Source: Candidatus Flavonifractor merdavium
GTDB lineage: Bacteria; Bacillota; Clostridia; Oscillospirales; Oscillospiraceae
Assembly (NCBI GenBank): GCA_019119335.1
Contig: DWXF01000055.1
Location: forward strand, 1-56,113
Direction of reading: 5' to 3'
DNA: 56,113 nt
The notes under the pieces were generated by a model. The model did not search any database and had not been told where the DNA came from. It saw nothing but the letters and a program-made list of their open reading frames with translations. A program made the position numbers and the translations under genes. Numbering within the stretch: position 1 is the first letter of the stretch; every line of letters begins with the position of its first letter. This document shows, piece by piece, positions 1 to 56,113 of this stretch.

Positions 1-259
1 CCGTGACATGTTCCTGATGCAGTTCCAGGCGGACATTCTGGACCGCCAGGTGCTCCGCCCCGCCATCCGGGAGACCACCGCCCTGGGCGCGGCCTATCTG
101 GCCGGTCTGGCCACCAACGTGTGGTCCGGCATGGAGGAGCTCAGCCGCCTGTGGCGGTGCGACACCGCTTTCACTCCCGCCATGGAGGCCGCCAATCGGG
201 AAAAGCTGATGGGTGACTGGCACCGGGCGGTGGAGCGCTGCCAGGGCTGGGCAAAGTAG
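1..259 (+). CDS. glpK: Glycerol kinase, C-terminal end (partial)
   Basis: This is the last part of an ATP-dependent glycerol kinase, which phosphorylates glycerol to sn-glycerol-3-phosphate in the cytoplasm. The visible residues contain the C-terminal FGGY-family pattern: LMQFQADIL, then [17 protein letters not shown], then a tail ending CQGWAK. The coding frame is open from the first base, so the start lies outside the window. No clear terminator follows the stop. Other FGGY kinases share parts of this pattern, but the LMQFQADIL...[14 protein letters not shown] combination is that of glycerol kinase. Nothing can be said about a facilitator or dehydrogenase partner because the upstream DNA is missing. 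Confidence 0.85.
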
Positions 260-299
260 TTCTTCGACAAAGCCTCCTGTCTTTCTCCAACCTTCTCTC

Positions 300-328
300 T
301 TGCAGGATGGGCGCAAATAGAGTAAAAT
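300..328 (+). promoter_or_regulatory. Putative sigma-A promoter of the 358 gene
   Basis: TTGCAG (300-305) and TAAAAT (323-328) are separated by 17 bases and lie 30 bases before the start codon at 358. The promoter lies between two arms of a 12-base inverted repeat (272-283 and 338-349). Confidence 0.5.
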
Positions 329-357
329 AGGGGCCAGAAGACAGGAGGCCCAAAGCC

Positions 358-795
358 ATGCAGAACATCGAATCCTTTTCCTATCAGTGCGGCGTGATCG
401 ACTGTTTCAACGAGATGGTGTGCGCGGGGGTAAAAAATCTGGCGCTCAGTCGTCCTCTGGACAGCGCGGCGGAGCGGGACGCCCTGCTCCCTTTCACCCG
501 TGAAAGCTGCGGCCGCTACGGAAACCAGTTCTACATAGAGGACGAGCCCCTGCTCACCGATCTGTTTCCCCTCTCCATGAATGCGGGAAAACACAACATC
601 CTGCTCTACCGGGAGGACCATATTCTGGCCCAGTACCTGCGCCTGAAGGCCTGGAAAAATTCCCTGGTACAGGAAAAGGTCTATTTCGGCGGCAACCGCA
701 CCCAGATTGCCTGGGATTACGGCCGCCTGCTCTCCTACCCGGAGGAGGCCATCCGGCGGCTGATCGCGGACAACCCGGAAAAGGAGCAGCTGTGA
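358..795 (+). CDS. Hypothetical protein, 145 residues
   Basis: I do not recognise this protein. It is a soluble-looking 145-residue product with no signal peptide, membrane segment or repeated motif. The composition is mixed, with several aromatic and charged residues and a C-terminal stretch EEAIRRLIADNPEKEQL that is probably helical. The start at 358 is well supported: a strong AGGAGG site at 343-348 precedes it by nine bases, and a likely promoter lies at 300-328. The gene is monocistronic, since glpK ends about 100 bases before it and the next gene has its own promoter starting eight bases after this stop. Base use resembles the neighbouring core genes, so there is no sign of recent transfer. 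The CDS is confident and the function unknown. Confidence 0.75.
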   Translation: MQNIESFSYQCGVIDCFNEMVCAGVKNLALSRPLDSAAERDALLPFTRESCGRYGNQFYIEDEPLLTDLFPLSMNAGKHNILLYREDHILAQYLRLKAWKNSLVQEKVYFGGNRTQIAWDYGRLLSYPEEAIRRLIADNPEKEQL

Positions 796-802
796 TTTCC
801 CC

Positions 803-831
803 TTGACGGACGACCGGTTCAGTGGTATAGT
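803..831 (+). promoter_or_regulatory. Promoter of the cold-shock gene
   Basis: TTGACG (803-808) and TATAGT (826-831) have a 17-base spacer, close to consensus. They lie about 130 bases before the ATG at 963, so the transcript has a long 5' leader. Confidence 0.7.
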
Positions 832-858
832 ATCAGGGTAGTCTAAATGCACGGCCTG

Positions 859-921
859 AACTCACATTTTTGTAGTCATCGTCGGTTCTTCAGACGATAC
901 GCAATGATGTGAGTTTTTTCT
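859..921 (+). promoter_or_regulatory. Structured leader of the cold-shock mRNA
   Basis: AACTCACAT (859-867) pairs with ATGTGAGTT (907-915). Inside it ATCGTC (878-883) pairs with GACGAT (893-898). The outer stem is followed at once by a run of T (914-919). The shape is that of an intrinsic terminator or attenuator inside the leader. Cold-shock genes in other bacteria have temperature-sensitive leaders, so a thermosensing or autoregulated role is an inference. Confidence 0.55.
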
Positions 922-962
922 TTGTCATTTAGCTCCAAAATCTATTCTCAGGAGGTACCATC

Positions 963-1175
963 ATGTATCACGGTACTGTCAAGTGGTTCAACGAGACCAA
1001 GGGCTTCGGCTTCATTTCCAACGACGAGGGCGGCGACGACGTGTTCGTCCACTTCTCCGCCATCGTGTGCGACGGCTTCAAGACCCTCCAGGAGGGCCAG
1101 AAGGTTACCTATGAGGTTGAGCCCGATCCCAAGAATCCCGACAAGCTGCGCGCTGTCAACGTTGTGGCCGCCTGA
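963..1175 (+). CDS. csp: Cold-shock protein, CspA family
   Basis: A 70-residue single-domain cold-shock protein that binds single-stranded nucleic acid and acts as an RNA chaperone in the cytoplasm. It starts [19 protein letters not shown], which contains the RNP1 motif (KGFGFI), followed by RNP2 (VFVHFSAI). Length and fold order are normal for the family. The start is supported by an AGGAGG site (950-955) seven bases upstream. The gene has its own promoter (803-831), a long structured leader (859-921) and a strong terminator (1194-1226), so it is an independent transcription unit. The leader suggests control after transcription starts. The family assignment is certain; the sequence does not show which paralogue this is. 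Confidence 0.97.
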
Positions 1176-1193
1176 ACTGTCCTGACTCCATTG

Positions 1194-1226
1194 CGCCGGT
1201 CCCCATGGGGACCGGCGTTCTTTTTT
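1194..1226 (+). terminator. Rho-independent terminator after csp
   Basis: An 11-base-pair perfect stem (CGCCGGTCCCC at 1194-1204, GGGGACCGGCG at 1207-1217) is followed by TTCTTTTTT. Confidence 0.92.
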
Positions 1227-1311
1227 ACGCCGCACCTTTTGCCCGCCGGGGACGTATACTGTCTTGCGGAGGGCAAAGACCCGCCGCCACTTTGAATGGG
1301 GGTACTTCATC

Positions 1312-1551
1312 ATGTGTTGTTGTAATCGTCAGAATCGCTGCTGCCGCTGCTGCTGCGGCTCCGGAACCGGTAACAGCGGCGGGGCCGTCACCCTGCCCGC
1401 CTTCGACAGTCTGGCCCGGATGATCAACAGCGGCAGCTCCAACACCACTAACACCCGCTGGCCGGTGTATGTCTCCGTCCCCGCCTTCCTCTGGGAGGAG
1501 GAGGACGACGACTCCAACTCCTGCGGTTCCTGCGGCTGCTGCCGCGGTTAA
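1312..1551 (+). CDS. Small cysteine-rich protein
   Basis: A 79-residue protein with twelve cysteines in two clusters, eight in the first fifteen residues (MCCCNRQNRCCRCCC) and four at the end (SCGSCGCC). Between them are a Ser/Asn/Gly-rich stretch, a short hydrophobic part (WPVYVSVPAFLW) and an acidic run (EEEDDD). I chose ATG 1312 because a GGGGG site lies nine bases before it; a longer reading from 1264 is possible but has no ribosome site. There is no signal peptide. Such clusters can bind metals or cross-link in spore coats, but no family is recognised. The gene stands alone between two strong terminators. Confidence 0.6.
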   Translation: MCCCNRQNRCCRCCCGSGTGNSGGAVTLPAFDSLARMINSGSSNTTNTRWPVYVSVPAFLWEEEDDDSNSCGSCGCCRG

Positions 1552-1594
1552 ACTCCGCGCCGCCCATTCGGGCGGCTACTTACCCCCATTCTCT

Positions 1595-1627
1595 CCCCCG
1601 CGGCATGGTCCGCGGGGGATTTTTTCT
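1595..1627 (+). terminator. Rho-independent terminator after the cysteine-rich gene
   Basis: CCCCCGCGG (1595-1603) pairs with CCGCGGGGG (1610-1618), followed by ATTTTTTCTG. It closes the unit before the fatty acid cluster. Confidence 0.92.
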
Positions 1628-1690
1628 GTTTTAACCCCTTGGGCCCCAATGGTTCCCACCTCTTTTCCCTTTTTTCGGCAAAAATAACCC

Positions 1691-1718
1691 TTGACAAATG
1701 GAGCGCTCCTGATAAAAT
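1691..1718 (+). promoter_or_regulatory. Promoter of the acpP-acc-fab cluster
   Basis: TTGACA (1691-1696) and TAAAAT (1713-1718), 16-base spacer. A partial palindrome GGAGCGCTCC (1700-1709) sits in the spacer. No other strong promoter is seen until 10857, so this one probably drives the whole cluster. Confidence 0.6.
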
Positions 1719-1736
1719 ATGCTTAAATTATTTTAT

Positions 1737-1775
1737 TTAAAAATTTTTAAGTAAAATGATTTAACTAAAAATTTT
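1737..1775 (+). promoter_or_regulatory. AT-rich repeats, possible fatty-acid operator
   Basis: A perfect 14-base palindrome TTAAAAATTTTTAA (1737-1750) is followed by a second copy of its core, TAAAAATTTT, at 1766-1775. The two cores (1738-1747 and 1766-1775) are 28 bases apart. They lie just downstream of the promoter and before the acpP ribosome site (GTGAGGAG), in an island far richer in A/T than its surroundings. A role as binding sites for the MarR protein encoded at 10918 is inferred only from position. Confidence 0.35.
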
Positions 1776-1801
1776 GAATTGAATTGTGAGGAGCATTTAG
1801 C

Positions 1802-2032
1802 ATGGATTTCGAGAAGATCAAGGACATCATTGTGGAGACTCTGAGCTGCGACGCCGACAAGGTGACCCCCGAGGCTCGTCTGGCTGAGGATCTGGAGGCC
1901 GACTCCCTGGCCGCTGTGGAGCTGTCCATGGCTCTAGAGGAGGCTTTCGGCGTGACCATCGCCGACGAGGATCTGCCCAACATGAAGACCGTGGGCGATC
2001 TGGTGAAGTACATCGAGGAGCACGCTGCGTAA
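1802..2032 (+). CDS. acpP: Acyl carrier protein
   Basis: A 76-residue acidic acyl carrier protein that carries growing fatty acyl chains as thioesters on a 4'-phosphopantetheine arm. The attachment serine is S35 in the conserved DSL motif (LEADSLAAVEL). Length, acidity and the four-helix pattern are typical. The start is supported by GAGGAG about seven bases upstream. It is the first gene of a long cluster that encodes almost every enzyme ACP works with. An inverted repeat at 2058-2080, after its stop, may reduce read-through into accB, which would fit the high demand for ACP. Confidence 0.97.
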   Translation: MDFEKIKDIIVETLSCDADKVTPEARLAEDLEADSLAAVELSMALEEAFGVTIADEDLPNMKTVGDLVKYIEEHAA

Positions 2033-2057
2033 TTGCAGCTTTCTGCACAACTGCCTG

Positions 2058-2083
2058 AGGCGCCGGTAAACCCGGCGCCTTTG
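2058..2083 (+). terminator. Possible partial terminator between acpP and accB
   Basis: AGGCGCCGG (2058-2066) pairs with CCGGCGCCT (2072-2080), closed by a five-base loop and followed by TTTGTG rather than a full T run. It could act as a leaky terminator or an mRNA-stabilising hairpin. Confidence 0.5.
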
Positions 2084-2100
2084 TGCCGAAAGGAGCCGCT

Positions 2101-2532
2101 ATGACCAACCAAGAGATCTTTGAACTGATGTCCCGCTTCGACCAGAGCGGTATCACCACTTTTAAGCTGACCACCAAGGACGTGACGCTGGAGCTGAGCA
2201 AGGGCTTGGCCGCCGTCCCCGCCGCACCGGCTGCCGGGCCAGCGCCCGCCACGCCTGCCCCGACCGTGGCCGCCGCCCCCGCCCAGCCGGAGGGGCCCTG
2301 CATCACCGCTCCTCTGGTAGGCACTTTCTACGCCGCCTCCGCCCCCGACGCCGCGCCCTTTGTCAAGGTGGGCGACAAGGTGAAGAAGGGCCAGACCGTG
2401 TGCCTGATGGAGGCCATGAAGATGATGAACGAGGTGCAGGCCCCCTGCGACTGTGTGATTGAGGCCATTTTGCAGGAGGATGGGGCCCTGGTGTCCTTCG
2501 GGGACCCCCTCATCCGCTACCGGGAAGGGTGA
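2101..2532 (+). CDS. accB: Biotin carboxyl carrier protein of acetyl-CoA carboxylase
   Basis: A 143-residue biotin carboxyl carrier protein that shuttles carboxybiotin from AccC to the carboxyltransferase AccAD. The biotinyl lysine is K107 in EAMKMMNEV. Residues 1-34 form the N-terminal domain, about 36-66 are an Ala/Pro-rich flexible linker, and 67-143 form the biotinyl domain. The start ATG 2101 follows an AAAGGAG site by six bases; an upstream ATG at 2083 in frame lacks a good site. It is followed four bases later by accC. The MKM motif and context leave little doubt. Confidence 0.96.
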   Translation: MTNQEIFELMSRFDQSGITTFKLTTKDVTLELSKGLAAVPAAPAAGPAPATPAPTVAAAPAQPEGPCITAPLVGTFYAASAPDAAPFVKVGDKVKKGQTVCLMEAMKMMNEVQAPCDCVIEAILQEDGALVSFGDPLIRYREG

Positions 2533-2536
2533 GTCC

Positions 2537-3918
<1,382 letters not shown>

Positions 3919-3922
<4 letters not shown>

Positions 3923-4785
3923 GCAACGTCTTTGCCCAACGGCGGCAGAAGCTGCTCTCCCTGAAGGCCCTCCGGGGCGCCTCCCCCGCCCCCGCCCACA
4001 CCGAGGAGACCTGTCCCGCCTGCGGCGGCACTGTCAAACGCCGGGACCTGGTGGCCGGGCGGTACGTGTGCCCCCTGTGCGGCCACCATTACCCCATCGG
4101 GGCCTATTACCGGCTAAGTCTGGTGCTGGACAAGGGCACCTTCCGGGAGCTGGACGGCACCCTCACCTCCAACGATCCCCTGTCCTTCCCCGGCTACGCC
4201 GCCAAGCTGGACACCGCCCGGCGGCGCACCGGCATGAGCGAGGCAGTCGTCACCGCCACCGGCCGCATGGGCGGTCAGAAGGTGGCGGTGGGCGCGCTGG
4301 ACAGCCGGTTCTTCATGGGCAGCATGAGCGCCGCCCTGGGCGAAAAGGTCACCCGGCTGGTGGAGTACGCCGAAAAAAACAAGCTGCCCCTGATCCTCTT
4401 TTCCGCCAGCGGCGGGGCCCGGATGCAGGAGGGCATTTTATCCCTGATGCAGATGGCCAAAACCTCCGCCGCTCTGGAGCGGTTCTCCCAGAAGGGCGGT
4501 CTGTATATCTCGGTGCTCACCCACCCCACCACCGGCGGGGTCACCGCCAGTTTCGCCAGTCTGGGAGACATCATGCTGGCCGAACCGGGGGCTCTGATCG
4601 GCTTTGCCGGTCCCCGGGTCATTGAGCAGACCATCGGAGAAAAGCTGCCGGAGGGCTTCCAGAGCGCCGAGTACCTGCTGGAGCACGGCTTTTTGGACGC
4701 CATTGTACCCCGGGCCCAGCTGCGGGACACCCTGCTCCAGCTGCTAAAACTCCACGGAAAAGGAGGCGGCGAGCGTGCCAAATGA
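3919..4785 (+). CDS. accD: Acetyl-CoA carboxylase carboxyltransferase, beta subunit
   Basis: A 288-residue beta subunit of the carboxyltransferase that moves the carboxyl group from biotin to acetyl-CoA, giving malonyl-CoA. A four-cysteine zinc ribbon is visible near residues 33-55 (CPACGG ... CPLCGHH). It is followed by the crotonase-fold carboxyltransferase domain with SGGARMQEG and GGVTASFASLGD. The start overlaps the accC stop by four bases, and the end overlaps accA by eleven bases, so the alpha and beta subunits are probably made in a coupled way. Length and motifs are standard. Confidence 0.97.
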
Positions 4786-5596
4786 TCTCACACCCGCCCA
4801 GCGGGTTGCCCTGGCCCGGCACGCCCAGCGTCCGGGCACGGCGGATTTCATTTCCGCCCTGTTCACTGACTTTTTTGAACAGCGGGGCGACCGCCACTGT
4901 GCCGACGACGGCAGCATTTTAGGCGGCATTGCCCTGTTCCACGGCCACCCGGTTACCGTCATCGGCCACCGGAAGGGCCGCACCCTGGAGGAACACATGG
5001 CCTACCACTTCGGCATGCCCTCCCCCGAGGGCTACCGGAAGGCCCAGCGCCTCATGCTCCAGGCCGAGAAATTTGGCCGGCCCATCATCACCTTTATCGA
5101 CACTCCCGGCGCCTACCCCGGCCTGGAGGCCGAGGCCCACGGCCAGGGTGAGGCCATCGCCCGCACCCTGGCTCTGCTGTCCGGCCTCACCGTCCCCGTG
5201 GTGGCGGTGGTCACCGGCGAGGGGGGCAGCGGCGGAGCTCTGGCCCTGGGCGTGGGCAACCGTGTGCTCATGCTGGAAAACGCCGTCTACTCCGTCCTCT
5301 CCCCCGAGGGCTTTGCCGCCATTCTGTGGAAGGACGCCTCCCGCAGCGCGGAGGCCTGCGACGTGATGAAGCTCACTGCCGCCGATCTGCTGGAGCTGGG
5401 CGTCATCGACGGCATCATCCCCGAGCCCGCCGCCGGAGCCCACGCCGCCCCTCAGCCGGTCTACCGGGCTCTGGACGCCGCCCTGGCGCGGGAGCTGGCC
5501 GCCCTGAGCAAGCTGAGCCCCTCCGCTCTGGCGGCAAACCGCTATAAAAAATTCCGCTTGATGGGCAGCAAAGCCCTTGGAAAGGAGCGCCTATGA
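4775..5596 (+). CDS. accA: Acetyl-CoA carboxylase carboxyltransferase, alpha subunit
   Basis: A 273-residue alpha subunit that pairs with AccD. Visible motifs are the DRHCADDGSI region, HRKGRTLEEH, FIDTPGAYPGLEAE and GEGGSGGALALGVGN, all typical of the crotonase-like alpha subunit. It starts at GTG 4775 with AAGGAGG eight bases upstream, inside the end of accD. It is shorter at the N-terminus than the E. coli protein (about 319 residues), as is common in Firmicutes. Its stop overlaps the fabH start (ATGA), so the carboxylase and the condensing enzyme genes are joined without a gap. Confidence 0.96.
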   Translation: MPNDLTPAQRVALARHAQRPGTADFISALFTDFFEQRGDRHCADDGSILGGIALFHGHPVTVIGHRKGRTLEEHMAYHFGMPSPEGYRKAQRLMLQAEKFGRPIITFIDTPGAYPGLEAEAHGQGEAIARTLALLSGLTVPVVAVVTGEGGSGGALALGVGNRVLMLENAVYSVLSPEGFAAILWKDASRSAEACDVMKLTAADLLELGVIDGIIPEPAAGAHAAPQPVYRALDAALARELAALSKLSPSALAANRYKKFRLMGSKALGKERL

Positions 5597-6543
5597 ACGG
5601 AATCAAATTGCTGGCCACCGGCTCCGCCCTGCCGGAGCGGGTGGTCACCAACGAGGACATGACCAAAATCGTGGATACCAGCGACGAGTGGATTGTCTCC
5701 CGCACCGGCATCTCCAGCCGCCGCCACTGCTCCGGGAATGAAAGCCATACATCCCTGTGCCTGGCCGCTGCCAGACAGGCCCTGGACCGGGCGGGCATTT
5801 CTCCCCAGCAGGTGGGGGTGTGCCTGGTGGCCACTCTGACCCAGGACTTCCTCACCCCCGCCGCGGCCTGCATCCTCCAGCAGGAGCTGGGATTCTTGGA
5901 GGACACGGTGTGCTTTGACCTGAACGCCGCCTGCTCCGGCTTTGTCTACGGCCTGCACACGGCGGAGTGCCTGCTGGCCGCCGCCCCCCGAAAATACGGC
6001 CTGGTGGTAGGCTGCGAGGTGCTCAGCCGGGTCACCGACTTTACCGACCGCTCCACCTGCGTCCTCTTTGGGGACGGGGCGGGGGCCGCCCTGGTGGAGT
6101 GGCGGGCGGATTACCCCTCTCTCCACGCGGTACTGGGCTGCCGGGGCAACTGGGAGGCCCTGGTCATCCCCGGCGTCAACACCGGCTCCCCCTCTTACAT
6201 CCACATGGACGGCCAGACCGTCTTTCGCTTCGCGGTGGAGGCTCTCCCCCGCTGCGCCAAGCAGGTGCTGGAAAAGGCCGGACTGGCCATGACCGACGTG
6301 GACCGGTTTGTGTTCCATCAGGCCAACCAGCGGATCATCGACTTCGCCATCAAAAAGCTGAAGGTTGACCCGACCAAGTGTACCGGCAACATCTCCCGCA
6401 CCGGCAACACCTCCGCCGCCAGCGTCCCCATTCTGCTGGACGAGCTGGTGACCTCCGGCGCCCTCACCTCCGGCCAGAAGGCCCTGTGCGTGGGCTTCGG
6501 CGGAGGGCTCACCTGGGCGGGCGGCCTGCTGGAGCTGGCCTGA
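5593..6543 (+). CDS. fabH: 3-oxoacyl-ACP synthase III
   Basis: A 316-residue ketoacyl-ACP synthase III that starts fatty acid synthesis by condensing an acyl-CoA primer with malonyl-ACP. The catalytic triad is visible: C114 in NAACSGFVYG, His in VFHQANQRII and Asn in NISRTGNTSAAS. Length is normal. The start overlaps the accA stop by four bases. Only one FabH is present here; the sequence does not show whether it prefers straight or branched primers. It is followed by fabK after 20 bases with a GAAGGAG site. Confidence 0.97.
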   Translation: MNGIKLLATGSALPERVVTNEDMTKIVDTSDEWIVSRTGISSRRHCSGNESHTSLCLAAARQALDRAGISPQQVGVCLVATLTQDFLTPAAACILQQELGFLEDTVCFDLNAACSGFVYGLHTAECLLAAAPRKYGLVVGCEVLSRVTDFTDRSTCVLFGDGAGAALVEWRADYPSLHAVLGCRGNWEALVIPGVNTGSPSYIHMDGQTVFRFAVEALPRCAKQVLEKAGLAMTDVDRFVFHQANQRIIDFAIKKLKVDPTKCTGNISRTGNTSAASVPILLDELVTSGALTSGQKALCVGFGGGLTWAGGLLELA

Positions 6544-6563
6544 GATAAAGAAGGAGTATCCAT

Positions 6564-7490
6564 ATGAAATTGAACGAACTGCTGGGGACCGAGTTCCCCA
6601 TCATCCAGGGCGGTATGGCCAACATCGCCACCGGCACTTTCGCCGCCGCCGTGTCCAACGCCGGGGCTCTGGGCCTGGTGGGCTCCGGCGGCATGGACGC
6701 CGAGGCCCTCCGTGCCGAGATCCGCGCCGCCAAGGCGGGCACCGACAAGCCCTTTGGCGTCAACCTGATGCTGATGAACCCACACATTGACGAGCTGGCC
6801 AAGGTGGTGGTGGAGGAGGGCGTGCAGGTGGTGACCACCGGCGCGGGCAACCCGGGCAAATACATCCCCGCCTGGAAAGAGGCGGGCATCAAGGTGTTTC
6901 CCGTGGTGGCCGCCCCCATCCTGGCCTACCGGCTGGAGCGTTACGGCATTGACGGCGTGATCGCCGAGGGCACCGAGAGCGGCGGCCATGTGGGCGAGAT
7001 GACCACCATGGCTCTGGTTCCCCAGGTGGTGGACGCGGTGAGCGTCCCCGTCATCGCCGCCGGCGGCATTGCCGACGGCCGCCAGCTGGCCGCCGCCTTC
7101 GCTCTGGGGGCCTGCGGCGTACAGCTGGGCACCTGCCTGCTGGCCAGTACCGAGTGCCCCATCCATGACAACTACAAGCAGGCGGTGGTCAAGGCCGGAG
7201 CCAACGATACCACCGTCACCGGCCGCACCGGCGGGGCTCCCGTCCGGGTGCTGAAAAACAAGATGGCCCGGGAGTATCTGCGGATGGAGAAGCAGAACCT
7301 GCCTCTGGAGGAGATGGAGAAGCTGACCCTGGGCTCCCTCCGCCGGGCGGTGTTCGACGGCGACCTGGACACCGGCAGCTTTATGGCCGGTCAGGTGGCG
7401 GGCATGATCCATGAGGTGAAGCCCCTGCGCCGGATTTTCGAGGAACTGATGGCTGGATATGCGGCCGTGGTGAAAGGACTGAACGTATGA
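6564..7490 (+). CDS. fabK: Enoyl-ACP reductase II, FMN-dependent
   Basis: A 308-residue flavoprotein of the 2-nitropropane dioxygenase/FabK family that reduces trans-2-enoyl-ACP in the last step of each elongation cycle. It has the TIM-barrel pattern QGGMANIATG, NLMLMNPHIDEL, EGTESGGHVGEMTT and AAGGIADGRQLAAAFALGA, which bind FMN and NAD(P)H. No FabI-type reductase is seen in the cluster, so this is probably the only enoyl reductase encoded here. FabK enzymes are naturally insensitive to triclosan. The stop overlaps the fabD start by four bases. Confidence 0.95.
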   Translation: MKLNELLGTEFPIIQGGMANIATGTFAAAVSNAGALGLVGSGGMDAEALRAEIRAAKAGTDKPFGVNLMLMNPHIDELAKVVVEEGVQVVTTGAGNPGKYIPAWKEAGIKVFPVVAAPILAYRLERYGIDGVIAEGTESGGHVGEMTTMALVPQVVDAVSVPVIAAGGIADGRQLAAAFALGACGVQLGTCLLASTECPIHDNYKQAVVKAGANDTTVTGRTGGAPVRVLKNKMAREYLRMEKQNLPLEEMEKLTLGSLRRAVFDGDLDTGSFMAGQVAGMIHEVKPLRRIFEELMAGYAAVVKGLNV

Positions 7491-8413
7491 GCCTTGCCTT
7501 TTTGTACGCCGGACAGGGCAGCCAGCACCCCGGCATGGGGGCCGACCTCTACGAGGCCTACCCCGAATTCAAAGCTGTGCTGGACGGCGCGGACGTGGAT
7601 TTTGACCTGAAAACCGTCTCCTTTACCGACCCTGACGGGGTATTGAACCAGACCGAGTACACCCAGCCCTGTATGGTGGCCTTTGCCGCCGGCATGACCG
7701 CCATCCTGTACGGGATGGGGATTCAGCCCGACTACGCCGCCGGGCTCAGCCTGGGCGAGTACTCCGCCCTTCAGGCCGCCGGGGTGTTTACCCCTCAGCA
7801 GGCCGTCTCCCTGGCCGCCTTCCGGGGCAAGGCCATGGCCTCCGCTGCCGCCGGTATGGCCTGCGGCATGACCGCCGTGCTGGGCCTGGACCGGGAGAAG
7901 CTGCAGCAGGCCTGCGACCAGGCCGCCGACGCGGGCGTGGTGGAGATCGCCAACTACAACTGTCCCGGCCAGCTGGTCATCGGGGGCCAAAAGGAGTCGG
8001 TGGACAAAGCCGCCGCCCTGGCCAAGGAGCTGGGCGCCAAGCGGTGCATGCCTTTGAAGGTCAGCGGCCCCTTCCACACCTCCCTGCTGCGCCCCGCCGG
8101 GGACGCCCTGCGGGAGAAGTTCCAGGAGATCACCTTCGGCCCCATGGCCTTCCCGGTGCTGTTCAACTGCCTGGGCCGGGAGATGGGCCCGGAGGACACC
8201 ATTCCCGCCCTGCTGGAGCAGCAGGTCCAGTCCTCCGTGTACATGGAGGACACCATCCGCCGGCTGGAGGCGCTGGGGGTGGATACCATCGTGGAGATCG
8301 GGCCGGGCAAGGCCCTCAGCGGCTTTGTGAAAAAGACCGCCCCTTCCATCAAGACCTACGCCGTGGAGACCTGCGCCGACATTGAGGCGCTGGCCGCGGC
8401 CCTGAAAGGATAA
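7487..8413 (+). CDS. fabD: Malonyl-CoA:ACP transacylase
   Basis: A 308-residue malonyltransferase that loads malonyl groups onto ACP. The N-terminal AFLYAGQGSQHPGMG and the nucleophile elbow GLSLGEYSAL (catalytic Ser) are visible, as is the catalytic His region GPFHTSLL. The elbow has Leu where E. coli has His (GHSLGE), a change I recall in clostridial FabD. Its ATG overlaps the fabK stop (ATGA), and fabG begins four bases after its stop, so it is inside the coupled core of the operon. Confidence 0.96.
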   Translation: MSLAFLYAGQGSQHPGMGADLYEAYPEFKAVLDGADVDFDLKTVSFTDPDGVLNQTEYTQPCMVAFAAGMTAILYGMGIQPDYAAGLSLGEYSALQAAGVFTPQQAVSLAAFRGKAMASAAAGMACGMTAVLGLDREKLQQACDQAADAGVVEIANYNCPGQLVIGGQKESVDKAAALAKELGAKRCMPLKVSGPFHTSLLRPAGDALREKFQEITFGPMAFPVLFNCLGREMGPEDTIPALLEQQVQSSVYMEDTIRRLEALGVDTIVEIGPGKALSGFVKKTAPSIKTYAVETCADIEALAAALKG

Positions 8414-8417
8414 GAAT

Positions 8418-9161
8418 ATGAGTATGACTGGAAAGACCGCCGTGGTCACCGGCGGCAGCCGGGGCATCGGCAAGGCCATCTGCCTGGAGCTGGCCCGCCG
8501 GGGAGCCAACGTGGTATTCTCCTACGCCGGCAACACCGCCGCTGCGGAAGAGACTCTGGCCGCCCTGAAGGAGCTGGACGTAGAGGCCCGGGCCGTCCAG
8601 GGCAGCGTGGCCGACCCCGCCGCCGTGAAGGCCCTGATGGACACCGCCGTAAAAGAGCTGAGCGGGCTCCACATCCTGGTAAACAACGCCGGCATTACCC
8701 GGGACAACCTGGCCATGATGCTGAAGGAGGAGGACTTTGACGCAGTCATTGAGACCAACCTGAAGGGGGCCTTCCTGTGCATGAAGGCCGCCGCCCGGCC
8801 CATGATGAAGGCCAAATTCGGCCGGATCATCAACCTCTCCTCGGTGGTGGCCCTGCGGGGCAATCCGGGCCAGATCAACTACTGCGCCAGCAAGGCGGGG
8901 GTCATCGGCATGACCAAGTCCCTGGCCCGGGAGCTGGGCGGACGGGGCATTACCGTCAACGCGGTAGCTCCCGGCTACATTGAGACCGACATGACCGCCG
9001 CCCTGCCGGAGGCCGCCCGGGAGGCCATGCTGGGCTCCATCCCCGCCGGCCGGCCCGGCAAGCCGGAGGATGTGGCCGCCGCTGTGGCCTTCCTGGCCTC
9101 CGACGAAGCCGCTTACATCACCGGACAGGTCCTCTCCGTCGATGGCGGAATGGGCATGTAA
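8418..9161 (+). CDS. fabG: 3-oxoacyl-ACP reductase
   Basis: A 247-residue short-chain dehydrogenase that reduces 3-oxoacyl-ACP with NADPH. The cofactor motif TGGSRGIGKAI is near residue 12, NNAG near 90, the catalytic Ser in NLSSVV near 137 and the YCASKAG catalytic Tyr/Lys pair near 151-155. Length is standard. The start may be ATG 8418 or ATG 8424; the AAGGA site at 8406-8410 fits 8418. Its place between fabD and fabF supports FabG rather than another dehydrogenase of the family. Confidence 0.95.
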   Translation: MSMTGKTAVVTGGSRGIGKAICLELARRGANVVFSYAGNTAAAEETLAALKELDVEARAVQGSVADPAAVKALMDTAVKELSGLHILVNNAGITRDNLAMMLKEEDFDAVIETNLKGAFLCMKAAARPMMKAKFGRIINLSSVVALRGNPGQINYCASKAGVIGMTKSLARELGGRGITVNAVAPGYIETDMTAALPEAAREAMLGSIPAGRPGKPEDVAAAVAFLASDEAAYITGQVLSVDGGMGM

Positions 9162-9173
9162 GGAGGAACGAAC

Positions 9174-10415
9174 ATGGAAAAACGCAGAGTAGTCATCACC
9201 GGCATGGGGAGCGTCAATCCCCTGGGGCACAATATTGCCCAAACCTGGCAGGCCGTGAAGGACGGAGTGTGCGGCATCGCCCCCATCACCCAGTATGACG
9301 CTTCCAAGCAGAAGGTCCATCTGGCCGCCGAGGTGAAGGACTGGGAGCCCACCTCCGTGCTGGACAAAAAGGAAGTGCGCCACATGGCCCGCTACTCCCA
9401 GCTGGCCATGGCCTCCGCCAAGGAGGCGGTGGCGGACAGCGGACTGGACCTGGAGGCGGTGGACCAGACCCGCTGCGGCGTGATCGTCTCCAGCGGCGTG
9501 GGCGGCATCGGCATCACCGAGATCGAGCAGATGCGCTGCTCCGAGAAGGGCTTTGACCGGGCCTCCCCCTTCTACATCCCCTCCACCATCGCCAACATGG
9601 GGGCCGGGCTCATCGCCATCGCCTTCGGCTTCCAGGGCATGTGTACCTGCCCGGTGACCGCCTGCGCCGGCGGCACCAACGCGGTGGGCGACGCCTTCCG
9701 GCACATCCGGGACGGCTACGCCGAGGTGATGCTGTGCGGCGGCGCCGAGTCCGCCGTCACCCCCCTGTCCATCGGCGGCTTCACCTCCATGCGGGCCCTC
9801 CACGTGGGCGACGACCCCAAGCGGGCCTCCATTCCCTTTGACGCCGAGCGCTCCGGCTTCGTCATGGGCGAGGGCGCCGGCATCCTGATGCTGGAGGAGT
9901 ATGAGCACGCCAAGGCCCGGGGCGCCAGGATCTACGCCGAGGTGGTGGGCTACGGCGCCACCTGCGACGCCTATCACATGACCGCTCCCGCCCCCAACGG
10001 GGAAGGCGGCGCCCGGGCCATGGCCCAGGCGCTGGCCGACGGCGGCGTGGCCCCGGAGCAGGTGGGCTACATCAACGCCCACGGCACCTCCACCCCTCTG
10101 AACGACTCCGGCGAGACCGCCGCCATCAAGACCGTATTTGGCGAGCACGCCTATCAGATGGCAGTCAGCTCCACCAAGTCCATGACCGGCCACATGCTGG
10201 GGGCTGCCGGCGCGGTAGAGGCCATCTTCACCGCCCTCACCCTGAAGGAGGGCTATCTGCCCGCCACCATTCACTACCAGGTGCCCGACCCGGCCTGCGA
10301 CCTGGACTACGTGCCCAACCAGGGCCGGCAGGCTCAGGTGGAATACGCTCTGTCCAACTCTCTGGGCTTCGGCGGCCACAACGCCTGCCTGCTGCTCAAA
10401 AGATGGGAGGGCTGA
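9174..10415 (+). CDS. fabF: 3-oxoacyl-ACP synthase II
   Basis: A 413-residue elongating condensing enzyme. The active-site cysteine is C164 in TACAGGTNAVG, and the two histidines are in NAHGTSTPLND and SMTGHMLGAAGAVE. The C-terminal NSLGFGGHNACLL is typical. A strong AGGAGGAAC site precedes the start. No FabB or FabA is seen in the window, so any unsaturated fatty acid route is not evident from this cluster. It lies four bases before fabZ. Confidence 0.97.
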   Translation: MEKRRVVITGMGSVNPLGHNIAQTWQAVKDGVCGIAPITQYDASKQKVHLAAEVKDWEPTSVLDKKEVRHMARYSQLAMASAKEAVADSGLDLEAVDQTRCGVIVSSGVGGIGITEIEQMRCSEKGFDRASPFYIPSTIANMGAGLIAIAFGFQGMCTCPVTACAGGTNAVGDAFRHIRDGYAEVMLCGGAESAVTPLSIGGFTSMRALHVGDDPKRASIPFDAERSGFVMGEGAGILMLEEYEHAKARGARIYAEVVGYGATCDAYHMTAPAPNGEGGARAMAQALADGGVAPEQVGYINAHGTSTPLNDSGETAAIKTVFGEHAYQMAVSSTKSMTGHMLGAAGAVEAIFTALTLKEGYLPATIHYQVPDPACDLDYVPNQGRQAQVEYALSNSLGFGGHNACLLLKRWEG

Positions 10416-10418
10416 GGG

Positions 10419-10856
10419 ATGATGCAGTATAACTCCAACGAGATCGCCCAGATCATCCCCCACCGCTACCCCTTCGCCCTGGTGGACCGGATCGTGGACG
10501 GCGAGGAGGGCAAGTGGGCCAAAGGCATCAAGTGCGTCACCGTCAACGAGCCCTTCTTCCAGGGGCACTTTCCCCAGTACCATGTGATGCCCGGCGTGCT
10601 GATCCTGGAGGCCCTTGCCCAGGTGGGAGCGGTGGCTCTGCTGTCCATGCCGGAGAACCGGGGCAAGATCGCTTTCTTCGGCGGCATCAAAAACGCCCGG
10701 TTCCGCCGCCAGGTCACCCCCGGCGATGTGCTGGAGCTGGAGTGTACCCTCATCAAGCAGAAAGGGCCGGTGGGGATCGGAGAGGCCAAAGCCACGGTTA
10801 ACGGCCAGGTGGCGGCCACGGCGGAGCTCACCTTTGCCCTGGGCAAAGATTCCTGA
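10419..10856 (+). CDS. fabZ: 3-hydroxyacyl-ACP dehydratase
   Basis: A 145-residue hot-dog-fold dehydratase that converts 3-hydroxyacyl-ACP to the enoyl form. The family motifs [12 protein letters not shown] (catalytic His) and FFQGHFP...[12 protein letters not shown] (catalytic Glu) are present in order. The start is ATG 10419 or the next codon but one (10422); the GAGGG site suits either. It is the last enzyme of the cluster. In related clostridial clusters accB often lies next to fabZ, so the acpP-accBCDA-fabHKDGFZ order here is a variant. Confidence 0.96.
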
Positions 10857-10885
10857 TTGCCCGTTCCTCCGCCGTTTGATATAAT
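10857..10885 (+). promoter_or_regulatory. Promoter of the MarR-family gene
   Basis: TTGCCC (10857-10862) and TATAAT (10880-10885), 17-base spacer, starting immediately after the fabZ stop. It allows the regulator to be made independently of the fab transcript. Confidence 0.65.
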
Positions 10886-10917
10886 GAATAAAATGATCGA
10901 AATGCGGAGGCTGCGGC

Positions 10918-11373
10918 ATGCTGGAACAGAGATTTGAAGCTGTGTATACAAAATTCAAGCTGCATTTTTATCAGGAAATTTTTGAGCGCTTCCAGAACCG
11001 GGAGGCCAGCCTGACCACGGTGGAGACCTTCGCTATGGAGACCATCCAGGCCCTGGGCTCCCCCACAGTAAACGAGTTTGCCTCTTTCATGCGTATCTCC
11101 CCGCCCAACGCGGCGTACAAGATCAACAGCCTCATCCGCAAGGGGTATGTGCAAAAGATCCAGTCCGCTCAGGACAAGCGGGAATACCATTTACAGGTAA
11201 CCCAGAAGTACCGGGACTACTATAACATCAGCAACGACTATGTCCATGTGGTCACCGAGCGGATGCGGCAGCGGTTCACCCCGGAGGAGTGCGCCAAGCT
11301 GGAGGAGATGCTGGCCATCATCAGCAAGGAGCTGATGCCGGAAATCAACCTGGGCGCAGCGGAAGCGCCATAA
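10918..11373 (+). CDS. MarR-family regulator, probable fatty-acid repressor (FabT-like)
   Basis: A 151-residue winged-helix MarR protein. The recognisable part is NEFASFMRISPPNAAYKINSLIRKGYVQKIQSAQDKREYHLQVT, with the recognition helix followed by the wing (D-K-R). A GCGGAGG site precedes the start by eight bases. It follows fabZ after 61 bases and has its own promoter (10857-10885). MarR proteins beside fab clusters in Firmicutes (FabT) repress the cluster using acyl-ACP as co-repressor, and that role is inferred here from position. The likely target is the AT-rich region 1737-1775, although no matching repeat was found at its own promoter. Confidence 0.8.
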   Translation: MLEQRFEAVYTKFKLHFYQEIFERFQNREASLTTVETFAMETIQALGSPTVNEFASFMRISPPNAAYKINSLIRKGYVQKIQSAQDKREYHLQVTQKYRDYYNISNDYVHVVTERMRQRFTPEECAKLEEMLAIISKELMPEINLGAAEAP

Positions 11374-11383
11374 AGCAAAGAAA

Positions 11384-11424
11384 AACGGCCCGACCGGTTC
11401 AATGAACCGGTCGGGCCGTTTCCC
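11384..11424 (+). terminator. Bidirectional terminator
   Basis: A 17-base-pair perfect stem (11384-11400 with 11404-11420) has a three-base loop, with T-rich sequence after it on the plus strand and a run of T on the minus strand. It ends both the MarR gene and the converging SPFH/Arc unit. Confidence 0.92.
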
Positions 11425-11427
11425 TTT

Positions 11428-11631
11428 TCATTTGATGTCCAGCTCCGGAGGTACGTCGATTTCGTCGGAGACATACTTCCCGTTCTTCTTCCGCTGACGG
11501 ACACACTCGGTAAGCAGATACTCGATCTGTCCGTTCACCGAGCGGAAATCGTCCTCCGCCCAGGCGGCAATGGCGGCGTACAGCTTGGGGGACAGACGCA
11601 GAGGCACCTGCTTCTTGCCATCGGACGCCAT
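11428..11631 (-). CDS. Arc-like ribbon-helix-helix protein
   Basis: A 67-residue protein with a ribbon-helix-helix DNA-binding pattern: a short basic strand (QVPLRLS), then helices around [13 protein letters not shown] and [17 protein letters not shown]. Proteins of this type dimerise and insert the strand into the major groove. The ATG at 11631 was chosen because it lies one base after the stop of the SPFH gene (TGATATG), a coupled arrangement; a longer reading would run into that gene. It is the second gene of a two-gene unit. A role as autoregulator of the unit is an inference, supported by a palindrome at the promoter end (12683-12704). Confidence 0.7.
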
Positions 11632-11632
11632 A

Positions 11633-12664
11633 TCAATACAGACTGCCGGAGTTGACCACCGGCTGGGCATCCCGGTTGCCGCAGAGCACCACCAGCAGGT
11701 TGGACACCATGGCGGCCTTCCGCTCCTCGTCCAGCTCCACCACCTGCTTCTCGCTCAGGCGCTCCAGGGCCATCTCCACCATACCCACGGCCCCGTCCAC
11801 AATCATTTTCCGGGCGTCGATGATGGCGGAGGCCTGCTGCCGCTGGAGCATCACCGCCGCAATCTCAGGGGCATAGGCCAAATACGTAATGCGGGCCTCG
11901 ATGATCTCCAGCCCCGCCTGGGCTACCTTGCTCTGGATCTCGTCCTTGATGCGCCCGGCCACCACCTCGCTGGAGCCCCGCAGGCTGCCCTCGTCGGCGA
12001 TGCCGTCCCCGGTGGTGTCCACGTTGGGGGCCACGTCATAGGGGTAGATACGCACAATGTTGCGCAGAGCGCTGTCACACTGGAGGGACAGGTACTCCTT
12101 GTAGTTGTCCACGTCGAACACCGCCTTGGCGGTGTCCACCACCCGCCACATGACGGCAATGCCGATCTCCACCGGATTGCCCAGGCAATCGTTGATCTTT
12201 TGGCGGTTGTTGTTCAGGGTCATGATCTTCAGGGAGATCCGCTTGCCTGCGGTCTCCGCGTCCACCTTCAGGGACACAGCCTTGCCGCCGCCGTCCACGT
12301 CCCCGCTCTGGTTGAGTCTGGTCTTGGCGGCGGGGTTCACGCCGGAGCAGAAGGGGTTGACATAATAGAAACCCTCTCCCTTCAGGGTACCCACATACTT
12401 ACCGAACAGGGTGAGCACCAGGGCCTCCTGAGGCTTGAGCACCTTCAGGCCGCACAGGAAGATCCACCCCAGGGCCAGCCAGGCAATGCACACCACGATA
12501 ACCGCAATGGCCAGCGGGTCGGGGCCGCCAAACCAGGCGGACTCGGCGGCCTCTTCCCGGATAATGCCCCACACCAGGCCCACCATAGCCACCACATACA
12601 GCGCCAAAAGCAGCAGCAACATAGCCATACCGTTTTTATGCTTTTCAATAATCTTCTCTTTCAT
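11633..12664 (-). CDS. SPFH-domain membrane protein
   Basis: A 343-residue member of the stomatin/prohibitin/flotillin superfamily. Two hydrophobic segments near residues 13-33 and 49-72 anchor it. The SPFH domain follows ([31 protein letters not shown] ... [15 protein letters not shown]). Then comes a helical region with [35 protein letters not shown]. Such proteins organise membrane microdomains, but the client is not known. ATG 12664 was chosen because GGAGGTG precedes it by six bases. A small Arc-like gene follows after one base, a pairing I recall from other gut Clostridia. Confidence 0.85.
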
Positions 12665-12682
12665 CAGAGCACCTCCGCTCCT

Positions 12683-12704
12683 TTTTGATATCAAAATAAT
12701 ATCA
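12683..12704 (-). promoter_or_regulatory. Palindrome and tandem half-sites before the SPFH gene
   Basis: TTTTGATATCAAAA (12683-12696) is a perfect 14-base palindrome. The sequence ATATCA recurs at 12688-12693 and 12699-12704, eleven bases apart, about one helical turn. It lies about 20 bases before the start codon, in an AT-rich patch. Tandem half-sites of this kind suit ribbon-helix-helix proteins, and the neighbour at 11428 encodes one. This is an inference. Confidence 0.4.
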
Positions 12705-12743
12705 CTTTAATATTCTCCTGTCAAGGCCTTCCCGACCGCAGAC

Positions 12744-12778
12744 GGAAAAAACCACCGGTCCGTCGGGACCGGTGGTTT
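12744..12778 (-). terminator. Rho-independent terminator after lgt
   Basis: On the minus strand AACCACCGGTCC (arms 12750-12761 and 12766-12777) forms a 12-base-pair stem with a four-base loop, followed by TTTTTT (12749-12744 read in reverse). It ends the rodA-M16-M16-lgt unit. Confidence 0.9.
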
Positions 12779-12794
12779 CGCCATAGGTTCAGGG

Positions 12795-13859
12795 TCACTT
12801 TTTCTCCCCTTTGACCAGCACTTCGGACAGGTCTCCCCGCTCCCGCAGGGATTGGACCAGTTCTCTGACCGCCTGGGGATCGCCGCCCTTGGGCAGAGCG
12901 TACTCCTCGGTCCGGGCAAAGTCCTGGGCCAGCAGCTTTTTCTGTTTCTCCAGCCAGGAGCCCCCCTCCCCTTCCGGATAGACCAGGGCCACCAGCCGGG
13001 GGTGGGCCTTCATCTGGTTCACCCACAGCTTGGCCGGATCGTGCTTTCTGGGCAGCAGGAAAATCAGCAGTACGATGGCCACGGCGGCAGTTGCAAAGCC
13101 AAAGACCTGGGATACCCGGATGGGGGTATTGAGGAAATAGAGGCTGTCGGTGCGCAGGCCCTCGATGAAGCCCCGGCCCACGCCGTACCAGGCGAAATAG
13201 CTCAGGAAAATCTGGCCGTCAAACTTCCGCCACCGCCTGGCCACCTGGATGAGCAGCAGAAGCCCCACCAGGTTCCACAGGGACTCGTACAAAAAGGTGG
13301 GGTGGACCTCCATGTACTGCCGGGTTCCGTCCACATACTGGTAAATGCCCATCCGCCAGGGCAGATCGGTGGGGCCGCCGTGGGCCTCGATGTTGACAAA
13401 ATTGCCCCAGCGGCCGACCATCTGCCCGATGAGCAGTCCAAAGGAGCCCAGGTCGGCAAAGGCCAGGAACCTGATCTTCCGCACCTTGCAGAACACCAGC
13501 AGGGTGAGTACCGCCATGGTCACGCCGCCGTAGATGGCCAGTCCGCCGTCCCAGATGCGCACCATGGCGCCGAAATCCCAGGAGCCGTCCGCCCGGCGGT
13601 AGAGCTCCGGATAAAAGATAATGTAATAGACTCTGGCCCCGATGATGGACAGCGGCACGGCGAAAAAGAGCATGTCGATGATGTCATCCTGCCGGATGCC
13701 GAATTTCGGGGCCTGCCGGGAGCAGTACATCACCGCCAGCAAAAAGCCGGCGGCGATGATGATGCCATACCAATATACAGGCCAGCTGCCCACGTGGAAG
13801 GCCACCCGATTCAGCTGAAACTCCAGCCCCAGCCCGGGGAACGAGACGGTGCCCATCAT
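12795..13859 (-). CDS. lgt: Prolipoprotein diacylglyceryl transferase with C-terminal extension
   Basis: A 354-residue integral membrane enzyme that transfers diacylglycerol from phosphatidylglycerol to the lipobox cysteine of prelipoproteins. The Lgt signature GRWGNFVNIEAHGG is visible near residue 150, with several membrane segments (VYWYGIIIAAGFLLAVMY, LLIQVA, FATAAVAIVLLIFLL). Residues after about 280 form a soluble, charged tail (LVALVYPEGEGGSW...EVLVKGEKK) beyond the usual family length of around 270-290. ATG 13859 overlaps the stop of the upstream peptidase gene (ATGA); a second Met follows at once. It has many substrates in this window, including the lipoproteins at 28605, 30100 and 53185. 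Confidence 0.95.
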   Translation of the reverse strand: MMGTVSFPGLGLEFQLNRVAFHVGSWPVYWYGIIIAAGFLLAVMYCSRQAPKFGIRQDDIIDMLFFAVPLSIIGARVYYIIFYPELYRRADGSWDFGAMVRIWDGGLAIYGGVTMAVLTLLVFCKVRKIRFLAFADLGSFGLLIGQMVGRWGNFVNIEAHGGPTDLPWRMGIYQYVDGTRQYMEVHPTFLYESLWNLVGLLLLIQVARRWRKFDGQIFLSYFAWYGVGRGFIEGLRTDSLYFLNTPIRVSQVFGFATAAVAIVLLIFLLPRKHDPAKLWVNQMKAHPRLVALVYPEGEGGSWLEKQKKLLAQDFARTEEYALPKGGDPQAVRELVQSLRERGDLSEVLVKGEKK

Positions 13860-15133
13860 CCCGCCTCCCCCGGCCGGACCACGGCCAGCCCGCAGCGCTC
13901 AGGGGTCACCCACCGGCGGATGCAATCCTCCACGTCAGCCTGGGAGATGGCGTCAAAGATCTCCGGGAACCGGAAATACTCCACGCCGGCAAAGTGATTC
14001 TGGGCCAGCTGGATGCACGCATTCTCAAAGGAGTTGAGCCCTCGGACCTTGGCGCCGTACACGCCCTTCTTGATCCGGGCAAACAGGGCGGCATCCACCC
14101 CTTCCCGGGCCAGCCGCTGGGCCTCGGCCAGAACGGCGTCCCGCACCTTGCGGGGGTCTCGGCTCTCCCCTCCGGCCGCCATCAGGGCGCAGCCGGGATA
14201 GACCTCAAACCCGTAGCCGAAGTTCTTGTTGATCAGGCCCTCGCCATACAGCTTGGCATACAGGGGGCTGGAGCTGCCCAGCAGCGCCTCGCAGGCCAGC
14301 TCTCCCGTCAGCTCCCGGCGGAGCCACTCCTCTCCCCGGACGGCAGGGTCACACTTGAAGCCCAACTGGAAGATGGGGCTGGACACCTCCATGGTCAACT
14401 CCTTCTCCCCGGCGGCGGCCCGCTGGTCCTCCTCCCCGCCGTAGTCCCGGTCGATGGGGGTTCCGGATTCCTGGGGCAGGATCTTTCGGGCGACTGCGCA
14501 CACCTGCTCCGGGTCCACATCCCCCGCCACGGTGAGCACCATGTTGGCCGGGGTATAGAAGGCCTTGTGGCAGGAGTAGAGGGTACCGGCGGTAATCTTG
14601 GCGATGGACTCCTGGGTACCGGCAATGGGCACCCGGATGGGGTGATGGTCGTAGAGGCACTCCATCAGGGCGTAAAACACCTGGTTTTCCGGATCGTCTT
14701 CCACCATGCGGATCTCCTGGCCGATAATCCCCTGCTCCTTGTCCACGCTCTCCTGGGTGAACCAGGGGATGGAGACAAAGGAGAGGAGAATCTCCAGGTT
14801 GTCAAAAAACTTGTCGGTGCTCTCAAAGAAATAGCCGGTGATGGCCGAGCTGGTAAAGGCGTTGGGAGAGGCTCCGTTGGCCGCCAGGTCCTGCAGGGCG
14901 TTGCCGTCCTGGGTGTCGAACATCTTGTGCTCCAGGAAGTGGGCCACCCCGGCGGGGGTGTTTTTCCACGCCCCGTCCAGCCGGAACCGCATATCCATGC
15001 CGCCATAGTTGGTGGCGAAAAAGGCGTAGCTCTTCTGGAAATCCCGGCGGCGGTCCACATAGATGTGGAGCCCGTTTTCCAGGATCTCATGAAATACGGT
15101 CTCCCCCAGACGGGGGTACTGCTTGCTTACCAT
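13856..15133 (-). CDS. M16-family zinc peptidase (YmfH-like)
   Basis: A 425-residue member of the pitrilysin/insulinase family. The inverted zinc motif HFLEH (in AGVAHFLEHKMF, about residue 65-69) is intact, and the downstream Glu region (ESVDKEQGIIGQEIRMVEDDP) supplies the third ligand. The C-terminal half is the second M16 fold. It lies three bases after a paralogue of about the same length that lacks the HxxEH motif, the usual active/inactive pair of two-subunit M16 peptidases. The substrate is unknown. The stop overlaps lgt by four bases. Confidence 0.9.
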   Translation of the reverse strand: MVSKQYPRLGETVFHEILENGLHIYVDRRRDFQKSYAFFATNYGGMDMRFRLDGAWKNTPAGVAHFLEHKMFDTQDGNALQDLAANGASPNAFTSSAITGYFFESTDKFFDNLEILLSFVSIPWFTQESVDKEQGIIGQEIRMVEDDPENQVFYALMECLYDHHPIRVPIAGTQESIAKITAGTLYSCHKAFYTPANMVLTVAGDVDPEQVCAVARKILPQESGTPIDRDYGGEEDQRAAAGEKELTMEVSSPIFQLGFKCDPAVRGEEWLRRELTGELACEALLGSSSPLYAKLYGEGLINKNFGYGFEVYPGCALMAAGGESRDPRKVRDAVLAEAQRLAREGVDAALFARIKKGVYGAKVRGLNSFENACIQLAQNHFAGVEYFRFPEIFDAISQADVEDCIRRWVTPERCGLAVVRPGEAG

Positions 15134-15136
15134 AGG

Positions 15137-16414
15137 TCACTCCCTGCCTTTCAGGAAATATACGGTGTCCAGGGTCAGGTCCTGGGCCGCGGTCACCACC
15201 TGCTCCCGGGTCACCCGCTCCACCCGGTCGGCCAGCTGGTCCGGGCCCTCCTCCAGCCCGGCGGCGGCCTGGCCCAGCCAGTAGTCCTCCAGCCGGCTCT
15301 GGGTATCCAGTGTAGTGAGCAGGGTGCTCACCACCGAGCGGCGGGCCCACTCCAGCTCGTCGTCGCTGAAGTCCCCGGTCTGGCATTTGTAGAGCTGGGA
15401 GAGGATCTCCCCCTCCGCCTGCCCCACCTTGTCAAACTCCACTCCGGAGGAGACCAGCATCACGTCTTTGTATTTCATCAGCCCGGAGCTGGCGTAATAG
15501 CACAGGCTCAGCTTTTCCCGCACGTTCATAAAGAGCTTGGAGGTGGTGGTGCCGCCGTAAATGGCGTTTGCCAGGGTCAGGGCGGGGTACTGCTCGTCCC
15601 AGGCATCGGTATTGGTGCGGAAGCCCATGGACAGCTTGCCCTGGGTCACGTCCAGCCGTTCCTCCACCCGGCGGGGCGGTCTGGGGGCCTTCTTCTTGGC
15701 CGGACGGGCCACGGTCTGACGAGTTCCCTCTGCCGGCAGACCGTTCACCAGGGGGGCAAAGGCCGCCTGCACCCGCTCCAGTTCGGCGGAGCCGCAGTAA
15801 TAGAGCTCCACCTGGGCCTCCCCCAGCAGCCGCTGGTACTGTGCCCACAGCCCCTTGGCGTCAATGGTCCGGGCGGACTCCTCGCTGCCCAGCCGGTCTA
15901 CCCCAAAGGGCTCGTCCCCGCACATCTCGGCCACCACCCGCAGCTGGGCATACTGCCGCTTGTCGTTGACCTGGGCCCGAATACGGTCGATCAGGTTGTC
16001 CTTCTCCTGGCGGGTATAGTCAGGGCAGAAGGCGCCGTCCTGGGTGTAGGGCCGCAGCAGAACCTCCGCCAGCAGCTCCGCCGCCGGCTCCAGCACCCGC
16101 TCTCCCTCCAGGGTGTAGGCGTCGTCCAGAAAGCTGCCCACAAAGCCCACACACTGGGCCTCTCCCTTCTTGCGCACCACAGGTTCCAGCGAGCCGCCGT
16201 ACAGCTCATCCAGCGCGGCAGAGAGGGTCTCCAGATCGGGGTGCTCCGCAGTGCCCCGGCGGAGCACCATGGGCACCAGCGCATTGCACGCAGCGTCCTG
16301 GGCGGAGAGCGGGGTCAAAAAGTGGGCGGCCAGCACACTGGATTTGAATTTCTTGGTCTGCACCGCCGTCAAATGGACGCCGGGGCGCAAGGTAAGCCTT
16401 GTGACCTTCATCAT
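15137..16414 (-). CDS. M16-family peptidase-like protein, inactive partner (YmfF-like)
   Basis: A 425-residue M16-fold protein. The region where the zinc motif should be reads HFLTPLSAQDAACNALVPMVL, so HxxEH is absent and the protein is probably not catalytic. It probably forms a heterodimer with the product of the next gene, as in known two-subunit M16 peptidases. The R-Y pair late in the protein (TLANAIYGGTTTSKLFMNVREKLSLCYYASS) is kept; in this family it helps bind substrate. The start at 16414 follows AAAGGA by eleven bases; upstream in-frame Met codons have weaker support. Confidence 0.85.
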   Translation of the reverse strand: MMKVTRLTLRPGVHLTAVQTKKFKSSVLAAHFLTPLSAQDAACNALVPMVLRRGTAEHPDLETLSAALDELYGGSLEPVVRKKGEAQCVGFVGSFLDDAYTLEGERVLEPAAELLAEVLLRPYTQDGAFCPDYTRQEKDNLIDRIRAQVNDKRQYAQLRVVAEMCGDEPFGVDRLGSEESARTIDAKGLWAQYQRLLGEAQVELYYCGSAELERVQAAFAPLVNGLPAEGTRQTVARPAKKKAPRPPRRVEERLDVTQGKLSMGFRTNTDAWDEQYPALTLANAIYGGTTTSKLFMNVREKLSLCYYASSGLMKYKDVMLVSSGVEFDKVGQAEGEILSQLYKCQTGDFSDDELEWARRSVVSTLLTTLDTQSRLEDYWLGQAAAGLEEGPDQLADRVERVTREQVVTAAQDLTLDTVYFLKGRE

Positions 16415-16493
16415 GGAACAATCCATCCTTTCCGTTTCCAACATAGCCTGCCTCATTTTAGCCGGGCTATGCGCATAAACAAAAGATAGGGCC

Positions 16494-17675
16494 TTACAGC
16501 TGATTTCTGTCCCGCAGCCAGCTGGGCAGAGACCGCATTTTGATGCCCGATATGATCCCCATGGCCGCAAACATGGTGACAATGGAGGATCCGCCATAGC
16601 TGATAAAGGGCAGCGTCAGGCCCACTACCGGGAAGATATACAGGCACATTCCTACATTGACCCCCACCTGGGCCAGCAGCATGCCGGCGTAGCCCATGGC
16701 GATCAGGGCGCTCTGGTGGGAGCAGGCCCGGCGGGCCACCCAGACGCACCGCAGAATGATAAGCGCCAGCATCAACAGCAGCAGGCAGCAGCCGATCAGG
16801 CCGAACTCCTCTCCGCACACGGCAAAGATCTCGTCCGTCTCCCGGGCGGGCAGGGCCTGCTTGTAACTGCTCTGGGTCTGGATGCCCTGGAGATACCCCA
16901 TACCGGTGAGGCCGCCGCTGCCGATGGCCATGATGCTCCGGGTCTGCTGCCAGCCTACGTCCTGGGTCTGCTCATAAATGGTGTCCGGATTACCCAGAAT
17001 ATGGTCAATGACCACGGTAAACCGCTTCATGAAATACATATCGCTGACATGGGGCCAGATGAGCACGATACCAACGACGCACACCACTGCCGCCAGCAGA
17101 AACCAGCGTTTTTTTACCCCACCCGTCCAGGCCATGACCACAAAAATGAAAAGGTAGGTCAGGCCCATGCCGAAATCTCCCGATGTGACCGCAATGACGC
17201 CGAACATGAACAGCGTGTGCCCGGCAATCTGGAATACCGCAGACGGGCGGCTGATCCCCTTCTCCCGCAGTTTATTGATCTGCCAGGCCAGTACCAGCAC
17301 AAAGGTCAGCTTGGCCAGCTCCGCCGGCTGGATGTTCACCGGGAAGCCCGGAATGCTGATCCAGCTGCGGTTGCCGCCCGCCTCAACGCCCAGCGGGGTA
17401 CGCACCAGGAGGTTGACCACCAGGTTGAATGCCAGCATCCATTTCCAGGATTTTTCCGTAAAAAGCTCAATGTCCACCGAGGACATGAGCACATATACCA
17501 GTATACCCAGCAGGATGGCCACCGACTGGACAATCATATTGCGGTTGGTCTCCAGATAACGGGTGGCGCTATATATCAAAACCAGGCCATATCCGCTGGC
17601 CGCCAGACAGAAGGCCAGCAGCAGCCGGTCGCCCCGGTCAAGAAACGCCCGGATGGAATCGGTAAACCAGGACAA
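16494..17675 (-). CDS. rodA: SEDS-family peptidoglycan polymerase (RodA/FtsW/SpoVE)
   Basis: A 393-residue membrane protein with about ten hydrophobic segments, of the shape, elongation, division and sporulation family. These proteins polymerise lipid II into glycan strands with a partner class B penicillin-binding protein. The typical C-terminal motif VGLTLPFISYGGSSIVTMFAAMGIISGI is present, and the large extracellular loop lies between residues of about 200-270. It starts at TTG 17675, preceded by a GGGGGCGGAG site. RodA is the best guess; FtsW or SpoVE roles cannot be excluded from sequence alone. No partner PBP is nearby. Confidence 0.85.
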   Translation of the reverse strand: MSWFTDSIRAFLDRGDRLLLAFCLAASGYGLVLIYSATRYLETNRNMIVQSVAILLGILVYVLMSSVDIELFTEKSWKWMLAFNLVVNLLVRTPLGVEAGGNRSWISIPGFPVNIQPAELAKLTFVLVLAWQINKLREKGISRPSAVFQIAGHTLFMFGVIAVTSGDFGMGLTYLFIFVVMAWTGGVKKRWFLLAAVVCVVGIVLIWPHVSDMYFMKRFTVVIDHILGNPDTIYEQTQDVGWQQTRSIMAIGSGGLTGMGYLQGIQTQSSYKQALPARETDEIFAVCGEEFGLIGCCLLLLMLALIILRCVWVARRACSHQSALIAMGYAGMLLAQVGVNVGMCLYIFPVVGLTLPFISYGGSSIVTMFAAMGIISGIKMRSLPSWLRDRNQL

Positions 17676-17722
17676 TGCTCCGCCCCCTTTCTTACAGAAG
17701 CCATTTTAGTTTACCATCTTTT

Positions 17723-17751
17723 TTGCGTTTGGTAAACGGCTGTGTTATAAT
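17723..17751 (+). promoter_or_regulatory. Promoter of tsaE-tsaB-upp with overlapping inverted repeat
   Basis: TTGCGT (17723-17728) and TATAAT (17746-17751), 17-base spacer. GTTTACCA (17709-17716) and TGGTAAAC (17730-17737) form an eight-base inverted repeat that brackets the -35 element, so it may be an operator. Confidence 0.6.
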
Positions 17752-17783
17752 AATTAAGCGATTCTTTACAATTGAGGTGCTGT

Positions 17784-18212
17784 ATGGAAGTTATCTCCAA
17801 TTCCCCGGCAGAGACCGAGGAACTGGGCGCGCATCTGGCGGCCCGACTGGCCCCCGGCTCTATTGTCGCCTTTACCGGCGACCTGGGCGCCGGTAAAACC
17901 GCCTTTACCCGAGGACTGGCCCGGGGCTTAGGCGTGGAGGAGCGGGTGACCAGCCCCACCTTTACCATCGTCAACGAATACGAAGGGGGCCGCCTGCCCC
18001 TGTTCCACTTTGATATGTACCGCCTGGGCTCCTCGGAGGAGCTCTTTGATATCGGCTGGGAGGACTATCTGGCCCGGGGCGGCGTGTGCGCGGTGGAGTG
18101 GAGTGAAATCATCGACGACGCGCTGGAGGGGGATGTGATCCGCGTGGATATCCGCCGGGGCGACAGCGATGACCAGCGTATCATTACCATTACCGGAGGT
18201 GCCGATATATGA
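17784..18212 (+). CDS. tsaE: tRNA threonylcarbamoyladenosine biosynthesis ATPase
   Basis: A 142-residue P-loop ATPase that works with TsaB and TsaD to make the universal t6A37 modification of ANN-decoding tRNAs. The Walker A motif is [14 protein letters not shown] near residue 34-41, then [14 protein letters not shown], a Walker B-like FHFDMYRL and the conserved EWSE. Length is typical. ATG 17784 was chosen with GAGGTG eight bases upstream. The stop overlaps tsaB by four bases. TsaD and TsaC are not in the window. Confidence 0.95.
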
Positions 18213-18913
18213 AGATCCTTGCCCTGGAGTCCTCTGCCACCGCTTGCTCAGTAGCTCTGTGTGAGGATGAGAAGCTGATTGCTCACTCCTATCAGAACAA
18301 CGGTCTCACTCACTCGGTCACCCTGATGCCCATGACCGTCAATCTGCTCTCCGGGTGCGGGATCAGCCTGGATGAGGTGGAGCTCATTGCCGTGGCCGCC
18401 GGACCCGGCTCCTTTACCGGCCTGCGCATCGGCGTGGCCGCCGCCAAGGGGCTGGCCTGGCCCAGCGGCAAGCGCTGCGCCGCCTGCTCCACCCTGGAGT
18501 CCATGGCCTGGAACCTGGCCCACACTGGCGGCGAGATCTGCGCCGTAATGGACGCCCGGCGGCATCAGGTCTATAACGCCCGCTTTGCCAGCGACGGCGC
18601 CGCCCTCACCCGGCTGACTCCGGACCGGGCCATTTCCCTGGAGGAGCTGGCGGACGAATTAAAAAAGAGCGGAAATCCGCAAATACTGGTTGGAGACGGC
18701 GCGGTTTTATGCTATACTACCCTCAAGGAACTGGGGCTGGATGTCCGGCTGGCACCTCCCCACCTCCAATTCCAGAGCGCGTGGGGCGTGGCCCGATGCG
18801 CCCTGGAGCTGGCCCGGCGGGGAGAGTTGACCGACGCATCGGGTCTGACGCCCAACTATCACCGGCTTTCCCAGGCTGAACGGGAGCGGCTGGTGAAAGA
18901 ACAAGAAAAATGA
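18209..18913 (+). CDS. tsaB: tRNA threonylcarbamoyladenosine biosynthesis protein TsaB
   Basis: A 234-residue ASKHA-fold protein that binds TsaD as an inactive paralogue and is needed for t6A formation. Typical features are the N-terminal [16 protein letters not shown] and [23 protein letters not shown]. The start ATGA overlaps the tsaE stop, which supports a tsaE-tsaB operon. In some Firmicutes a RimI acetyltransferase follows tsaB; here upp follows instead. Length is normal. Confidence 0.95.
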
Positions 18914-18927
18914 AGGGGAATCGTGTC

Positions 18928-19563
18928 ATGGATATGGAAAAAGTACACATTCTGGATCATCCGCTGCTGCAGCACAAGCTGACTATCCTCCGGGATGAGA
19001 ACACCGGAGTCAAGGATTTCCGGCAGGTGGTCTCTGAGATCGCCACCCTCATGTGCTATGAGTCCACCCGGGACCTGCCCACCGAGGATGTGGAGATCAA
19101 GACGCCCATCTGCACCGGTAAATTCAAGAGCATTGCCGGCAAGAAGCTGGCCATCGTACCCGTGCTCCGGGCCGGCCTGGGCATGGTGGACGGTATCTTG
19201 ACCCTGATCCCCTCCGCCAAGGTGGGGCATATCGGCCTGTATCGGGATCCCGACACCCTGGAGCCGGTTGAGTACTACTGCAAGATGCCCAACGACATCG
19301 CCGAGCGTGAGGTCATTATCCTGGATCCCATGCTGGCCACCGGCGGCTCCGCCTCCGCCGCCATCCAGTTCATCAAGAACTATGAGGTCAAGCACATCAA
19401 GCTGATGAACATTATCGCCGCCCCCGAGGGCATTGAGCGGGTCCATCACGACCACCCCGATGTGGATATCTACTGCGCCGCACTGGACGAAAAGCTCAAC
19501 GAACACGGCTATATTGTTCCCGGTCTGGGTGACGCCGGCGACCGGATCTTCGGCACCAAGTAA
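18928..19563 (+). CDS. upp: Uracil phosphoribosyltransferase
   Basis: A 211-residue pyrimidine salvage enzyme that joins uracil and PRPP to give UMP. The PRPP-binding loop [14 protein letters not shown] is at about residue 132-145, and the uracil-binding C-terminus [17 protein letters not shown] is complete. I chose ATG 18928 because AAGGGGA lies about nine bases before it; the in-frame ATG at 18910 overlaps the tsaB stop and has no site of its own. A terminator at 19581-19622 ends the unit. Confidence 0.96.
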
Positions 19564-19580
19564 ATCAGCTGCCTTTAAAC

Positions 19581-19622
19581 AACGAGGGCGGGTTTTCCTC
19601 CGGGAAGCCCGTCCTCGTTTTG
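19581..19622 (+). terminator. Terminator after upp
   Basis: AACGAGGGCGGG (19581-19592) pairs with CCCGTCCTCGTT (19608-19619) with one G-U pair, followed by TTG. The T run is short. Confidence 0.75.
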
Positions 19623-19709
19623 TATGGAATTTATGTTTAAACGACAGGCTGAATATGTTACAATTTATGATGACATCAATCCTTTGATATCCTGGAAAGG
19701 AAGAAAGAG

Positions 19710-20156
19710 ATGACCAAAATACTTTTCGTGTGCCATGGAAACATCTGCCGCAGCCCCATGGCGGAGTTTGTGATGAAGGACCTGGTAAAAAAATCCGGCC
19801 GCCAGGCGGAATTTGAGATCGCGTCCGCTGCTACCAGCTCCGAGGAAATCGGAAATCCGGTTTATCCCCCCGCCCGGCGCAAGCTGGCTCAGCATGGAAT
19901 CGACTGTTCCGGAAAAACCGCCCGGCAGCTTACCAAAGCGGACTATACCCACTGGGACCTGATCATCGGCATGGACCACGCCAATCTGCGCAACATGCAC
20001 CGTATATTTTCCCAGGACCGGGACCAGAAGCTCCATCTGCTGCTGGATTACACTGCCCGGCCGGGCGAGGTGGCCGACCCGTGGTACACCGGCGATTTTG
20101 AAACCACTTGGCTGGACGTGCTGGAGGGCTGCCAGGGCCTTCTGGCCACCTTATAA
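19710..20156 (+). CDS. Low-molecular-weight protein tyrosine phosphatase
   Basis: A 148-residue phosphatase with the catalytic P-loop VCHGNICRSPMAEF at the N-terminus (nucleophile C8, R14) and the general-acid Asp in the late motif VADPWYTGDF. It removes phosphate from phosphotyrosine; in other bacteria these enzymes act on capsule tyrosine kinases or stress proteins. No kinase or capsule gene is nearby, so the substrate is not indicated. AAAGGAAGAAAG precedes the start, with a weak TACAAT -10 at 19659-19664. Arsenate reductase is the main alternative, but the DPW motif and context favour a phosphatase. Confidence 0.9.
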   Translation: MTKILFVCHGNICRSPMAEFVMKDLVKKSGRQAEFEIASAATSSEEIGNPVYPPARRKLAQHGIDCSGKTARQLTKADYTHWDLIIGMDHANLRNMHRIFSQDRDQKLHLLLDYTARPGEVADPWYTGDFETTWLDVLEGCQGLLATL

Positions 20157-20161
20157 ACAGC

Positions 20162-20200
20162 AAAAGACGGCCCCATCCGTGGAGGATGGGGCCGTCTTTT
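20162..20200. terminator. Bidirectional terminator
   Basis: AAAAGACGGCCCCATCC (20162-20178) pairs perfectly with its complement at 20184-20200, with a five-base loop and T runs on both strands. It separates the phosphatase gene from galM. Confidence 0.93.
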
Positions 20201-20207
20201 CCTCTCT

Positions 20208-21245
20208 CTACACCGCTGTCACCCGATAAGCGGTGGTATGGTGATAGCTCTCCCCGGCGGAAAGCACTGCGGAGGGGAAATTGGGGTGATGTACGGCATC
20301 CGGCCAGGCCTGGGTTTCCAGACAGAAAGCCGACCGGGGACCGTAAGAGGCTCCGTCCTGCCCGGGGGTGCCGTCCAGATAATTGGCGGTGTACAGCTGA
20401 AGACCGGGCTGGGTGGTAAAGCACTCCAGGCACAGCCCCCCGCCGGTAACCCGGGCAGCCAGCCGCATGGGAGAGCGGGGCTGACGGCAAAGCACAAAAT
20501 TGTGGTCATATCCGTTGCCCAGGGTCAGCTGAGGATGCTCCATCGCCAAACCCCGGAGAAATTCCACCGGCTGGCGCAGATCAAAGGGAGTGCCCTCCAC
20601 CGGGAGGAGCGTTCCAGTGGGCGTGCTGTTCTCATCCGTCTCCGTAATGGCATCCGCCCACACCTGGATGCGCTGCCCCTCCAGGGAGCCCCAGGCGTGA
20701 CCCAGCAGATTGAAGTAGCTGTGGTTGGTCAGATTACACAGGGTATCGGCATCGCTCTTGGCCTGATAATCCACCGTAAGTACCCCGTCGGCAGTGAGGG
20801 TATAGGTCACCCGCACGTCCAGCTTGCCGGGAAAGCCCTCTTCCCCATCCGGGCTCACATGGGTAAGCACCAACGCGCCGTTTTCCTCCCGGGCCTCCCA
20901 CACCGCTTCGTTGAAGCCGCGGATGCCTCCATGGAGGCAGTTTGGCCCATTGTTGGCCGCCAGCTCATAGCGCTTGCCGTTCAGCTCAAAGCATGCCCCG
21001 CCGATCCGGTTGGCCACCCGTCCCACCAGCGCGCCCAGATACTTGTCCTGAGCCTCGTACTGTGCCAGGGTCTCGCACCCCAGCACGATGTCCCGGGTCT
21101 CCTCCCCGGCGGGAACGGTAAACGAACGAAGAATACCGCCGTAAGTCAGCACCTGGGCGGCGTACCGCCCAGCCTGGAGGGTCCACAGTCCCACCTCCCG
21201 CCGGTCGGCGGTCATCCCAAAGGGCTTCCAGATCAGTTCCGCCAT
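20208..21245 (-). CDS. galM: Aldose 1-epimerase (galactose mutarotase)
   Basis: A 345-residue mutarotase that interconverts alpha- and beta-galactose so that galactokinase can use it. The motifs NRIGGACFELNGKRYELAANNGPNCLHGG, LTNHSYFNLLGH (catalytic His) and GLQLYTANYL are visible. The catalytic Glu is in the C-terminal FCLETQAWPDAVHH. It is the last gene of a four-gene minus-strand unit galK-galE-galT-galM and begins four bases after galT ends. Length is standard. Confidence 0.95.
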   Translation of the reverse strand: MAELIWKPFGMTADRREVGLWTLQAGRYAAQVLTYGGILRSFTVPAGEETRDIVLGCETLAQYEAQDKYLGALVGRVANRIGGACFELNGKRYELAANNGPNCLHGGIRGFNEAVWEAREENGALVLTHVSPDGEEGFPGKLDVRVTYTLTADGVLTVDYQAKSDADTLCNLTNHSYFNLLGHAWGSLEGQRIQVWADAITETDENSTPTGTLLPVEGTPFDLRQPVEFLRGLAMEHPQLTLGNGYDHNFVLCRQPRSPMRLAARVTGGGLCLECFTTQPGLQLYTANYLDGTPGQDGASYGPRSAFCLETQAWPDAVHHPNFPSAVLSAGESYHHTTAYRVTAV

Positions 21246-21248
21246 ATC

Positions 21249-22748
21249 TCACACCTGCCTCAAAAACCGGAGGAAGGCCTCCTGTCCAGCCGGCGTGCGG
21301 GCATACACGCCGGCATGCTCCAGCACCTTGGCAAAGACCAGCCCGGTCTCCTGATATACGATATCCAGGGCATTGTCCGCCGTCAGGCTGTATTTGCCCT
21401 TAAAACCCTCCGCCCAATCGGCGTGGGCCTCTGTCAGGGGATCCTCTCTCAGGTCCTCTCCCCTGACCAGCTTGTCCGCTACCGCGGCCAGCTCTGTTTT
21501 CAACCGGGCGGGCAGCACTGCCAGACCCATCACCTCGATCAGGCCGATGTTTTCCTTCTTGATGTGATGGAGCTCCGCATGGGGGTGGTACAGTCCCAGA
21601 GGATGCTCCGGCGTCGTCAGGTTGTTGCGGAGCACCAGGTCCAGCTCATAATCTGTTCCCCGCCGCCGGGCGATGGGGGTAATGGTGTTGTGGGGCTCCC
21701 CATCGGTCTCGGCCAGAACCATGGCGCTCTCGTCAGTATAGCCCCGCCAGTTCAGCAGGAGCCGGTCGGCCAGGTCCACCAGCCGCTCCGGGTCGGCACA
21801 GGTCAGCCGCACCACCGACATGGGCCATTTCACAATCCCGGCCTTCACGTCCGCATAACCGGGGAAGGTAAACTCAGTCTCCACCGGGGCCTTTTCCATG
21901 GCAAAGGTATACCGGCCGCCCTGGAAGTGGTCGTGGGCCAGAATAGATCCGCCTACGATGGGCAGATCGGCGTTGGAGCCCACGAAGTAGTGGGGGAACT
22001 GGCCCACGAAGTCCAGCAGTTTGCCAAAGCAGGCCCGGTCGATTTTCATGGGTGTGTGAACCTTGTTGAAACAGATGCAGTGCTCGTTATAGTACACATA
22101 GGGAGAGTACTGCAAAAACCAGGGAGAGCCGTTGATGGAAATGGGGACAACCCGGTGGTTCTGTCTGGCGGGGTGGTTCACCCGGCCGGCATACCCCTCG
22201 TTCTCCGCGCACAGCAGACACCGGGGATAGGCGGAGGCGGGCAGATTCCGGGCCGCCGCAATGGCCTTGGGGTCCTTCTCCGGCTTGGACAGGTTGATGG
22301 TGATGTCCAATTCGCCATACTCGGTGGGAGCCTTCCACTGCACATCTTTGGCAATCCGGTCCCGGCGGATATAGTTGGTATCCTGGCTGAAGGTATAGTA
22401 CCAATCGGTGGCCTTTTGCGGAGCCTCCCGGTACAGGGCCTGGAATTTCTCAATCACCTGGGCGGGCCGGGGGGTAAGCGCCCCCATCAGCTTGGTATCC
22501 AGCAGATCCCGATAGGTGATGGTGTTCTCGGCCAGCACCCCCCGCTCCGCCGCGTCGTCCAGCAGGGCATCCAGTATCTCAGGCAGCTCCCCCTCCTCTG
22601 CGGCGGGGAGCGTCTCGGGCATGGCGCAGCCGTCCAGCTCCAGGGCCTCCAGCAGAACATTGACCCCCCAAATCGCCTCCGACGGCTGGAGCAGCGCCTT
22701 ATCCAGGGCATAGGACACCAGCTTGGCAATGGCTAGGTCACGCTCCAT
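21249..22748 (-). CDS. galT: UTP/UDP-glucose-hexose-1-phosphate uridylyltransferase, Firmicutes type
   Basis: A 499-residue enzyme that swaps galactose-1-phosphate and UDP-glucose to give UDP-galactose and glucose-1-phosphate. It belongs to the long Firmicutes GalT class (about 500 residues), which differs from the E. coli 350-residue form. Recognisable parts are YCLLCAENEGYAGRVNHPARQNHR-like sequence, WFLQYSPYVYYNEH and GGSILAHDHFQGGRY, the last holding the HxH active-site His. It starts two bases after galE stops. The unit galK-galE-galT-galM is complete for the Leloir pathway. Confidence 0.96.
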   Translation of the reverse strand: MERDLAIAKLVSYALDKALLQPSEAIWGVNVLLEALELDGCAMPETLPAAEEGELPEILDALLDDAAERGVLAENTITYRDLLDTKLMGALTPRPAQVIEKFQALYREAPQKATDWYYTFSQDTNYIRRDRIAKDVQWKAPTEYGELDITINLSKPEKDPKAIAAARNLPASAYPRCLLCAENEGYAGRVNHPARQNHRVVPISINGSPWFLQYSPYVYYNEHCICFNKVHTPMKIDRACFGKLLDFVGQFPHYFVGSNADLPIVGGSILAHDHFQGGRYTFAMEKAPVETEFTFPGYADVKAGIVKWPMSVVRLTCADPERLVDLADRLLLNWRGYTDESAMVLAETDGEPHNTITPIARRRGTDYELDLVLRNNLTTPEHPLGLYHPHAELHHIKKENIGLIEVMGLAVLPARLKTELAAVADKLVRGEDLREDPLTEAHADWAEGFKGKYSLTADNALDIVYQETGLVFAKVLEHAGVYARTPAGQEAFLRFLRQV

Positions 22749-22750
22749 GC

Positions 22751-23743
22751 TCAGCCCTCCTCAAAGCCGTTGGGATGGCTTTTGTGCCAGGCCCAGGCGG
22801 AGGCCACGATGGTATTCAGGTCGTTGTACTGCGGCTTCCAGCCCAACACCTTCACCGCCTTCTCCGAGGAGGCGATCAGCTGGGCCGGATCTCCCGCCCG
22901 GCGGGGGGCCATATGGGCGGGAATGGGATGTCCGGTCACGGACCGAGCCACGTCAATGACCTCCTTCACCGTGAAGCCCACCCCGTTGCCCAGGTTGAAC
23001 ACATCGTTGTCCCCGCCCTTCAGCAGGTAATCCAGCGCCAGAATATGGGCCTGGGCCAGATCGGTGACGTGGATATAATCCCGGATACAGGTGCCGTCCT
23101 TGGTGGGGTAGTCCTCACCAAACACGCTCACCGCCTCCCGCTGGCCCAGAGGCACCTGGAGGATAATGGGAATCAGGTGGGTCTCAGGATCGTGGGCCTC
23201 GCCGATCTGGCCGGAGGCGTGGGCGCCGCAGGCGTTAAAATAGCGCAGAGCCACATATTTCAGGCCATGAGCCTGGGACACCCAGCCCATCATGTGTTCC
23301 ATAGCCAGCTTGGTCTGGCCGTAGCAGTTGGTGGGTACCGTGCGGTCATCCTCCAGAATGGGTACCCGTTCAGGCTCGCCGTAGGTGGCGGCCGTAGAGG
23401 AAAAGACAATCTTGTTCACTCCATGGGCCACCATGGACTGGAGGAGCACCATGGTACCATAAAGGTTATTGTCATAATACTTCAGTGGATCGGACATGGA
23501 CTCCCCCACCTGGGAGGAGGCAGCAAAGTGGATGACGCCCTCGATCTGCTCCGCCTGGAACAGGGTATCCAGTGCGCCCCGGTCCCGGATATCCAGCTGA
23601 TAGAACTTCGCCTTGGGGTGGACGGCGGCCCGGAAGCCAGTCTGCAGATTGTCTGCCACCACAACCTCCCGGCCCGCGTCGATCAGTTCGTACACTGTAT
23701 GAGAGCCGATATAGCCGGCTCCACCCAATACCAGAATCGCCAT
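22751..23743 (-). CDS. galE: UDP-glucose 4-epimerase
   Basis: A 330-residue NAD-dependent epimerase of the extended short-chain dehydrogenase family. It has the Rossmann motif GGAGYIGSHT at the N-terminus, FSSTAATYG, and the catalytic YxxxK in NCYGQTKLAMEHMM. It interconverts UDP-galactose and UDP-glucose, closing the Leloir cycle and also supplying UDP-galactose for surface glycans. It lies 37 bases after galK and two bases before galT, in the same unit. Confidence 0.97.
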   Translation of the reverse strand: MAILVLGGAGYIGSHTVYELIDAGREVVVADNLQTGFRAAVHPKAKFYQLDIRDRGALDTLFQAEQIEGVIHFAASSQVGESMSDPLKYYDNNLYGTMVLLQSMVAHGVNKIVFSSTAATYGEPERVPILEDDRTVPTNCYGQTKLAMEHMMGWVSQAHGLKYVALRYFNACGAHASGQIGEAHDPETHLIPIILQVPLGQREAVSVFGEDYPTKDGTCIRDYIHVTDLAQAHILALDYLLKGGDNDVFNLGNGVGFTVKEVIDVARSVTGHPIPAHMAPRRAGDPAQLIASSEKAVKVLGWKPQYNDLNTIVASAWAWHKSHPNGFEEG

Positions 23744-23780
23744 TGTTCAGATGCGCTCCTTTCCATCACACAATCAAATT

Positions 23781-25067
23781 TTAACCCCAGAGGACCGTTC
23801 CGCCTACCGGGCGGATGGACAGCACGTGGCAGCTGCCCGCCCCCAGAGTCTGTTCCACACGCTCCCGGAACCGGGCCAGGCGGTCCAGGGGCACGAAGGC
23901 CTGAATGGTACCGGCAAAACCGCCGCCGTGGACCCGGCAGGCGCCCTTACCCTCCAGCGCCCGTTCCGCCACAGCCAGAGCCACCGCCATGGCCTGCTCC
24001 CGCACCGCGCCGGCGGGCGTGATGTCCTGCAGCAGCTCCCAGGAAGAGCGGCCGGACTCGTTTACCAACGACAGGAAGGTATCAAAGTCCCCCCTGTCCA
24101 GGGCGTCGGCCTGGCCCTCCACCCGCCTGTCGTCGGCAAAGAAGTGCAGGGCCCGGAGCACAGCCCGGTCCCCCACCGCCTTCCGCAGCTGGGGCATGGC
24201 CTCCATCACCTGGCTCTCCTCCACCTCACGCAGCACCTTTTTCCCAAAATAGGCTGCTACCGCCCCCATCTCCTGGGGCACTGCGGCATACTCGGCCGTC
24301 AGGTCGGCGTGGCTGGCGCCGGAATCAATGATGCACAGGGCATAACCCTCTTTATTCAGGTCCACCGCCATGCGCCGCACCACCGGGGCGGTGGGGTCGG
24401 CAAAGTCGATAGCCACCGCGCCCCCTACCGAGGAGGCGGTCTGATCCATCAGCCCGCTGGGCTTTCCAAAATACACATTCTCCGCCCGCTGGCCCATCTG
24501 GGCGATGGTCACCGGGTCCAGCTCATCCCGGCAGAACAGGTGGTTTTCCACCACGCCCAGCAGCACTTCGCAGGCCGCAGAGGAGGACAGACCGGAGCCG
24601 GGCAGCACTTCAGAGGTGGCAAACACATCAAAGCCCGCCACCGGATAGCCCTTCTCCGCTGCCTGGGCCGCCATGCCCCGCACCAGAGCCGCGGTGCTCT
24701 CCCGTTCCTCTTCTCTGGGTTCCAGGGTATCCAGCGACACCTCCACCATGGGCCAGCCCTGGGACTGGAAGCGGATGGTGTTGGTACCGTTGGGCGCGGC
24801 GCAGGCCAAAAAGTCCAGATTGACCGCCGCCGCCAGCACCCGGCCGTGCTGGTGATCGGTGTGGTTGCCGCAGATCTCCGTGCGGCCGGGGGCGGAGCAC
24901 AGGGTGACAGGTGTATCCTCTCCCGCTCCAAAGCTATGCTGGAATCCGTCCAGCAATTCCGCTACCCGCCGCCGGGCCGCGGTCAGATCGCCGCACATCA
25001 GACCGGTCAGCGCTCCGTCCAGCGCCCCATCCACCACTGCGCTCCGCACAGCGCCTAATTTTTCCAT
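23781..25067 (-). CDS. galK: Galactokinase
   Basis: A 428-residue GHMP-family kinase that phosphorylates galactose at C1. It shows the galactokinase signature SAPGRTEICGNHTDHQHG near residue 58, the ATP loop LPGSGLSSSAACEV near 209, and the C-terminal GACRVHGGGFAGTIQAFVP motif. It is the first gene of the gal unit and is preceded by a promoter (25127-25155) with a palindrome in its spacer. The start follows a GGGGAG site. The protein is slightly longer than E. coli GalK at the N-terminus, as in other Clostridia. Confidence 0.96.
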   Translation of the reverse strand: MEKLGAVRSAVVDGALDGALTGLMCGDLTAARRRVAELLDGFQHSFGAGEDTPVTLCSAPGRTEICGNHTDHQHGRVLAAAVNLDFLACAAPNGTNTIRFQSQGWPMVEVSLDTLEPREEERESTAALVRGMAAQAAEKGYPVAGFDVFATSEVLPGSGLSSSAACEVLLGVVENHLFCRDELDPVTIAQMGQRAENVYFGKPSGLMDQTASSVGGAVAIDFADPTAPVVRRMAVDLNKEGYALCIIDSGASHADLTAEYAAVPQEMGAVAAYFGKKVLREVEESQVMEAMPQLRKAVGDRAVLRALHFFADDRRVEGQADALDRGDFDTFLSLVNESGRSSWELLQDITPAGAVREQAMAVALAVAERALEGKGACRVHGGGFAGTIQAFVPLDRLARFRERVEQTLGAGSCHVLSIRPVGGTVLWG

Positions 25068-25126
25068 TGCGCAATTCTCCCCTTTTCTCCATAGGCGGCC
25101 TCAGCCGCCCGGAATTTCCATGCTTT

Positions 25127-25155
25127 ATCATAGCATAATCCCTATGCTATTCCAA
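25127..25155 (-). promoter_or_regulatory. galK promoter with operator-like palindrome in the spacer
   Basis: On the minus strand TTGGAA (25155-25150) and TATGAT (25132-25127) have a 17-base spacer. TAGCATA (25131-25137) and TATGCTA (25143-25149) form a perfect seven-base inverted repeat that fills the spacer. A GGCGGC/GCCGCC hairpin (25095-25110) lies in the leader. A protein bound there would block the promoter. Confidence 0.6.
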
Positions 25156-25159
25156 CTGT

Positions 25160-25216
25160 AAATAAAGCCGCTGCAAAGCTGGCGGGTTATCCGCGTTTGC
25201 CTTGCAGCGGCTTTCC
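25160..25216 (-). terminator. Terminator after mglC
   Basis: AAAGCCGCTGCAA (25164-25176) pairs with TTGCAGCGGCTTT (25202-25214), followed on the minus strand by TTTATTT. The loop is long and the T tract imperfect, but the 13-base-pair stem is exact. Confidence 0.7.
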
Positions 25217-25234
25217 GCTTCTTGAAAGAAAGGC

Positions 25235-26890
25235 TTACTTCTTCTGCACGTATTTCAGGCAGTCCAGCATTACGGCAACCAGAATGATGATGCCGGAGAA
25301 CACGAACTGCAGGTTGGTGTCGATACCCAGAGTGGTCAGGGAGTAGGTCAGAGCGGTGAAGATGAACACGCCCACCACAACGCCGGAGATCTTGCCGATA
25401 CCGCCGGTGAAGGAGATGCCGCCCACCACGCAGGCCGCGATGGCGTCCATCTCCCAGCCCTGGCCGTAAGCGGCGGAGCCGGAACCGAACATACGCAGGC
25501 ACTCCAGCCAGGAGCCGAAGCCATACAGGATACCGGCCATGACAAAGGCGCCTACCGTGACCCAGAACACCGAGATGCCGGAGACGGAGGCCGCTTCGGG
25601 GTTGCCGCCCACGGCGTACAGGTTCTTACCAAAGGTGGTCTTGTTCCAGATGAACCACACCACGATGACCGCCGCCACCGCCCACAGGATGATGGTGGGG
25701 AAGTTGTTGATACGGGGGATGATCATGCTGGGAATGGTGGAGTCAATGGCGCCGAAGGAGACGCCCTTGGTGGAGTAGGTCACCAAACCAAAGATCACCA
25801 GCATGTTGGCCATGGTGGAGATGAAGGGGTGCATCTTAAACTTTGCCGTGAAGAAGCCGGCGATGGTGGTGAAAATGGTGCACAGCACGATACACACCAC
25901 CAGAGCCAGGAACACCCGGCCGATGACCGGCACACCGGTGAAGTCAAAGATATGGCCGAACACAGAGCCGGTATTGATGCCCTGGTGCATGATAATGGTG
26001 GCCGCCGTCATGCCCATGCCCACCATACGGCCGATGGACAGGTCGGTGCCGGCCAGCAGGATCAGGCCCGCCACGCCCAGAGCCAGGAACATTCTGGGGG
26101 AGGCCTGCTGCAGGATGTTCAGCACGTTGTTCACCGTCAGCAGCGGCATGTTCTTCACAATGGGGGTAATGATGCACAGGGCGATAAAGATGATGACAAT
26201 GGCAATATACAGGCCGTTTTTCAGCAGGAAATCCCGGCGATTAAAGGTGTACTTGTAGTTCTCCCACTTCTGCGCCATGGACTCGTTGAAGGTGAACTTG
26301 GACATACGCAGCAGGTCGATGAGGTGATACTTGTGGTCAAAGGCGGCGTGCTGCCGGTCCTTTACCTCCTGCAAATCCTTGGCCCGCTTCATCTTGGCGT
26401 CAAACAACCGGTTCTTGTGGACGTACTTCTCGTCCTTGATCTCATGCGGATCGCTCAGCTTGGTCACCGTCTCCTGGTGCTCCTTGTTGAGCCGCTCCAC
26501 CGACGTGCGGTAGTTCTGCTCGGCCAGGACCTTTTCTTCCCGGCAGCTGGCCGCCACCGCCTGATAGTAGTCCGTATCATAGTGCGCCTTCAGGTAGCTC
26601 TCGGCGTCGGCAATCAGCTTGGAGACCTGCTCCTTGTTCTGGGCCTCCACCGCCTTGGCCTTGTCCAGCTCGCTTCTGAGCTGGGCAATCCGCTTTTCCT
26701 TCTCCTGCTGGGTGTAGATCCGGTCCCGCTTCAGGCCGTCAATGGTGTTCTGAATCTCGATGACCTTGTCGGTGCCGTCCTCGCGCAGCTCGTTGATCTT
26801 GGCCTGGATGCCGCCGACATATTCGTCGATGGGCTGGAGAAGCTTTGCTTCCTGCTCAGCCGTAAGAATTTTCGTGTTTTCTGATACCAT
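25235..26890 (-). CDS. mglC: Galactose ABC transporter permease with long coiled-coil N-terminus
   Basis: A 551-residue permease of the ribose/galactose class. The membrane part starts near residue 224 (LLKNGLYIAIVIIFIALCII) and shows MglC-type sequence such as LILLAGTDLSIGRMVGMG and GWEMDAIAACVVGGISFTGGIGKISG. It would form the channel of the mglBAC importer. Residues 1 to about 220 are an added soluble region rich in Glu, Lys and Gln with heptad-like runs (KEKRIAQLRSELDKAKAVEAQNK), predicted to be a coiled coil in the cytoplasm. Typical MglC proteins are about 336 residues and lack it. The gene lies 15 bases after mglA and is the last of its unit. Confidence 0.92.
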   Translation of the reverse strand: MVSENTKILTAEQEAKLLQPIDEYVGGIQAKINELREDGTDKVIEIQNTIDGLKRDRIYTQQEKEKRIAQLRSELDKAKAVEAQNKEQVSKLIADAESYLKAHYDTDYYQAVAASCREEKVLAEQNYRTSVERLNKEHQETVTKLSDPHEIKDEKYVHKNRLFDAKMKRAKDLQEVKDRQHAAFDHKYHLIDLLRMSKFTFNESMAQKWENYKYTFNRRDFLLKNGLYIAIVIIFIALCIITPIVKNMPLLTVNNVLNILQQASPRMFLALGVAGLILLAGTDLSIGRMVGMGMTAATIIMHQGINTGSVFGHIFDFTGVPVIGRVFLALVVCIVLCTIFTTIAGFFTAKFKMHPFISTMANMLVIFGLVTYSTKGVSFGAIDSTIPSMIIPRINNFPTIILWAVAAVIVVWFIWNKTTFGKNLYAVGGNPEAASVSGISVFWVTVGAFVMAGILYGFGSWLECLRMFGSGSAAYGQGWEMDAIAACVVGGISFTGGIGKISGVVVGVFIFTALTYSLTTLGIDTNLQFVFSGIIILVAVMLDCLKYVQKK

Positions 26891-26905
26891 AAGCCTTTTC
26901 TCCTA

Positions 26906-28414
26906 CTACAGGTATTTTGCGCTAAGCCGCAAAAGCTCTTCCTGATTGGTCTCTTTGGTGTTCACAATACCGGAGAGATGCCCGTTGGACATGACGCCGA
27001 TGCGGTTGGTGATGCCCAGAATCTCAGGCATTTCGGAGGAGACGACGATAATCGTCTTCCCCTGCTTGGCCATCTGGATAATCAACTCGTAAATCTCATA
27101 CTTCGCGCCTACGTCGATGCCGCGGGTAGGCTCATCCATCATGAATACCTGGGGCTCCCGCTCCAGCCATTTGCCAAAAATCACCTTCTGCTGGTTGCCG
27201 CCGGAAAGGCTGGTGATCATATCGTCAGGACCCATGCACTTGGTGTGCATGATCTTGATCTCCTTGTTGGTGGCCTTGACCATCTTGGGCGTGGAGAGGG
27301 CCACGCCGGATTTGTACTGCCCCAGATTAGCAATGGTGGTATTAAAGGTGAGGTCACATTTGAGGAACAGGCCGTTGGCCTTGCGCTCCTCGGTGATCAT
27401 GGCAAAACCGTGCTCAATGGCCTCCTTGGCGTTGCTGAAATTCATGAGGCGGTTTTTGAAATAGACACGACCTGCCGCTCTGGTGCGTACGCCGAATATG
27501 GTCTCCAGCAGCTCGGTACGGCCGGCGCCCACCAGACCATACAGACCGAAGATCTCCCCCTCTTTCACATCAAAGGTGATGTCCTGCAGATGGGGGGCAT
27601 ACTTGGTGGAGAGGTGCTGGACGGACAGTATGGGCTCTCCCGGCTGGTTGTCCACCGGCGGGAAACGGCTCTCCAGAGAACGGCCCACCATGGCGGTGAT
27701 CAGCTCGTTCATGTTGGTGTCCTTGGCACTCTTGGTCATGACCAGATTGCCGTCCCGAAGCACGGAGATCTCATCGCAGATTTCGAAGATCTCATCCATC
27801 TTGTGGGAGATGTAAATGAGCGAAATGCCCTGTTCTTTCAGCATCCGCATCATTTCAAAGAGCTTATCTACTTCCTGCACCGTCAGAGAGGAAGTAGGCT
27901 CGTCCAGAACGATTACCTGAGAGTTGTAGGAAATTGCTTTGGCAATCTCACACATCTGCCGCTGGGAAACGGACATATTCCGCATGGGCTGGGTCAGGTT
28001 CACCGTCATACCCAGCTTGCGGAACAGTTCGGAAGCTTTCTTCTTCATCCTGCCTTCGTCAACAACGCCCACGGAATTGGTGGGGAATCGACCCAGGAAC
28101 AGGTTGTCGATCACGTTGCGCTCCAGGCACTGGTTCAGCTCCTGGTGCACCATGGCGATCCCATTTTCCAGAGCGTCCTTGGGCCCGGAAAAGCTGATCT
28201 CCTTGCCGTTTAAGTAGATCTTCCCCTCGTCCTTCTGGTAGGTGCCGAACAGGCACTTCATCATCGTCGACTTACCGGCACCATTTTCGCCCATCAGCCC
28301 CATGACCGTGCCCCGTTTCACATCCAGATTGATGTGGTCCAGCACCCGGTTCCGGCCAAAGGACTTGCTCATGCCGCGGATTGACAGGACAATATCATTT
28401 TTCGCGTCTGCCAT
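26906..28414 (-). CDS. mglA: Galactose/methyl-galactoside ABC transporter, ATP-binding protein
   Basis: A 502-residue protein with two ATPase domains in tandem, the form used by ribose/galactose importers. The first domain has Walker A GENGAGKSTMMK near residue 40 and the signature-like MSVSQRQMCEIAKAI. The second has a changed Walker A (GLVGAGRTELLETIFG) and the signature LSGGNQQKVIFGKWL, followed by DEPTRGIDVGAKYEIY. This asymmetry is usual for MglA/RbsA. It energises uptake through MglC for sugar delivered by MglB. It follows mglB after 190 bases with a large inverted repeat between them. Confidence 0.95.
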   Translation of the reverse strand: MADAKNDIVLSIRGMSKSFGRNRVLDHINLDVKRGTVMGLMGENGAGKSTMMKCLFGTYQKDEGKIYLNGKEISFSGPKDALENGIAMVHQELNQCLERNVIDNLFLGRFPTNSVGVVDEGRMKKKASELFRKLGMTVNLTQPMRNMSVSQRQMCEIAKAISYNSQVIVLDEPTSSLTVQEVDKLFEMMRMLKEQGISLIYISHKMDEIFEICDEISVLRDGNLVMTKSAKDTNMNELITAMVGRSLESRFPPVDNQPGEPILSVQHLSTKYAPHLQDITFDVKEGEIFGLYGLVGAGRTELLETIFGVRTRAAGRVYFKNRLMNFSNAKEAIEHGFAMITEERKANGLFLKCDLTFNTTIANLGQYKSGVALSTPKMVKATNKEIKIMHTKCMGPDDMITSLSGGNQQKVIFGKWLEREPQVFMMDEPTRGIDVGAKYEIYELIIQMAKQGKTIIVVSSEMPEILGITNRIGVMSNGHLSGIVNTKETNQEELLRLSAKYL

Positions 28415-28490
28415 TCTCGTTACTCCCGTTAATGCATATTAGCAGTTTCAGCGAAAATCTGATTCTGCCGGATTTTTCATGATAAATGCC

Positions 28491-28558
28491 GTCAGGGAGA
28501 AGTCCTTCGCCCGCTCAGAGAATTCCTCCTCCTCAACGGAGAATTCCTTCTCCCTGAC
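28491..28558 (-). repeat. Inverted repeat between mglB and mglA
   Basis: GTCAGGGAGAAG (28491-28502) pairs exactly with CTTCTCCCTGAC (28547-28558). The interior holds two copies of GAGAATTCC. No T run follows, so it may protect the mglB mRNA 3' end and lower mglA-mglC expression relative to the binding protein rather than terminate. Confidence 0.6.
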
Positions 28559-28604
28559 AGCATACGGTTACTTTTTAACGGACCTCTTCAGGTCCCGCCC
28601 TATC

Positions 28605-29918
28605 TTACTGGCTCAGAATGCCGGTGTAGGAAGCGGCGTTGTCGGTCTTCACCATGTTGATGGCGAAGGCGTCATAGGCGCTGGGGTTGCCCAGGCGGTT
28701 GGTGATGTTGGACTCGGTCTGGCCGTCGCCGCCGATGTACTCCACGTTCAGGTTCAGCAGATCGTCGTACTTCTGCAGCAGGGGCTGATAGGTGGCGCTC
28801 AGGAAGTTATCAGCGGCGTTGTAGATGTTCAGCCACACGTTCTTGGTGGGATGGGCAGTGGCGTCCAGCTGGTTGGAAACAGGAGCGTAGGGGACGGTGG
28901 AGTCCAGGAACTCCTCGTAGTTCTCAGCGGTGACAGCCACGTTCAGGGCGTAGTAGGAACGGGAGGCCTCATCATAGTAGAACACATCTTCGCTCAGCAC
29001 GTTGCCGGCGTCATCCGCGGTGCCGATACCGGTGTCGATATCCACGCCGTCCAGAGCGTTGCGCAGCACGCGCAGGGTCAGGTAGGCCTGCACATCGGCG
29101 TGCTGGCTGATGGTGCCGCCGTAACCTTCCGCGATAGCGGCAACGGCGTCGGAGTTGGCGTCATAACCGAAGGTGGGCACGCCGTTGGCCTTGGACCAGG
29201 CGTTGAACATGGACATGCCCATGCCGTCGTTGTTGGAGGCCACGATGTCGATCTGATCACCGAAGGAGGAAGCCCAGGTGCCGATGGCGTTGCCGGCGGT
29301 GGCAGCGTCCCAGGTGGCGCCGGCGGAGTTCTTCATCTCCTGAGAGGCCAGCTCACGCACGGTATAGGTCGTGCCGTTGATCTCCAGGGTGCCGTCCTGC
29401 ACATAGGCGGAGGTGCCGTCCACGTTGGTGCCCACAGGGGTGCTGTCGATGGCGCCGTCCTTCTCCACGGCGGTGTTCAGAGCAGCGCGGACGCCGCGGG
29501 TACGGGCGATGGAGTCGTTGTGGCCGATGTCGCCGATGGCCAGCACGTAGCCGATAACGCCGTCACCGTTGCGGTCGATCTCAACGCCGTCGGCAATGGC
29601 CTTCTCGATGTACTCCTTGATCATGGTGCCCTGCAGCTCGGCGCCCTGGTTGGCGTCGAAGCCCACATAGTAGGTGTCCTCGTTGAAGGACAGGGCGTTC
29701 ATGTCCAGCTCGCCGGTGGTGCTGTTGGAGGGCTGACGGTTGAACCACACCAGGGGCTTATCCTTGTTGGCAACCGCGGCACCCTCGTTGCCGGCGGCCG
29801 CGCTCTGCTCCGCGCTGGGAGCCGCGCTCTGCTGGGTGTCGCCCGTGCCGCCGCCACAGGCGGCCAGGCTGAACACCATCGCTGCGGAAAGGGACAGTGC
29901 AAGTACCTTCTTTTTCAT
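28605..29918 (-). CDS. mglB: Galactose-binding lipoprotein of the mgl importer
   Basis: A 437-residue extracytoplasmic sugar-binding lipoprotein. It starts MKKKVLALSLSAAMVFSLAAC, a signal peptide with a lipobox cysteine at residue 21, followed by a Gly/Ser/Ala-rich linker. The body is a periplasmic-binding type I fold with VWFNRQPSN near the N-terminus and DIVASNNDGMGMSMFNAW in the ligand region. It lies directly upstream of the ATPase and permease genes. It has its own promoter (29985-30013). Galactose or a galactoside is the likely ligand from operon context and resemblance to MglB; it is longer than E. coli MglB (about 330). Confidence 0.93.
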   Translation of the reverse strand: MKKKVLALSLSAAMVFSLAACGGGTGDTQQSAAPSAEQSAAAGNEGAAVANKDKPLVWFNRQPSNSTTGELDMNALSFNEDTYYVGFDANQGAELQGTMIKEYIEKAIADGVEIDRNGDGVIGYVLAIGDIGHNDSIARTRGVRAALNTAVEKDGAIDSTPVGTNVDGTSAYVQDGTLEINGTTYTVRELASQEMKNSAGATWDAATAGNAIGTWASSFGDQIDIVASNNDGMGMSMFNAWSKANGVPTFGYDANSDAVAAIAEGYGGTISQHADVQAYLTLRVLRNALDGVDIDTGIGTADDAGNVLSEDVFYYDEASRSYYALNVAVTAENYEEFLDSTVPYAPVSNQLDATAHPTKNVWLNIYNAADNFLSATYQPLLQKYDDLLNLNVEYIGGDGQTESNITNRLGNPSAYDAFAINMVKTDNAASYTGILSQ

Positions 29919-29984
29919 AGCGATTCTCCTTTTTCCTTGGGTTTTGAACGCGGCCTTCCTTAAGGGCCACGCCCTGTTGTCACC

Positions 29985-30013
29985 ATCTTAGCGGAAACCA
30001 GCTGGAAAAACAA
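29985..30013 (-). promoter_or_regulatory. mglB promoter
   Basis: On the minus strand TTGTTT (30013-30008) and TAAGAT (29990-29985) have a 17-base spacer. The -35 element is weak, as expected for an activated promoter. Confidence 0.55.
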
Positions 30014-30027
30014 GGTGAAAATTCACC
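30014..30027 (-). promoter_or_regulatory. Palindrome next to the mglB -35 element
   Basis: GGTGAAAATTCACC is an inverted repeat (GGTGAA/TTCACC) abutting the -35 element on its upstream side, the usual place for an activator. The YesN-like regulator at 32779 is the candidate binder, by position only. Confidence 0.4.
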
Positions 30028-30099
30028 GAAAGAAGGGTAAAATTTTATTCGAATATAACAATCTACAAAAATCACCCCCATCATTTTTATGCAACTCGC

Positions 30100-31077
30100 T
30101 CAATCCGTCCGCTGCTCGAAGGCAAATAACGCTTTTTGGCTGTCCATGGTGAACAGATTGCTCCGGTCCACGATCTGGGTGGACGTGTCCACCACATGCT
30201 CCAGTCCGCCCTCCTGGCCGGTCAGCAGCTTGTAGGCGCTCTCCACCCCCAGATAGCCCATGGCGTAGGGGTTCTGCACGATCAGCGCGTCCACGGACCC
30301 CTCCTGCAGGCCGTCCACCGTGGCCACATTGGAGTCAAAGCCCACCAAAAAAACCGCCTCCGAAAGCCCCAGCTCCTCCACGGCCTGGGCGGCCCCCACG
30401 CTGGTTGGTTCGTTGAAGGCCAGCAGCACGTTGATCTCAGGATGATTCTGGAGCATGGCCGCAGCGTCCCGCTCCGCCTGCTCGGCCTCAGCCAGCGTGT
30501 TGATCACGGCGGTGATCTCCGCCCGTCCGCTTTGGGCAAAGACGTCCGTCGCCCCCCGCTCCCGCTCCTGGCCGTTGGCGCTGCTGATGTCATAGTTGAC
30601 CACGCCCACCTTCAGCTCCCCCTCCACCCGGTCCAGGGCCGCCTGAGCGGCCATCTGCCCGGCGGCGTAGTTGTCGGTACCGATGTAGATGCTCACCTGG
30701 TCGGAATCCACGCTGCTGTCAATGGCCACCACCTTGACCCCTTTCCGGGCGGCGGCGTCAATGGCGGCAGCGTTGTTTTCATAGTCAATGGCGGAAAACA
30801 CCAGCGCCTCGGCGCCGTCCGCAACAGCCTGGGACACCATGGTGTTCTGACTCTCATAGTCCTCCTCGGTCTCCGGACCCAGGATGGTGAGCTGCAGGTT
30901 ATACTCGGTGGCGGCGGCCTCGGCCCCCGCGAACACCGAAAGCCAGAACTCCGTCTGGGTGGATTTGGCCACCAGCGTAACCGTATGCTGGGGCGCGGCC
31001 GACGTGTCCGCGCCGCAGCCGCTCAGGAGCACACACAGCAGCGCCCACAAAAGGAAGGCCGGTCTATTTCGCCTCAT
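30100..31077 (-). CDS. Sugar-binding lipoprotein, probable sensor partner of the YesM kinase
   Basis: A 325-residue type I periplasmic-binding protein of the ribose/galactose class. The signal peptide MRRNRPAFLLWALLCVLLSGC ends at a lipobox cysteine (residue 21). The body has STQTEFWLSVFAGAEAAATEYN, DSSVDSDQVSIYIGTDNYAAG and VGFDSNVATVDGLQEGSVDALIVQNPYAMG, typical of this fold. It is not next to a permease but is the third gene of an operon with a YesM kinase and a YesN regulator; its start overlaps the kinase by 14 bases. This matches three-component sugar sensors such as XylFII-LytS. The start at 31077 gives the best signal peptide. The ligand is unproven. Confidence 0.85.
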   Translation of the reverse strand: MRRNRPAFLLWALLCVLLSGCGADTSAAPQHTVTLVAKSTQTEFWLSVFAGAEAAATEYNLQLTILGPETEEDYESQNTMVSQAVADGAEALVFSAIDYENNAAAIDAAARKGVKVVAIDSSVDSDQVSIYIGTDNYAAGQMAAQAALDRVEGELKVGVVNYDISSANGQERERGATDVFAQSGRAEITAVINTLAEAEQAERDAAAMLQNHPEINVLLAFNEPTSVGAAQAVEELGLSEAVFLVGFDSNVATVDGLQEGSVDALIVQNPYAMGYLGVESAYKLLTGQEGGLEHVVDTSTQIVDRSNLFTMDSQKALFAFEQRTD

Positions 31078-32782
31078 AGTCTCCCTCCTGTACCTTCGGC
31101 ATCCGGATCTCCACACAGGTGCCCACGTCCAGCTCGCTGGTGATCCGCAGGCCGTAACGCTTGCCGAAATAGATCTGGAGCCGGTCGTTGACATTCTTGA
31201 TGCCGATACCGGTGCGGTCCGTAGGGTCCCGCTGCAAAATGGTGCGGACCTGCTCCGGACTCATGCCCACGCCGTTGTCCTGTACGTAGAACACAATGTC
31301 CTCCCCGTCCTGCCGCACCCGTACCACAATACGCCCCTCTTCCACCAGCAGGTCCAGGCCATGGTTGATGGCGTTTTCAATGATAGGCTGGAGGGTAATT
31401 TTATTGCAATAATAGTCCAGACACGCGGAGTCCACATCAAACTCATAGGTAAACTGATTCTTGTAGCGGTATTTCTGAATCTGCAGATAGCTCTCGGCGT
31501 GCTCCAGCTCCTTGGCAATGGGGATCATTTCGTGTCCCCTGCTGATGCTGATGCGGAACAGCCGGGCCAGGGCGTGTACCATTTTCACCGCGTCGGCATT
31601 GCGGCCCTGCTCGCACATCCAGGCGATGGAATCCAGGGTATTGTACAGAAAGTGGGGATTGATCTGGGCCTGGAGGGCCTTCAGCTCCGTCTTGCGCAGA
31701 TTGATTTCCTCCTCCCGCACGGTGCTCATCAGCTGCTGGATGCGCAGCACCATATGCCCAAAGGAGTCGGAGAGCTCCTGTACCTCCAGAGTCCCCCCCA
31801 CCGGCCGGTAAGTAAAGTGGTCCGCGTCGGTCTCAAAGCTCTCCATGGCCGAAGCCAGTCCCCGCAGGGGGCGGCCCAGCAGATGGGACAGCAGCCAGCT
31901 GGTAAGCAGCGCCGCCGCCAGCACCACCGCCGCCAACACCATGGACAGGCGGATCATCTCGCTCACATTGCGGTTGACCAGCTCATCCACATAGCTGACC
32001 CCCACCACCCGCCAGTCGCTACCCGCCACGCTGGTAATGGAATAGATCATGGTGTCGTCGGCATAGGAGCCGTCCTCCCTGCCCGCCAGCATCTGCGTAT
32101 CCTCCGACTTCAGCCCTGCGTACAGCAGCTGCTGCTGGGGGTGGTAGACGATATTTCCGCTCTCATCCATCAAAAAGCAATAGCCCCGCTGGCCGATGCT
32201 GACGCTGTTGATATAGCTGGAGATGCTGGAAAAGCTCAGATCCAGAGAAACCCAGGCTGCCTCTCCACCAGGCTCCAGGGGGGCCGTCATGGTCACCACC
32301 CAGGGATAATAGCGTTCAAAAATTGTCTCCACGTGGGGGGCGGTCATGTAGGGCTCCCCCTTGGCCCGGGCCGTGCTCAGGTCAAAGGAGAGGTTCTGAT
32401 AGATGGTCTGCCTGGGCTCCCGGCCCAGAGACCAGCAATCCAGCAGCACGCCGCTGGGCGAATAGCTGGTGACCGCCACCACATCCGGGCGAAAATTCAG
32501 AAAGGCGGACAGCAGCCTGTCCCGGCTGTCCGCGCTCTCCAGCATGGATTCCTTCACCAGCTCCATGGCCTGGGTCATGTCCCGCAGATAGTTGCCCACC
32601 GTGTTGGACACCTGGGAGACAGACTGAGCGCTGGTGGTGCGGGCGCTCTGCACCATGGCGTTTCGGTAGCGGTCCAGAAACAGCAGAATGCAGCAGCACA
32701 GAATCACCGCCACGATCCCCACCACCACGGAGACCAGAATGGTGGTAATGCGCAGGCCGGTGCGGGAAATACCCCCCTTCAC
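31064..32782 (-). CDS. YesM-type sensor histidine kinase
   Basis: A 572-residue membrane sensor kinase. A first membrane segment lies at about 11-36, an extracytoplasmic Cache-like domain at about 40-270 (VVAVTSYSPSGVLLDCW, SIGQRGYCFLMDESGNIVYHP), and a second membrane segment at about 277-300. A HAMP linker follows, then the His_kinase domain with H377 in LQAQINPHFLYNTLDSI, and a GHKL ATPase with LQPIIENAINHGLD and GIGIKNVNDRL. It starts at GTG 32782, overlapping the regulator stop by four bases (GTGA). It should phosphorylate the YesN-like regulator. Its neighbour, a sugar-binding lipoprotein, suggests that it senses a sugar indirectly. Confidence 0.92.
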   Translation of the reverse strand: MKGGISRTGLRITTILVSVVVGIVAVILCCCILLFLDRYRNAMVQSARTTSAQSVSQVSNTVGNYLRDMTQAMELVKESMLESADSRDRLLSAFLNFRPDVVAVTSYSPSGVLLDCWSLGREPRQTIYQNLSFDLSTARAKGEPYMTAPHVETIFERYYPWVVTMTAPLEPGGEAAWVSLDLSFSSISSYINSVSIGQRGYCFLMDESGNIVYHPQQQLLYAGLKSEDTQMLAGREDGSYADDTMIYSITSVAGSDWRVVGVSYVDELVNRNVSEMIRLSMVLAAVVLAAALLTSWLLSHLLGRPLRGLASAMESFETDADHFTYRPVGGTLEVQELSDSFGHMVLRIQQLMSTVREEEINLRKTELKALQAQINPHFLYNTLDSIAWMCEQGRNADAVKMVHALARLFRISISRGHEMIPIAKELEHAESYLQIQKYRYKNQFTYEFDVDSACLDYYCNKITLQPIIENAINHGLDLLVEEGRIVVRVRQDGEDIVFYVQDNGVGMSPEQVRTILQRDPTDRTGIGIKNVNDRLQIYFGKRYGLRITSELDVGTCVEIRMPKVQEGDYEAK

Positions 32783-34062
32783 ACCCCCTCACCCACCTTC
32801 TCCTGGTCCAGCCTCCGCCGCATGGCGTTGGGAGATTCGCCGCAGTACTTCTTAAAGCAGTAGCTGAAGTAGTGCTGATCGGTATAGCCGCACCGTTGGG
32901 AGATCTCCTGGACCCTGAGAGACGACGTGGAGAGCAGCTCCCGGGCCGCCTCCATCCGCTTGCGGATGAGAATGTTGATAAAGGTCTCTCCTGTGCATTT
33001 TTTGATACAGGCGCTCAGGTGGTTGGGGCTGACGTCCAGCATCCCGCTGAGGGAGACCAGGGAGAGGTCCGCCTCCATATAGTGCTGGTCCAGGACGTCC
33101 AGGGCCCGCTGGCACAGCAGGTTTCCTCCCTTCACCGCAGGGGCCAGGTCGCTGATAAACTGGGCCCCGCCTTCGGTCCTGTCCCCCTGGCGCAGCACCT
33201 CCATGGCCTCCCGGTACGCCTGATGGAGGGCTGTCAGGGCATGTGCCGGACGGCTGACCCCGATCCGGCAGCGGCAGCCCAGTACCCGCTCGGCCATCTG
33301 GGGGATCTCGTCGGCCAGAATGTGCAGATACTCGTCAAAATCCGACGGGTTGCCCAGCAGTACCGAAATCACCTTGCCGGAGGAAAAAAAGCTGACGCCC
33401 CGCAGGTACTTGGCCGCCAGCCGGTCCACCGACGCCACAAAGGATGGCTCCGTCCGGTTTCCCCCGCTCTCATCCAACAGGGTGGAGACCATGACCGTAT
33501 AGCAGGGTCTGTCCTCGCCGTCCCGCAGCAGACCGCACTGACGGGCATAGGCCTCCGCCTGGGCCTCCCCCTCCGGCTCGGCGTAATCATCCAGCACCAG
33601 AGGGAGCAGCATGGCGGCCCGCTGGTCCGGCCCGCTGCTCCGCGGGGCCGTCTGGCGGAACATGGCATACTGGGCGTCAATCTTCTGCCGGATATTGCGC
33701 AGCTCCGCCCCCAGTCCCTCCATGGTCAGGGGCTTGAGCATGTAGCTGATGATATTGTACTGGATGGCCTGCTTGGCATACTGAAAATCGTCATAGCCGC
33801 TGAGAAAGGCGATATTGGTGGCGGGCCGCACCTCCCGCACCTGCCGGGCAAGCTCTATGCCGGAGATGAAGGGCATCCGGATGTCGGTCAGCAGCAGGTC
33901 CGGCCCGTGCTTCTCCACCAGCTGAAGGGCATCCAGCCCGTTGCTGGCGCTTCCCACCAGACAAAACCCATGATCCTGCCAGGGGATCATAGTGCATACC
34001 GCCTCCCTGAGCTCGTCCTCATCATCGGCGACAACCACGGTGTACAGCGTCTTTGCTGCCAT
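32779..34062 (-). CDS. YesN-type response regulator with AraC DNA-binding domain
   Basis: A 427-residue response regulator. The receiver domain is at the N-terminus: VVVADDEDELREAV with the acidic pair, phospho-acceptor D60 in LLLTDIRMP, and the conserved Lys in YMLKPL. A long middle region of no known fold follows. The last 100 residues form an AraC helix-turn-helix pair (DLSLVSLSGMLDVSPNHLSACIKKCTGETF ... QRCGYTDQHYFSYCFKKY). ATG 34062 was chosen with AAAGGACAGG before it. It is first in the operon with the kinase and lipoprotein. The mglB promoter is its most likely target, with possible autoregulation at 34161-34190. Confidence 0.92.
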   Translation of the reverse strand: MAAKTLYTVVVADDEDELREAVCTMIPWQDHGFCLVGSASNGLDALQLVEKHGPDLLLTDIRMPFISGIELARQVREVRPATNIAFLSGYDDFQYAKQAIQYNIISYMLKPLTMEGLGAELRNIRQKIDAQYAMFRQTAPRSSGPDQRAAMLLPLVLDDYAEPEGEAQAEAYARQCGLLRDGEDRPCYTVMVSTLLDESGGNRTEPSFVASVDRLAAKYLRGVSFFSSGKVISVLLGNPSDFDEYLHILADEIPQMAERVLGCRCRIGVSRPAHALTALHQAYREAMEVLRQGDRTEGGAQFISDLAPAVKGGNLLCQRALDVLDQHYMEADLSLVSLSGMLDVSPNHLSACIKKCTGETFINILIRKRMEAARELLSTSSLRVQEISQRCGYTDQHYFSYCFKKYCGESPNAMRRRLDQEKVGEGV

Positions 34063-34139
34063 TGGGGCACCTGTCCTTTCCACCAGAAATCCAGAAGAAA
34101 ACCCTTTTGCGTATACTCCCCGGTTTTCTTTTATTTTTT

Positions 34140-34190
34140 ATTATAACAGATGCCCTGCTTTCCCACAATATGTTTACCGTTTTTGTGGGA
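34140..34190 (-). promoter_or_regulatory. Promoter of the yesN-like operon with inverted repeat over -35
   Basis: On the minus strand TTGTGG (34168-34163) and TATAAT (34145-34140) have a 17-base spacer. TCCCACAA (34161-34168) and TTGTGGGA (34183-34190) form an exact eight-base inverted repeat that contains the -35 element, so it is a plausible operator. Confidence 0.6.
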
Positions 34191-34222
34191 TTTCGGCCCT
34201 CCTTCCGCCACAAAACAATGCA

Positions 34223-34254
34223 GCCGTCAGTTCCCTGCAGACGGGACTGACGGC
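34223..34254 (-). terminator. Possible terminator after the GHKL gene
   Basis: GCCGTCAG (34223-34230) pairs with CTGACGGC (34247-34254), and CCC/GGG extend it. Only a weak T-rich stretch follows on the minus strand. Confidence 0.4.
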
Positions 34255-34268
34255 TTCTCACGTCCTGA

Positions 34269-35015
34269 TTAACTATGACTGCCCGGCGCGGCCTCCTGCT
34301 CCGCGGCGGGCGTGTGGTTGGAATAGGGCAAAAATACCGAGGCACGAAACTGGGTTCCGTCGGCGGAAAAGTCTACCGCTCCGCCATGCCGGCGGACAAT
34401 CTCCTGTACGGTGGCCAGGCCCACGCCCGGCCGCCCCGCTCTCTTACTGGAGAGATAGCGGCCGTTCCAAAAAAACAGGGGCCTGGAACAGGAATTGCCC
34501 ACCACCAGAGAGAGGTAGCCGGAGGCGGAAGTGCTCCTGGCCCGCAGCCATCCCGTCCCCTCCCGCTGCAGCGCTTCGATGGCATTTTCCAGCAAATTGC
34601 TCAGCAGCAGACACAGGTCAGGCAGCAGCTCCTCCTGGGGCGGCAGCAGGTCCAGCTTGATATCAGCCTGAAAACCCAGCTCCTCCGCCCGCTGGCGGTA
34701 ATACTTTTCCAGCGACACCAGCACCCAGCTCTGCTTCGGCCCGGTAGTGGAGGGGCTGGAATCGGTAAACGCAGGCGGCTCCACTGAAGAGGTAAGATTC
34801 GTAATATAAAGGTAATGGCGCAGATCATGCCGTAGACGCCGGAGCTCCTCCAGCTCCGTCTGAGCTCTGTTGGAGCTGAGCTGAAGGATGGACCTCAGTT
34901 TCCGGTTTTCCTCCTCCTCCCGCCGCAGCGTCCGGCAAACCCGTCTCAGCCGCAGCAGGAGCAGGCACAGTAAAACCGCCATCAGAGGAATTAAAAGGAC
35001 GAAAAACAGTTTCAT
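34269..35015 (-). CDS. GHKL-type sensor kinase, AgrC-like, with one membrane segment
   Basis: A 248-residue protein with an N-terminal membrane segment (KLFFVLLIPLMAVLLCLLLLRL) and a basic coiled region. A Spo0B-like helix follows (ELRRLRHDLRHYLYI), which has the phospho-accepting His, then a GHKL ATPase domain (DLCLLLSNLLENAIEAL, RPGVGLATVQEIVRRHGG). It lacks the multi-pass sensor domain of AgrC, so what it senses is unclear. The start at 35015 follows GGAGG by five bases; ATG 35027 is possible but too close to its site. It lies 57 bases after a LytTR regulator gene and is probably its partner. Confidence 0.8.
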   Translation of the reverse strand: MKLFFVLLIPLMAVLLCLLLLRLRRVCRTLRREEEENRKLRSILQLSSNRAQTELEELRRLRHDLRHYLYITNLTSSVEPPAFTDSSPSTTGPKQSWVLVSLEKYYRQRAEELGFQADIKLDLLPPQEELLPDLCLLLSNLLENAIEALQREGTGWLRARSTSASGYLSLVVGNSCSRPLFFWNGRYLSSKRAGRPGVGLATVQEIVRRHGGAVDFSADGTQFRASVFLPYSNHTPAAEQEAAPGSHS

Positions 35016-35072
35016 ATCCGCCTCCATGCCTCCTCTCTTTATGGGGCTGTACATTCCGGGCCGTCCAGGCAG

Positions 35073-35765
35073 TTACAGCTCCGCCGTCCCCTCCCGCAGC
35101 AGACAAAACCGCCGGTAGGCCTCCTCCACCGCGTCTTTCTGGCTGCGCCCCAGCGGGATTTCCGTTCCGTCGGACAGGTGTACGCTGCGTCTGGATATCC
35201 CCCGCACATGACAGAGGTTCACCACATAGCTGCGCTGACAGCGAATGAAAATCTGCTGGGGAAGGCGGCTTTCCAGGCTATACATCGGCTCCCGGATGGC
35301 AATATCCTGAATGAAGGTGTGAACCAGGCAGCCCTTTCGGGTGCCCTCCATGCGGATCAGATTGCAGAAGGGAATCTGCATCCTCACCCGGTTGGACAGC
35401 AGCTCCAGCCGCTCCAGGGCCCCCCACCACAGCGGGGCGCAGCGCCGCAGCGCCTTTTCCAGCTGCTCCATGCTGACAGGCTTTTGGAGGAAGCCGCTGG
35501 GATGAAAGAGATAGCTGCGGATAGCGGCCTGCGCATCGGAGGCGCACACAAACAGCGCCTGCTCTTTTCCAGGATAGAAGCGCGGCGGCGGCAGGCCTCC
35601 GTCCAGATCCCAGAACAGGATGGACGAGCCTTCGGCCTCGTCAGACGGCCCCTCCACAAGCTCAACGGACGCACAATAGAGCTCCCTCCATACCCGAAGG
35701 AGCCGGCAAAGCCTGGCTTGCTCCACCGGGTCGTGCATCTGTACAACAAACTGGATCCGCTCCAT
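35073..35765 (-). CDS. LytTR-family regulator with degenerate receiver domain
   Basis: A 230-residue protein. The C-terminal part, from about 130, is a LytTR DNA-binding domain (NLIRMEGTRKGCLVHTF, FIRCQRSYVVNLCHVRGISRRSVHLSDGTEIPLGRS). The N-terminal part has the size of a receiver domain, and an Asp (FWDLDGG) and the Lys-Pro (FLQKPVS) are in the right places. The usual acidic pair at the N-terminus is missing (VVQMHDPVE). Phosphorylation is therefore doubtful. It is first in a minus-strand pair with the GHKL gene at 34269. Its start is divergent from the kinase gene at 35923, and three direct repeats lie between them. Confidence 0.8.
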   Translation of the reverse strand: MERIQFVVQMHDPVEQARLCRLLRVWRELYCASVELVEGPSDEAEGSSILFWDLDGGLPPPRFYPGKEQALFVCASDAQAAIRSYLFHPSGFLQKPVSMEQLEKALRRCAPLWWGALERLELLSNRVRMQIPFCNLIRMEGTRKGCLVHTFIQDIAIREPMYSLESRLPQQIFIRCQRSYVVNLCHVRGISRRSVHLSDGTEIPLGRSQKDAVEEAYRRFCLLREGTAEL

Positions 35766-35826
35766 GTTCTCTTGCCCCTCGTTCCACGCTTCTGGAAATA
35801 CCTATTTAACTCCTACCATACCCTAT

Positions 35827-35887
35827 CACAAAACGACAGAGTGGGGGTGATTTTGGCACGAACAGCCCCCAAGCGGCACAAACGACC
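35827..35887 (+). promoter_or_regulatory. Direct repeats, candidate LytTR binding sites
   Basis: CACAAAACGAC (35827-35837), GCACGAACAGC (35856-35866) and GCACAAACGAC (35876-35886) are related repeats. The last two are exactly 20 bases apart, about two helical turns, and lie just before a promoter (35899-35927). LytTR regulators bind paired direct repeats with about this period. Confidence 0.45.
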
Positions 35888-35898
35888 AAAATCCGCCC

Positions 35899-35927
35899 TT
35901 GCCCTTCCCGGTTATTTTGGATATGAT
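35899..35927 (+). promoter_or_regulatory. Possible promoter of the 35923 kinase gene
   Basis: TTGCCC (35899-35904) and TATGAT (35922-35927), 17-base spacer, directly after the direct repeats. If it is real, transcription starts near 35934 and translation must begin later than the ATG at 35923. Confidence 0.45.
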
Positions 35928-37869
35928 AAAAAATAAACAGTATGTCCATGGACACAGTGAGGAGGCGGCGGCTCTGCATTTCAGGACGGAATCCATATAT
36001 CAGAAACGGTGGTTTCTGCTGGCCTTGGTGCTTGCCCTTGCGGCAGTATGGGGCATTTTTTCCTATATCGGCATGACCCAAACCGCCGTGCCGGTCATTC
36101 AGCTGAACCCCGGCACGGAACCGGAACAGTGGACCTTTACCCTGAAAGACGGGACAGTTCTCACACCGGACCAATCCGGCGGCTTTGCGCTGCCCAGCGC
36201 CGACACAGTGCTGTATTGCACCCGCTCTCTGGCGGAATATAGGGACCGCCTCACCTCCAACCCGCTGATCTACGTAAGCGTCTGGAACTGCGACGCGGCT
36301 GTTTTGGCCGACGGCAGACTGGTGGCCGACCCTACCCACCGCTTTCTGTGGCCGGAGGGACGGTTTGAGCCGGCGATGGAACCGTCCGCCGGCGGCGGTC
36401 TCTTCTCCATCGGCAGCGCCAAAGAGCTGACCATCGCCGTCCGTTTTCTGTCGGAGCCCTTTTCCCTGTCCGCCCTGCCCACACTGAGCCTGTATACAGA
36501 GCTTCACGCCTATTCCAGCCAGTGGACCGCCTCTACGGCATCGTCTGCCCTGCCCGCGGGTATATTCCTGGCGGCGGCGCTGTTTTTGGCCGGTCTGTTT
36601 CTGTTTCAGCTCTACTACAAAAAGGCGAATTGGGGGGGGTTGCTGCTGGCTCTGCTGGCGCTGTCCTTCTGCCTGCAAAACACCGTATCATACAGCGTTT
36701 ACGTCATTTGGATGCTCCGAATTCCGGTGGTACTCTGGGGTATCCAGGTATTTCCGGCGCTGATCATCCTGTGGCTGCTGTGGTATCACACCCAGGGGAA
36801 ACTCCGCCGGCTGGGCTGGCTGCTGCCCGTTCTGGGCTCCGTGGGCTTTGCCGGCGGCATTCTCTGGCGTCTGGTTGACAACGCTTCGGGGGCGCGGTGG
36901 ACCAATCTGCTGCAGAGCAAGCTTCTGCCCCTGGCGGTATTGCTGGCTCTGCTGTGCTGCGGCTGGCACGCCTACCGCGGAAACAGCTACTTCCGACGCT
37001 TCTTCCTCTGGGGCGGCGTTCTCGTCGTGTGCGCGGGATGCGGTCTGTTCCTCTCCTTCCTGCAAAACGGGAGCTGGTGGAACTCTTTTTATATTGCCCT
37101 TCGGACGTCTCGTATGATGGGCAATCTGTTCCATCTCATGGAACAGGCAAGCTACCTGCTCCTGCTTCTGTTCTTCCTGATGGCGGTCTATGACTTTGTG
37201 CAGAACATCGTCCACCGCAATCAGGAGCTGCAGGCCCTCACCCTGCAAAACCGCTATACCGCGGAGCACGCCGCCTATCTCAGCCGGTCTCTGGACGATG
37301 CCCGCGCCCTTCGCCACGAGCTCCGCCACCATATGGAAGCGCTGCGGGCTCTGTGCCGAGAGGGCGACCTGCAGCGCATCAGCAGCTACGCCGAGCTGCT
37401 GGGCAGCCAGTGGAACGAGGTGTCCGGCCACTACACCGACAACGCGCTGCTCAACGCCCTGGTCTGCTCCTATGCCGACCGGGCAAAGCGGCTGGGCGCG
37501 GAGTTTGAGGCCGTGGTTCAGGCCCCGGAACAGCTGGCCATTGAGGACGCCGACCTGGCGGTGCTGCTGTCCAACATGGCGGACAACGCGCTGGAGGCCC
37601 TCTCCGCCGCTGCGGACGGACAGGACCGCTGGCTGCGTCTCAAGGTGGAGATTTTTGAAAACACGGGGCTGTTTATCAGCTGCTCCAACTCCTTCCACGG
37701 CCAGCTGAAGCGGGATCACAACGGCGCGCTTCTCTCCACCAAGACCGGACAAGGCCACGGCCTCGGCCTGAAGGCCATGCGCCGGGTGGCGGAAAAGTAT
37801 AACAGCGTGTTGGTGGTGGAAACGCAGCGGCAGGTTTTTCACATTAAAACCTATCTGTACTTCCAATAA
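35923..37869 (+). CDS. Multi-pass sensor kinase with GHKL ATPase domain
   Basis: A protein of up to 648 residues. It has one membrane segment near the N-terminus (RWFLLALVLALAAVWGIFSYIG), an extracytoplasmic domain of about 170 residues, and about seven more membrane segments. A Spo0B-like helix with phospho-His (ALRHELRHHMEAL) follows, then a GHKL ATPase (DLAVLLSNMADNALEAL, GHGLGLKAMRRVAEKY). This is a 7TMR-DISM-like layout. The start is uncertain. The first ATG in frame is 35923, but it lies inside a likely promoter, and the best ribosome site (AGGAGG 35960-35965) points to CTG 35974. It converges on a LytTR regulator gene at 37887, its probable partner. Confidence 0.85.
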   Translation: MIKNKQYVHGHSEEAAALHFRTESIYQKRWFLLALVLALAAVWGIFSYIGMTQTAVPVIQLNPGTEPEQWTFTLKDGTVLTPDQSGGFALPSADTVLYCTRSLAEYRDRLTSNPLIYVSVWNCDAAVLADGRLVADPTHRFLWPEGRFEPAMEPSAGGGLFSIGSAKELTIAVRFLSEPFSLSALPTLSLYTELHAYSSQWTASTASSALPAGIFLAAALFLAGLFLFQLYYKKANWGGLLLALLALSFCLQNTVSYSVYVIWMLRIPVVLWGIQVFPALIILWLLWYHTQGKLRRLGWLLPVLGSVGFAGGILWRLVDNASGARWTNLLQSKLLPLAVLLALLCCGWHAYRGNSYFRRFFLWGGVLVVCAGCGLFLSFLQNGSWWNSFYIALRTSRMMGNLFHLMEQASYLLLLLFFLMAVYDFVQNIVHRNQELQALTLQNRYTAEHAAYLSRSLDDARALRHELRHHMEALRALCREGDLQRISSYAELLGSQWNEVSGHYTDNALLNALVCSYADRAKRLGAEFEAVVQAPEQLAIEDADLAVLLSNMADNALEALSAAADGQDRWLRLKVEIFENTGLFISCSNSFHGQLKRDHNGALLSTKTGQGHGLGLKAMRRVAEKYNSVLVVETQRQVFHIKTYLYFQ

Positions 37870-37872
37870 AAA

Positions 37873-37905
37873 AACAGTTCCCCTTCTCAAAGGGGAACTG
37901 CTTTT
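37873..37905. terminator. Bidirectional terminator overlapping a stop codon
   Basis: AACAGTTCCCCTT and AAGGGGAACTG form a stem with a short loop at 37873-37900, with A and T runs outside it. The minus-strand LytTR gene stops inside the loop (37887-37889), so its last codons form one arm. Confidence 0.85.
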
Positions 37906-38600
37906 TCCACATATCGCACCATTTCCTCCTGCAGCTGGCTGCGGTACCGCCTTCCCAACGGGATGGTCATACCGCTGCGCAGCAGAATCCCATTGGAACG
38001 GATCTCCCGGACCTGCGCCAAATTTACCACATAGCCCTTATGGCAGCGGACAAACCGCTCCCCCAGCTTCCGCTGCATCTCGCTCAGTGTCGCCCGCACC
38101 CGGGCCGGCTCCGCCTGGCCGTCCAGCCGCAGAATCACGTAGTGTCCGTCGGCCTCGCAGTACTGCACCGCCGACACCAAAACGGGCTGCAGCCCGCCGT
38201 CTGCCTCCACCAGCACACTGTCATGCCGGTCCAGAATCCGCCCGATGGAGGCATCCAGCATCTCTTTTTCAATAGGCTTCACCAGATAATCATTGGCCTG
38301 GACCTTATAGCCGTCGATAGCATAATCCCGGCTGATGGTAATGTAGATCAGCTTGGCCCGGCTGCCACTTTCCCGCAAAGCCTGCGCCAGCTGGATCCCG
38401 CTGGTCTCCTCCATCAGTATGTCCAGCAAAAGCAGATCATATTGCCTGTTTCTGTTTGTCACCTGGGCCAACAAATCCTGAGGGTTGTGAAACAGGGAGA
38501 GGGCGACCTCCATCTTCCGCTCCGCAAAAATCTGCTCCGCCCACTGAAAAATCTGACGGCCATCCTTTATGCAGTCATCGCAAACTGCGACACGATACAT
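37887..38600 (-). CDS. LytTR-family response regulator
   Basis: A 237-residue response regulator. The receiver domain is intact: acidic pair in VAVCDDCIKD, phospho-acceptor D60 in LLLLDILME, and Lys in YLVKPIEK. The LytTR DNA-binding domain follows from about residue 135 (CEADGHYVILRL, FVRCHKGYVVNLAQVREI, GMTIPLGRRYRSQLQEEMV). ATG 38600 was chosen because GGGGTGG precedes it and it gives the normal N-terminus (MYRVAVCDD). It converges on the kinase at 35923 and is divergent from the DUF4157 gene at 38742, which makes that gene a possible target. Confidence 0.92.
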   Translation of the reverse strand: MYRVAVCDDCIKDGRQIFQWAEQIFAERKMEVALSLFHNPQDLLAQVTNRNRQYDLLLLDILMEETSGIQLAQALRESGSRAKLIYITISRDYAIDGYKVQANDYLVKPIEKEMLDASIGRILDRHDSVLVEADGGLQPVLVSAVQYCEADGHYVILRLDGQAEPARVRATLSEMQRKLGERFVRCHKGYVVNLAQVREIRSNGILLRSGMTIPLGRRYRSQLQEEMVRYVEKAVPL

Positions 38601-38647
38601 CGTGCCACCCCTTTTCTTGCTTGGTTCCTTCCTTGATCTGGAGGTGC

Positions 38648-38676
38648 TTGGCACTTTCATTGCATCACATTATACC
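38648..38676 (+). promoter_or_regulatory. Possible promoter of the DUF4157 gene
   Basis: TTGGCA (38648-38653) and TATACC (38671-38676), 17-base spacer, 66 bases before the start codon. Confidence 0.5.
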
Positions 38677-38741
38677 AATCCCGGATGTAGTTGGCAATAC
38701 CGTGCATTTTGAGCAAGCATTCCACAGGAGGTAACGGTGTC

Positions 38742-40424
38742 ATGAGCAAAACCCTTGCATCCAGATACAGGTCTCTTCCCCGCACCATACCACAGGAGGC
38801 GAGCACATCCGCTTTTCCTGCCTCCTCCCTGCCCAACTCGGTTCTGGCCGATGCCTTGGAGCAGGAAGGCACAGACGGCCCCATCCTCCCCGACCTGGGT
38901 GAGCGGCTCCTCAGCCGGCAGCCCGGCCGGGATGCCTCCTCCCAGCTCTCCTCCCTGCTGGAATGCAGCGCCTCCCCCGTCGTCCTTCCGGAGGAGACCA
39001 GGATGGGGTTGGAACAGCATTTCGGTTACAGGCTTTCCAACATCAAGTTTACCCAGTCCCCCGCTGTGGCACAGCTGGGCGAGTTGGCCTACGCCCGCGG
39101 AAACGAGGTACGCTTCGCTCCAGGGGCCTTCTCCCCCCACACCCAGGAGGGACAGGAAATACTCCGGCATGAGGTGGCTCACATTATCCAACAGGCGAAG
39201 GGGCAGGTCCAGCCGGAGGGCGGCATGCCCCTCAACACCGACGCAAACCTGGAGGCCTCCGCCGACGCCATGTCGGCGGAGACCGCTCCCCTGTCCTCCG
39301 GTCCTTTGCAGACTCTATCGCCCGCCGCCCCCGCCCAGGCTCCCGCTCAGGGGATTCTGGGCTTCGGCTGGCTGTACAAAAAGCTGAGAGGCCGCTGGGG
39401 AGGCCAGGCAGCCGAGGAGGATGCTCAACGCGCCAGCCGACAGGCGTCCATTCAAAAAGCCAAGGACACGTTTCTGGCCCCAGGCGCCTCTGTGGAGGGG
39501 TTGGAAAAGCTCGATTACAAAACGCTGGCGAAAACTGTGGATAATATGTCGACCATGGCCAGCGACTTCCAAGGCGTGCACCTGAATAGTTTCAAAGCAA
39601 TCAGCTTCCCATTTCTGAAGCGCTTCACAACCTACGCCTGGGCGTTTCCCTCCAAGGACATCGAAATGAATGAGCTCCTATACTCAAAAAACAAAAATCT
39701 AACCAAATCCATCAACAATTATATGGGCAGTCTTGTAGATATGCTCCATGGCATCAGAAATGCTTACGGCTTTAGCATTGCTAATCTAAACTATACCGGC
39801 AATCACGAATTTGGACATGTGATCAATGCGGAGCTCATCCGCGCCGACCAAGAGCGGGCGCGCAAGGAGCGGCAGCGTTGGGATTGGTATGAGTACCAGC
39901 TGGAGGCTCGTGAGATAATCCTGGAGTCCATGAATCAGGACACCAGTCTGACCGAGGAAGAACGAGCCAAGCTCCTGGCCGACAATCCTCTTCCGCAAAA
40001 GCCAGCGGGTGACAGCCCTCATAAAGCTGCTGGCAGCGACTTCTGGGATGACTGGAACAATGACCTTCTGGCCTCCCAAATCATCCAGGACTCCGCCTGG
40101 CAGGCCTACCAGTCAAACACAACATTTCAAGGGAAAATGCGGCAACAGGCCGGCATCCAAACAGGAGACAATCCTGCGGACATTGAACAGAAGGTGCGCA
40201 CCGCCGCCACCACAAAGAATCTGCGGCGTATGCATTATACCTCCGCCTACGGCGCACGCAATCCCGGAGAGCTCTATGCGGAGGCTTTTGCGGACTATTA
40301 TCGGACAAAGAAAAAGCTGGCGCGGGGCACCCGCAGAAATATCCGGGAAAATCCCCTGAGTACAGCCATCGTGCAGCAGTCCATGCGCAGATGGAACGAA
40401 GCACGGAACGCAGGATATCTCTGA
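38742..40424 (+). CDS. DUF4157 (eCIS core) protein with second, lethal-factor-like zinc peptidase domain
   Basis: A 560-residue protein without a signal peptide. Residues 82-152 match the DUF4157/eCIS core domain: LPEETRMGLEQHFG, then NEVRFAPGAFSPHTQEGQEILRHEVAHIIQQ, with a zinc motif HEVAH at 143-147. A low-complexity linker (about 175-205) leads to a second region with its own zinc motif, HEFGH at 355-359. A later ELYAEAFADYY (510-520) is probably the third-ligand helix (E514). This spacing recalls anthrax lethal-factor-like peptidases. DUF4157 proteins are often cargo of contractile injection systems, but none is seen nearby. AGGAGGT at 38727-38733 fixes the start. The region around 39650-39740 is AT-richer than its surroundings. 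It is flanked by a divergent LytTR regulator. Confidence 0.85.
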   Translation: MSKTLASRYRSLPRTIPQEASTSAFPASSLPNSVLADALEQEGTDGPILPDLGERLLSRQPGRDASSQLSSLLECSASPVVLPEETRMGLEQHFGYRLSNIKFTQSPAVAQLGELAYARGNEVRFAPGAFSPHTQEGQEILRHEVAHIIQQAKGQVQPEGGMPLNTDANLEASADAMSAETAPLSSGPLQTLSPAAPAQAPAQGILGFGWLYKKLRGRWGGQAAEEDAQRASRQASIQKAKDTFLAPGASVEGLEKLDYKTLAKTVDNMSTMASDFQGVHLNSFKAISFPFLKRFTTYAWAFPSKDIEMNELLYSKNKNLTKSINNYMGSLVDMLHGIRNAYGFSIANLNYTGNHEFGHVINAELIRADQERARKERQRWDWYEYQLEAREIILESMNQDTSLTEEERAKLLADNPLPQKPAGDSPHKAAGSDFWDDWNNDLLASQIIQDSAWQAYQSNTTFQGKMRQQAGIQTGDNPADIEQKVRTAATTKNLRRMHYTSAYGARNPGELYAEAFADYYRTKKKLARGTRRNIRENPLSTAIVQQSMRRWNEARNAGYL

Positions 40425-40446
40425 GCATTTCCCGCCCCAAAGCATA

Positions 40447-40488
40447 TAAAAATATCCGGGCGTACATAAGCACGCCCGGATATTTTTA
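40447..40488. terminator. Bidirectional terminator
   Basis: TAAAAATATCCGGGCG (40447-40462) pairs exactly with CGCCCGGATATTTTTA (40473-40488), with T runs on both strands. It lies between the DUF4157 gene and alsT. Confidence 0.92.
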
Positions 40489-40577
40489 TATTACCAGTTA
40501 TCCTTATTTTCTTCATACACCTGGGGCAGAATGGCGACCAGATGCCCAACCTGCTCAATTTCAAAAAGCCGCACCCG

Positions 40578-41993
40578 TTACCTGGAGCGCTCCTCCAGCC
40601 CTTTGCTCCGGGCGATCCGCACCACCGTGCCGGTCAAGGCAAAGAGGGCGATGGCGTTTGGAATCACCATCAGGTTGTTGAACATGTCGGTCAGCTCCCA
40701 CACCAGGGTGTTGGACATGAGGGTGCCCAGGAAAATAAAGATCAGGGCAATCACGGCGTATACCGGAGCCGCCTTCTTGCCGAACAGATAGATCACATTG
40801 ATTTTGCCAAACATATTCCAGCTCAGCACCGTGGAAAAGGCAAAGAAAAACAAGCACACTGCTACAAATATAGCGCCGCCCTCCGCACCGAACACCGTGC
40901 CGAAAGCGGTCTGGGCCAGGTTGGTGTTGCTGATCCCCTCGGGGATGGCGCCGGTGTAGAGAATCCCGTCGCTGGTATACAGGGTGGAGATAATCACCAG
41001 GGCGTTGAGGGTGAGTACCACAAAGGTGTCGATGAACACGCCCACCATAGCCACCACGCCCTGGTCGTGGGGGTTCTTCACATTGGCCTGGGCGTGGGCG
41101 TGGGGGGTGGAGCCCATGCCCGCCTCATTTGAGAACAGGCCCCGCTTGGCTCCCTGGCTGATGGCGGTCTTGATGGCATAGCCGAAACCGCCGCCGATGA
41201 TGGCCTGGGGCTGGAAGGCGTAGCGGAAGATCATGCCGAAGGTGGCGGGGATGTAGCGGTACCGGGCCACCAGCACCGCCAGGCCGCCGGCCAGGAAAAT
41301 CACCGCCATCACCGGCACCAGCTTCTCGGTCACTGCGGCCAGGCGGCTCATTCCACCCAGGAAGATCACGGCGCAGATAGCCACCAGAACGATACCCACC
41401 ACCCAGGAGGGCACGTGGAAGGCGGTCTGGAAGGTGGAGCCGATGGAGTTGGACTGCACCATGCATCCCATGAAGCCCAGCGCCAGGATGATGGCTACGG
41501 CGAAGAAGCCGGCCAGGAACTTGCCGAAGGCGCCCTTGAAGGCGGTAGTAATGTAGTACACCGGCCCGCCGTGGAAGTGCCCCTGCTCATCCACCACGCG
41601 GGTTTTGATCGCCAGGGTGGCCTCGGCGTAAATGGTGGCCATGCCGAAGAAAGCGATGACCCACATCCAGAAAATAGCGCCCGGACCGCCGGTGAGAATA
41701 GCGCCGGAGGCGCCTACGATATTGCCGGTACCTACCTGAGCGGCGATGGCGGTGGCCAGAGCCTGGAAGGAACTCATGCCCCGCTCCTGCCGCCCGCCCC
41801 GCAGGGACAGATTTCCGAATACCTTCTTCATACCCTCCCCAAAGCAGCGCACCTGAATAAACCGGGTGCGGATGGAGTACCACAGTCCCACCCCGATCAG
41901 CAGGAAAACCAGAATGTAGCTGGACAGGGTGACGTTGATCTCGCAGACGATGGGGTAGAGCCATTCTTCCAGTGCTTGCATTGCTTCCAACAT
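40578..41993 (-). CDS. Sodium:alanine/glycine symporter (AGCS family)
   Basis: A 471-residue membrane protein of the alanine or glycine:cation symporter family with about eleven membrane segments. Recognisable parts are GNLSLRGGRQERGMSSFQALATAIAAQVGTGNIVGASGAI, the family signature GPGAIFWMWVIAFFGMATIYAEATLAIKTR, and GAKRGLFSNEAGMGSTPHAHA. It imports alanine or glycine with Na+. ATG 41993 was chosen with GAGGAGAG before it. A tandem glycine riboswitch (42109-42277) and a terminator precede it on the same strand, which makes glycine the likely substrate and regulator. The unit is monocistronic. Confidence 0.95.
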   Translation of the reverse strand: MLEAMQALEEWLYPIVCEINVTLSSYILVFLLIGVGLWYSIRTRFIQVRCFGEGMKKVFGNLSLRGGRQERGMSSFQALATAIAAQVGTGNIVGASGAILTGGPGAIFWMWVIAFFGMATIYAEATLAIKTRVVDEQGHFHGGPVYYITTAFKGAFGKFLAGFFAVAIILALGFMGCMVQSNSIGSTFQTAFHVPSWVVGIVLVAICAVIFLGGMSRLAAVTEKLVPVMAVIFLAGGLAVLVARYRYIPATFGMIFRYAFQPQAIIGGGFGYAIKTAISQGAKRGLFSNEAGMGSTPHAHAQANVKNPHDQGVVAMVGVFIDTFVVLTLNALVIISTLYTSDGILYTGAIPEGISNTNLAQTAFGTVFGAEGGAIFVAVCLFFFAFSTVLSWNMFGKINVIYLFGKKAAPVYAVIALIFIFLGTLMSNTLVWELTDMFNNLMVIPNAIALFALTGTVVRIARSKGLEERSR

Positions 41994-42017
41994 AGTGCTT
42001 CTCTCCTCTTCTTGCTC

Positions 42018-42049
42018 AAAAAACAGGCCGTGGGTCCGCCCACGGCCTG
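42018..42049 (-). terminator. Terminator in the expression platform of the glycine riboswitch
   Basis: On the minus strand CAGGCCGTGGG (42049-42039) pairs with CCCACGGCCTG (42034-42024) and is followed by TTTTTT (42023-42018). It lies between the riboswitch and the symporter start. A second GC-rich stem (42068-42079 with 42085-42096) lies just before it. Confidence 0.88.
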
Positions 42050-42108
42050 CAAAGACAAACGCCACACCCGGCGGGGCCCCCAGAGGGCCCCGCCGGCGCT
42101 TGTTCGTC

Positions 42109-42277
42109 CTCTGTCCTTTTGCCTGAGAGATTGGCAGCGCGTCGCCGCGCCGCTTTGCACCTTCGGCACCCACAGTTCATGAGCTTCTCCAGAGTGACAT
42201 TCACGTACAGTCCTGATTCCTTCCGGAACGCCTGAGAGTGTTACTCCTTCGGCAAGCCAGTGGCTTTTTCCTGCACG
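42109..42277 (-). ncRNA. Tandem glycine riboswitch
   Basis: Two glycine aptamers lie in series in the 357-base gap before the symporter. Aptamer I (42277-42204) has the P1 stem CGTGCAG/CTGTACG and the conserved GCCGAAGGAGTAA and CTCTCAGG. Aptamer II (42194-42109) has P1 CTCTG/CAGAG and the conserved GCCGAAGGTGCAA and CTCTCAGGCAAAAGGACAGAG. Such riboswitches control glycine-cleavage or glycine-transport genes. The hairpin loop at 42081-42086 is complementary to the 3' side of P1 of aptamer II (42108-42113), which may be the switch. Whether glycine turns the symporter on or off is not decided by reading. Confidence 0.93.
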
Positions 42278-42307
42278 CTTCAACTGTCCTGTTCAGTTGT
42301 GATGGAC

Positions 42308-42336
42308 ATTATACCGCCACAGGCGGACATTGTCAA
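42308..42336 (-). promoter_or_regulatory. Consensus promoter of the riboswitch-symporter unit
   Basis: On the minus strand TTGACA (42336-42331) and TATAAT (42313-42308), 17-base spacer: a perfect match to the sigma-A consensus. It places the transcript start near 42301. Confidence 0.85.
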
Positions 42337-42356
42337 GTCCCGCCTCTCTCCCGACG

Positions 42357-43769
42357 TTACACCCGGGTCCAGGTGGTACCCTCCTTGCTGTCCTTGATCT
42401 CCACGCCCATGGCCTTGAGCTGGTCCCGGATAGCGTCGGCCTTGGCCCAGTCCTTGGCCTTTTTGGCCTCCAGCCGCTGGGCAATGAGGGCCTCGATCTC
42501 CTCGGCGCCCTCCGCCGGGGCGGACGCCTTCTCCCGCAGGGCGGCGGCCTTTTCCAGCAGATCCAGGCCCAGCACCTGGTCGAAGCTGCCGATGAGAGCC
42601 CGCTTGGTGGCGTCGTTCACGTCGGCCTTCAGCACGTCGTACAGCGCGGTGACGCCCAGAGAGGTATTCAGGTCGTTGCCCACAGCCTCGATAAATGCGG
42701 CCTTATACTTGGCGGCCGCCGCCTCGTCCACCGGAGCGGGGTCGTCGGACAGGGCGGCCACCCGGTTGACCAGCTTGTCATAGGCGATCCTGGCGTTGTC
42801 CAGGTTCTCCCAGGAGAAGATCAGGCTCTTGCGGTAATGGGACTGGAGGCAGAAGAAGCGGTATACCAGGGGGTCATACCCCTTCTCCTCCAGCAGGGAG
42901 ACGGTAAGGAACTCGCCACTGGACTTGCTCATCTTGCCGTGGTTGGTATTCAGATGGTGGACGTGCATCCAGTACTTGCACCAGGGATGCCCCAGATAGG
43001 CCTCGGACTGGGCGATCTCGTTGGTGTGGTGGGGGAAGGCGTTGTCAATGCCGCCGCAGTGGATATCCAGGTACTCTCCGTTGTACTTCATGGAAATGCA
43101 GGAGCACTCGATATGCCAGCCAGGGTAGCCCACGCCCCAGGGGGAGTCCCACTTCAGGGCCTGGTCCTCAAACTTGGACTTGGTGAACCACAGCACAAAG
43201 TCGTTCTTGTTGCGCTTGTTCAGGTCCTCCTCCACGCCCTCCCGGACGCCCACCGCCAGGTCCTCCTCGTCGTGGTCGTTGAACACGTAGTACTGCTTCA
43301 GCTTGGAGGTGTCGAAGTACACGTTGCCGCCGGCGAAGTAGGCGTAGCCGGTGTCCAGCAGCTTAGAGATGACCTTGATATAGTCGTCGATCATGCCGGT
43401 GGCGGGTTGCACTACATCGGGATGCTTGATGTTCAGCTTCTTGCAGTCGGCAAAAAAGGCGTCGGTGTAAAACTGGGCGATTTCCAGCACGCTCTTGTGC
43501 TCCCGCTTGGCTCCCTTCACCATCTTGTCCTCGCCGGTGTCGGCGTCAGAGGCCAGATGGCCCACGTCGGTGATGTTCATGACCCGCTTTACGTCATAGC
43601 CCTCGTACCGGAGGAATTTCTCCAGCACATCCTCCATGATATAGCTGCGCAGGTTGCCGATATGGGCAAAGTGGTATACCGTGGGGCCGCAGGTGTACAT
43701 GGACACCTTGCCGGGGGTGTGGGGGACAAACTCCTCTTTCTGATGGCTGGCGGAATTATATAACTTCAT
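42357..43769 (-). CDS. cysS: Cysteinyl-tRNA synthetase
   Basis: A 470-residue class I synthetase that charges tRNA-Cys. The HIGH-type motif is HIGN (FAHIGNLRSY), the KMSKS loop is KMSKSSGEFLTV, and zinc-binding residues are visible in TCGPTVY, ECSCISMKY and GIDNAFPHHTNEIAQSEA. The C-terminal anticodon-binding region is present. It lies 22 bases after cysE and should be on the same transcript, behind the T-box at 44447-44676. Both genes would therefore respond to uncharged tRNA-Cys. Length is standard. Confidence 0.97.
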   Translation of the reverse strand: MKLYNSASHQKEEFVPHTPGKVSMYTCGPTVYHFAHIGNLRSYIMEDVLEKFLRYEGYDVKRVMNITDVGHLASDADTGEDKMVKGAKREHKSVLEIAQFYTDAFFADCKKLNIKHPDVVQPATGMIDDYIKVISKLLDTGYAYFAGGNVYFDTSKLKQYYVFNDHDEEDLAVGVREGVEEDLNKRNKNDFVLWFTKSKFEDQALKWDSPWGVGYPGWHIECSCISMKYNGEYLDIHCGGIDNAFPHHTNEIAQSEAYLGHPWCKYWMHVHHLNTNHGKMSKSSGEFLTVSLLEEKGYDPLVYRFFCLQSHYRKSLIFSWENLDNARIAYDKLVNRVAALSDDPAPVDEAAAAKYKAAFIEAVGNDLNTSLGVTALYDVLKADVNDATKRALIGSFDQVLGLDLLEKAAALREKASAPAEGAEEIEALIAQRLEAKKAKDWAKADAIRDQLKAMGVEIKDSKEGTTWTRV

Positions 43770-43791
43770 ATGCTTCGCTCCTCTGTTCCTT

Positions 43792-44433
43792 TTACTGTTG
43801 AATTTTTTGTTCGACCAGCTGCTCCAGCCATTCCAGCCGGGAGCTGAGCGCTTTCAGTTCCTTTTGTACCGGGTCGGTGACGTGGATCTGGTCCACCTGA
43901 CCGGCAAAATCCACCTTCTCCCCGGCGATACGCACCGTCCGGGCGGGCACGCCCACGGCGGTGGCGTTGGGCGGAATCTCGCTGAGCACCACCGCATTGG
44001 CGGCGATGCGGGAATTATCCCCCACCTTGAAGGGGCCCAGTACCTTGGCTCCGGTGGAGACCAGCACGTTGTTACCCAGTGTGGGGTGGCGCTTGCCGTG
44101 GTCCTTTCCGGTACCTCCCAGGGTCACCCCATGGTAGAGCAGGCAGTCGTCCCCGATCTCCGCGGTTTCGCCGATGACGATACCCATGCCGTGGTCGATA
44201 ACCAGGCGGCGGCCGATCTTGGCGCCCGGGTGAATTTCAATCCCTGTCCAGAAGCGGCTCCACTGGCTGATGAACCGGGCCAGAAAAAACCACCTGTGAC
44301 AGTACAGGAAATGGGCGATTCTATGGTAAATGATGGCGTGTACGCCGGGGTAGAGCAAAAAAATCTCCAACCGGCTGCGGGCCGCCGGATCTCTGGCCTG
44401 GTAGGCCCGCAAGGTCTCGCCGAGACGAGTCAT
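43792..44433 (-). CDS. cysE: Serine O-acetyltransferase
   Basis: A 213-residue acetyltransferase that makes O-acetylserine from serine and acetyl-CoA, the first step of cysteine synthesis. It has an N-terminal helical region (RLEIFLLYPGVHAIIYHRIAHFLY) and a left-handed beta-helix of hexapeptide repeats (FWTGIEIHPGAKIGRRLVIDHGMGIVIGETAEIGDDCLLYHGVTLGGTGKDHGKRHPT-type, read in part). The short form is typical of Firmicutes. The start at 44433 follows GGAGGTG. It is first in the cysE-cysS unit, which is controlled by a cysteine T-box. Confidence 0.96.
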   Translation of the reverse strand: MTRLGETLRAYQARDPAARSRLEIFLLYPGVHAIIYHRIAHFLYCHRWFFLARFISQWSRFWTGIEIHPGAKIGRRLVIDHGMGIVIGETAEIGDDCLLYHGVTLGGTGKDHGKRHPTLGNNVLVSTGAKVLGPFKVGDNSRIAANAVVLSEIPPNATAVGVPARTVRIAGEKVDFAGQVDQIHVTDPVQKELKALSSRLEWLEQLVEQKIQQ

Positions 44434-44446
44434 GGCTCAACACCTC

Positions 44447-44676
44447 CAAAAAAATCGCCTCCTATGCACAGGGCATAAGAGGCGATGACTCGCGGTTCCA
44501 CTCTCATTTCTCACTCGAAGGCCGATAACGGGGCCTGCCGGAGGGCGTCTGCATCCCCCGCGCTCCCGGACGCACGTTCTCCAGTTACCCCCTGGGACCG
44601 CTCTCAGCCGGTGACGCTCCCTCTCTGGCGGGTACTCGCTGGGTACTCTTTCCGTTCTTCACGCGATTCAACTGTT
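44447..44676 (-). ncRNA. T-box leader, cysteine-specific
   Basis: The leader of cysE has the T-box antiterminator core GTGGAACCGCG on the minus strand. It ends in a terminator whose arms ATCGCCTCTTATGC and GCATAGGAGGCGAT (44486-44473 and 44467-44454) pair, followed by TTTTTTT. In stem I the specifier region reads GAACGTGCGTCC, with UGC (Cys) as the probable specifier codon. T-boxes read through when they bind uncharged cognate tRNA, so cysE and cysS should rise when cysteine is short. Confidence 0.93.
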
Positions 44677-44681
44677 TTAGT

Positions 44682-44710
44682 ATATTACCATCTTCCTGCG
44701 ACCGTGTCAA
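44682..44710 (-). promoter_or_regulatory. Promoter of the T-box-cysE-cysS unit
   Basis: On the minus strand TTGACA (44710-44705) and TAATAT (44687-44682), 17-base spacer. It begins inside the last codons of the upstream acetyltransferase gene. Confidence 0.8.
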
Positions 44711-45339
44711 GGTTCCGGTAAATCGTACCGGGCGCAGAACTCCGCCACGTCGTCAAAGTCCCGCAGCCGCGCCTTCAGCGTCTCATGGCTCCAGTCCCAC
44801 CAGCCGATGCGCAGCAGAGCCTCGATGGTGGGCCGGTCGTATCGCCAACCGATGTGCCGGGCGGGCACGCCTCCCACGATCTCGTAGGGCGCCACATCAT
44901 GGGTCACCACCGCTCCAGCGCCCACCACGCCGCCGTGGCCGATGGTCACCCCTCCCATCACCACCGCGTTGTGCCCCAGCCATACATCGTGTCCGGTCAC
45001 AACCCAGTTCTGCCGCCGCCAGTCCAGAAAAGCATCGTCATCCTCGCCCAGGCCGTAGTGGGCGCAGCGGTAGGTAATGTGATGGGCCGCCGCCCGGAAT
45101 TTGGCCGGGTGCTGCACCGGATTGAGCCGCACCCCGGTGGCGATGGAGTTGAACTTGCCGATACAGGAATAGATGATGTCGTTATAGCCGAAGCAGTAGC
45201 TGTAAGCCCCCACCTGGCTCTCCTCCAGCAGGCAGTGGTCGCCGATCTCCACATAGCCGCCGAAGGCGCACTTTTTGACCCGGCTGGTGGGGTGGATCAG
45301 GGGCCGTTTGGGGTCCAGGCGCTTGGAAAAGTCCAGCAT
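44707..45339 (-). CDS. Hexapeptide-repeat acetyltransferase (phosphonate-type, TIGR03308-like)
   Basis: A 210-residue left-handed beta-helix acetyltransferase. Repeats are seen in YVEIGDHCLLEESQVGAYSYC, DVWLGHNAVVMGGVTIGHGGVVGAGAVVT and VGGVPARHIG. The late helical region ends WWDWSHETLKARL. It closely resembles the hexapeptide transferases found in phosphonate (phn) gene sets, but no phn genes are present here. The chloramphenicol/streptogramin acetyltransferases are also related. The substrate is not known. It overlaps the pgsA stop (TAATG), so it is translationally coupled to the lipid gene. Confidence 0.8.
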   Translation of the reverse strand: MLDFSKRLDPKRPLIHPTSRVKKCAFGGYVEIGDHCLLEESQVGAYSYCFGYNDIIYSCIGKFNSIATGVRLNPVQHPAKFRAAAHHITYRCAHYGLGEDDDAFLDWRRQNWVVTGHDVWLGHNAVVMGGVTIGHGGVVGAGAVVTHDVAPYEIVGGVPARHIGWRYDRPTIEALLRIGWWDWSHETLKARLRDFDDVAEFCARYDLPEP

Positions 45340-45866
45340 TACACCTTGCTCCAGTCAATCACGTCTTTGTTTTTAGCAAAATATTCCACACCCGAATAGA
45401 TGGTGGTGCCGATAATCAGGGCAATGCACACCCCGTCCAGCACCGGGTGGACGATCACCAGCATCAGACAGATGCACACCATGGTGGAGGCGGTTTTCAC
45501 CTTTCCCGACCAGGCGGCGGCAATGACCCGTCCCCGCTCCACGGCAAGCAGCCGCAGGCCGGTGACGGCAAACTCCCGCACCACCACGATGAGCAGCGCC
45601 CAGGCCGGGAACCGGCCCATTTCCACAAACCACAGCAGGGCGGACATGACCAGCATCTTGTCCGCCAGCGGGTCCATGAATTTACCGAAGTCGGTCACCA
45701 GGTTATAGTGACGGGCGATGTATCCGTCCACAAAGTCGGTAACGCTGGCCAGGATAAAGATAGCCAGGGCAAACAGCCTGTGGAAGGGGAAATCCAGATA
45801 GAGCACTACCAGAAACACAGGGATCAAAAAGATCCGGAGCATGGTCAGCTTATTGGCGGTATTCAC
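45339..45866 (-). CDS. pgsA: CDP-diacylglycerol-glycerol-3-phosphate 3-phosphatidyltransferase
   Basis: A 175-residue integral membrane enzyme that makes phosphatidylglycerolphosphate, the precursor of phosphatidylglycerol. The CDP-alcohol phosphotransferase motif with its aspartates is seen as DFVDGYIARHYNLVTDFGKFMDPLADK (read in two parts). Four or more hydrophobic segments are present (LTMLRIFLIPVFLVVLYL, ALLIVVVREFAV, MVCICLMLVIVHPVL). It starts seven bases after rimO ends, in the recA-recX-rimO-pgsA order, a common clostridial grouping. The product also feeds Lgt. Confidence 0.95.
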   Translation of the reverse strand: MNTANKLTMLRIFLIPVFLVVLYLDFPFHRLFALAIFILASVTDFVDGYIARHYNLVTDFGKFMDPLADKMLVMSALLWFVEMGRFPAWALLIVVVREFAVTGLRLLAVERGRVIAAAWSGKVKTASTMVCICLMLVIVHPVLDGVCIALIIGTTIYSGVEYFAKNKDVIDWSKV

Positions 45867-45872
45867 AGCATG

Positions 45873-47192
45873 TCACTCCTCAATCTCTCCGGTCAGGTCG
45901 CCGTCCTGGGTGCCGGTGATACGCACATTGACAAATTCTCCGGCGGGGATCAGCCCGGCGGCGGTAAAATAGACGTGATTGTCCACATCCACCGAGTCGG
46001 CATAGGTTCGCCCGGCGTAGCAGCCCATGTCGGGGTCAAAGCCCTCGCAGAGCACCTCCATGGTCTCCCCCAGCCGCTGCTCGTTCCAGTGGTCCATCAC
46101 CCGGCTCTGCAGCTCCACCAGCAGCTCTACCCGCCGCTGGGCCACATCCGGGTCTACCTGGTCCTCCATCTCCGCGGCGGGGGTGCCCTCCTCGGGGGAG
46201 AACTGGAAGATGCCCGCCCGCTCAATGGCGCTCTCCCGCAGGAACTGGCACAGCTCCTCAAACTCCGCCTCCCCCTCTCCGGGCAGGCCGCAGATCAGGG
46301 AGGTGCGCAGCACCACGCCGGGGATCCGCTCCCGCAGCTTGCCCAACAAGGCCCGGATCTGGGCATTGGTGGTGTGCCGGTTCATGACCTTCAGAATACG
46401 GTCATTACTATGCTGCAGGGGTATGTCGATATACTTGACGATCTTGGGCTGGCGGGCAATCACCTCAATGAGGTCGTCCCCCAGGATATCCGGATAGAGG
46501 TAGTGCAGGCGGATCCAGTGGAAGGGCAGCTTGCACAGTTCGTTCAGCAGCTCGCCCAGCATCTGCTTGTGGTAGAGGTCGATGCCGTAGCGGGTGATGT
46601 CCTGGGCAATGACGATGAGCTCCTTCACCCCCCGGTCCGCCAGAGCCTTGGCCTCCTCCAGCAGAGCCTCCATGGTGCGGCTGCGGTAGCGGCCCCGGAG
46701 GTAGGGGATGATGCAGAAGGCGCAGCGGTTATCGCACCCCTCGGCGATCTTCAGAAATGCGGTGTAGGAGGGGGTGGTTACCAGCCGCTCCCCGTCCTCG
46801 TCGGTGCGGCTGATATCCCCGAACCGCCGGGGATGCCCGCCGGCGGCCAGCTCCTCCAGAGCGGACACGATATCGGTATAGCTGCCGGTGCCCATCACAC
46901 CGTCCACCTCAGGCATTTCCTTCGTCAGCTCGTCCTGGTAGCGCTGGGACAGGCAGCCGGTAACCAGCAGCTTGCCCAGCTTGCCCTGGTCCTTCAGGGC
47001 AGCCAGCTCCAGAATGTTCTGGATGGCCTCACTCTTGGCCGAGTCAATAAAGCCGCAGGTGTTAAGCACCGCGATATCCGCCCCCTCCGGCTCCCCGGTG
47101 ACGGTATGGCCGGCAGCCCGGGTGAGGGCCATCATCTGCTCGGTATTCACCAGATTCTTGGCGCAGCCAAGGGAAACAAATGCAACCTTCAA
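45873..47192 (-). CDS. rimO: Ribosomal protein S12 methylthiotransferase
   Basis: A 439-residue radical SAM methylthiotransferase that adds a methylthio group to an aspartate of ribosomal protein S12. The N-terminal cluster domain starts VAFVSLGCAKNLVNTE, and the radical SAM cluster motif is CDNRCAFCIIPYLRGRYRSR. The C-terminal TRAM domain is seen as EVLCEGFDPDMGCYAGRTYADS and the end of the protein. The combination of SLGCAKNLVN with CDNRC-FC-IP separates it from MiaB. It lies 12 bases after recX. Confidence 0.95.
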   Translation of the reverse strand: MKVAFVSLGCAKNLVNTEQMMALTRAAGHTVTGEPEGADIAVLNTCGFIDSAKSEAIQNILELAALKDQGKLGKLLVTGCLSQRYQDELTKEMPEVDGVMGTGSYTDIVSALEELAAGGHPRRFGDISRTDEDGERLVTTPSYTAFLKIAEGCDNRCAFCIIPYLRGRYRSRTMEALLEEAKALADRGVKELIVIAQDITRYGIDLYHKQMLGELLNELCKLPFHWIRLHYLYPDILGDDLIEVIARQPKIVKYIDIPLQHSNDRILKVMNRHTTNAQIRALLGKLRERIPGVVLRTSLICGLPGEGEAEFEELCQFLRESAIERAGIFQFSPEEGTPAAEMEDQVDPDVAQRRVELLVELQSRVMDHWNEQRLGETMEVLCEGFDPDMGCYAGRTYADSVDVDNHVYFTAAGLIPAGEFVNVRITGTQDGDLTGEIEE

Positions 47193-47204
47193 ATGACTGT
47201 CTCC

Positions 47205-47858
47205 TTATTCATACTCAAAATCTTCAGCCCCGCCGTACCGGCGCAGGCCGTCCTTGATGTCCTCCCACCGGAAGCCCCGGCGGGCCAGAGCGGCGGCGGC
47301 CCGCTGGCAGCTCTTGGGGTTGGACAGGTCCGCCCCCCGCAGCTTTTTCTTCAAAAAGGCGTCAATGGCGTCGTCAAGGGACTCCAGGGTCTCCAGCGCC
47401 TGGTCCCAGTATTCCCGGGGCACGCCCCGGCGGTAGAGCTCCTCCCGGATCCGTGCGGGCCCCCACCCCTTGGCGGCGTAGTGCTCCGCCACCGTACAGG
47501 CATAGGCCCCGTCGTTGAGGTAGCCCAGCTCCTCCAGCCGGTCGGCCGCCGCCTCCGCCGTCTCCCGGTCGGCCATCGGCTCCTTCTCCCGGTCTCTGGG
47601 CCGGGCGGTGAGCTTGTCCACCAGCTCCTTCCGGGACAGGGGGCGGGCGGACAGCAGATCCATAGCCTTGTCCCGTACCGCGGCGGCCTTCGCCGCCCGG
47701 GTCAGCTCTTCCAGTTTCTCCGCCGTCAGCTCCAGCCCGGAGCACAGGCCAAAGACGGCCACCTCGTTTTCCCCCACCCGCAGGATGGTTCCATCCTCCA
47801 GGTGGCACAGCCAGCGGCCCTGGACCCGTTGAGATGGGGCCAGCTTACTGATCCGCAT
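47205..47858 (-). CDS. recX: RecX regulatory protein
   Basis: A 217-residue helical protein that modulates RecA filaments. It shows the three-helix repeats typical of Rec[63 protein letters not shown] and [23 protein letters not shown] 47858 was chosen; it overlaps the recA stop by 14 bases, so the two are coupled. An upstream in-frame ATG lies inside recA and is unlikely. A typical N-terminal beta-rich domain of about 60 residues is also present. Confidence 0.9.
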
Positions 47859-48957
47859 CCTCAAAGTCCTCGGCAGAGATGTCCACCGCCCGGCCAGCCG
47901 CACGGGCGGCGGCCCGGGCCTGGTTGCTCATCAGCTTGTAGGCGTTCTTGCGGATGTCGGCCTCCAGCTTGTCGCACACCTCCGGGTTGTCCTTCAGATA
48001 CTGCTTGGCGGCGTCCCGGCCCTGACCCAGGCGGGTCTCCCCCATAGCAAACCAGGAGCCCGACTTCTGCACCAGGTCCAGCTTGGCGGCCAGATCCAGA
48101 ATCTCGCCCACCTTGGAGATACCCTCGCCGTACATGATGTCAAACTCCGCCTCCTTGAAGGGGGGCGAAACCTTGTTTTTCACCACCTTGGCCCGGGTAC
48201 GGTTGCCGATGATCTCCGAGCCGCTCTTCAGAGACTCGATGCGCCGCACGTCAATACGCACCGAGGCATAGAACTTCAGGGCCCGGCCGCCGGTGGTGAC
48301 CTCCGGGTTGCCGTACATGACCCCCACCTTTTCCCGCAGCTGGTTGATGAAGATGACCACACAGTTGGTCTTGGCGATGGAGCCGGCCAGCTTGCGCAGG
48401 GCCTGGCTCATCAGCCGGGCCAGCAGACCCACGTGGGAATCCCCCATGTCCCCCTCGATCTCGGCCCGGGGGGTGAGGGCGGCCACCGAGTCCACCACCA
48501 CCACGTCGATGGCGCCGGAGCGGACCAAGGCCTCGCAGATCTCCAGGCCCTGCTCGCCGGTATCGGGCTGGGAGATAAGCATGGAGTCGATATCCACACC
48601 CAGAGCCCGGGCATAGTAGGGGTCCAGAGCGTGCTCGGCGTCGATGAAGGCCACCTCGCCCCCCCGCTTCTGGGCCTCGGCCACAATGTGCAGGGCCAGC
48701 GTGGTCTTACCGGAGGACTCGGGACCGTAGATCTCAATGATACGCCCCTTGGGCACGCCGCCGATCCCCAGAGCCAGGTCCAGCGACAGGGACCCGGTGG
48801 GAATGGCCTCCACCACGATGTCGGCGTTGTCTCCCAGGCGCATGATGGAACCCTTGCCGTAGGCCTTTTCAATCTGGGCCATGGCGGTCTCCAGCGCCTT
48901 CTTCTTATCAGATGCGGGGGCCGCAGCCTCCACCACGGACTTTTTCTTGTCTGCCAT
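47845..48957 (-). CDS. recA: Recombinase A
   Basis: A 370-residue RecA. Visible motifs are [40 protein letters not shown], Walker [13 protein letters not shown], Walker [11 protein letters not shown], the L2 loop region [26 protein letters not shown], and the C-terminal tail ending in acidic residues ([10 protein letters not shown]). It catalyses homologous pairing and triggers LexA cleavage. No clear LexA box was seen in the 40 bases before the start, and a weak terminator separates it from prmC, so the promoter may lie inside or before prmC. The start at 48957 follows GAGAGGAG. Confidence 0.97.
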
Positions 48958-48975
48958 ACTGTGATTTCTCCTCTC

Positions 48976-48995
48976 AAAAAGCGGGGCGGTCCGCT
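48976..48995 (-). terminator. Weak terminator between prmC and recA
   Basis: On the minus strand AGCGG (48995-48991) pairs with CCGCT (48984-48980), followed by TTTT (48979-48976). The stem is only five base pairs, so it may act as a partial stop. Confidence 0.4.
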
Positions 48996-48996
48996 C

Positions 48997-49860
48997 TTAC
49001 CGGTTTGAAATACCCTCTACCACCCGCCAGATTCCCTGGGTATCCTGGGTGCTCTGGACCTGCTCAAAGCCGTTCATGGTCAAGATCCGCTCCACGTCCT
49101 GGGCCTGACCGATTCCCACCTCGAACACCAGGGAACCGCCCAGCCGCAGGGCCTTTCCCCAGCGCTGGGCGATGGCCCGGTAAAAATCCAGGCCGTCCGC
49201 CCCGCCGTCCAGGGCCGAGCGGGGCTCGTAATCCCGGACGCCGGCGTCCAGACCTGCAATGTCTCCGCTGGGAATATAAGGGGGATTGCAGGCGATCACG
49301 TCAAAACCCCACAGAGCGGCGGGGGGCTCCTCCAGGGCGTCGGCGTGGACGCAGGTGACCCGGGCGTTCAGGTCGCAGCGGCGGATGTTGCCCTTGCACA
49401 GCTTCAGCGCCGGTTCGCTGACATCCGCCAGCACCACCCGGCACTCAGGCACATTGGCCGCCACCGCCAGCCCCACGCAGCCGCTGCCGGCGCACAGGTC
49501 CAGCACCCTGGCCCCCTCTCCGGCGGCGCGGGCCAGCAAAATGGCCCGCTCGGCCAGTATCTCCGTATCCATCCGGGGGATAAGCACGTCGGGGGACACC
49601 TCCAGGGACAGGCCGTAAAACTCCCACTCCCCGATGATGTAGGCCACCGGCTCCCCCGCCAGCCGCCGTTCCACCAGCCCGGCCAGCTTCTCTTCCACCT
49701 GGGCGGAGGCATACAACGTCATGTCCCGGTAAAACTGCTCCCGGCTCTTGCCCGCGGCGCAGCACACCAGCTCCCTGGCCTCCAGCTGCGCCCCCTCAAT
49801 CCCCGCCTGGCGCAGCCGGCGGCGGGCGTCCAGGTAGAGGTTATTATAGGTGGTCGCCAT
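48997..49860 (-). CDS. prmC: Release factor glutamine methyltransferase
   Basis: A 287-residue SAM-dependent methyltransferase that methylates the GGQ glutamine of peptide release factors. The NPPY motif is visible (CNPPYIPSGDI), after a SAM-binding stretch (VLDLCAGSGCVGLAVAANVPECRVVLADVSE). The N-terminal helical domain (LVERRLAGEPVAYIIGEWEFYGL) is typical of PrmC. It lies 57 bases after a DUF1385 gene; this pairing is common in Firmicutes near prfA. prfA is not in the window. Confidence 0.95.
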   Translation of the reverse strand: MATTYNNLYLDARRRLRQAGIEGAQLEARELVCCAAGKSREQFYRDMTLYASAQVEEKLAGLVERRLAGEPVAYIIGEWEFYGLSLEVSPDVLIPRMDTEILAERAILLARAAGEGARVLDLCAGSGCVGLAVAANVPECRVVLADVSEPALKLCKGNIRRCDLNARVTCVHADALEEPPAALWGFDVIACNPPYIPSGDIAGLDAGVRDYEPRSALDGGADGLDFYRAIAQRWGKALRLGGSLVFEVGIGQAQDVERILTMNGFEQVQSTQDTQGIWRVVEGISNR

Positions 49861-49917
49861 GAAACCACACTCCTGCTTTTAATCTCTCTTTCTCTCACTG
49901 GTTTCCCTGACGGGAAT

Positions 49918-50898
49918 TCACCACTGGTCCTTCCCCTCCTCATTGGGAAGCACCAGCGTAAAGGCCCGGATACCCACCTCGATCATGCTGTCGTCCGGCT
50001 CAAAGGTGGTCCAGTTCTGCAGCCACAGCCCCGGCGCGGTCATCACCCGGGTAAACCAGTTGTCATACCGGCCCACCAAGCGGTTGAACTCATAGGTCAG
50101 GCTGACGATCACCGGCAGCAGCAGCAGATGCAGTCCCATCCGCACGAAGGTGTTCACCACGTCCACATAGGTAAACACCACGCTGGAGAGCAGGATGCTC
50201 ACCACGATTACCACAAACAGAAAGCTGGTGCCGCAGCGGGGGTGGTGCCTGGGCTGCTTGCGCACGTTCTCCACCGTCAGGGGCAGGCCATGCTCATAGC
50301 AGAAGATGGTCTTGTGCTCCGCCCCGTGGTACTGAAAGACCCGGTGGATCTCCTTGGTGTGGGAGCACAACATCAGGTAGCCCGCAAAGATGACGATGCG
50401 CACCACGCCCTCCAGCAGGTTGCGCACCCACATGGCCAGGGGCACCGCCTTCCCCAGCAGGCCCACCAGCGCGGTGGGCAGCAGGATAAAGAGCACCACG
50501 GAAAACAGCATGCCCAGCACCACCGCCAGGGTGACCAGCGCAGAGGCCGCCTTTTCACTGCCCAGGTGCTTGTCCAGCCACACCTCCAGTTTGGAGGGCT
50601 CCTCCGGCTCCTCTTCATCCTCAGGCACAAAGGAGGCGGAATACATCAGGGCCTTCACCCCGTTGGCCATGGAGGAGCAGAAATTGAACACGCCCCGGAT
50701 CAGAGGCAGGCCCAGCAGGGGGTGCTTGTCCTTGATGAGTACCCGCTCCTCCACCTGCTCCTCCAGCATACCGTCCGGCTTGCGAACCACTACGGCCTTT
50801 TTCTCCGGCCCCAGCATCATGATGCCTTCAATCAGGGCCTGGCCGCCGATCATGGTCTTATAGGGGGTATCACAGGCTCGCTTTGTCTGATTTGACAT
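49918..50898 (-). CDS. DUF1385 membrane protein (YqhQ-like)
   Basis: A 326-residue membrane protein of the DUF1385 family. The N-terminal part is soluble (MIGGQALIEGIMMLGPEKKAVVVRKPDGM). Several hydrophobic segments follow (SALVTLAVVLGMLFSVVLFILLPTALVGLLG, IVIFAGYLML, FLFVVIVVSILLSSVVFTYV), with the conserved HRVFQYHGAEHKTIFCYEHGLPLTVENVRKQPRHHPRCGTSF between them. The histidines and cysteine in that block suggest a metal or catalytic site. The family function is unknown. It is first in a unit with prmC and has a promoter set in the terminator hairpin at 50944-50986. Confidence 0.9.
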   Translation of the reverse strand: MSNQTKRACDTPYKTMIGGQALIEGIMMLGPEKKAVVVRKPDGMLEEQVEERVLIKDKHPLLGLPLIRGVFNFCSSMANGVKALMYSASFVPEDEEEPEEPSKLEVWLDKHLGSEKAASALVTLAVVLGMLFSVVLFILLPTALVGLLGKAVPLAMWVRNLLEGVVRIVIFAGYLMLCSHTKEIHRVFQYHGAEHKTIFCYEHGLPLTVENVRKQPRHHPRCGTSFLFVVIVVSILLSSVVFTYVDVVNTFVRMGLHLLLLPVIVSLTYEFNRLVGRYDNWFTRVMTAPGLWLQNWTTFEPDDSMIEVGIRAFTLVLPNEEGKDQW

Positions 50899-50943
50899 TG
50901 AGTTTTTGTTCTCCTTGCTGTTGGAATCTGAATAGTCTTGTCT

Positions 50944-50986
50944 ATTGTATCAAACCCGCACCCTGATTGCAAGGGGTGCGGGTTTG
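50944..50986 (-). promoter_or_regulatory. Hairpin that ends the kinase unit and carries the DUF1385 promoter
   Basis: CAAACCCGCACCC (50951-50963) pairs exactly with GGGTGCGGGTTTG (50974-50986). On the minus strand TTGCAA (50972-50967) and TACAAT (50949-50944) have a 17-base spacer and so overlap the hairpin. The stem may end the upstream histidine kinase transcript; the T tract is weak. Confidence 0.55.
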
Positions 50987-50996
50987 AATTTTAGAA

Positions 50997-52427
50997 CTAA
51001 TGTTCTATTTGCGTTTGGGGATGGATAGGCAGCCGGATGGTGACAATACAGCCGCCTCCCTCCGCATTGCCGATCTCCAGCGTTCCCCCATGGAGGGTGA
51101 CGATCTCATCGCACACCGCCAGACCGATACCAGAGCCTCTGGCTTTGGAGGAGCCTTTATAGAATTTGTACTTCACATGGGGCAGCTCCTCCTCCGGGAT
51201 GCCGGGGCCATAGTCCCGGATGGTGATCACCGCCTGGTCCCCCTCCGGGCGAATGGCGGTATCAATACGCTTGCCGGAGCCGCCGTGCTTGGCGGCGTTG
51301 TCCAGCACGTTGCAGAACACCTGCCGCAGCCGCTCCGGGTCGCCGGAGATCAGCGGGAACTCCTCCTCGCAGTCAAAGTGGTTGAGCTCAATGCCCTCCC
51401 GCCGAAAGAACTCCCGGTAGGTGTACACCGCGTCCTCCAGCTCAGCCTTGATGTCCATGGGCTCCACCGACAGGGTGAAGCGGCCGTCCTGGATGCGGGA
51501 GAACTCCAGCAGCTCCTCCACCATGTTGGTCAGCCGCCGGGCCTCGGACACGATGATGCCCATGCCCTTTTTCACGTCCGCCGCGTCCCGCACCTCTCCG
51601 TTCATGATGGTCTCCGCCCAGCCGTTGATGGCGGTCAGGGGGGTACGCAGCTCATGGGACACCGAGGAGATAAACTCATTTTTCATCTTCTCGCTCTGGC
51701 TGATTTTCAGGGACATGTCGTTGATGGCGTCGGTGAGGTCGCCGATCTCGTCATCAAACTGCTTTTCAATCTGCACCCCGTAGGAGCCGCCGGCAATCCG
51801 CTTGGCGGTATCGGTAATCCCCGCCACCGGCTCCACGATGGAGCGGACAAAATACAGGTTGGAAAAATACACCATAGCCAGAATGGCCAGGCCGATGCCC
51901 AGAGAGATGCCCACAATGAGAATGATCTGCCGGTCCACAATGCGCAGGGAGGTGACGTACCGCATGACCCCCACCACCTTGCCGTTGATGATCAGCGGGC
52001 TGGAGGCCGCCATGATGTGCTCACCGGTGCTGGGGTCGGAGCCGGACCATTCCTTGGTCTTACCCTGGCTCAGCGCCTCGGCGATATCCGGCGTGCCGGG
52101 GGAGCGGAAGGCGGTCAGGTCGGAGCTGGAGAAGCGGATCTGGCCGCTGGCGTCCAGGAATTCCACCTCCAGCTTGTCCCCGGAGGGATCCCCCGCCACC
52201 AGGGACTGGGCGTAGTCGTAATAGTTATCCTCCGAGAGGAAGTAGCTGAAGCTCTGCACCGCGTTTTCCGCCTTCTGGGACAGCGATTCACTGAGGGTGG
52301 AATAGTAATAGCTCCCCATGGCGGCGGAGAAGGCCGACACCGCCAGCAGGACGATGAACAGCACCACGCTGATGGAGTTCACCATCCAGCGCTTTCGGAT
52401 TCCGCGGATGCCCTTGATTTTTTTCAT
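50997..52427 (-). CDS. Sensor histidine kinase (OmpR-partner class)
   Basis: A 476-residue kinase. Membrane segments lie at about 17-38 and 168-190 around an extracytoplasmic domain of about 130 residues. A HAMP domain follows, then HisKA with H258 in SVSHELRTPLTAINGWAE, and an HATPase with FCNVLDNAAKHGGSGKR, DYGPGIPEEELPHVKYKFYKGS and GSGIGLAVCDEIVTLHGG. Its partner regulator gene lies 54 bases upstream. The general form is that of WalK/PhoR-type kinases. The signal is unknown, but a lipoprotein gene heads the unit. Confidence 0.93.
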   Translation of the reverse strand: MKKIKGIRGIRKRWMVNSISVVLFIVLLAVSAFSAAMGSYYYSTLSESLSQKAENAVQSFSYFLSEDNYYDYAQSLVAGDPSGDKLEVEFLDASGQIRFSSSDLTAFRSPGTPDIAEALSQGKTKEWSGSDPSTGEHIMAASSPLIINGKVVGVMRYVTSLRIVDRQIILIVGISLGIGLAILAMVYFSNLYFVRSIVEPVAGITDTAKRIAGGSYGVQIEKQFDDEIGDLTDAINDMSLKISQSEKMKNEFISSVSHELRTPLTAINGWAETIMNGEVRDAADVKKGMGIIVSEARRLTNMVEELLEFSRIQDGRFTLSVEPMDIKAELEDAVYTYREFFRREGIELNHFDCEEEFPLISGDPERLRQVFCNVLDNAAKHGGSGKRIDTAIRPEGDQAVITIRDYGPGIPEEELPHVKYKFYKGSSKARGSGIGLAVCDEIVTLHGGTLEIGNAEGGGCIVTIRLPIHPQTQIEH

Positions 52428-52481
52428 AAATCCTTATCTCACCACCTGGGTTTATTAAAAGATGCGCGTGGAGGCTGCCCC

Positions 52482-53168
52482 TCAGAAGCCCCACTTATAG
52501 CCGTAGCCCCACACCGTTGTAATAAAGGTGGGATTGGTGGGGTCGTCCTCAATTTTGATACGCAGACGCCGGATATTCACGTCCACGATCTTCAGTTCGC
52601 CAAAGTAGTCCCGGCCCCACACGGAATCCAGGATCTCCTCCCGGGAGAGAGCCTTTCCCGGGTTGTCCATAAACAGCTTGATAATGGAGTACTCCACCTG
52701 AGTGAGCTTGATGCGCTGCCCATTCTTCTCCAGCGTGCGGTTGCGGACGTTGAGCAGGAAGGGCGGCTGGCTGATCTCCCCGGAGTCCACCGGGTCTCCC
52801 CCGCCGGTGCGGCGGTACAGCGCGTCGATCCGGGCGGTGAGCTCCGCCGGGGAAAAGGGCTTGGTTACATAGTCGTCCGCGCCGGTCATCAGGCCGGTCA
52901 CCTTGTCCATCTCCTGGGTGCGGGCGGTAAGCATGATAATTCCAATCTTGTTGTCCCCCGCCCGGATCCGGCGGCACACCTCAAACCCATCCATATCGGG
53001 CAGCATGATATCCAGCAGCGCCACCTTGATGTCCGGGTTGCGCTTGAGCTGGGCCAGGGCCTCTTCCCCGGTTTCAGCCTCGATAGCCTCATAGCCGGCC
53101 CGCTTCAAATTGATCACCACAAAGCTGCGGATGTTGGCCTCGTCCTCCAGCACGAGCACCTTTTTCAT
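52482..53168 (-). CDS. OmpR-family response regulator
   Basis: A 228-residue regulator. The receiver domain shows VLVLEDEANIR (acidic residues), D53 in VALLDIMLPDMDGFEV and Lys in VTKPFSPAEL. The winged-helix DNA-binding domain follows (RIKLTQVEYSIIKLFMDNPGKALSREEILDSVWGRDYFGELKIVDVNIRRLRIKIEDDPTNPTFITTVWGYGYKW, read in parts). It is the middle gene of a lipoprotein-regulator-kinase unit, 16 bases after the lipoprotein. Its targets are not evident from this window. Confidence 0.94.
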   Translation of the reverse strand: MKKVLVLEDEANIRSFVVINLKRAGYEAIEAETGEEALAQLKRNPDIKVALLDIMLPDMDGFEVCRRIRAGDNKIGIIMLTARTQEMDKVTGLMTGADDYVTKPFSPAELTARIDALYRRTGGGDPVDSGEISQPPFLLNVRNRTLEKNGQRIKLTQVEYSIIKLFMDNPGKALSREEILDSVWGRDYFGELKIVDVNIRRLRIKIEDDPTNPTFITTVWGYGYKWGF

Positions 53169-53184
53169 CTCCGCTCCCTCCTTC

Positions 53185-54597
53185 TCATGATTTCTCGTAG
53201 GACCATTCGCTGGTAATCAGCGCAAAATTCGCTTTGACGCCCTCCTCGTCCAGGCCGCAGTCCCAGTCGCTCTGGAGCAGGCGGGCGGCATAAATCGTGT
53301 CGCCGTCGGTATCGTCCGGCAGCAGACGGAACCGGCCGGCCATATTGGCCCGCATATAGCGGTTGTCGCCGCTGAGGGCATAGATAACCAGAAACGGCAC
53401 CGGCTCCGCCGTACCCCGTCCCTCCCAGTAGGAGAAGATCACCGCCCGCTCGCCGCCGGCCACGTCGTTCCGGGAGACCGTGATCTTGCCCTCCCAGCTC
53501 TCCGGCAGGATGAAGTACCAGCCGTCCCGATCGTTATAATAGGTCGTGAACACCAGGCTGGATTTTCCGTTGATGTCATACTGCAGCCAGCGGATGGCCC
53601 AGAAATTCACCGCGATGCTGGAACTGGTGGGATCGGTAAGGGCATAGGGGTCAGGCAGTTCCAGAATCCCATCGCCGTTGATGTCTTTGGCGGACACTGC
53701 TGTGTACCAGCGGATGGTTCCGTCACTCTCCCCCGTGGTGGAATTCAGGGTAATATTCCGCAGAGCTCCGTTCTTCCAGGCAAAGACATCTGTAATATGG
53801 CCCTCCCCGCTGTATGTGGCGCTGTTGAAGGCGGAGAGTTCTTCGCCCGGCGCGGCGCTTCCCGAGGAGGCGTAGGCCGCGTCTACAAATACCGCGGGCA
53901 CCCCATCCTTCAGATAGCCTGTCTTGACCCCGTTCTCCACCAGGGAGGTCACGTTACGGGAAAGAGGCGCGGCGGAATCCAGCTCCAGCATCCCGTCCCG
54001 GTAGTCATACAGCTCCGCCCGGTTGCTGTTCTCCCCCATGCCTGTGTGGATGACCACAATCTCGTTGACTCCGTCAGTGTCCAGGTCGCACACCTGAAAA
54101 TCGGTGTACTCTGTCCGCATCAGCTCCAGAACCTGGTCGTTATGAATGGAATAGGCCGCCAGAGAATAGAGCTTGTCGCTCTGCTGCCAGCCTACGATAA
54201 TCTCCTTGCCGGGCACGCCGTCCACATCCTGGTAGCTGACCACGTTGATGGCGGTACCGGCGCTCTCGATCATGGCCGCCAACTCATAGTCCTCGCTGGA
54301 CTCCCGGTAAATGCAGATTTTCAGCTGCCGCTCGTCCGAACTCACCCGGAAAAAAGCGATGGCCTCCTGCACGCCGTCTCCATCCAGATCCTGGAGCTGC
54401 ACCTTCTGGGTCAGCTCGCCCGTCAGCGGCGCGGCGTATTCCCCGCCGGCGTTGAGCACCTCGCTTATCTTGTTGTCCAGCTTCAGATAATCGTCAGGCG
54501 CCTTGGGTTGGGCATACAGCTCATCCACCGATTGGGAAAAGCAGCCGGTCAGCAGCAGGAACAGCCCCGCCGCCAGAAGCACTCGGAATCGTCTCAT
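53185..54597 (-). CDS. Lipoprotein with calcium-binding-like DxDGD repeats
   Basis: A 470-residue lipoprotein. The signal peptide MRRFRVLLAAGLFLLLTGC ends at a lipobox cysteine (C19). The body has at least four EF-hand-like or FG-GAP-like turns: DLDGDGVQEAI, DVDGVPGKEII, DLDTDGVNEIV and DINGDGILEL, as in beta-propeller proteins that bind calcium. No enzyme domain is recognised. ATG 54597 was chosen because GGAGGGG precedes it by nine bases. It is first in a unit with a response regulator and kinase, so it may be a sensor or a target at the cell surface. The function is unknown. Confidence 0.8.
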   Translation of the reverse strand: MRRFRVLLAAGLFLLLTGCFSQSVDELYAQPKAPDDYLKLDNKISEVLNAGGEYAAPLTGELTQKVQLQDLDGDGVQEAIAFFRVSSDERQLKICIYRESSEDYELAAMIESAGTAINVVSYQDVDGVPGKEIIVGWQQSDKLYSLAAYSIHNDQVLELMRTEYTDFQVCDLDTDGVNEIVVIHTGMGENSNRAELYDYRDGMLELDSAAPLSRNVTSLVENGVKTGYLKDGVPAVFVDAAYASSGSAAPGEELSAFNSATYSGEGHITDVFAWKNGALRNITLNSTTGESDGTIRWYTAVSAKDINGDGILELPDPYALTDPTSSSIAVNFWAIRWLQYDINGKSSLVFTTYYNDRDGWYFILPESWEGKITVSRNDVAGGERAVIFSYWEGRGTAEPVPFLVIYALSGDNRYMRANMAGRFRLLPDDTDGDTIYAARLLQSDWDCGLDEEGVKANFALITSEWSYEKS

Positions 54598-54703
54598 ACT
54601 ATCAAACCCCTCCATGGGATCTCATTTCAGGTTACAAGGATATCATAGCATATCTTTCAAATAAATGATATGATATTTTTCTCAATTTCCTTGTCCAGAG
54701 CCC

Positions 54704-54732
54704 TTGCCAATATACCCAAACTCATGTATAAT
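54704..54732 (+). promoter_or_regulatory. Promoter of tRNA-Leu
   Basis: TTGCCA (54704-54709) and TATAAT (54727-54732), 17-base spacer, ending 16 bases before the tRNA. Confidence 0.75.
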
Positions 54733-54748
54733 AGCCTTTGTCCCATGT

Positions 54749-54835
54749 GCCGGTATGATGGAATTGGTAGACGTGACGGACTCAAAATCCGTTGGTGGCG
54801 ACATCGTGTCGGTTCGAGTCCGACTACCGGCACCA
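54749..54835 (+). tRNA. tRNA-Leu (anticodon CAA)
   Basis: A type II tRNA with a seven-base acceptor stem (GCCGGTA at 54749-54755 with TACCGGC at 54825-54831), discriminator A and an encoded CCA (54833-54835). The anticodon loop CTCAAAA gives CAA, which reads UUG. The long variable arm and the GGTTCGAGTCC T-arm are present. Confidence 0.97.
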
Positions 54836-54843
54836 TAATGAAT

Positions 54844-54884
54844 GAGCCCCGCTTTTCGAACTATTTTATCGAAAAGCGGGGCTC
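54844..54884 (+). repeat. Perfect 16-base-pair inverted repeat after the tRNA
   Basis: GAGCCCCGCTTTTCGA (54844-54859) pairs exactly with TCGAAAAGCGGGGCTC (54869-54884). No T run follows. It may be a 3' processing or stabilising hairpin. Confidence 0.7.
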
Positions 54885-54893
54885 GTCGTATGT

Positions 54894-54928
54894 GGAAAGC
54901 CTTGTGACAAGGGGCTTTCCGATTTTTG
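54894..54928 (+). terminator. Terminator after tRNA-Leu
   Basis: GGAAAGCCTTGT and ACAAGGGGCTTTCC pair with a two-base bulge, followed by GATTTTTG. Confidence 0.75.
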
Positions 54929-54994
54929 TAGCTCTTAATTTGTTTTTCAAAATTCCTCAAACGCAAAAACAATATTTTTATATCGGTCAGAGAT

Positions 54995-56113
54995 TTAGAC
55001 ATCACTTTCCGATAAAACTGGCTTGTAAGCATCTTCAAATGCCTGTGGTGTCTTATAATTCAGCGTTTGGTGAGGCCGCACTTCATTGTAGAAGCGAATA
55101 TACTCTTCTGTGCTTCTGCGGAAATGTTGTTCAGAGGTATAGTCCTTCCGGTAGGCTTCCTCTCTCTTGAATGTCGAGAAAAAGGTCTCGGCCACAGCGT
55201 TGTCCAGCGGTCTGGCCGTAGCGGAAAAGGATTGCTTTACTCCATATTTTTGGAACAGACCTGTTAGTGCTTTCGACATGTATTGTTTCCCACGGTCACT
55301 GTGGAAGGTCAGGTTTTGAGGTTGTCCACGCTCCTGAAATGCAGCCTTAAAAGTGGCGGTGACCAGGTTTGTACTCATGTTTCGGGATACCCGCCACCCG
55401 ACGATTTTGCGCGAGTACAAATCCAAGATGATGCAAAAATAGACCCAGTAGCTTTTGACTTTGAAGTATGTAATATCGCTGACCCATATCTGGTTTGGAT
55501 GGCCTGCTGAAAACTCCCGTTTCAGCAGGTTTTGTTTTTCATATTGCTGTTTGCGCTTGAATTGCTTTTTAGCATCTACACGGACACTGCTGAGACCCAT
55601 TTCCTGCATGATGGCTAAAATGCGTTTCTTGCTTACATGGATACCGCCGTCCGCCAAGATAATGCGTATCTTTTCCGCACCGAAACGTTGTCCGCTGTCA
55701 TCAAATACCTGCTTGACCTTCAGCATGAGTTGCGCCTGCTCCTTCTCGTACTTGCTGCGATCTGCTCTGCGAAAGATGTGGTTGTAGAAGGTTCCTCTTG
55801 CAACCCCCAGCGCATCACAAAGCTCATGTACGCTGTATGGATTATCCGGCCGGTTATATAGTTCCTCCAGGGTGGCAAGCTTTTTCTGTAATGGTACACT
55901 GGAGAGATAGCCGGATTGATGGATGATTTCCATATAATGCTCCAACTTTTTCAGCCACCGGGCCATTGCATCAAATTCTTTGGGCGTGTAGGTGCGATTG
56001 GGCATTTCGATGGAGCAGTATTCTTTACGCCATTGATATAGAGTGCTTTGAGAAATATGGAGTTCCTGGCTTAACGCTTTGATAGATTCGCCTTTCTCAT
56101 AACGCCGAATTGT
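54995..56113 (-). CDS. IS3-family transposase (partial at the window edge)
   Basis: The 3' part of a transposase read as a single frame. The visible N-terminus has a helix-turn-helix (RRYEKGESIKALSQELHISQSTLYQWRKEY). The integrase domain then shows the DDE residues as WVSDITYF, HSDRGKQYMS and AVAETFFSTFKREEAYRKDYT, followed by FYNEVRPHQTLNYKTP. This is the IS3/IS150 group. In many IS3 elements the two parts are in separate frames joined by frameshifting; here they are in one frame. The start lies outside the window. The end of the element cannot be set without the other inverted repeat. Confidence 0.92.
   Translation of the reverse strand, partial: TIRRYEKGESIKALSQELHISQSTLYQWRKEYCSIEMPNRTYTPKEFDAMARWLKKLEHYMEIIHQSGYLSSVPLQKKLATLEELYNRPDNPYSVHELCDALGVARGTFYNHIFRRADRSKYEKEQAQLMLKVKQVFDDSGQRFGAEKIRIILADGGIHVSKKRILAIMQEMGLSSVRVDAKKQFKRKQQYEKQNLLKREFSAGHPNQIWVSDITYFKVKSYWVYFCIILDLYSRKIVGWRVSRNMSTNLVTATFKAAFQERGQPQNLTFHSDRGKQYMSKALTGLFQKYGVKQSFSATARPLDNAVAETFFSTFKREEAYRKDYTSEQHFRRSTEEYIRFYNEVRPHQTLNYKTPQAFEDAYKPVLSESDV

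What the first reader, a model, noticed from the sequence alone, without database searches (positions are those of the whole stretch)
38742..40424. Orphan DUF4157 protein with a second, lethal-factor-like zinc peptidase domain
The protein has an eCIS-core domain with HEVAH (143-147). After a linker it has a second zinc motif, HEFGH (355-359), with a later ELYAEAFADYY helix (510-520) that looks like the third ligand. DUF4157 proteins are known as cargo or processing domains of contractile injection systems. No sheath, tube or baseplate genes are seen in 56 kb, and there is no signal peptide. It stands between a LytTR regulator and a terminator. It may be a toxin delivered by an unlinked system, or a two-peptidase effector in which the first domain releases the second.
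Basis: partly seen in the sequence, partly recalled or inferred. Interest (0 to 1): 0.75.

Follow-up and report, generated by a model that had tools for sequence, protein, structure and literature searches.

The report
Orphan cargo toxin of injection system
A gut bacterium carries, away from the genes for its phage-tail-like injection machine, a lone gene for a likely cargo protein whose front half fits the machine and whose interchangeable back half looks like a second zinc protease; this is a new member of a known class of injected toxins.

Summary
Window 38742-40424 (+) encodes a 560-aa protein with a DUF4157/eCIS_core domain (HEVAH 143-147, E171) and a second zincin-type motif (HEFGH 355-359; Y503, E510, E514), invariant in all seven C-termini of its kind that I aligned. 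The genome does hold an eCIS cluster, on another contig. Over 400 family genomes, eCIS_core and CIS_tube co-occur (28 both, 5 and 9 alone). DUF4157 proteins here keep the front and swap the back: N-domains are similar in 1715 of 1953 pairs, C-termini in 68; in three arrays DNA identity collapses at a conserved Q motif. Against a sibling species the gene is a clean single-gene insertion/deletion. An eCIS-type LytTR/GHKL pair lies 3 kb upstream. Best reading: a polymorphic eCIS effector with a zinc-peptidase payload. That architecture was described in 2012 (PMC3482391) and has an experimental analogue, AlgoCIS Cgo1 (PMC8894135). The lethal-factor link is weak (Pfam below cut-off, fold prediction uninformative); self-cleavage is untested. 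New member of a known kind.

The parts
38742..40424 (+). 560-aa DUF4157 (eCIS_core) protein with second zincin-like C-terminal domain
38985..39203 (+). eCIS_core / DUF4157 domain, residues 82-154 (H143, H147; probable third ligand E171 lies just behind it)
   Evidence: PF13699 E 2.7e-15; coordinates
39339..39353 (+). APAQG (residues 200-204): the Q motif that marks the constant/variable junction in related arrays
39804..39818 (+). HEFGH (355-359), second zinc-binding motif
   Evidence: HExGH invariant in 7 of 7 aligned C-termini
40242..40295 (+). S501-D518: SxYG...ExxAExxAD segment with candidate third ligand E510 (or E514) and Y503
   Evidence: S501, Y503, G504, E510, A513, E514 invariant in 7 of 7; sub-threshold ATLF match 493-524
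38708..40448 (+). segment absent from sibling genome G367 (about 40 bp there instead); holds the gene and little else
40444..40491 (.). strong hairpin with A/T tails, probable bidirectional terminator
40549..40556 (.). point at which sibling G367 carries a 10-kb insertion with a different DUF4157 gene
37887..38600 (-). LytTR response regulator, divergent from the effector gene
35923..37869 (+). GHKL histidine kinase, probable partner of the LytTR regulator (partnership inferred from position)
35073..35765 (-). LytTR protein of the type found beside DUF4157 genes in other genomes of this family
   Evidence: 43-52% identity to five copies in DUF4157 loci; genus distribution
34269..35027 (-). small GHKL kinase of the type found beside DUF4157 genes
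   Evidence: 48-58% identity to five copies in the same loci; genus distribution

Best explanation
It is a polymorphic cargo effector of the eCIS encoded elsewhere in the same genome. The N-terminal leader and DUF4157 domain are the constant module that brings the protein to the eCIS tube/spike (inferred, from the AlgoCIS and Streptomyces systems). The C-terminal half (about 217-560) is one of many exchangeable payloads and is most likely a gluzincin-type zinc peptidase that acts in the injected cell (inferred from invariant HExGH plus Y...E..AE). DUF4157 may also cut or release the payload near the Q motif (hypothesis). Shown here: the domains, invariant motifs, constant/variable architecture, presence of an eCIS, co-occurrence with eCIS, and clean presence/absence of the gene. 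Inferred: loading, injection, peptidase activity, target.
For: eCIS_core over cut-off. eCIS cluster on contig C28: sheath, three gp19 tube proteins, CIS_tube+LysM, Phage_base_V spike, gp25, two Baseplate_J, AAA ATPase with winged-helix domain, DUF4280, Pvc16_N. eCIS_core and CIS_tube over 400 family genomes: 28 both, 5 CIS_tube only, 9 eCIS_core only, 358 neither, odds ratio 223; own genus 6 of 6 DUF4157+ genomes have CIS_tube, 0 of 4 DUF4157- ones. 63 DUF4157 proteins: N-domain similar in 1715 of 1953 pairs, C-terminus in 68, 26 C-terminal clusters. In 24 pairs from 3 arrays, DNA identity is at least 57% in every window up to +50 from HExxH and at most 47% at +80; the Q motif lies at +57 to +60. 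DUF4157 genes on a contig other than the CIS_tube contig in 21 of 28 genomes with both (draft contigs). HExGH, Y503, E510, E514 invariant in 7 of 7. Payload matches over Pfam cut-off in 4 of 20 DUF4157 proteins scanned: alpha/beta hydrolase, ADP-ribosyltransferase, inositol polyphosphate kinase, ACTMAP-like protease. Only about 20 bases lie between the stop and the hairpin, so no co-transcribed immunity gene follows.
Against: C-terminal fold not established: no PDB sequence match, AlphaFold mean pLDDT 44 and 43. ATLF below cut-off, and matched by 1 of 7 members only, this protein itself. 9 of 37 eCIS_core genomes lack a CIS_tube match (some are incomplete drafts). The N-terminal 50 residues are only moderately hydrophilic (rank 10 of 41 window proteins), so the published eCIS signal is not clear. 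In AlgoCIS Cgo1, growth inhibition of E. coli did not need either zinc motif (PMC8894135).
Confidence: 0.75

Rival explanations
1. DUF4157 is only a docking/plug domain and never cuts its own protein; the effector is injected whole and the C-terminal peptidase acts as part of the full-length protein.
For: DUF4157 proteins interact with spike/tube-initiator proteins in Streptomyces (PMC13277306, PMC11126660, passages read); Cgo1 effect independent of its motifs (PMC8894135). None of the passages I read reports a demonstrated self-cleavage by DUF4157; I did not read every paper listed.
Against: The HExxHxxQ...E signature is kept, and the constant/variable junction falls at a conserved motif. Neither proves cutting.
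Confidence: 0.45
2. The C-terminal domain is not a peptidase but a zincin-shaped binding domain or another enzyme that uses the HExGH site structurally.
For: No Pfam match over cut-off, no NCBIfam or PADLOC match, two weak unnamed PHROGs matches.
Against: H, E, H and the distal Y and E residues are invariant across 7 members, down to 18% identity to this one.
Confidence: 0.2
3. The protein works inside the producing cell, for example as a maturation protease of the eCIS or of other effectors, and is not cargo.
For: The gene stands apart from the eCIS genes and near regulators.
Against: Not conserved with the eCIS: absent at this place in sibling G367, which has CIS_tube; C-termini are swapped, which fits payloads, not a maturase.
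Confidence: 0.1
4. It is a decaying or passenger cassette without present function.
For: The sibling lacks it; GC3 is low for the window (0.684 vs mean 0.805, third lowest of 41).
Against: Intact 560-codon frame with both zinc sites, AGGAGG and terminator hairpin.
Confidence: 0.12

Closest known systems
PVC-metallopeptidase polymorphic toxins, with ALF-like metallopeptidase payloads (Zhang et al. 2012, PMC3482391; sections 13 and 17 and passages read)
   Same: N-terminal DUF4157/PVC-metallopeptidase, variable C-terminal toxins, an HExxH payload said to be found primarily among PVC-delivered toxins (Firmicutes among the listed phyla), frequent lack of immunity genes
   Different: This C-terminus is below the ATLF cut-off; I found it only in this genome, two other genomes of the family and one of a neighbouring family. 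Their example (Hoch_1736) was not compared here
AlgoCIS cargo Cgo1 (PMC8894135, passages read)
   Same: Disordered N-terminus, DUF4157, C-terminal domain with a second HExxH; shown to be cargo in the tube lumen
   Different: The cgo1 gene lies in its eCIS cluster; this gene is on another contig. Sequences not compared here
eCIS-associated toxins, EATs (PMC8213781, PMC11297309, passages read)
   Same: DUF4157 at the N-terminus, exchangeable C-terminus
   Different: 88% of the EATs in their data set lie up to ten genes from the eCIS operon; this one does not
VgrG2b C-terminal metallopeptidase of a T6SS (PMC6899460, passages read)
   Same: DUF4157-type zinc site in an effector of a contractile system
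   Different: There the DUF4157-type domain is itself the toxin; here it is N-terminal to another zincin-like domain

Membership tests
eCIS_core / DUF4157 (PF13699) | score over Pfam cut-off | tested here: met
   56.8 vs 22 bits
eCIS_core / DUF4157 (PF13699) | HExxHxxQ ... E signature (as given in PMC3482391) | tested here: met
   H143-H147, Q150 and E171 in the translation
eCIS-associated toxin (EAT) | genome encodes an eCIS | tested here: met
eCIS-associated toxin (EAT) | gene within about ten genes of the eCIS cluster (usual, not required) | tested here: not met
   different contigs; no sheath or CIS_tube match on the 56-kb window contig
eCIS-associated toxin (EAT) | hydrophilic, disordered N-terminal signal | tested here: inconclusive
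   GRAVY -0.3 over 50 aa, charge +2 over residues 6-21; the published classifier was not run
eCIS-associated toxin (EAT) | loaded in the particle and toxic | not testable with these tools
   needs particles and assays
Polymorphic toxin with constant N- and variable C-terminus | related proteins share N-domain and differ in C-terminus | tested here: met
ATLF / anthrax lethal factor-like peptidase (PF07737) | score over Pfam cut-off | tested here: not met
   18.9 vs 27.4 bits; 1 of 7 members matches at all
ATLF / anthrax lethal factor-like peptidase (PF07737) | HExxH with distal Tyr and Glu ligand in an ExxAE segment | tested here: inconclusive
   Y503, E510, E514 invariant, but the residue roles in lethal factor are recalled, from no call
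ATLF / anthrax lethal factor-like peptidase (PF07737) | lethal-factor catalytic fold | tested here: inconclusive
   AlphaFold mean pLDDT 44 and 43 with 7 and 5 sequences

The most novel reading that the evidence does not exclude
In these gut Oscillospiraceae the Q motif (x-P-x-Q-G/A) just behind DUF4157 is both the exchange joint of a cassette system and the place at which the DUF4157 zincin cuts to free the payload; and a LytTR/LytTR/GHKL signalling trio ties scattered effector loci to one eCIS, being split in this genome between the eCIS locus and this effector locus. Nothing found here excludes this; the cut and the signalling are untested.
Probability: 0.22. Interest if true: 0.72.

Novelty: new member of a known kind. 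Interest (0 to 1): 0.45.

Why it matters
It gives this group of probable gut commensals an eCIS with an exchangeable, partly unlinked effector set, and shows where to look: DUF4157 genes away from eCIS clusters are real cargo candidates. The sharp DNA joint behind DUF4157 makes the open question of what DUF4157 does (dock or cut) testable with one protein.

Tried and rejected
Scan of genome contigs with the whole protein: 74 pattern matches, no relative. Profile of the C-termini against PDB sequences: 0 hits; NCBIfam: 0 families; PHROGs: two weak unnamed matches, one member each. Plasmids: the DUF4157 part matches 21 records, the C-terminus none at E 0.01; phages: the whole protein none at E 0.01. 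IMG/VR: no relative of the C-terminus in two scans. PADLOC: nothing. AlphaFold: both jobs too weak to compare folds, so no fold search was run.

Is the Q motif universal? I fetched 7 of the 21 plasmid records, from other phyla; 2 of the 7 proteins have a regex match at +40 to +70 from HExxH, and 2 of the 7 end soon after the domain. So it is a feature of this group rather than of all DUF4157 proteins. In this group a regex that I wrote after seeing the sequences hits 61 of 64 proteins, at offsets +23 to +81 (most at +49 to +68), against 12% of shuffled segments and 10 of 225 windows elsewhere in the same proteins; many of the 64 are close relatives, so the number is descriptive. [quoted passage not shown]

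Rows dropped: one search used 64 of the 66 proteins; one search used 63 C-termini after leaving out loci L119-L121 (duplicates), exact duplicates, proteins without HExxH as called, and C-termini under 120 aa. One search compared 6 of 7 array members in L047, 4 of 5 in L064 and 3 of 3 in L060. In 4 of its 24 pairs identity at +60 is still 77-97%; three of these pairs also share a C-terminal cluster. My gene caller is simple and shifts starts (it started this gene at 38856).

Results against the reading: 5 CIS_tube genomes without eCIS_core and 9 eCIS_core genomes without CIS_tube; G271 has CIS_tube and DUF4157 but no close relative of the LytTR/GHKL pair.

Full report
Observation. The gene at 38742-40424 (+) is intact, starts at an ATG behind an AGGAGG and ends about 20 bases before a strong hairpin. 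Residues 82-154 match eCIS_core/DUF4157 at 56.8 bits against a cut-off of 22; the anthrax lethal factor family ATLF matches residues 493-524 at 18.9 bits against a cut-off of 27.4. Two HExxH motifs are present, at 143 and 355.

The machine is in the genome. The window is the whole of contig C27 of an 82% complete, 64-contig genome. Contig C28 holds an eCIS cluster that looks complete: sheath, three gp19 tube proteins, CIS_tube with LysM, Phage_base_V spike protein, gp25, two Baseplate_J proteins, a Mu Gp48-like protein (below cut-off), AAA ATPase with winged-helix domain, DUF4280 protein and Pvc16_N. A second DUF4157 protein lies on contig C14. Two other sheath matches on C44 and C4 look like prophage; that label is my reading of the gene calls.

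Co-occurrence. Among 400 genomes drawn from the same family, CIS_tube is found in 33, eCIS_core in 37, both in 28, neither in 358; odds ratio 223, Fisher p 3e-30. The genomes are related, so the p-value does not count independent events. In the own genus 6 of 6 eCIS_core-positive genomes have CIS_tube and 0 of 4 negative ones. Of the 28 genomes with both, 16 have a DUF4157 gene on the CIS_tube contig and 21 have one on another contig, 9 both. An effector away from the eCIS is therefore usual here, within the limits of draft contigs.

Constant front, exchanged back. Sixty-three DUF4157 proteins with long enough C-termini gave 1715 of 1953 pairs with similar N-domains but only 68 with similar C-termini, in 26 clusters. 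In 24 pairs from three arrays (L047, L064, L060), DNA identity in 10-codon windows is 57-100% up to +50 from HExxH, is at most 60% at +60 in 20 of 24 pairs, and at most 47% at +80 in all 24; the Q motif sits at +57 to +60. In this protein the motif is APAQG, residues 200-204. Of twenty DUF4157 proteins scanned, four have a payload match over Pfam's cut-off (alpha/beta hydrolase, ADP-ribosyltransferase exoenzyme, inositol polyphosphate kinase, ACTMAP-like protease) and sixteen have none.

The second domain. Profile searches found five relatives in two other genomes of the family, G275 and G285. Three of these five were also brought in by name, as contigs of 'uncultured Oscillospiraceae bacterium isolate Lapin-...' metagenome assemblies (contig lengths agree with G275 and G285). 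One full relative lies in another family of the order (G463), also with an N-terminal eCIS_core (65.7 bits). In that order search 4 of 375 genomes had a match, the own genome included; the short matches in the other two (G727, G630) were not used; a quick motif script on G727 printed nothing and I did not pursue it. Across the seven C-termini, residues corresponding to F284, N325, G353, H355, E356, G358, H359, L494, S501, Y503, G504, E510, A513 and E514 are invariant. That is a gluzincin-like pattern; the Y-x6-E spacing agrees with what I recall of lethal factor. H359 and E510 are 151 residues apart, with a variable insert between. No Pfam model over cut-off, no NCBIfam model and no PDB sequence matches the family, and AlphaFold with 7 or 5 sequences failed. 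I therefore call it zincin-like, not a member of the lethal-factor family.

Presence and absence. The sibling genome G367 matches the window at 91% DNA on the left and 96% on the right. Between window 38707 and 40449 it has about 40 bp in place of the 1.74-kb effector segment; about 100 bp further on, at 40549/40556, it carries a 10-kb insertion that includes a different DUF4157 gene. No direct repeat of 8 bases or more was found between the two effector junctions. At the eCIS locus the reverse is true: G367 has an unassigned 219-aa gene and a 450-aa DUF4157 gene (within L075 8979-11433) that are missing from C28 at L092 2935/2943. The C14 region is shared at 94% DNA, effector included. As far as these drafts show, the two genomes share one DUF4157 effector; ours has one private and the sibling two. 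Whether the differences are gains or losses is not settled.

Regulators. The window carries, 3 kb upstream of the effector, a LytTR protein (35073-35765) and a small GHKL kinase (34269-35027). Their closest relatives among the fetched loci (43-52% and 48-58% identity) stand in five DUF4157 loci, L048, L058, L063, L073 and L081, each with a second LytTR protein, as a trio; L048, L058 and L063 lie on the CIS_tube contig of their genome. In the genus, LytTR relatives of at least 45% identity over at least 220 residues, and GHKL relatives of at least 50% over at least 230 residues, occur in the same 5 of 6 eCIS-positive genomes and in 0 of 4 negative ones; these are few and related genomes. In this genome the second LytTR type is on C28 beside the eCIS (L092 2149-2880), so the trio appears split between the eCIS locus and the effector locus. 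Over the fetched loci, LytTR genes lie within three genes of a DUF4157 gene in 11 of 41 loci, against 6.4 on average when LytTR genes are shuffled within each locus; 0 of 2000 shuffles reach 11. No paper in the open library holds both 'LytTR' and 'contractile injection system'.

Known background. Zhang et al. 2012 (PMC3482391; sections 13 and 17 and passages read) described the PVC-metallopeptidase (HExxHxxQ-E), its constant N-terminal place with variable toxins and a proposed autoproteolytic release, and listed ALF-like metallopeptidases as payloads found primarily in this class. Geller 2021 and Danov 2024 (passages read) made DUF4157 a marker of eCIS toxins. AlgoCIS Cgo1 (passages read) is a two-HExxH DUF4157 protein shown to be cargo. 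Interaction of DUF4157 proteins with spike and tube-initiator proteins is reported for Streptomyces (passages read). The finding is thus a new member of a known kind.

Mechanism, shown and inferred. Shown: domains, conserved residues, eCIS in the genome, co-occurrence, cassette exchange, presence/absence. Inferred from other systems: docking of DUF4157 at the spike/tube and loading in the tube. Inferred from motifs: zinc peptidase payload. Hypothesis: DUF4157 cleaves near the Q motif; expression is tied to the eCIS by the LytTR/GHKL genes. The absence of a following immunity gene, and payloads of eukaryotic type in two sister proteins, lean towards a non-kin, perhaps eukaryotic, target; this is weak.

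Noticed in passing
window 34269-35765 and L092 2149-2880: A regulatory trio (two LytTR proteins and a small GHKL kinase), contiguous in five DUF4157 loci of relatives, appears split here between this effector locus and the eCIS locus.
   Followed up: partly
L092 3880-10069 (contig C28): Beside the eCIS ATPase gene lies a partner-switching module: STAS protein, SpoIIE-type phosphatase, HATPase_c_2 (RsbW-like) protein, and a MatE transporter fused to a HATPase_c_2 domain. The fusion is odd.
   Followed up: partly
L047, L044, L064, L057, L060: Arrays of three to seven DUF4157 genes; N-domain pairs are mostly 88-100% identical (one L047 gene and some L044 genes 42-63%), C-termini differ; one gene in L060 (10500-13403 +) has two DUF4157 stretches.
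   Followed up: partly
L075 8979-11433 against L092 2935/2943: A DUF4157 gene and an unassigned 219-aa gene at the eCIS locus of the sibling are missing from this genome.
   Followed up: yes
L108 1880-11983: 10-kb insertion in the sibling next to the effector slot, with flavin oxidoreductase and FMN reductase genes, a LysR gene, a LytTR gene and a different DUF4157 protein.
   Followed up: partly
L087 660-2354; L067 9958-11097; L052 8445-10631: DUF4157 proteins with inositol polyphosphate kinase, ACTMAP-like protease and ADP-ribosyltransferase payloads; the first two are of eukaryotic type (my reading of the family names).
   Followed up: no
genomes G011, G180, G220, G247, G251, G270, G277, G349, G352: Nine genomes with eCIS_core but no CIS_tube match: draft gaps, divergent systems or true orphans.
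   Followed up: no
L108 about 1738-1778: The roughly 40 bp left in the sibling at the effector slot resemble, by eye, the ribosome site and first codons of the effector gene; a remnant is possible, not tested.
   Followed up: no
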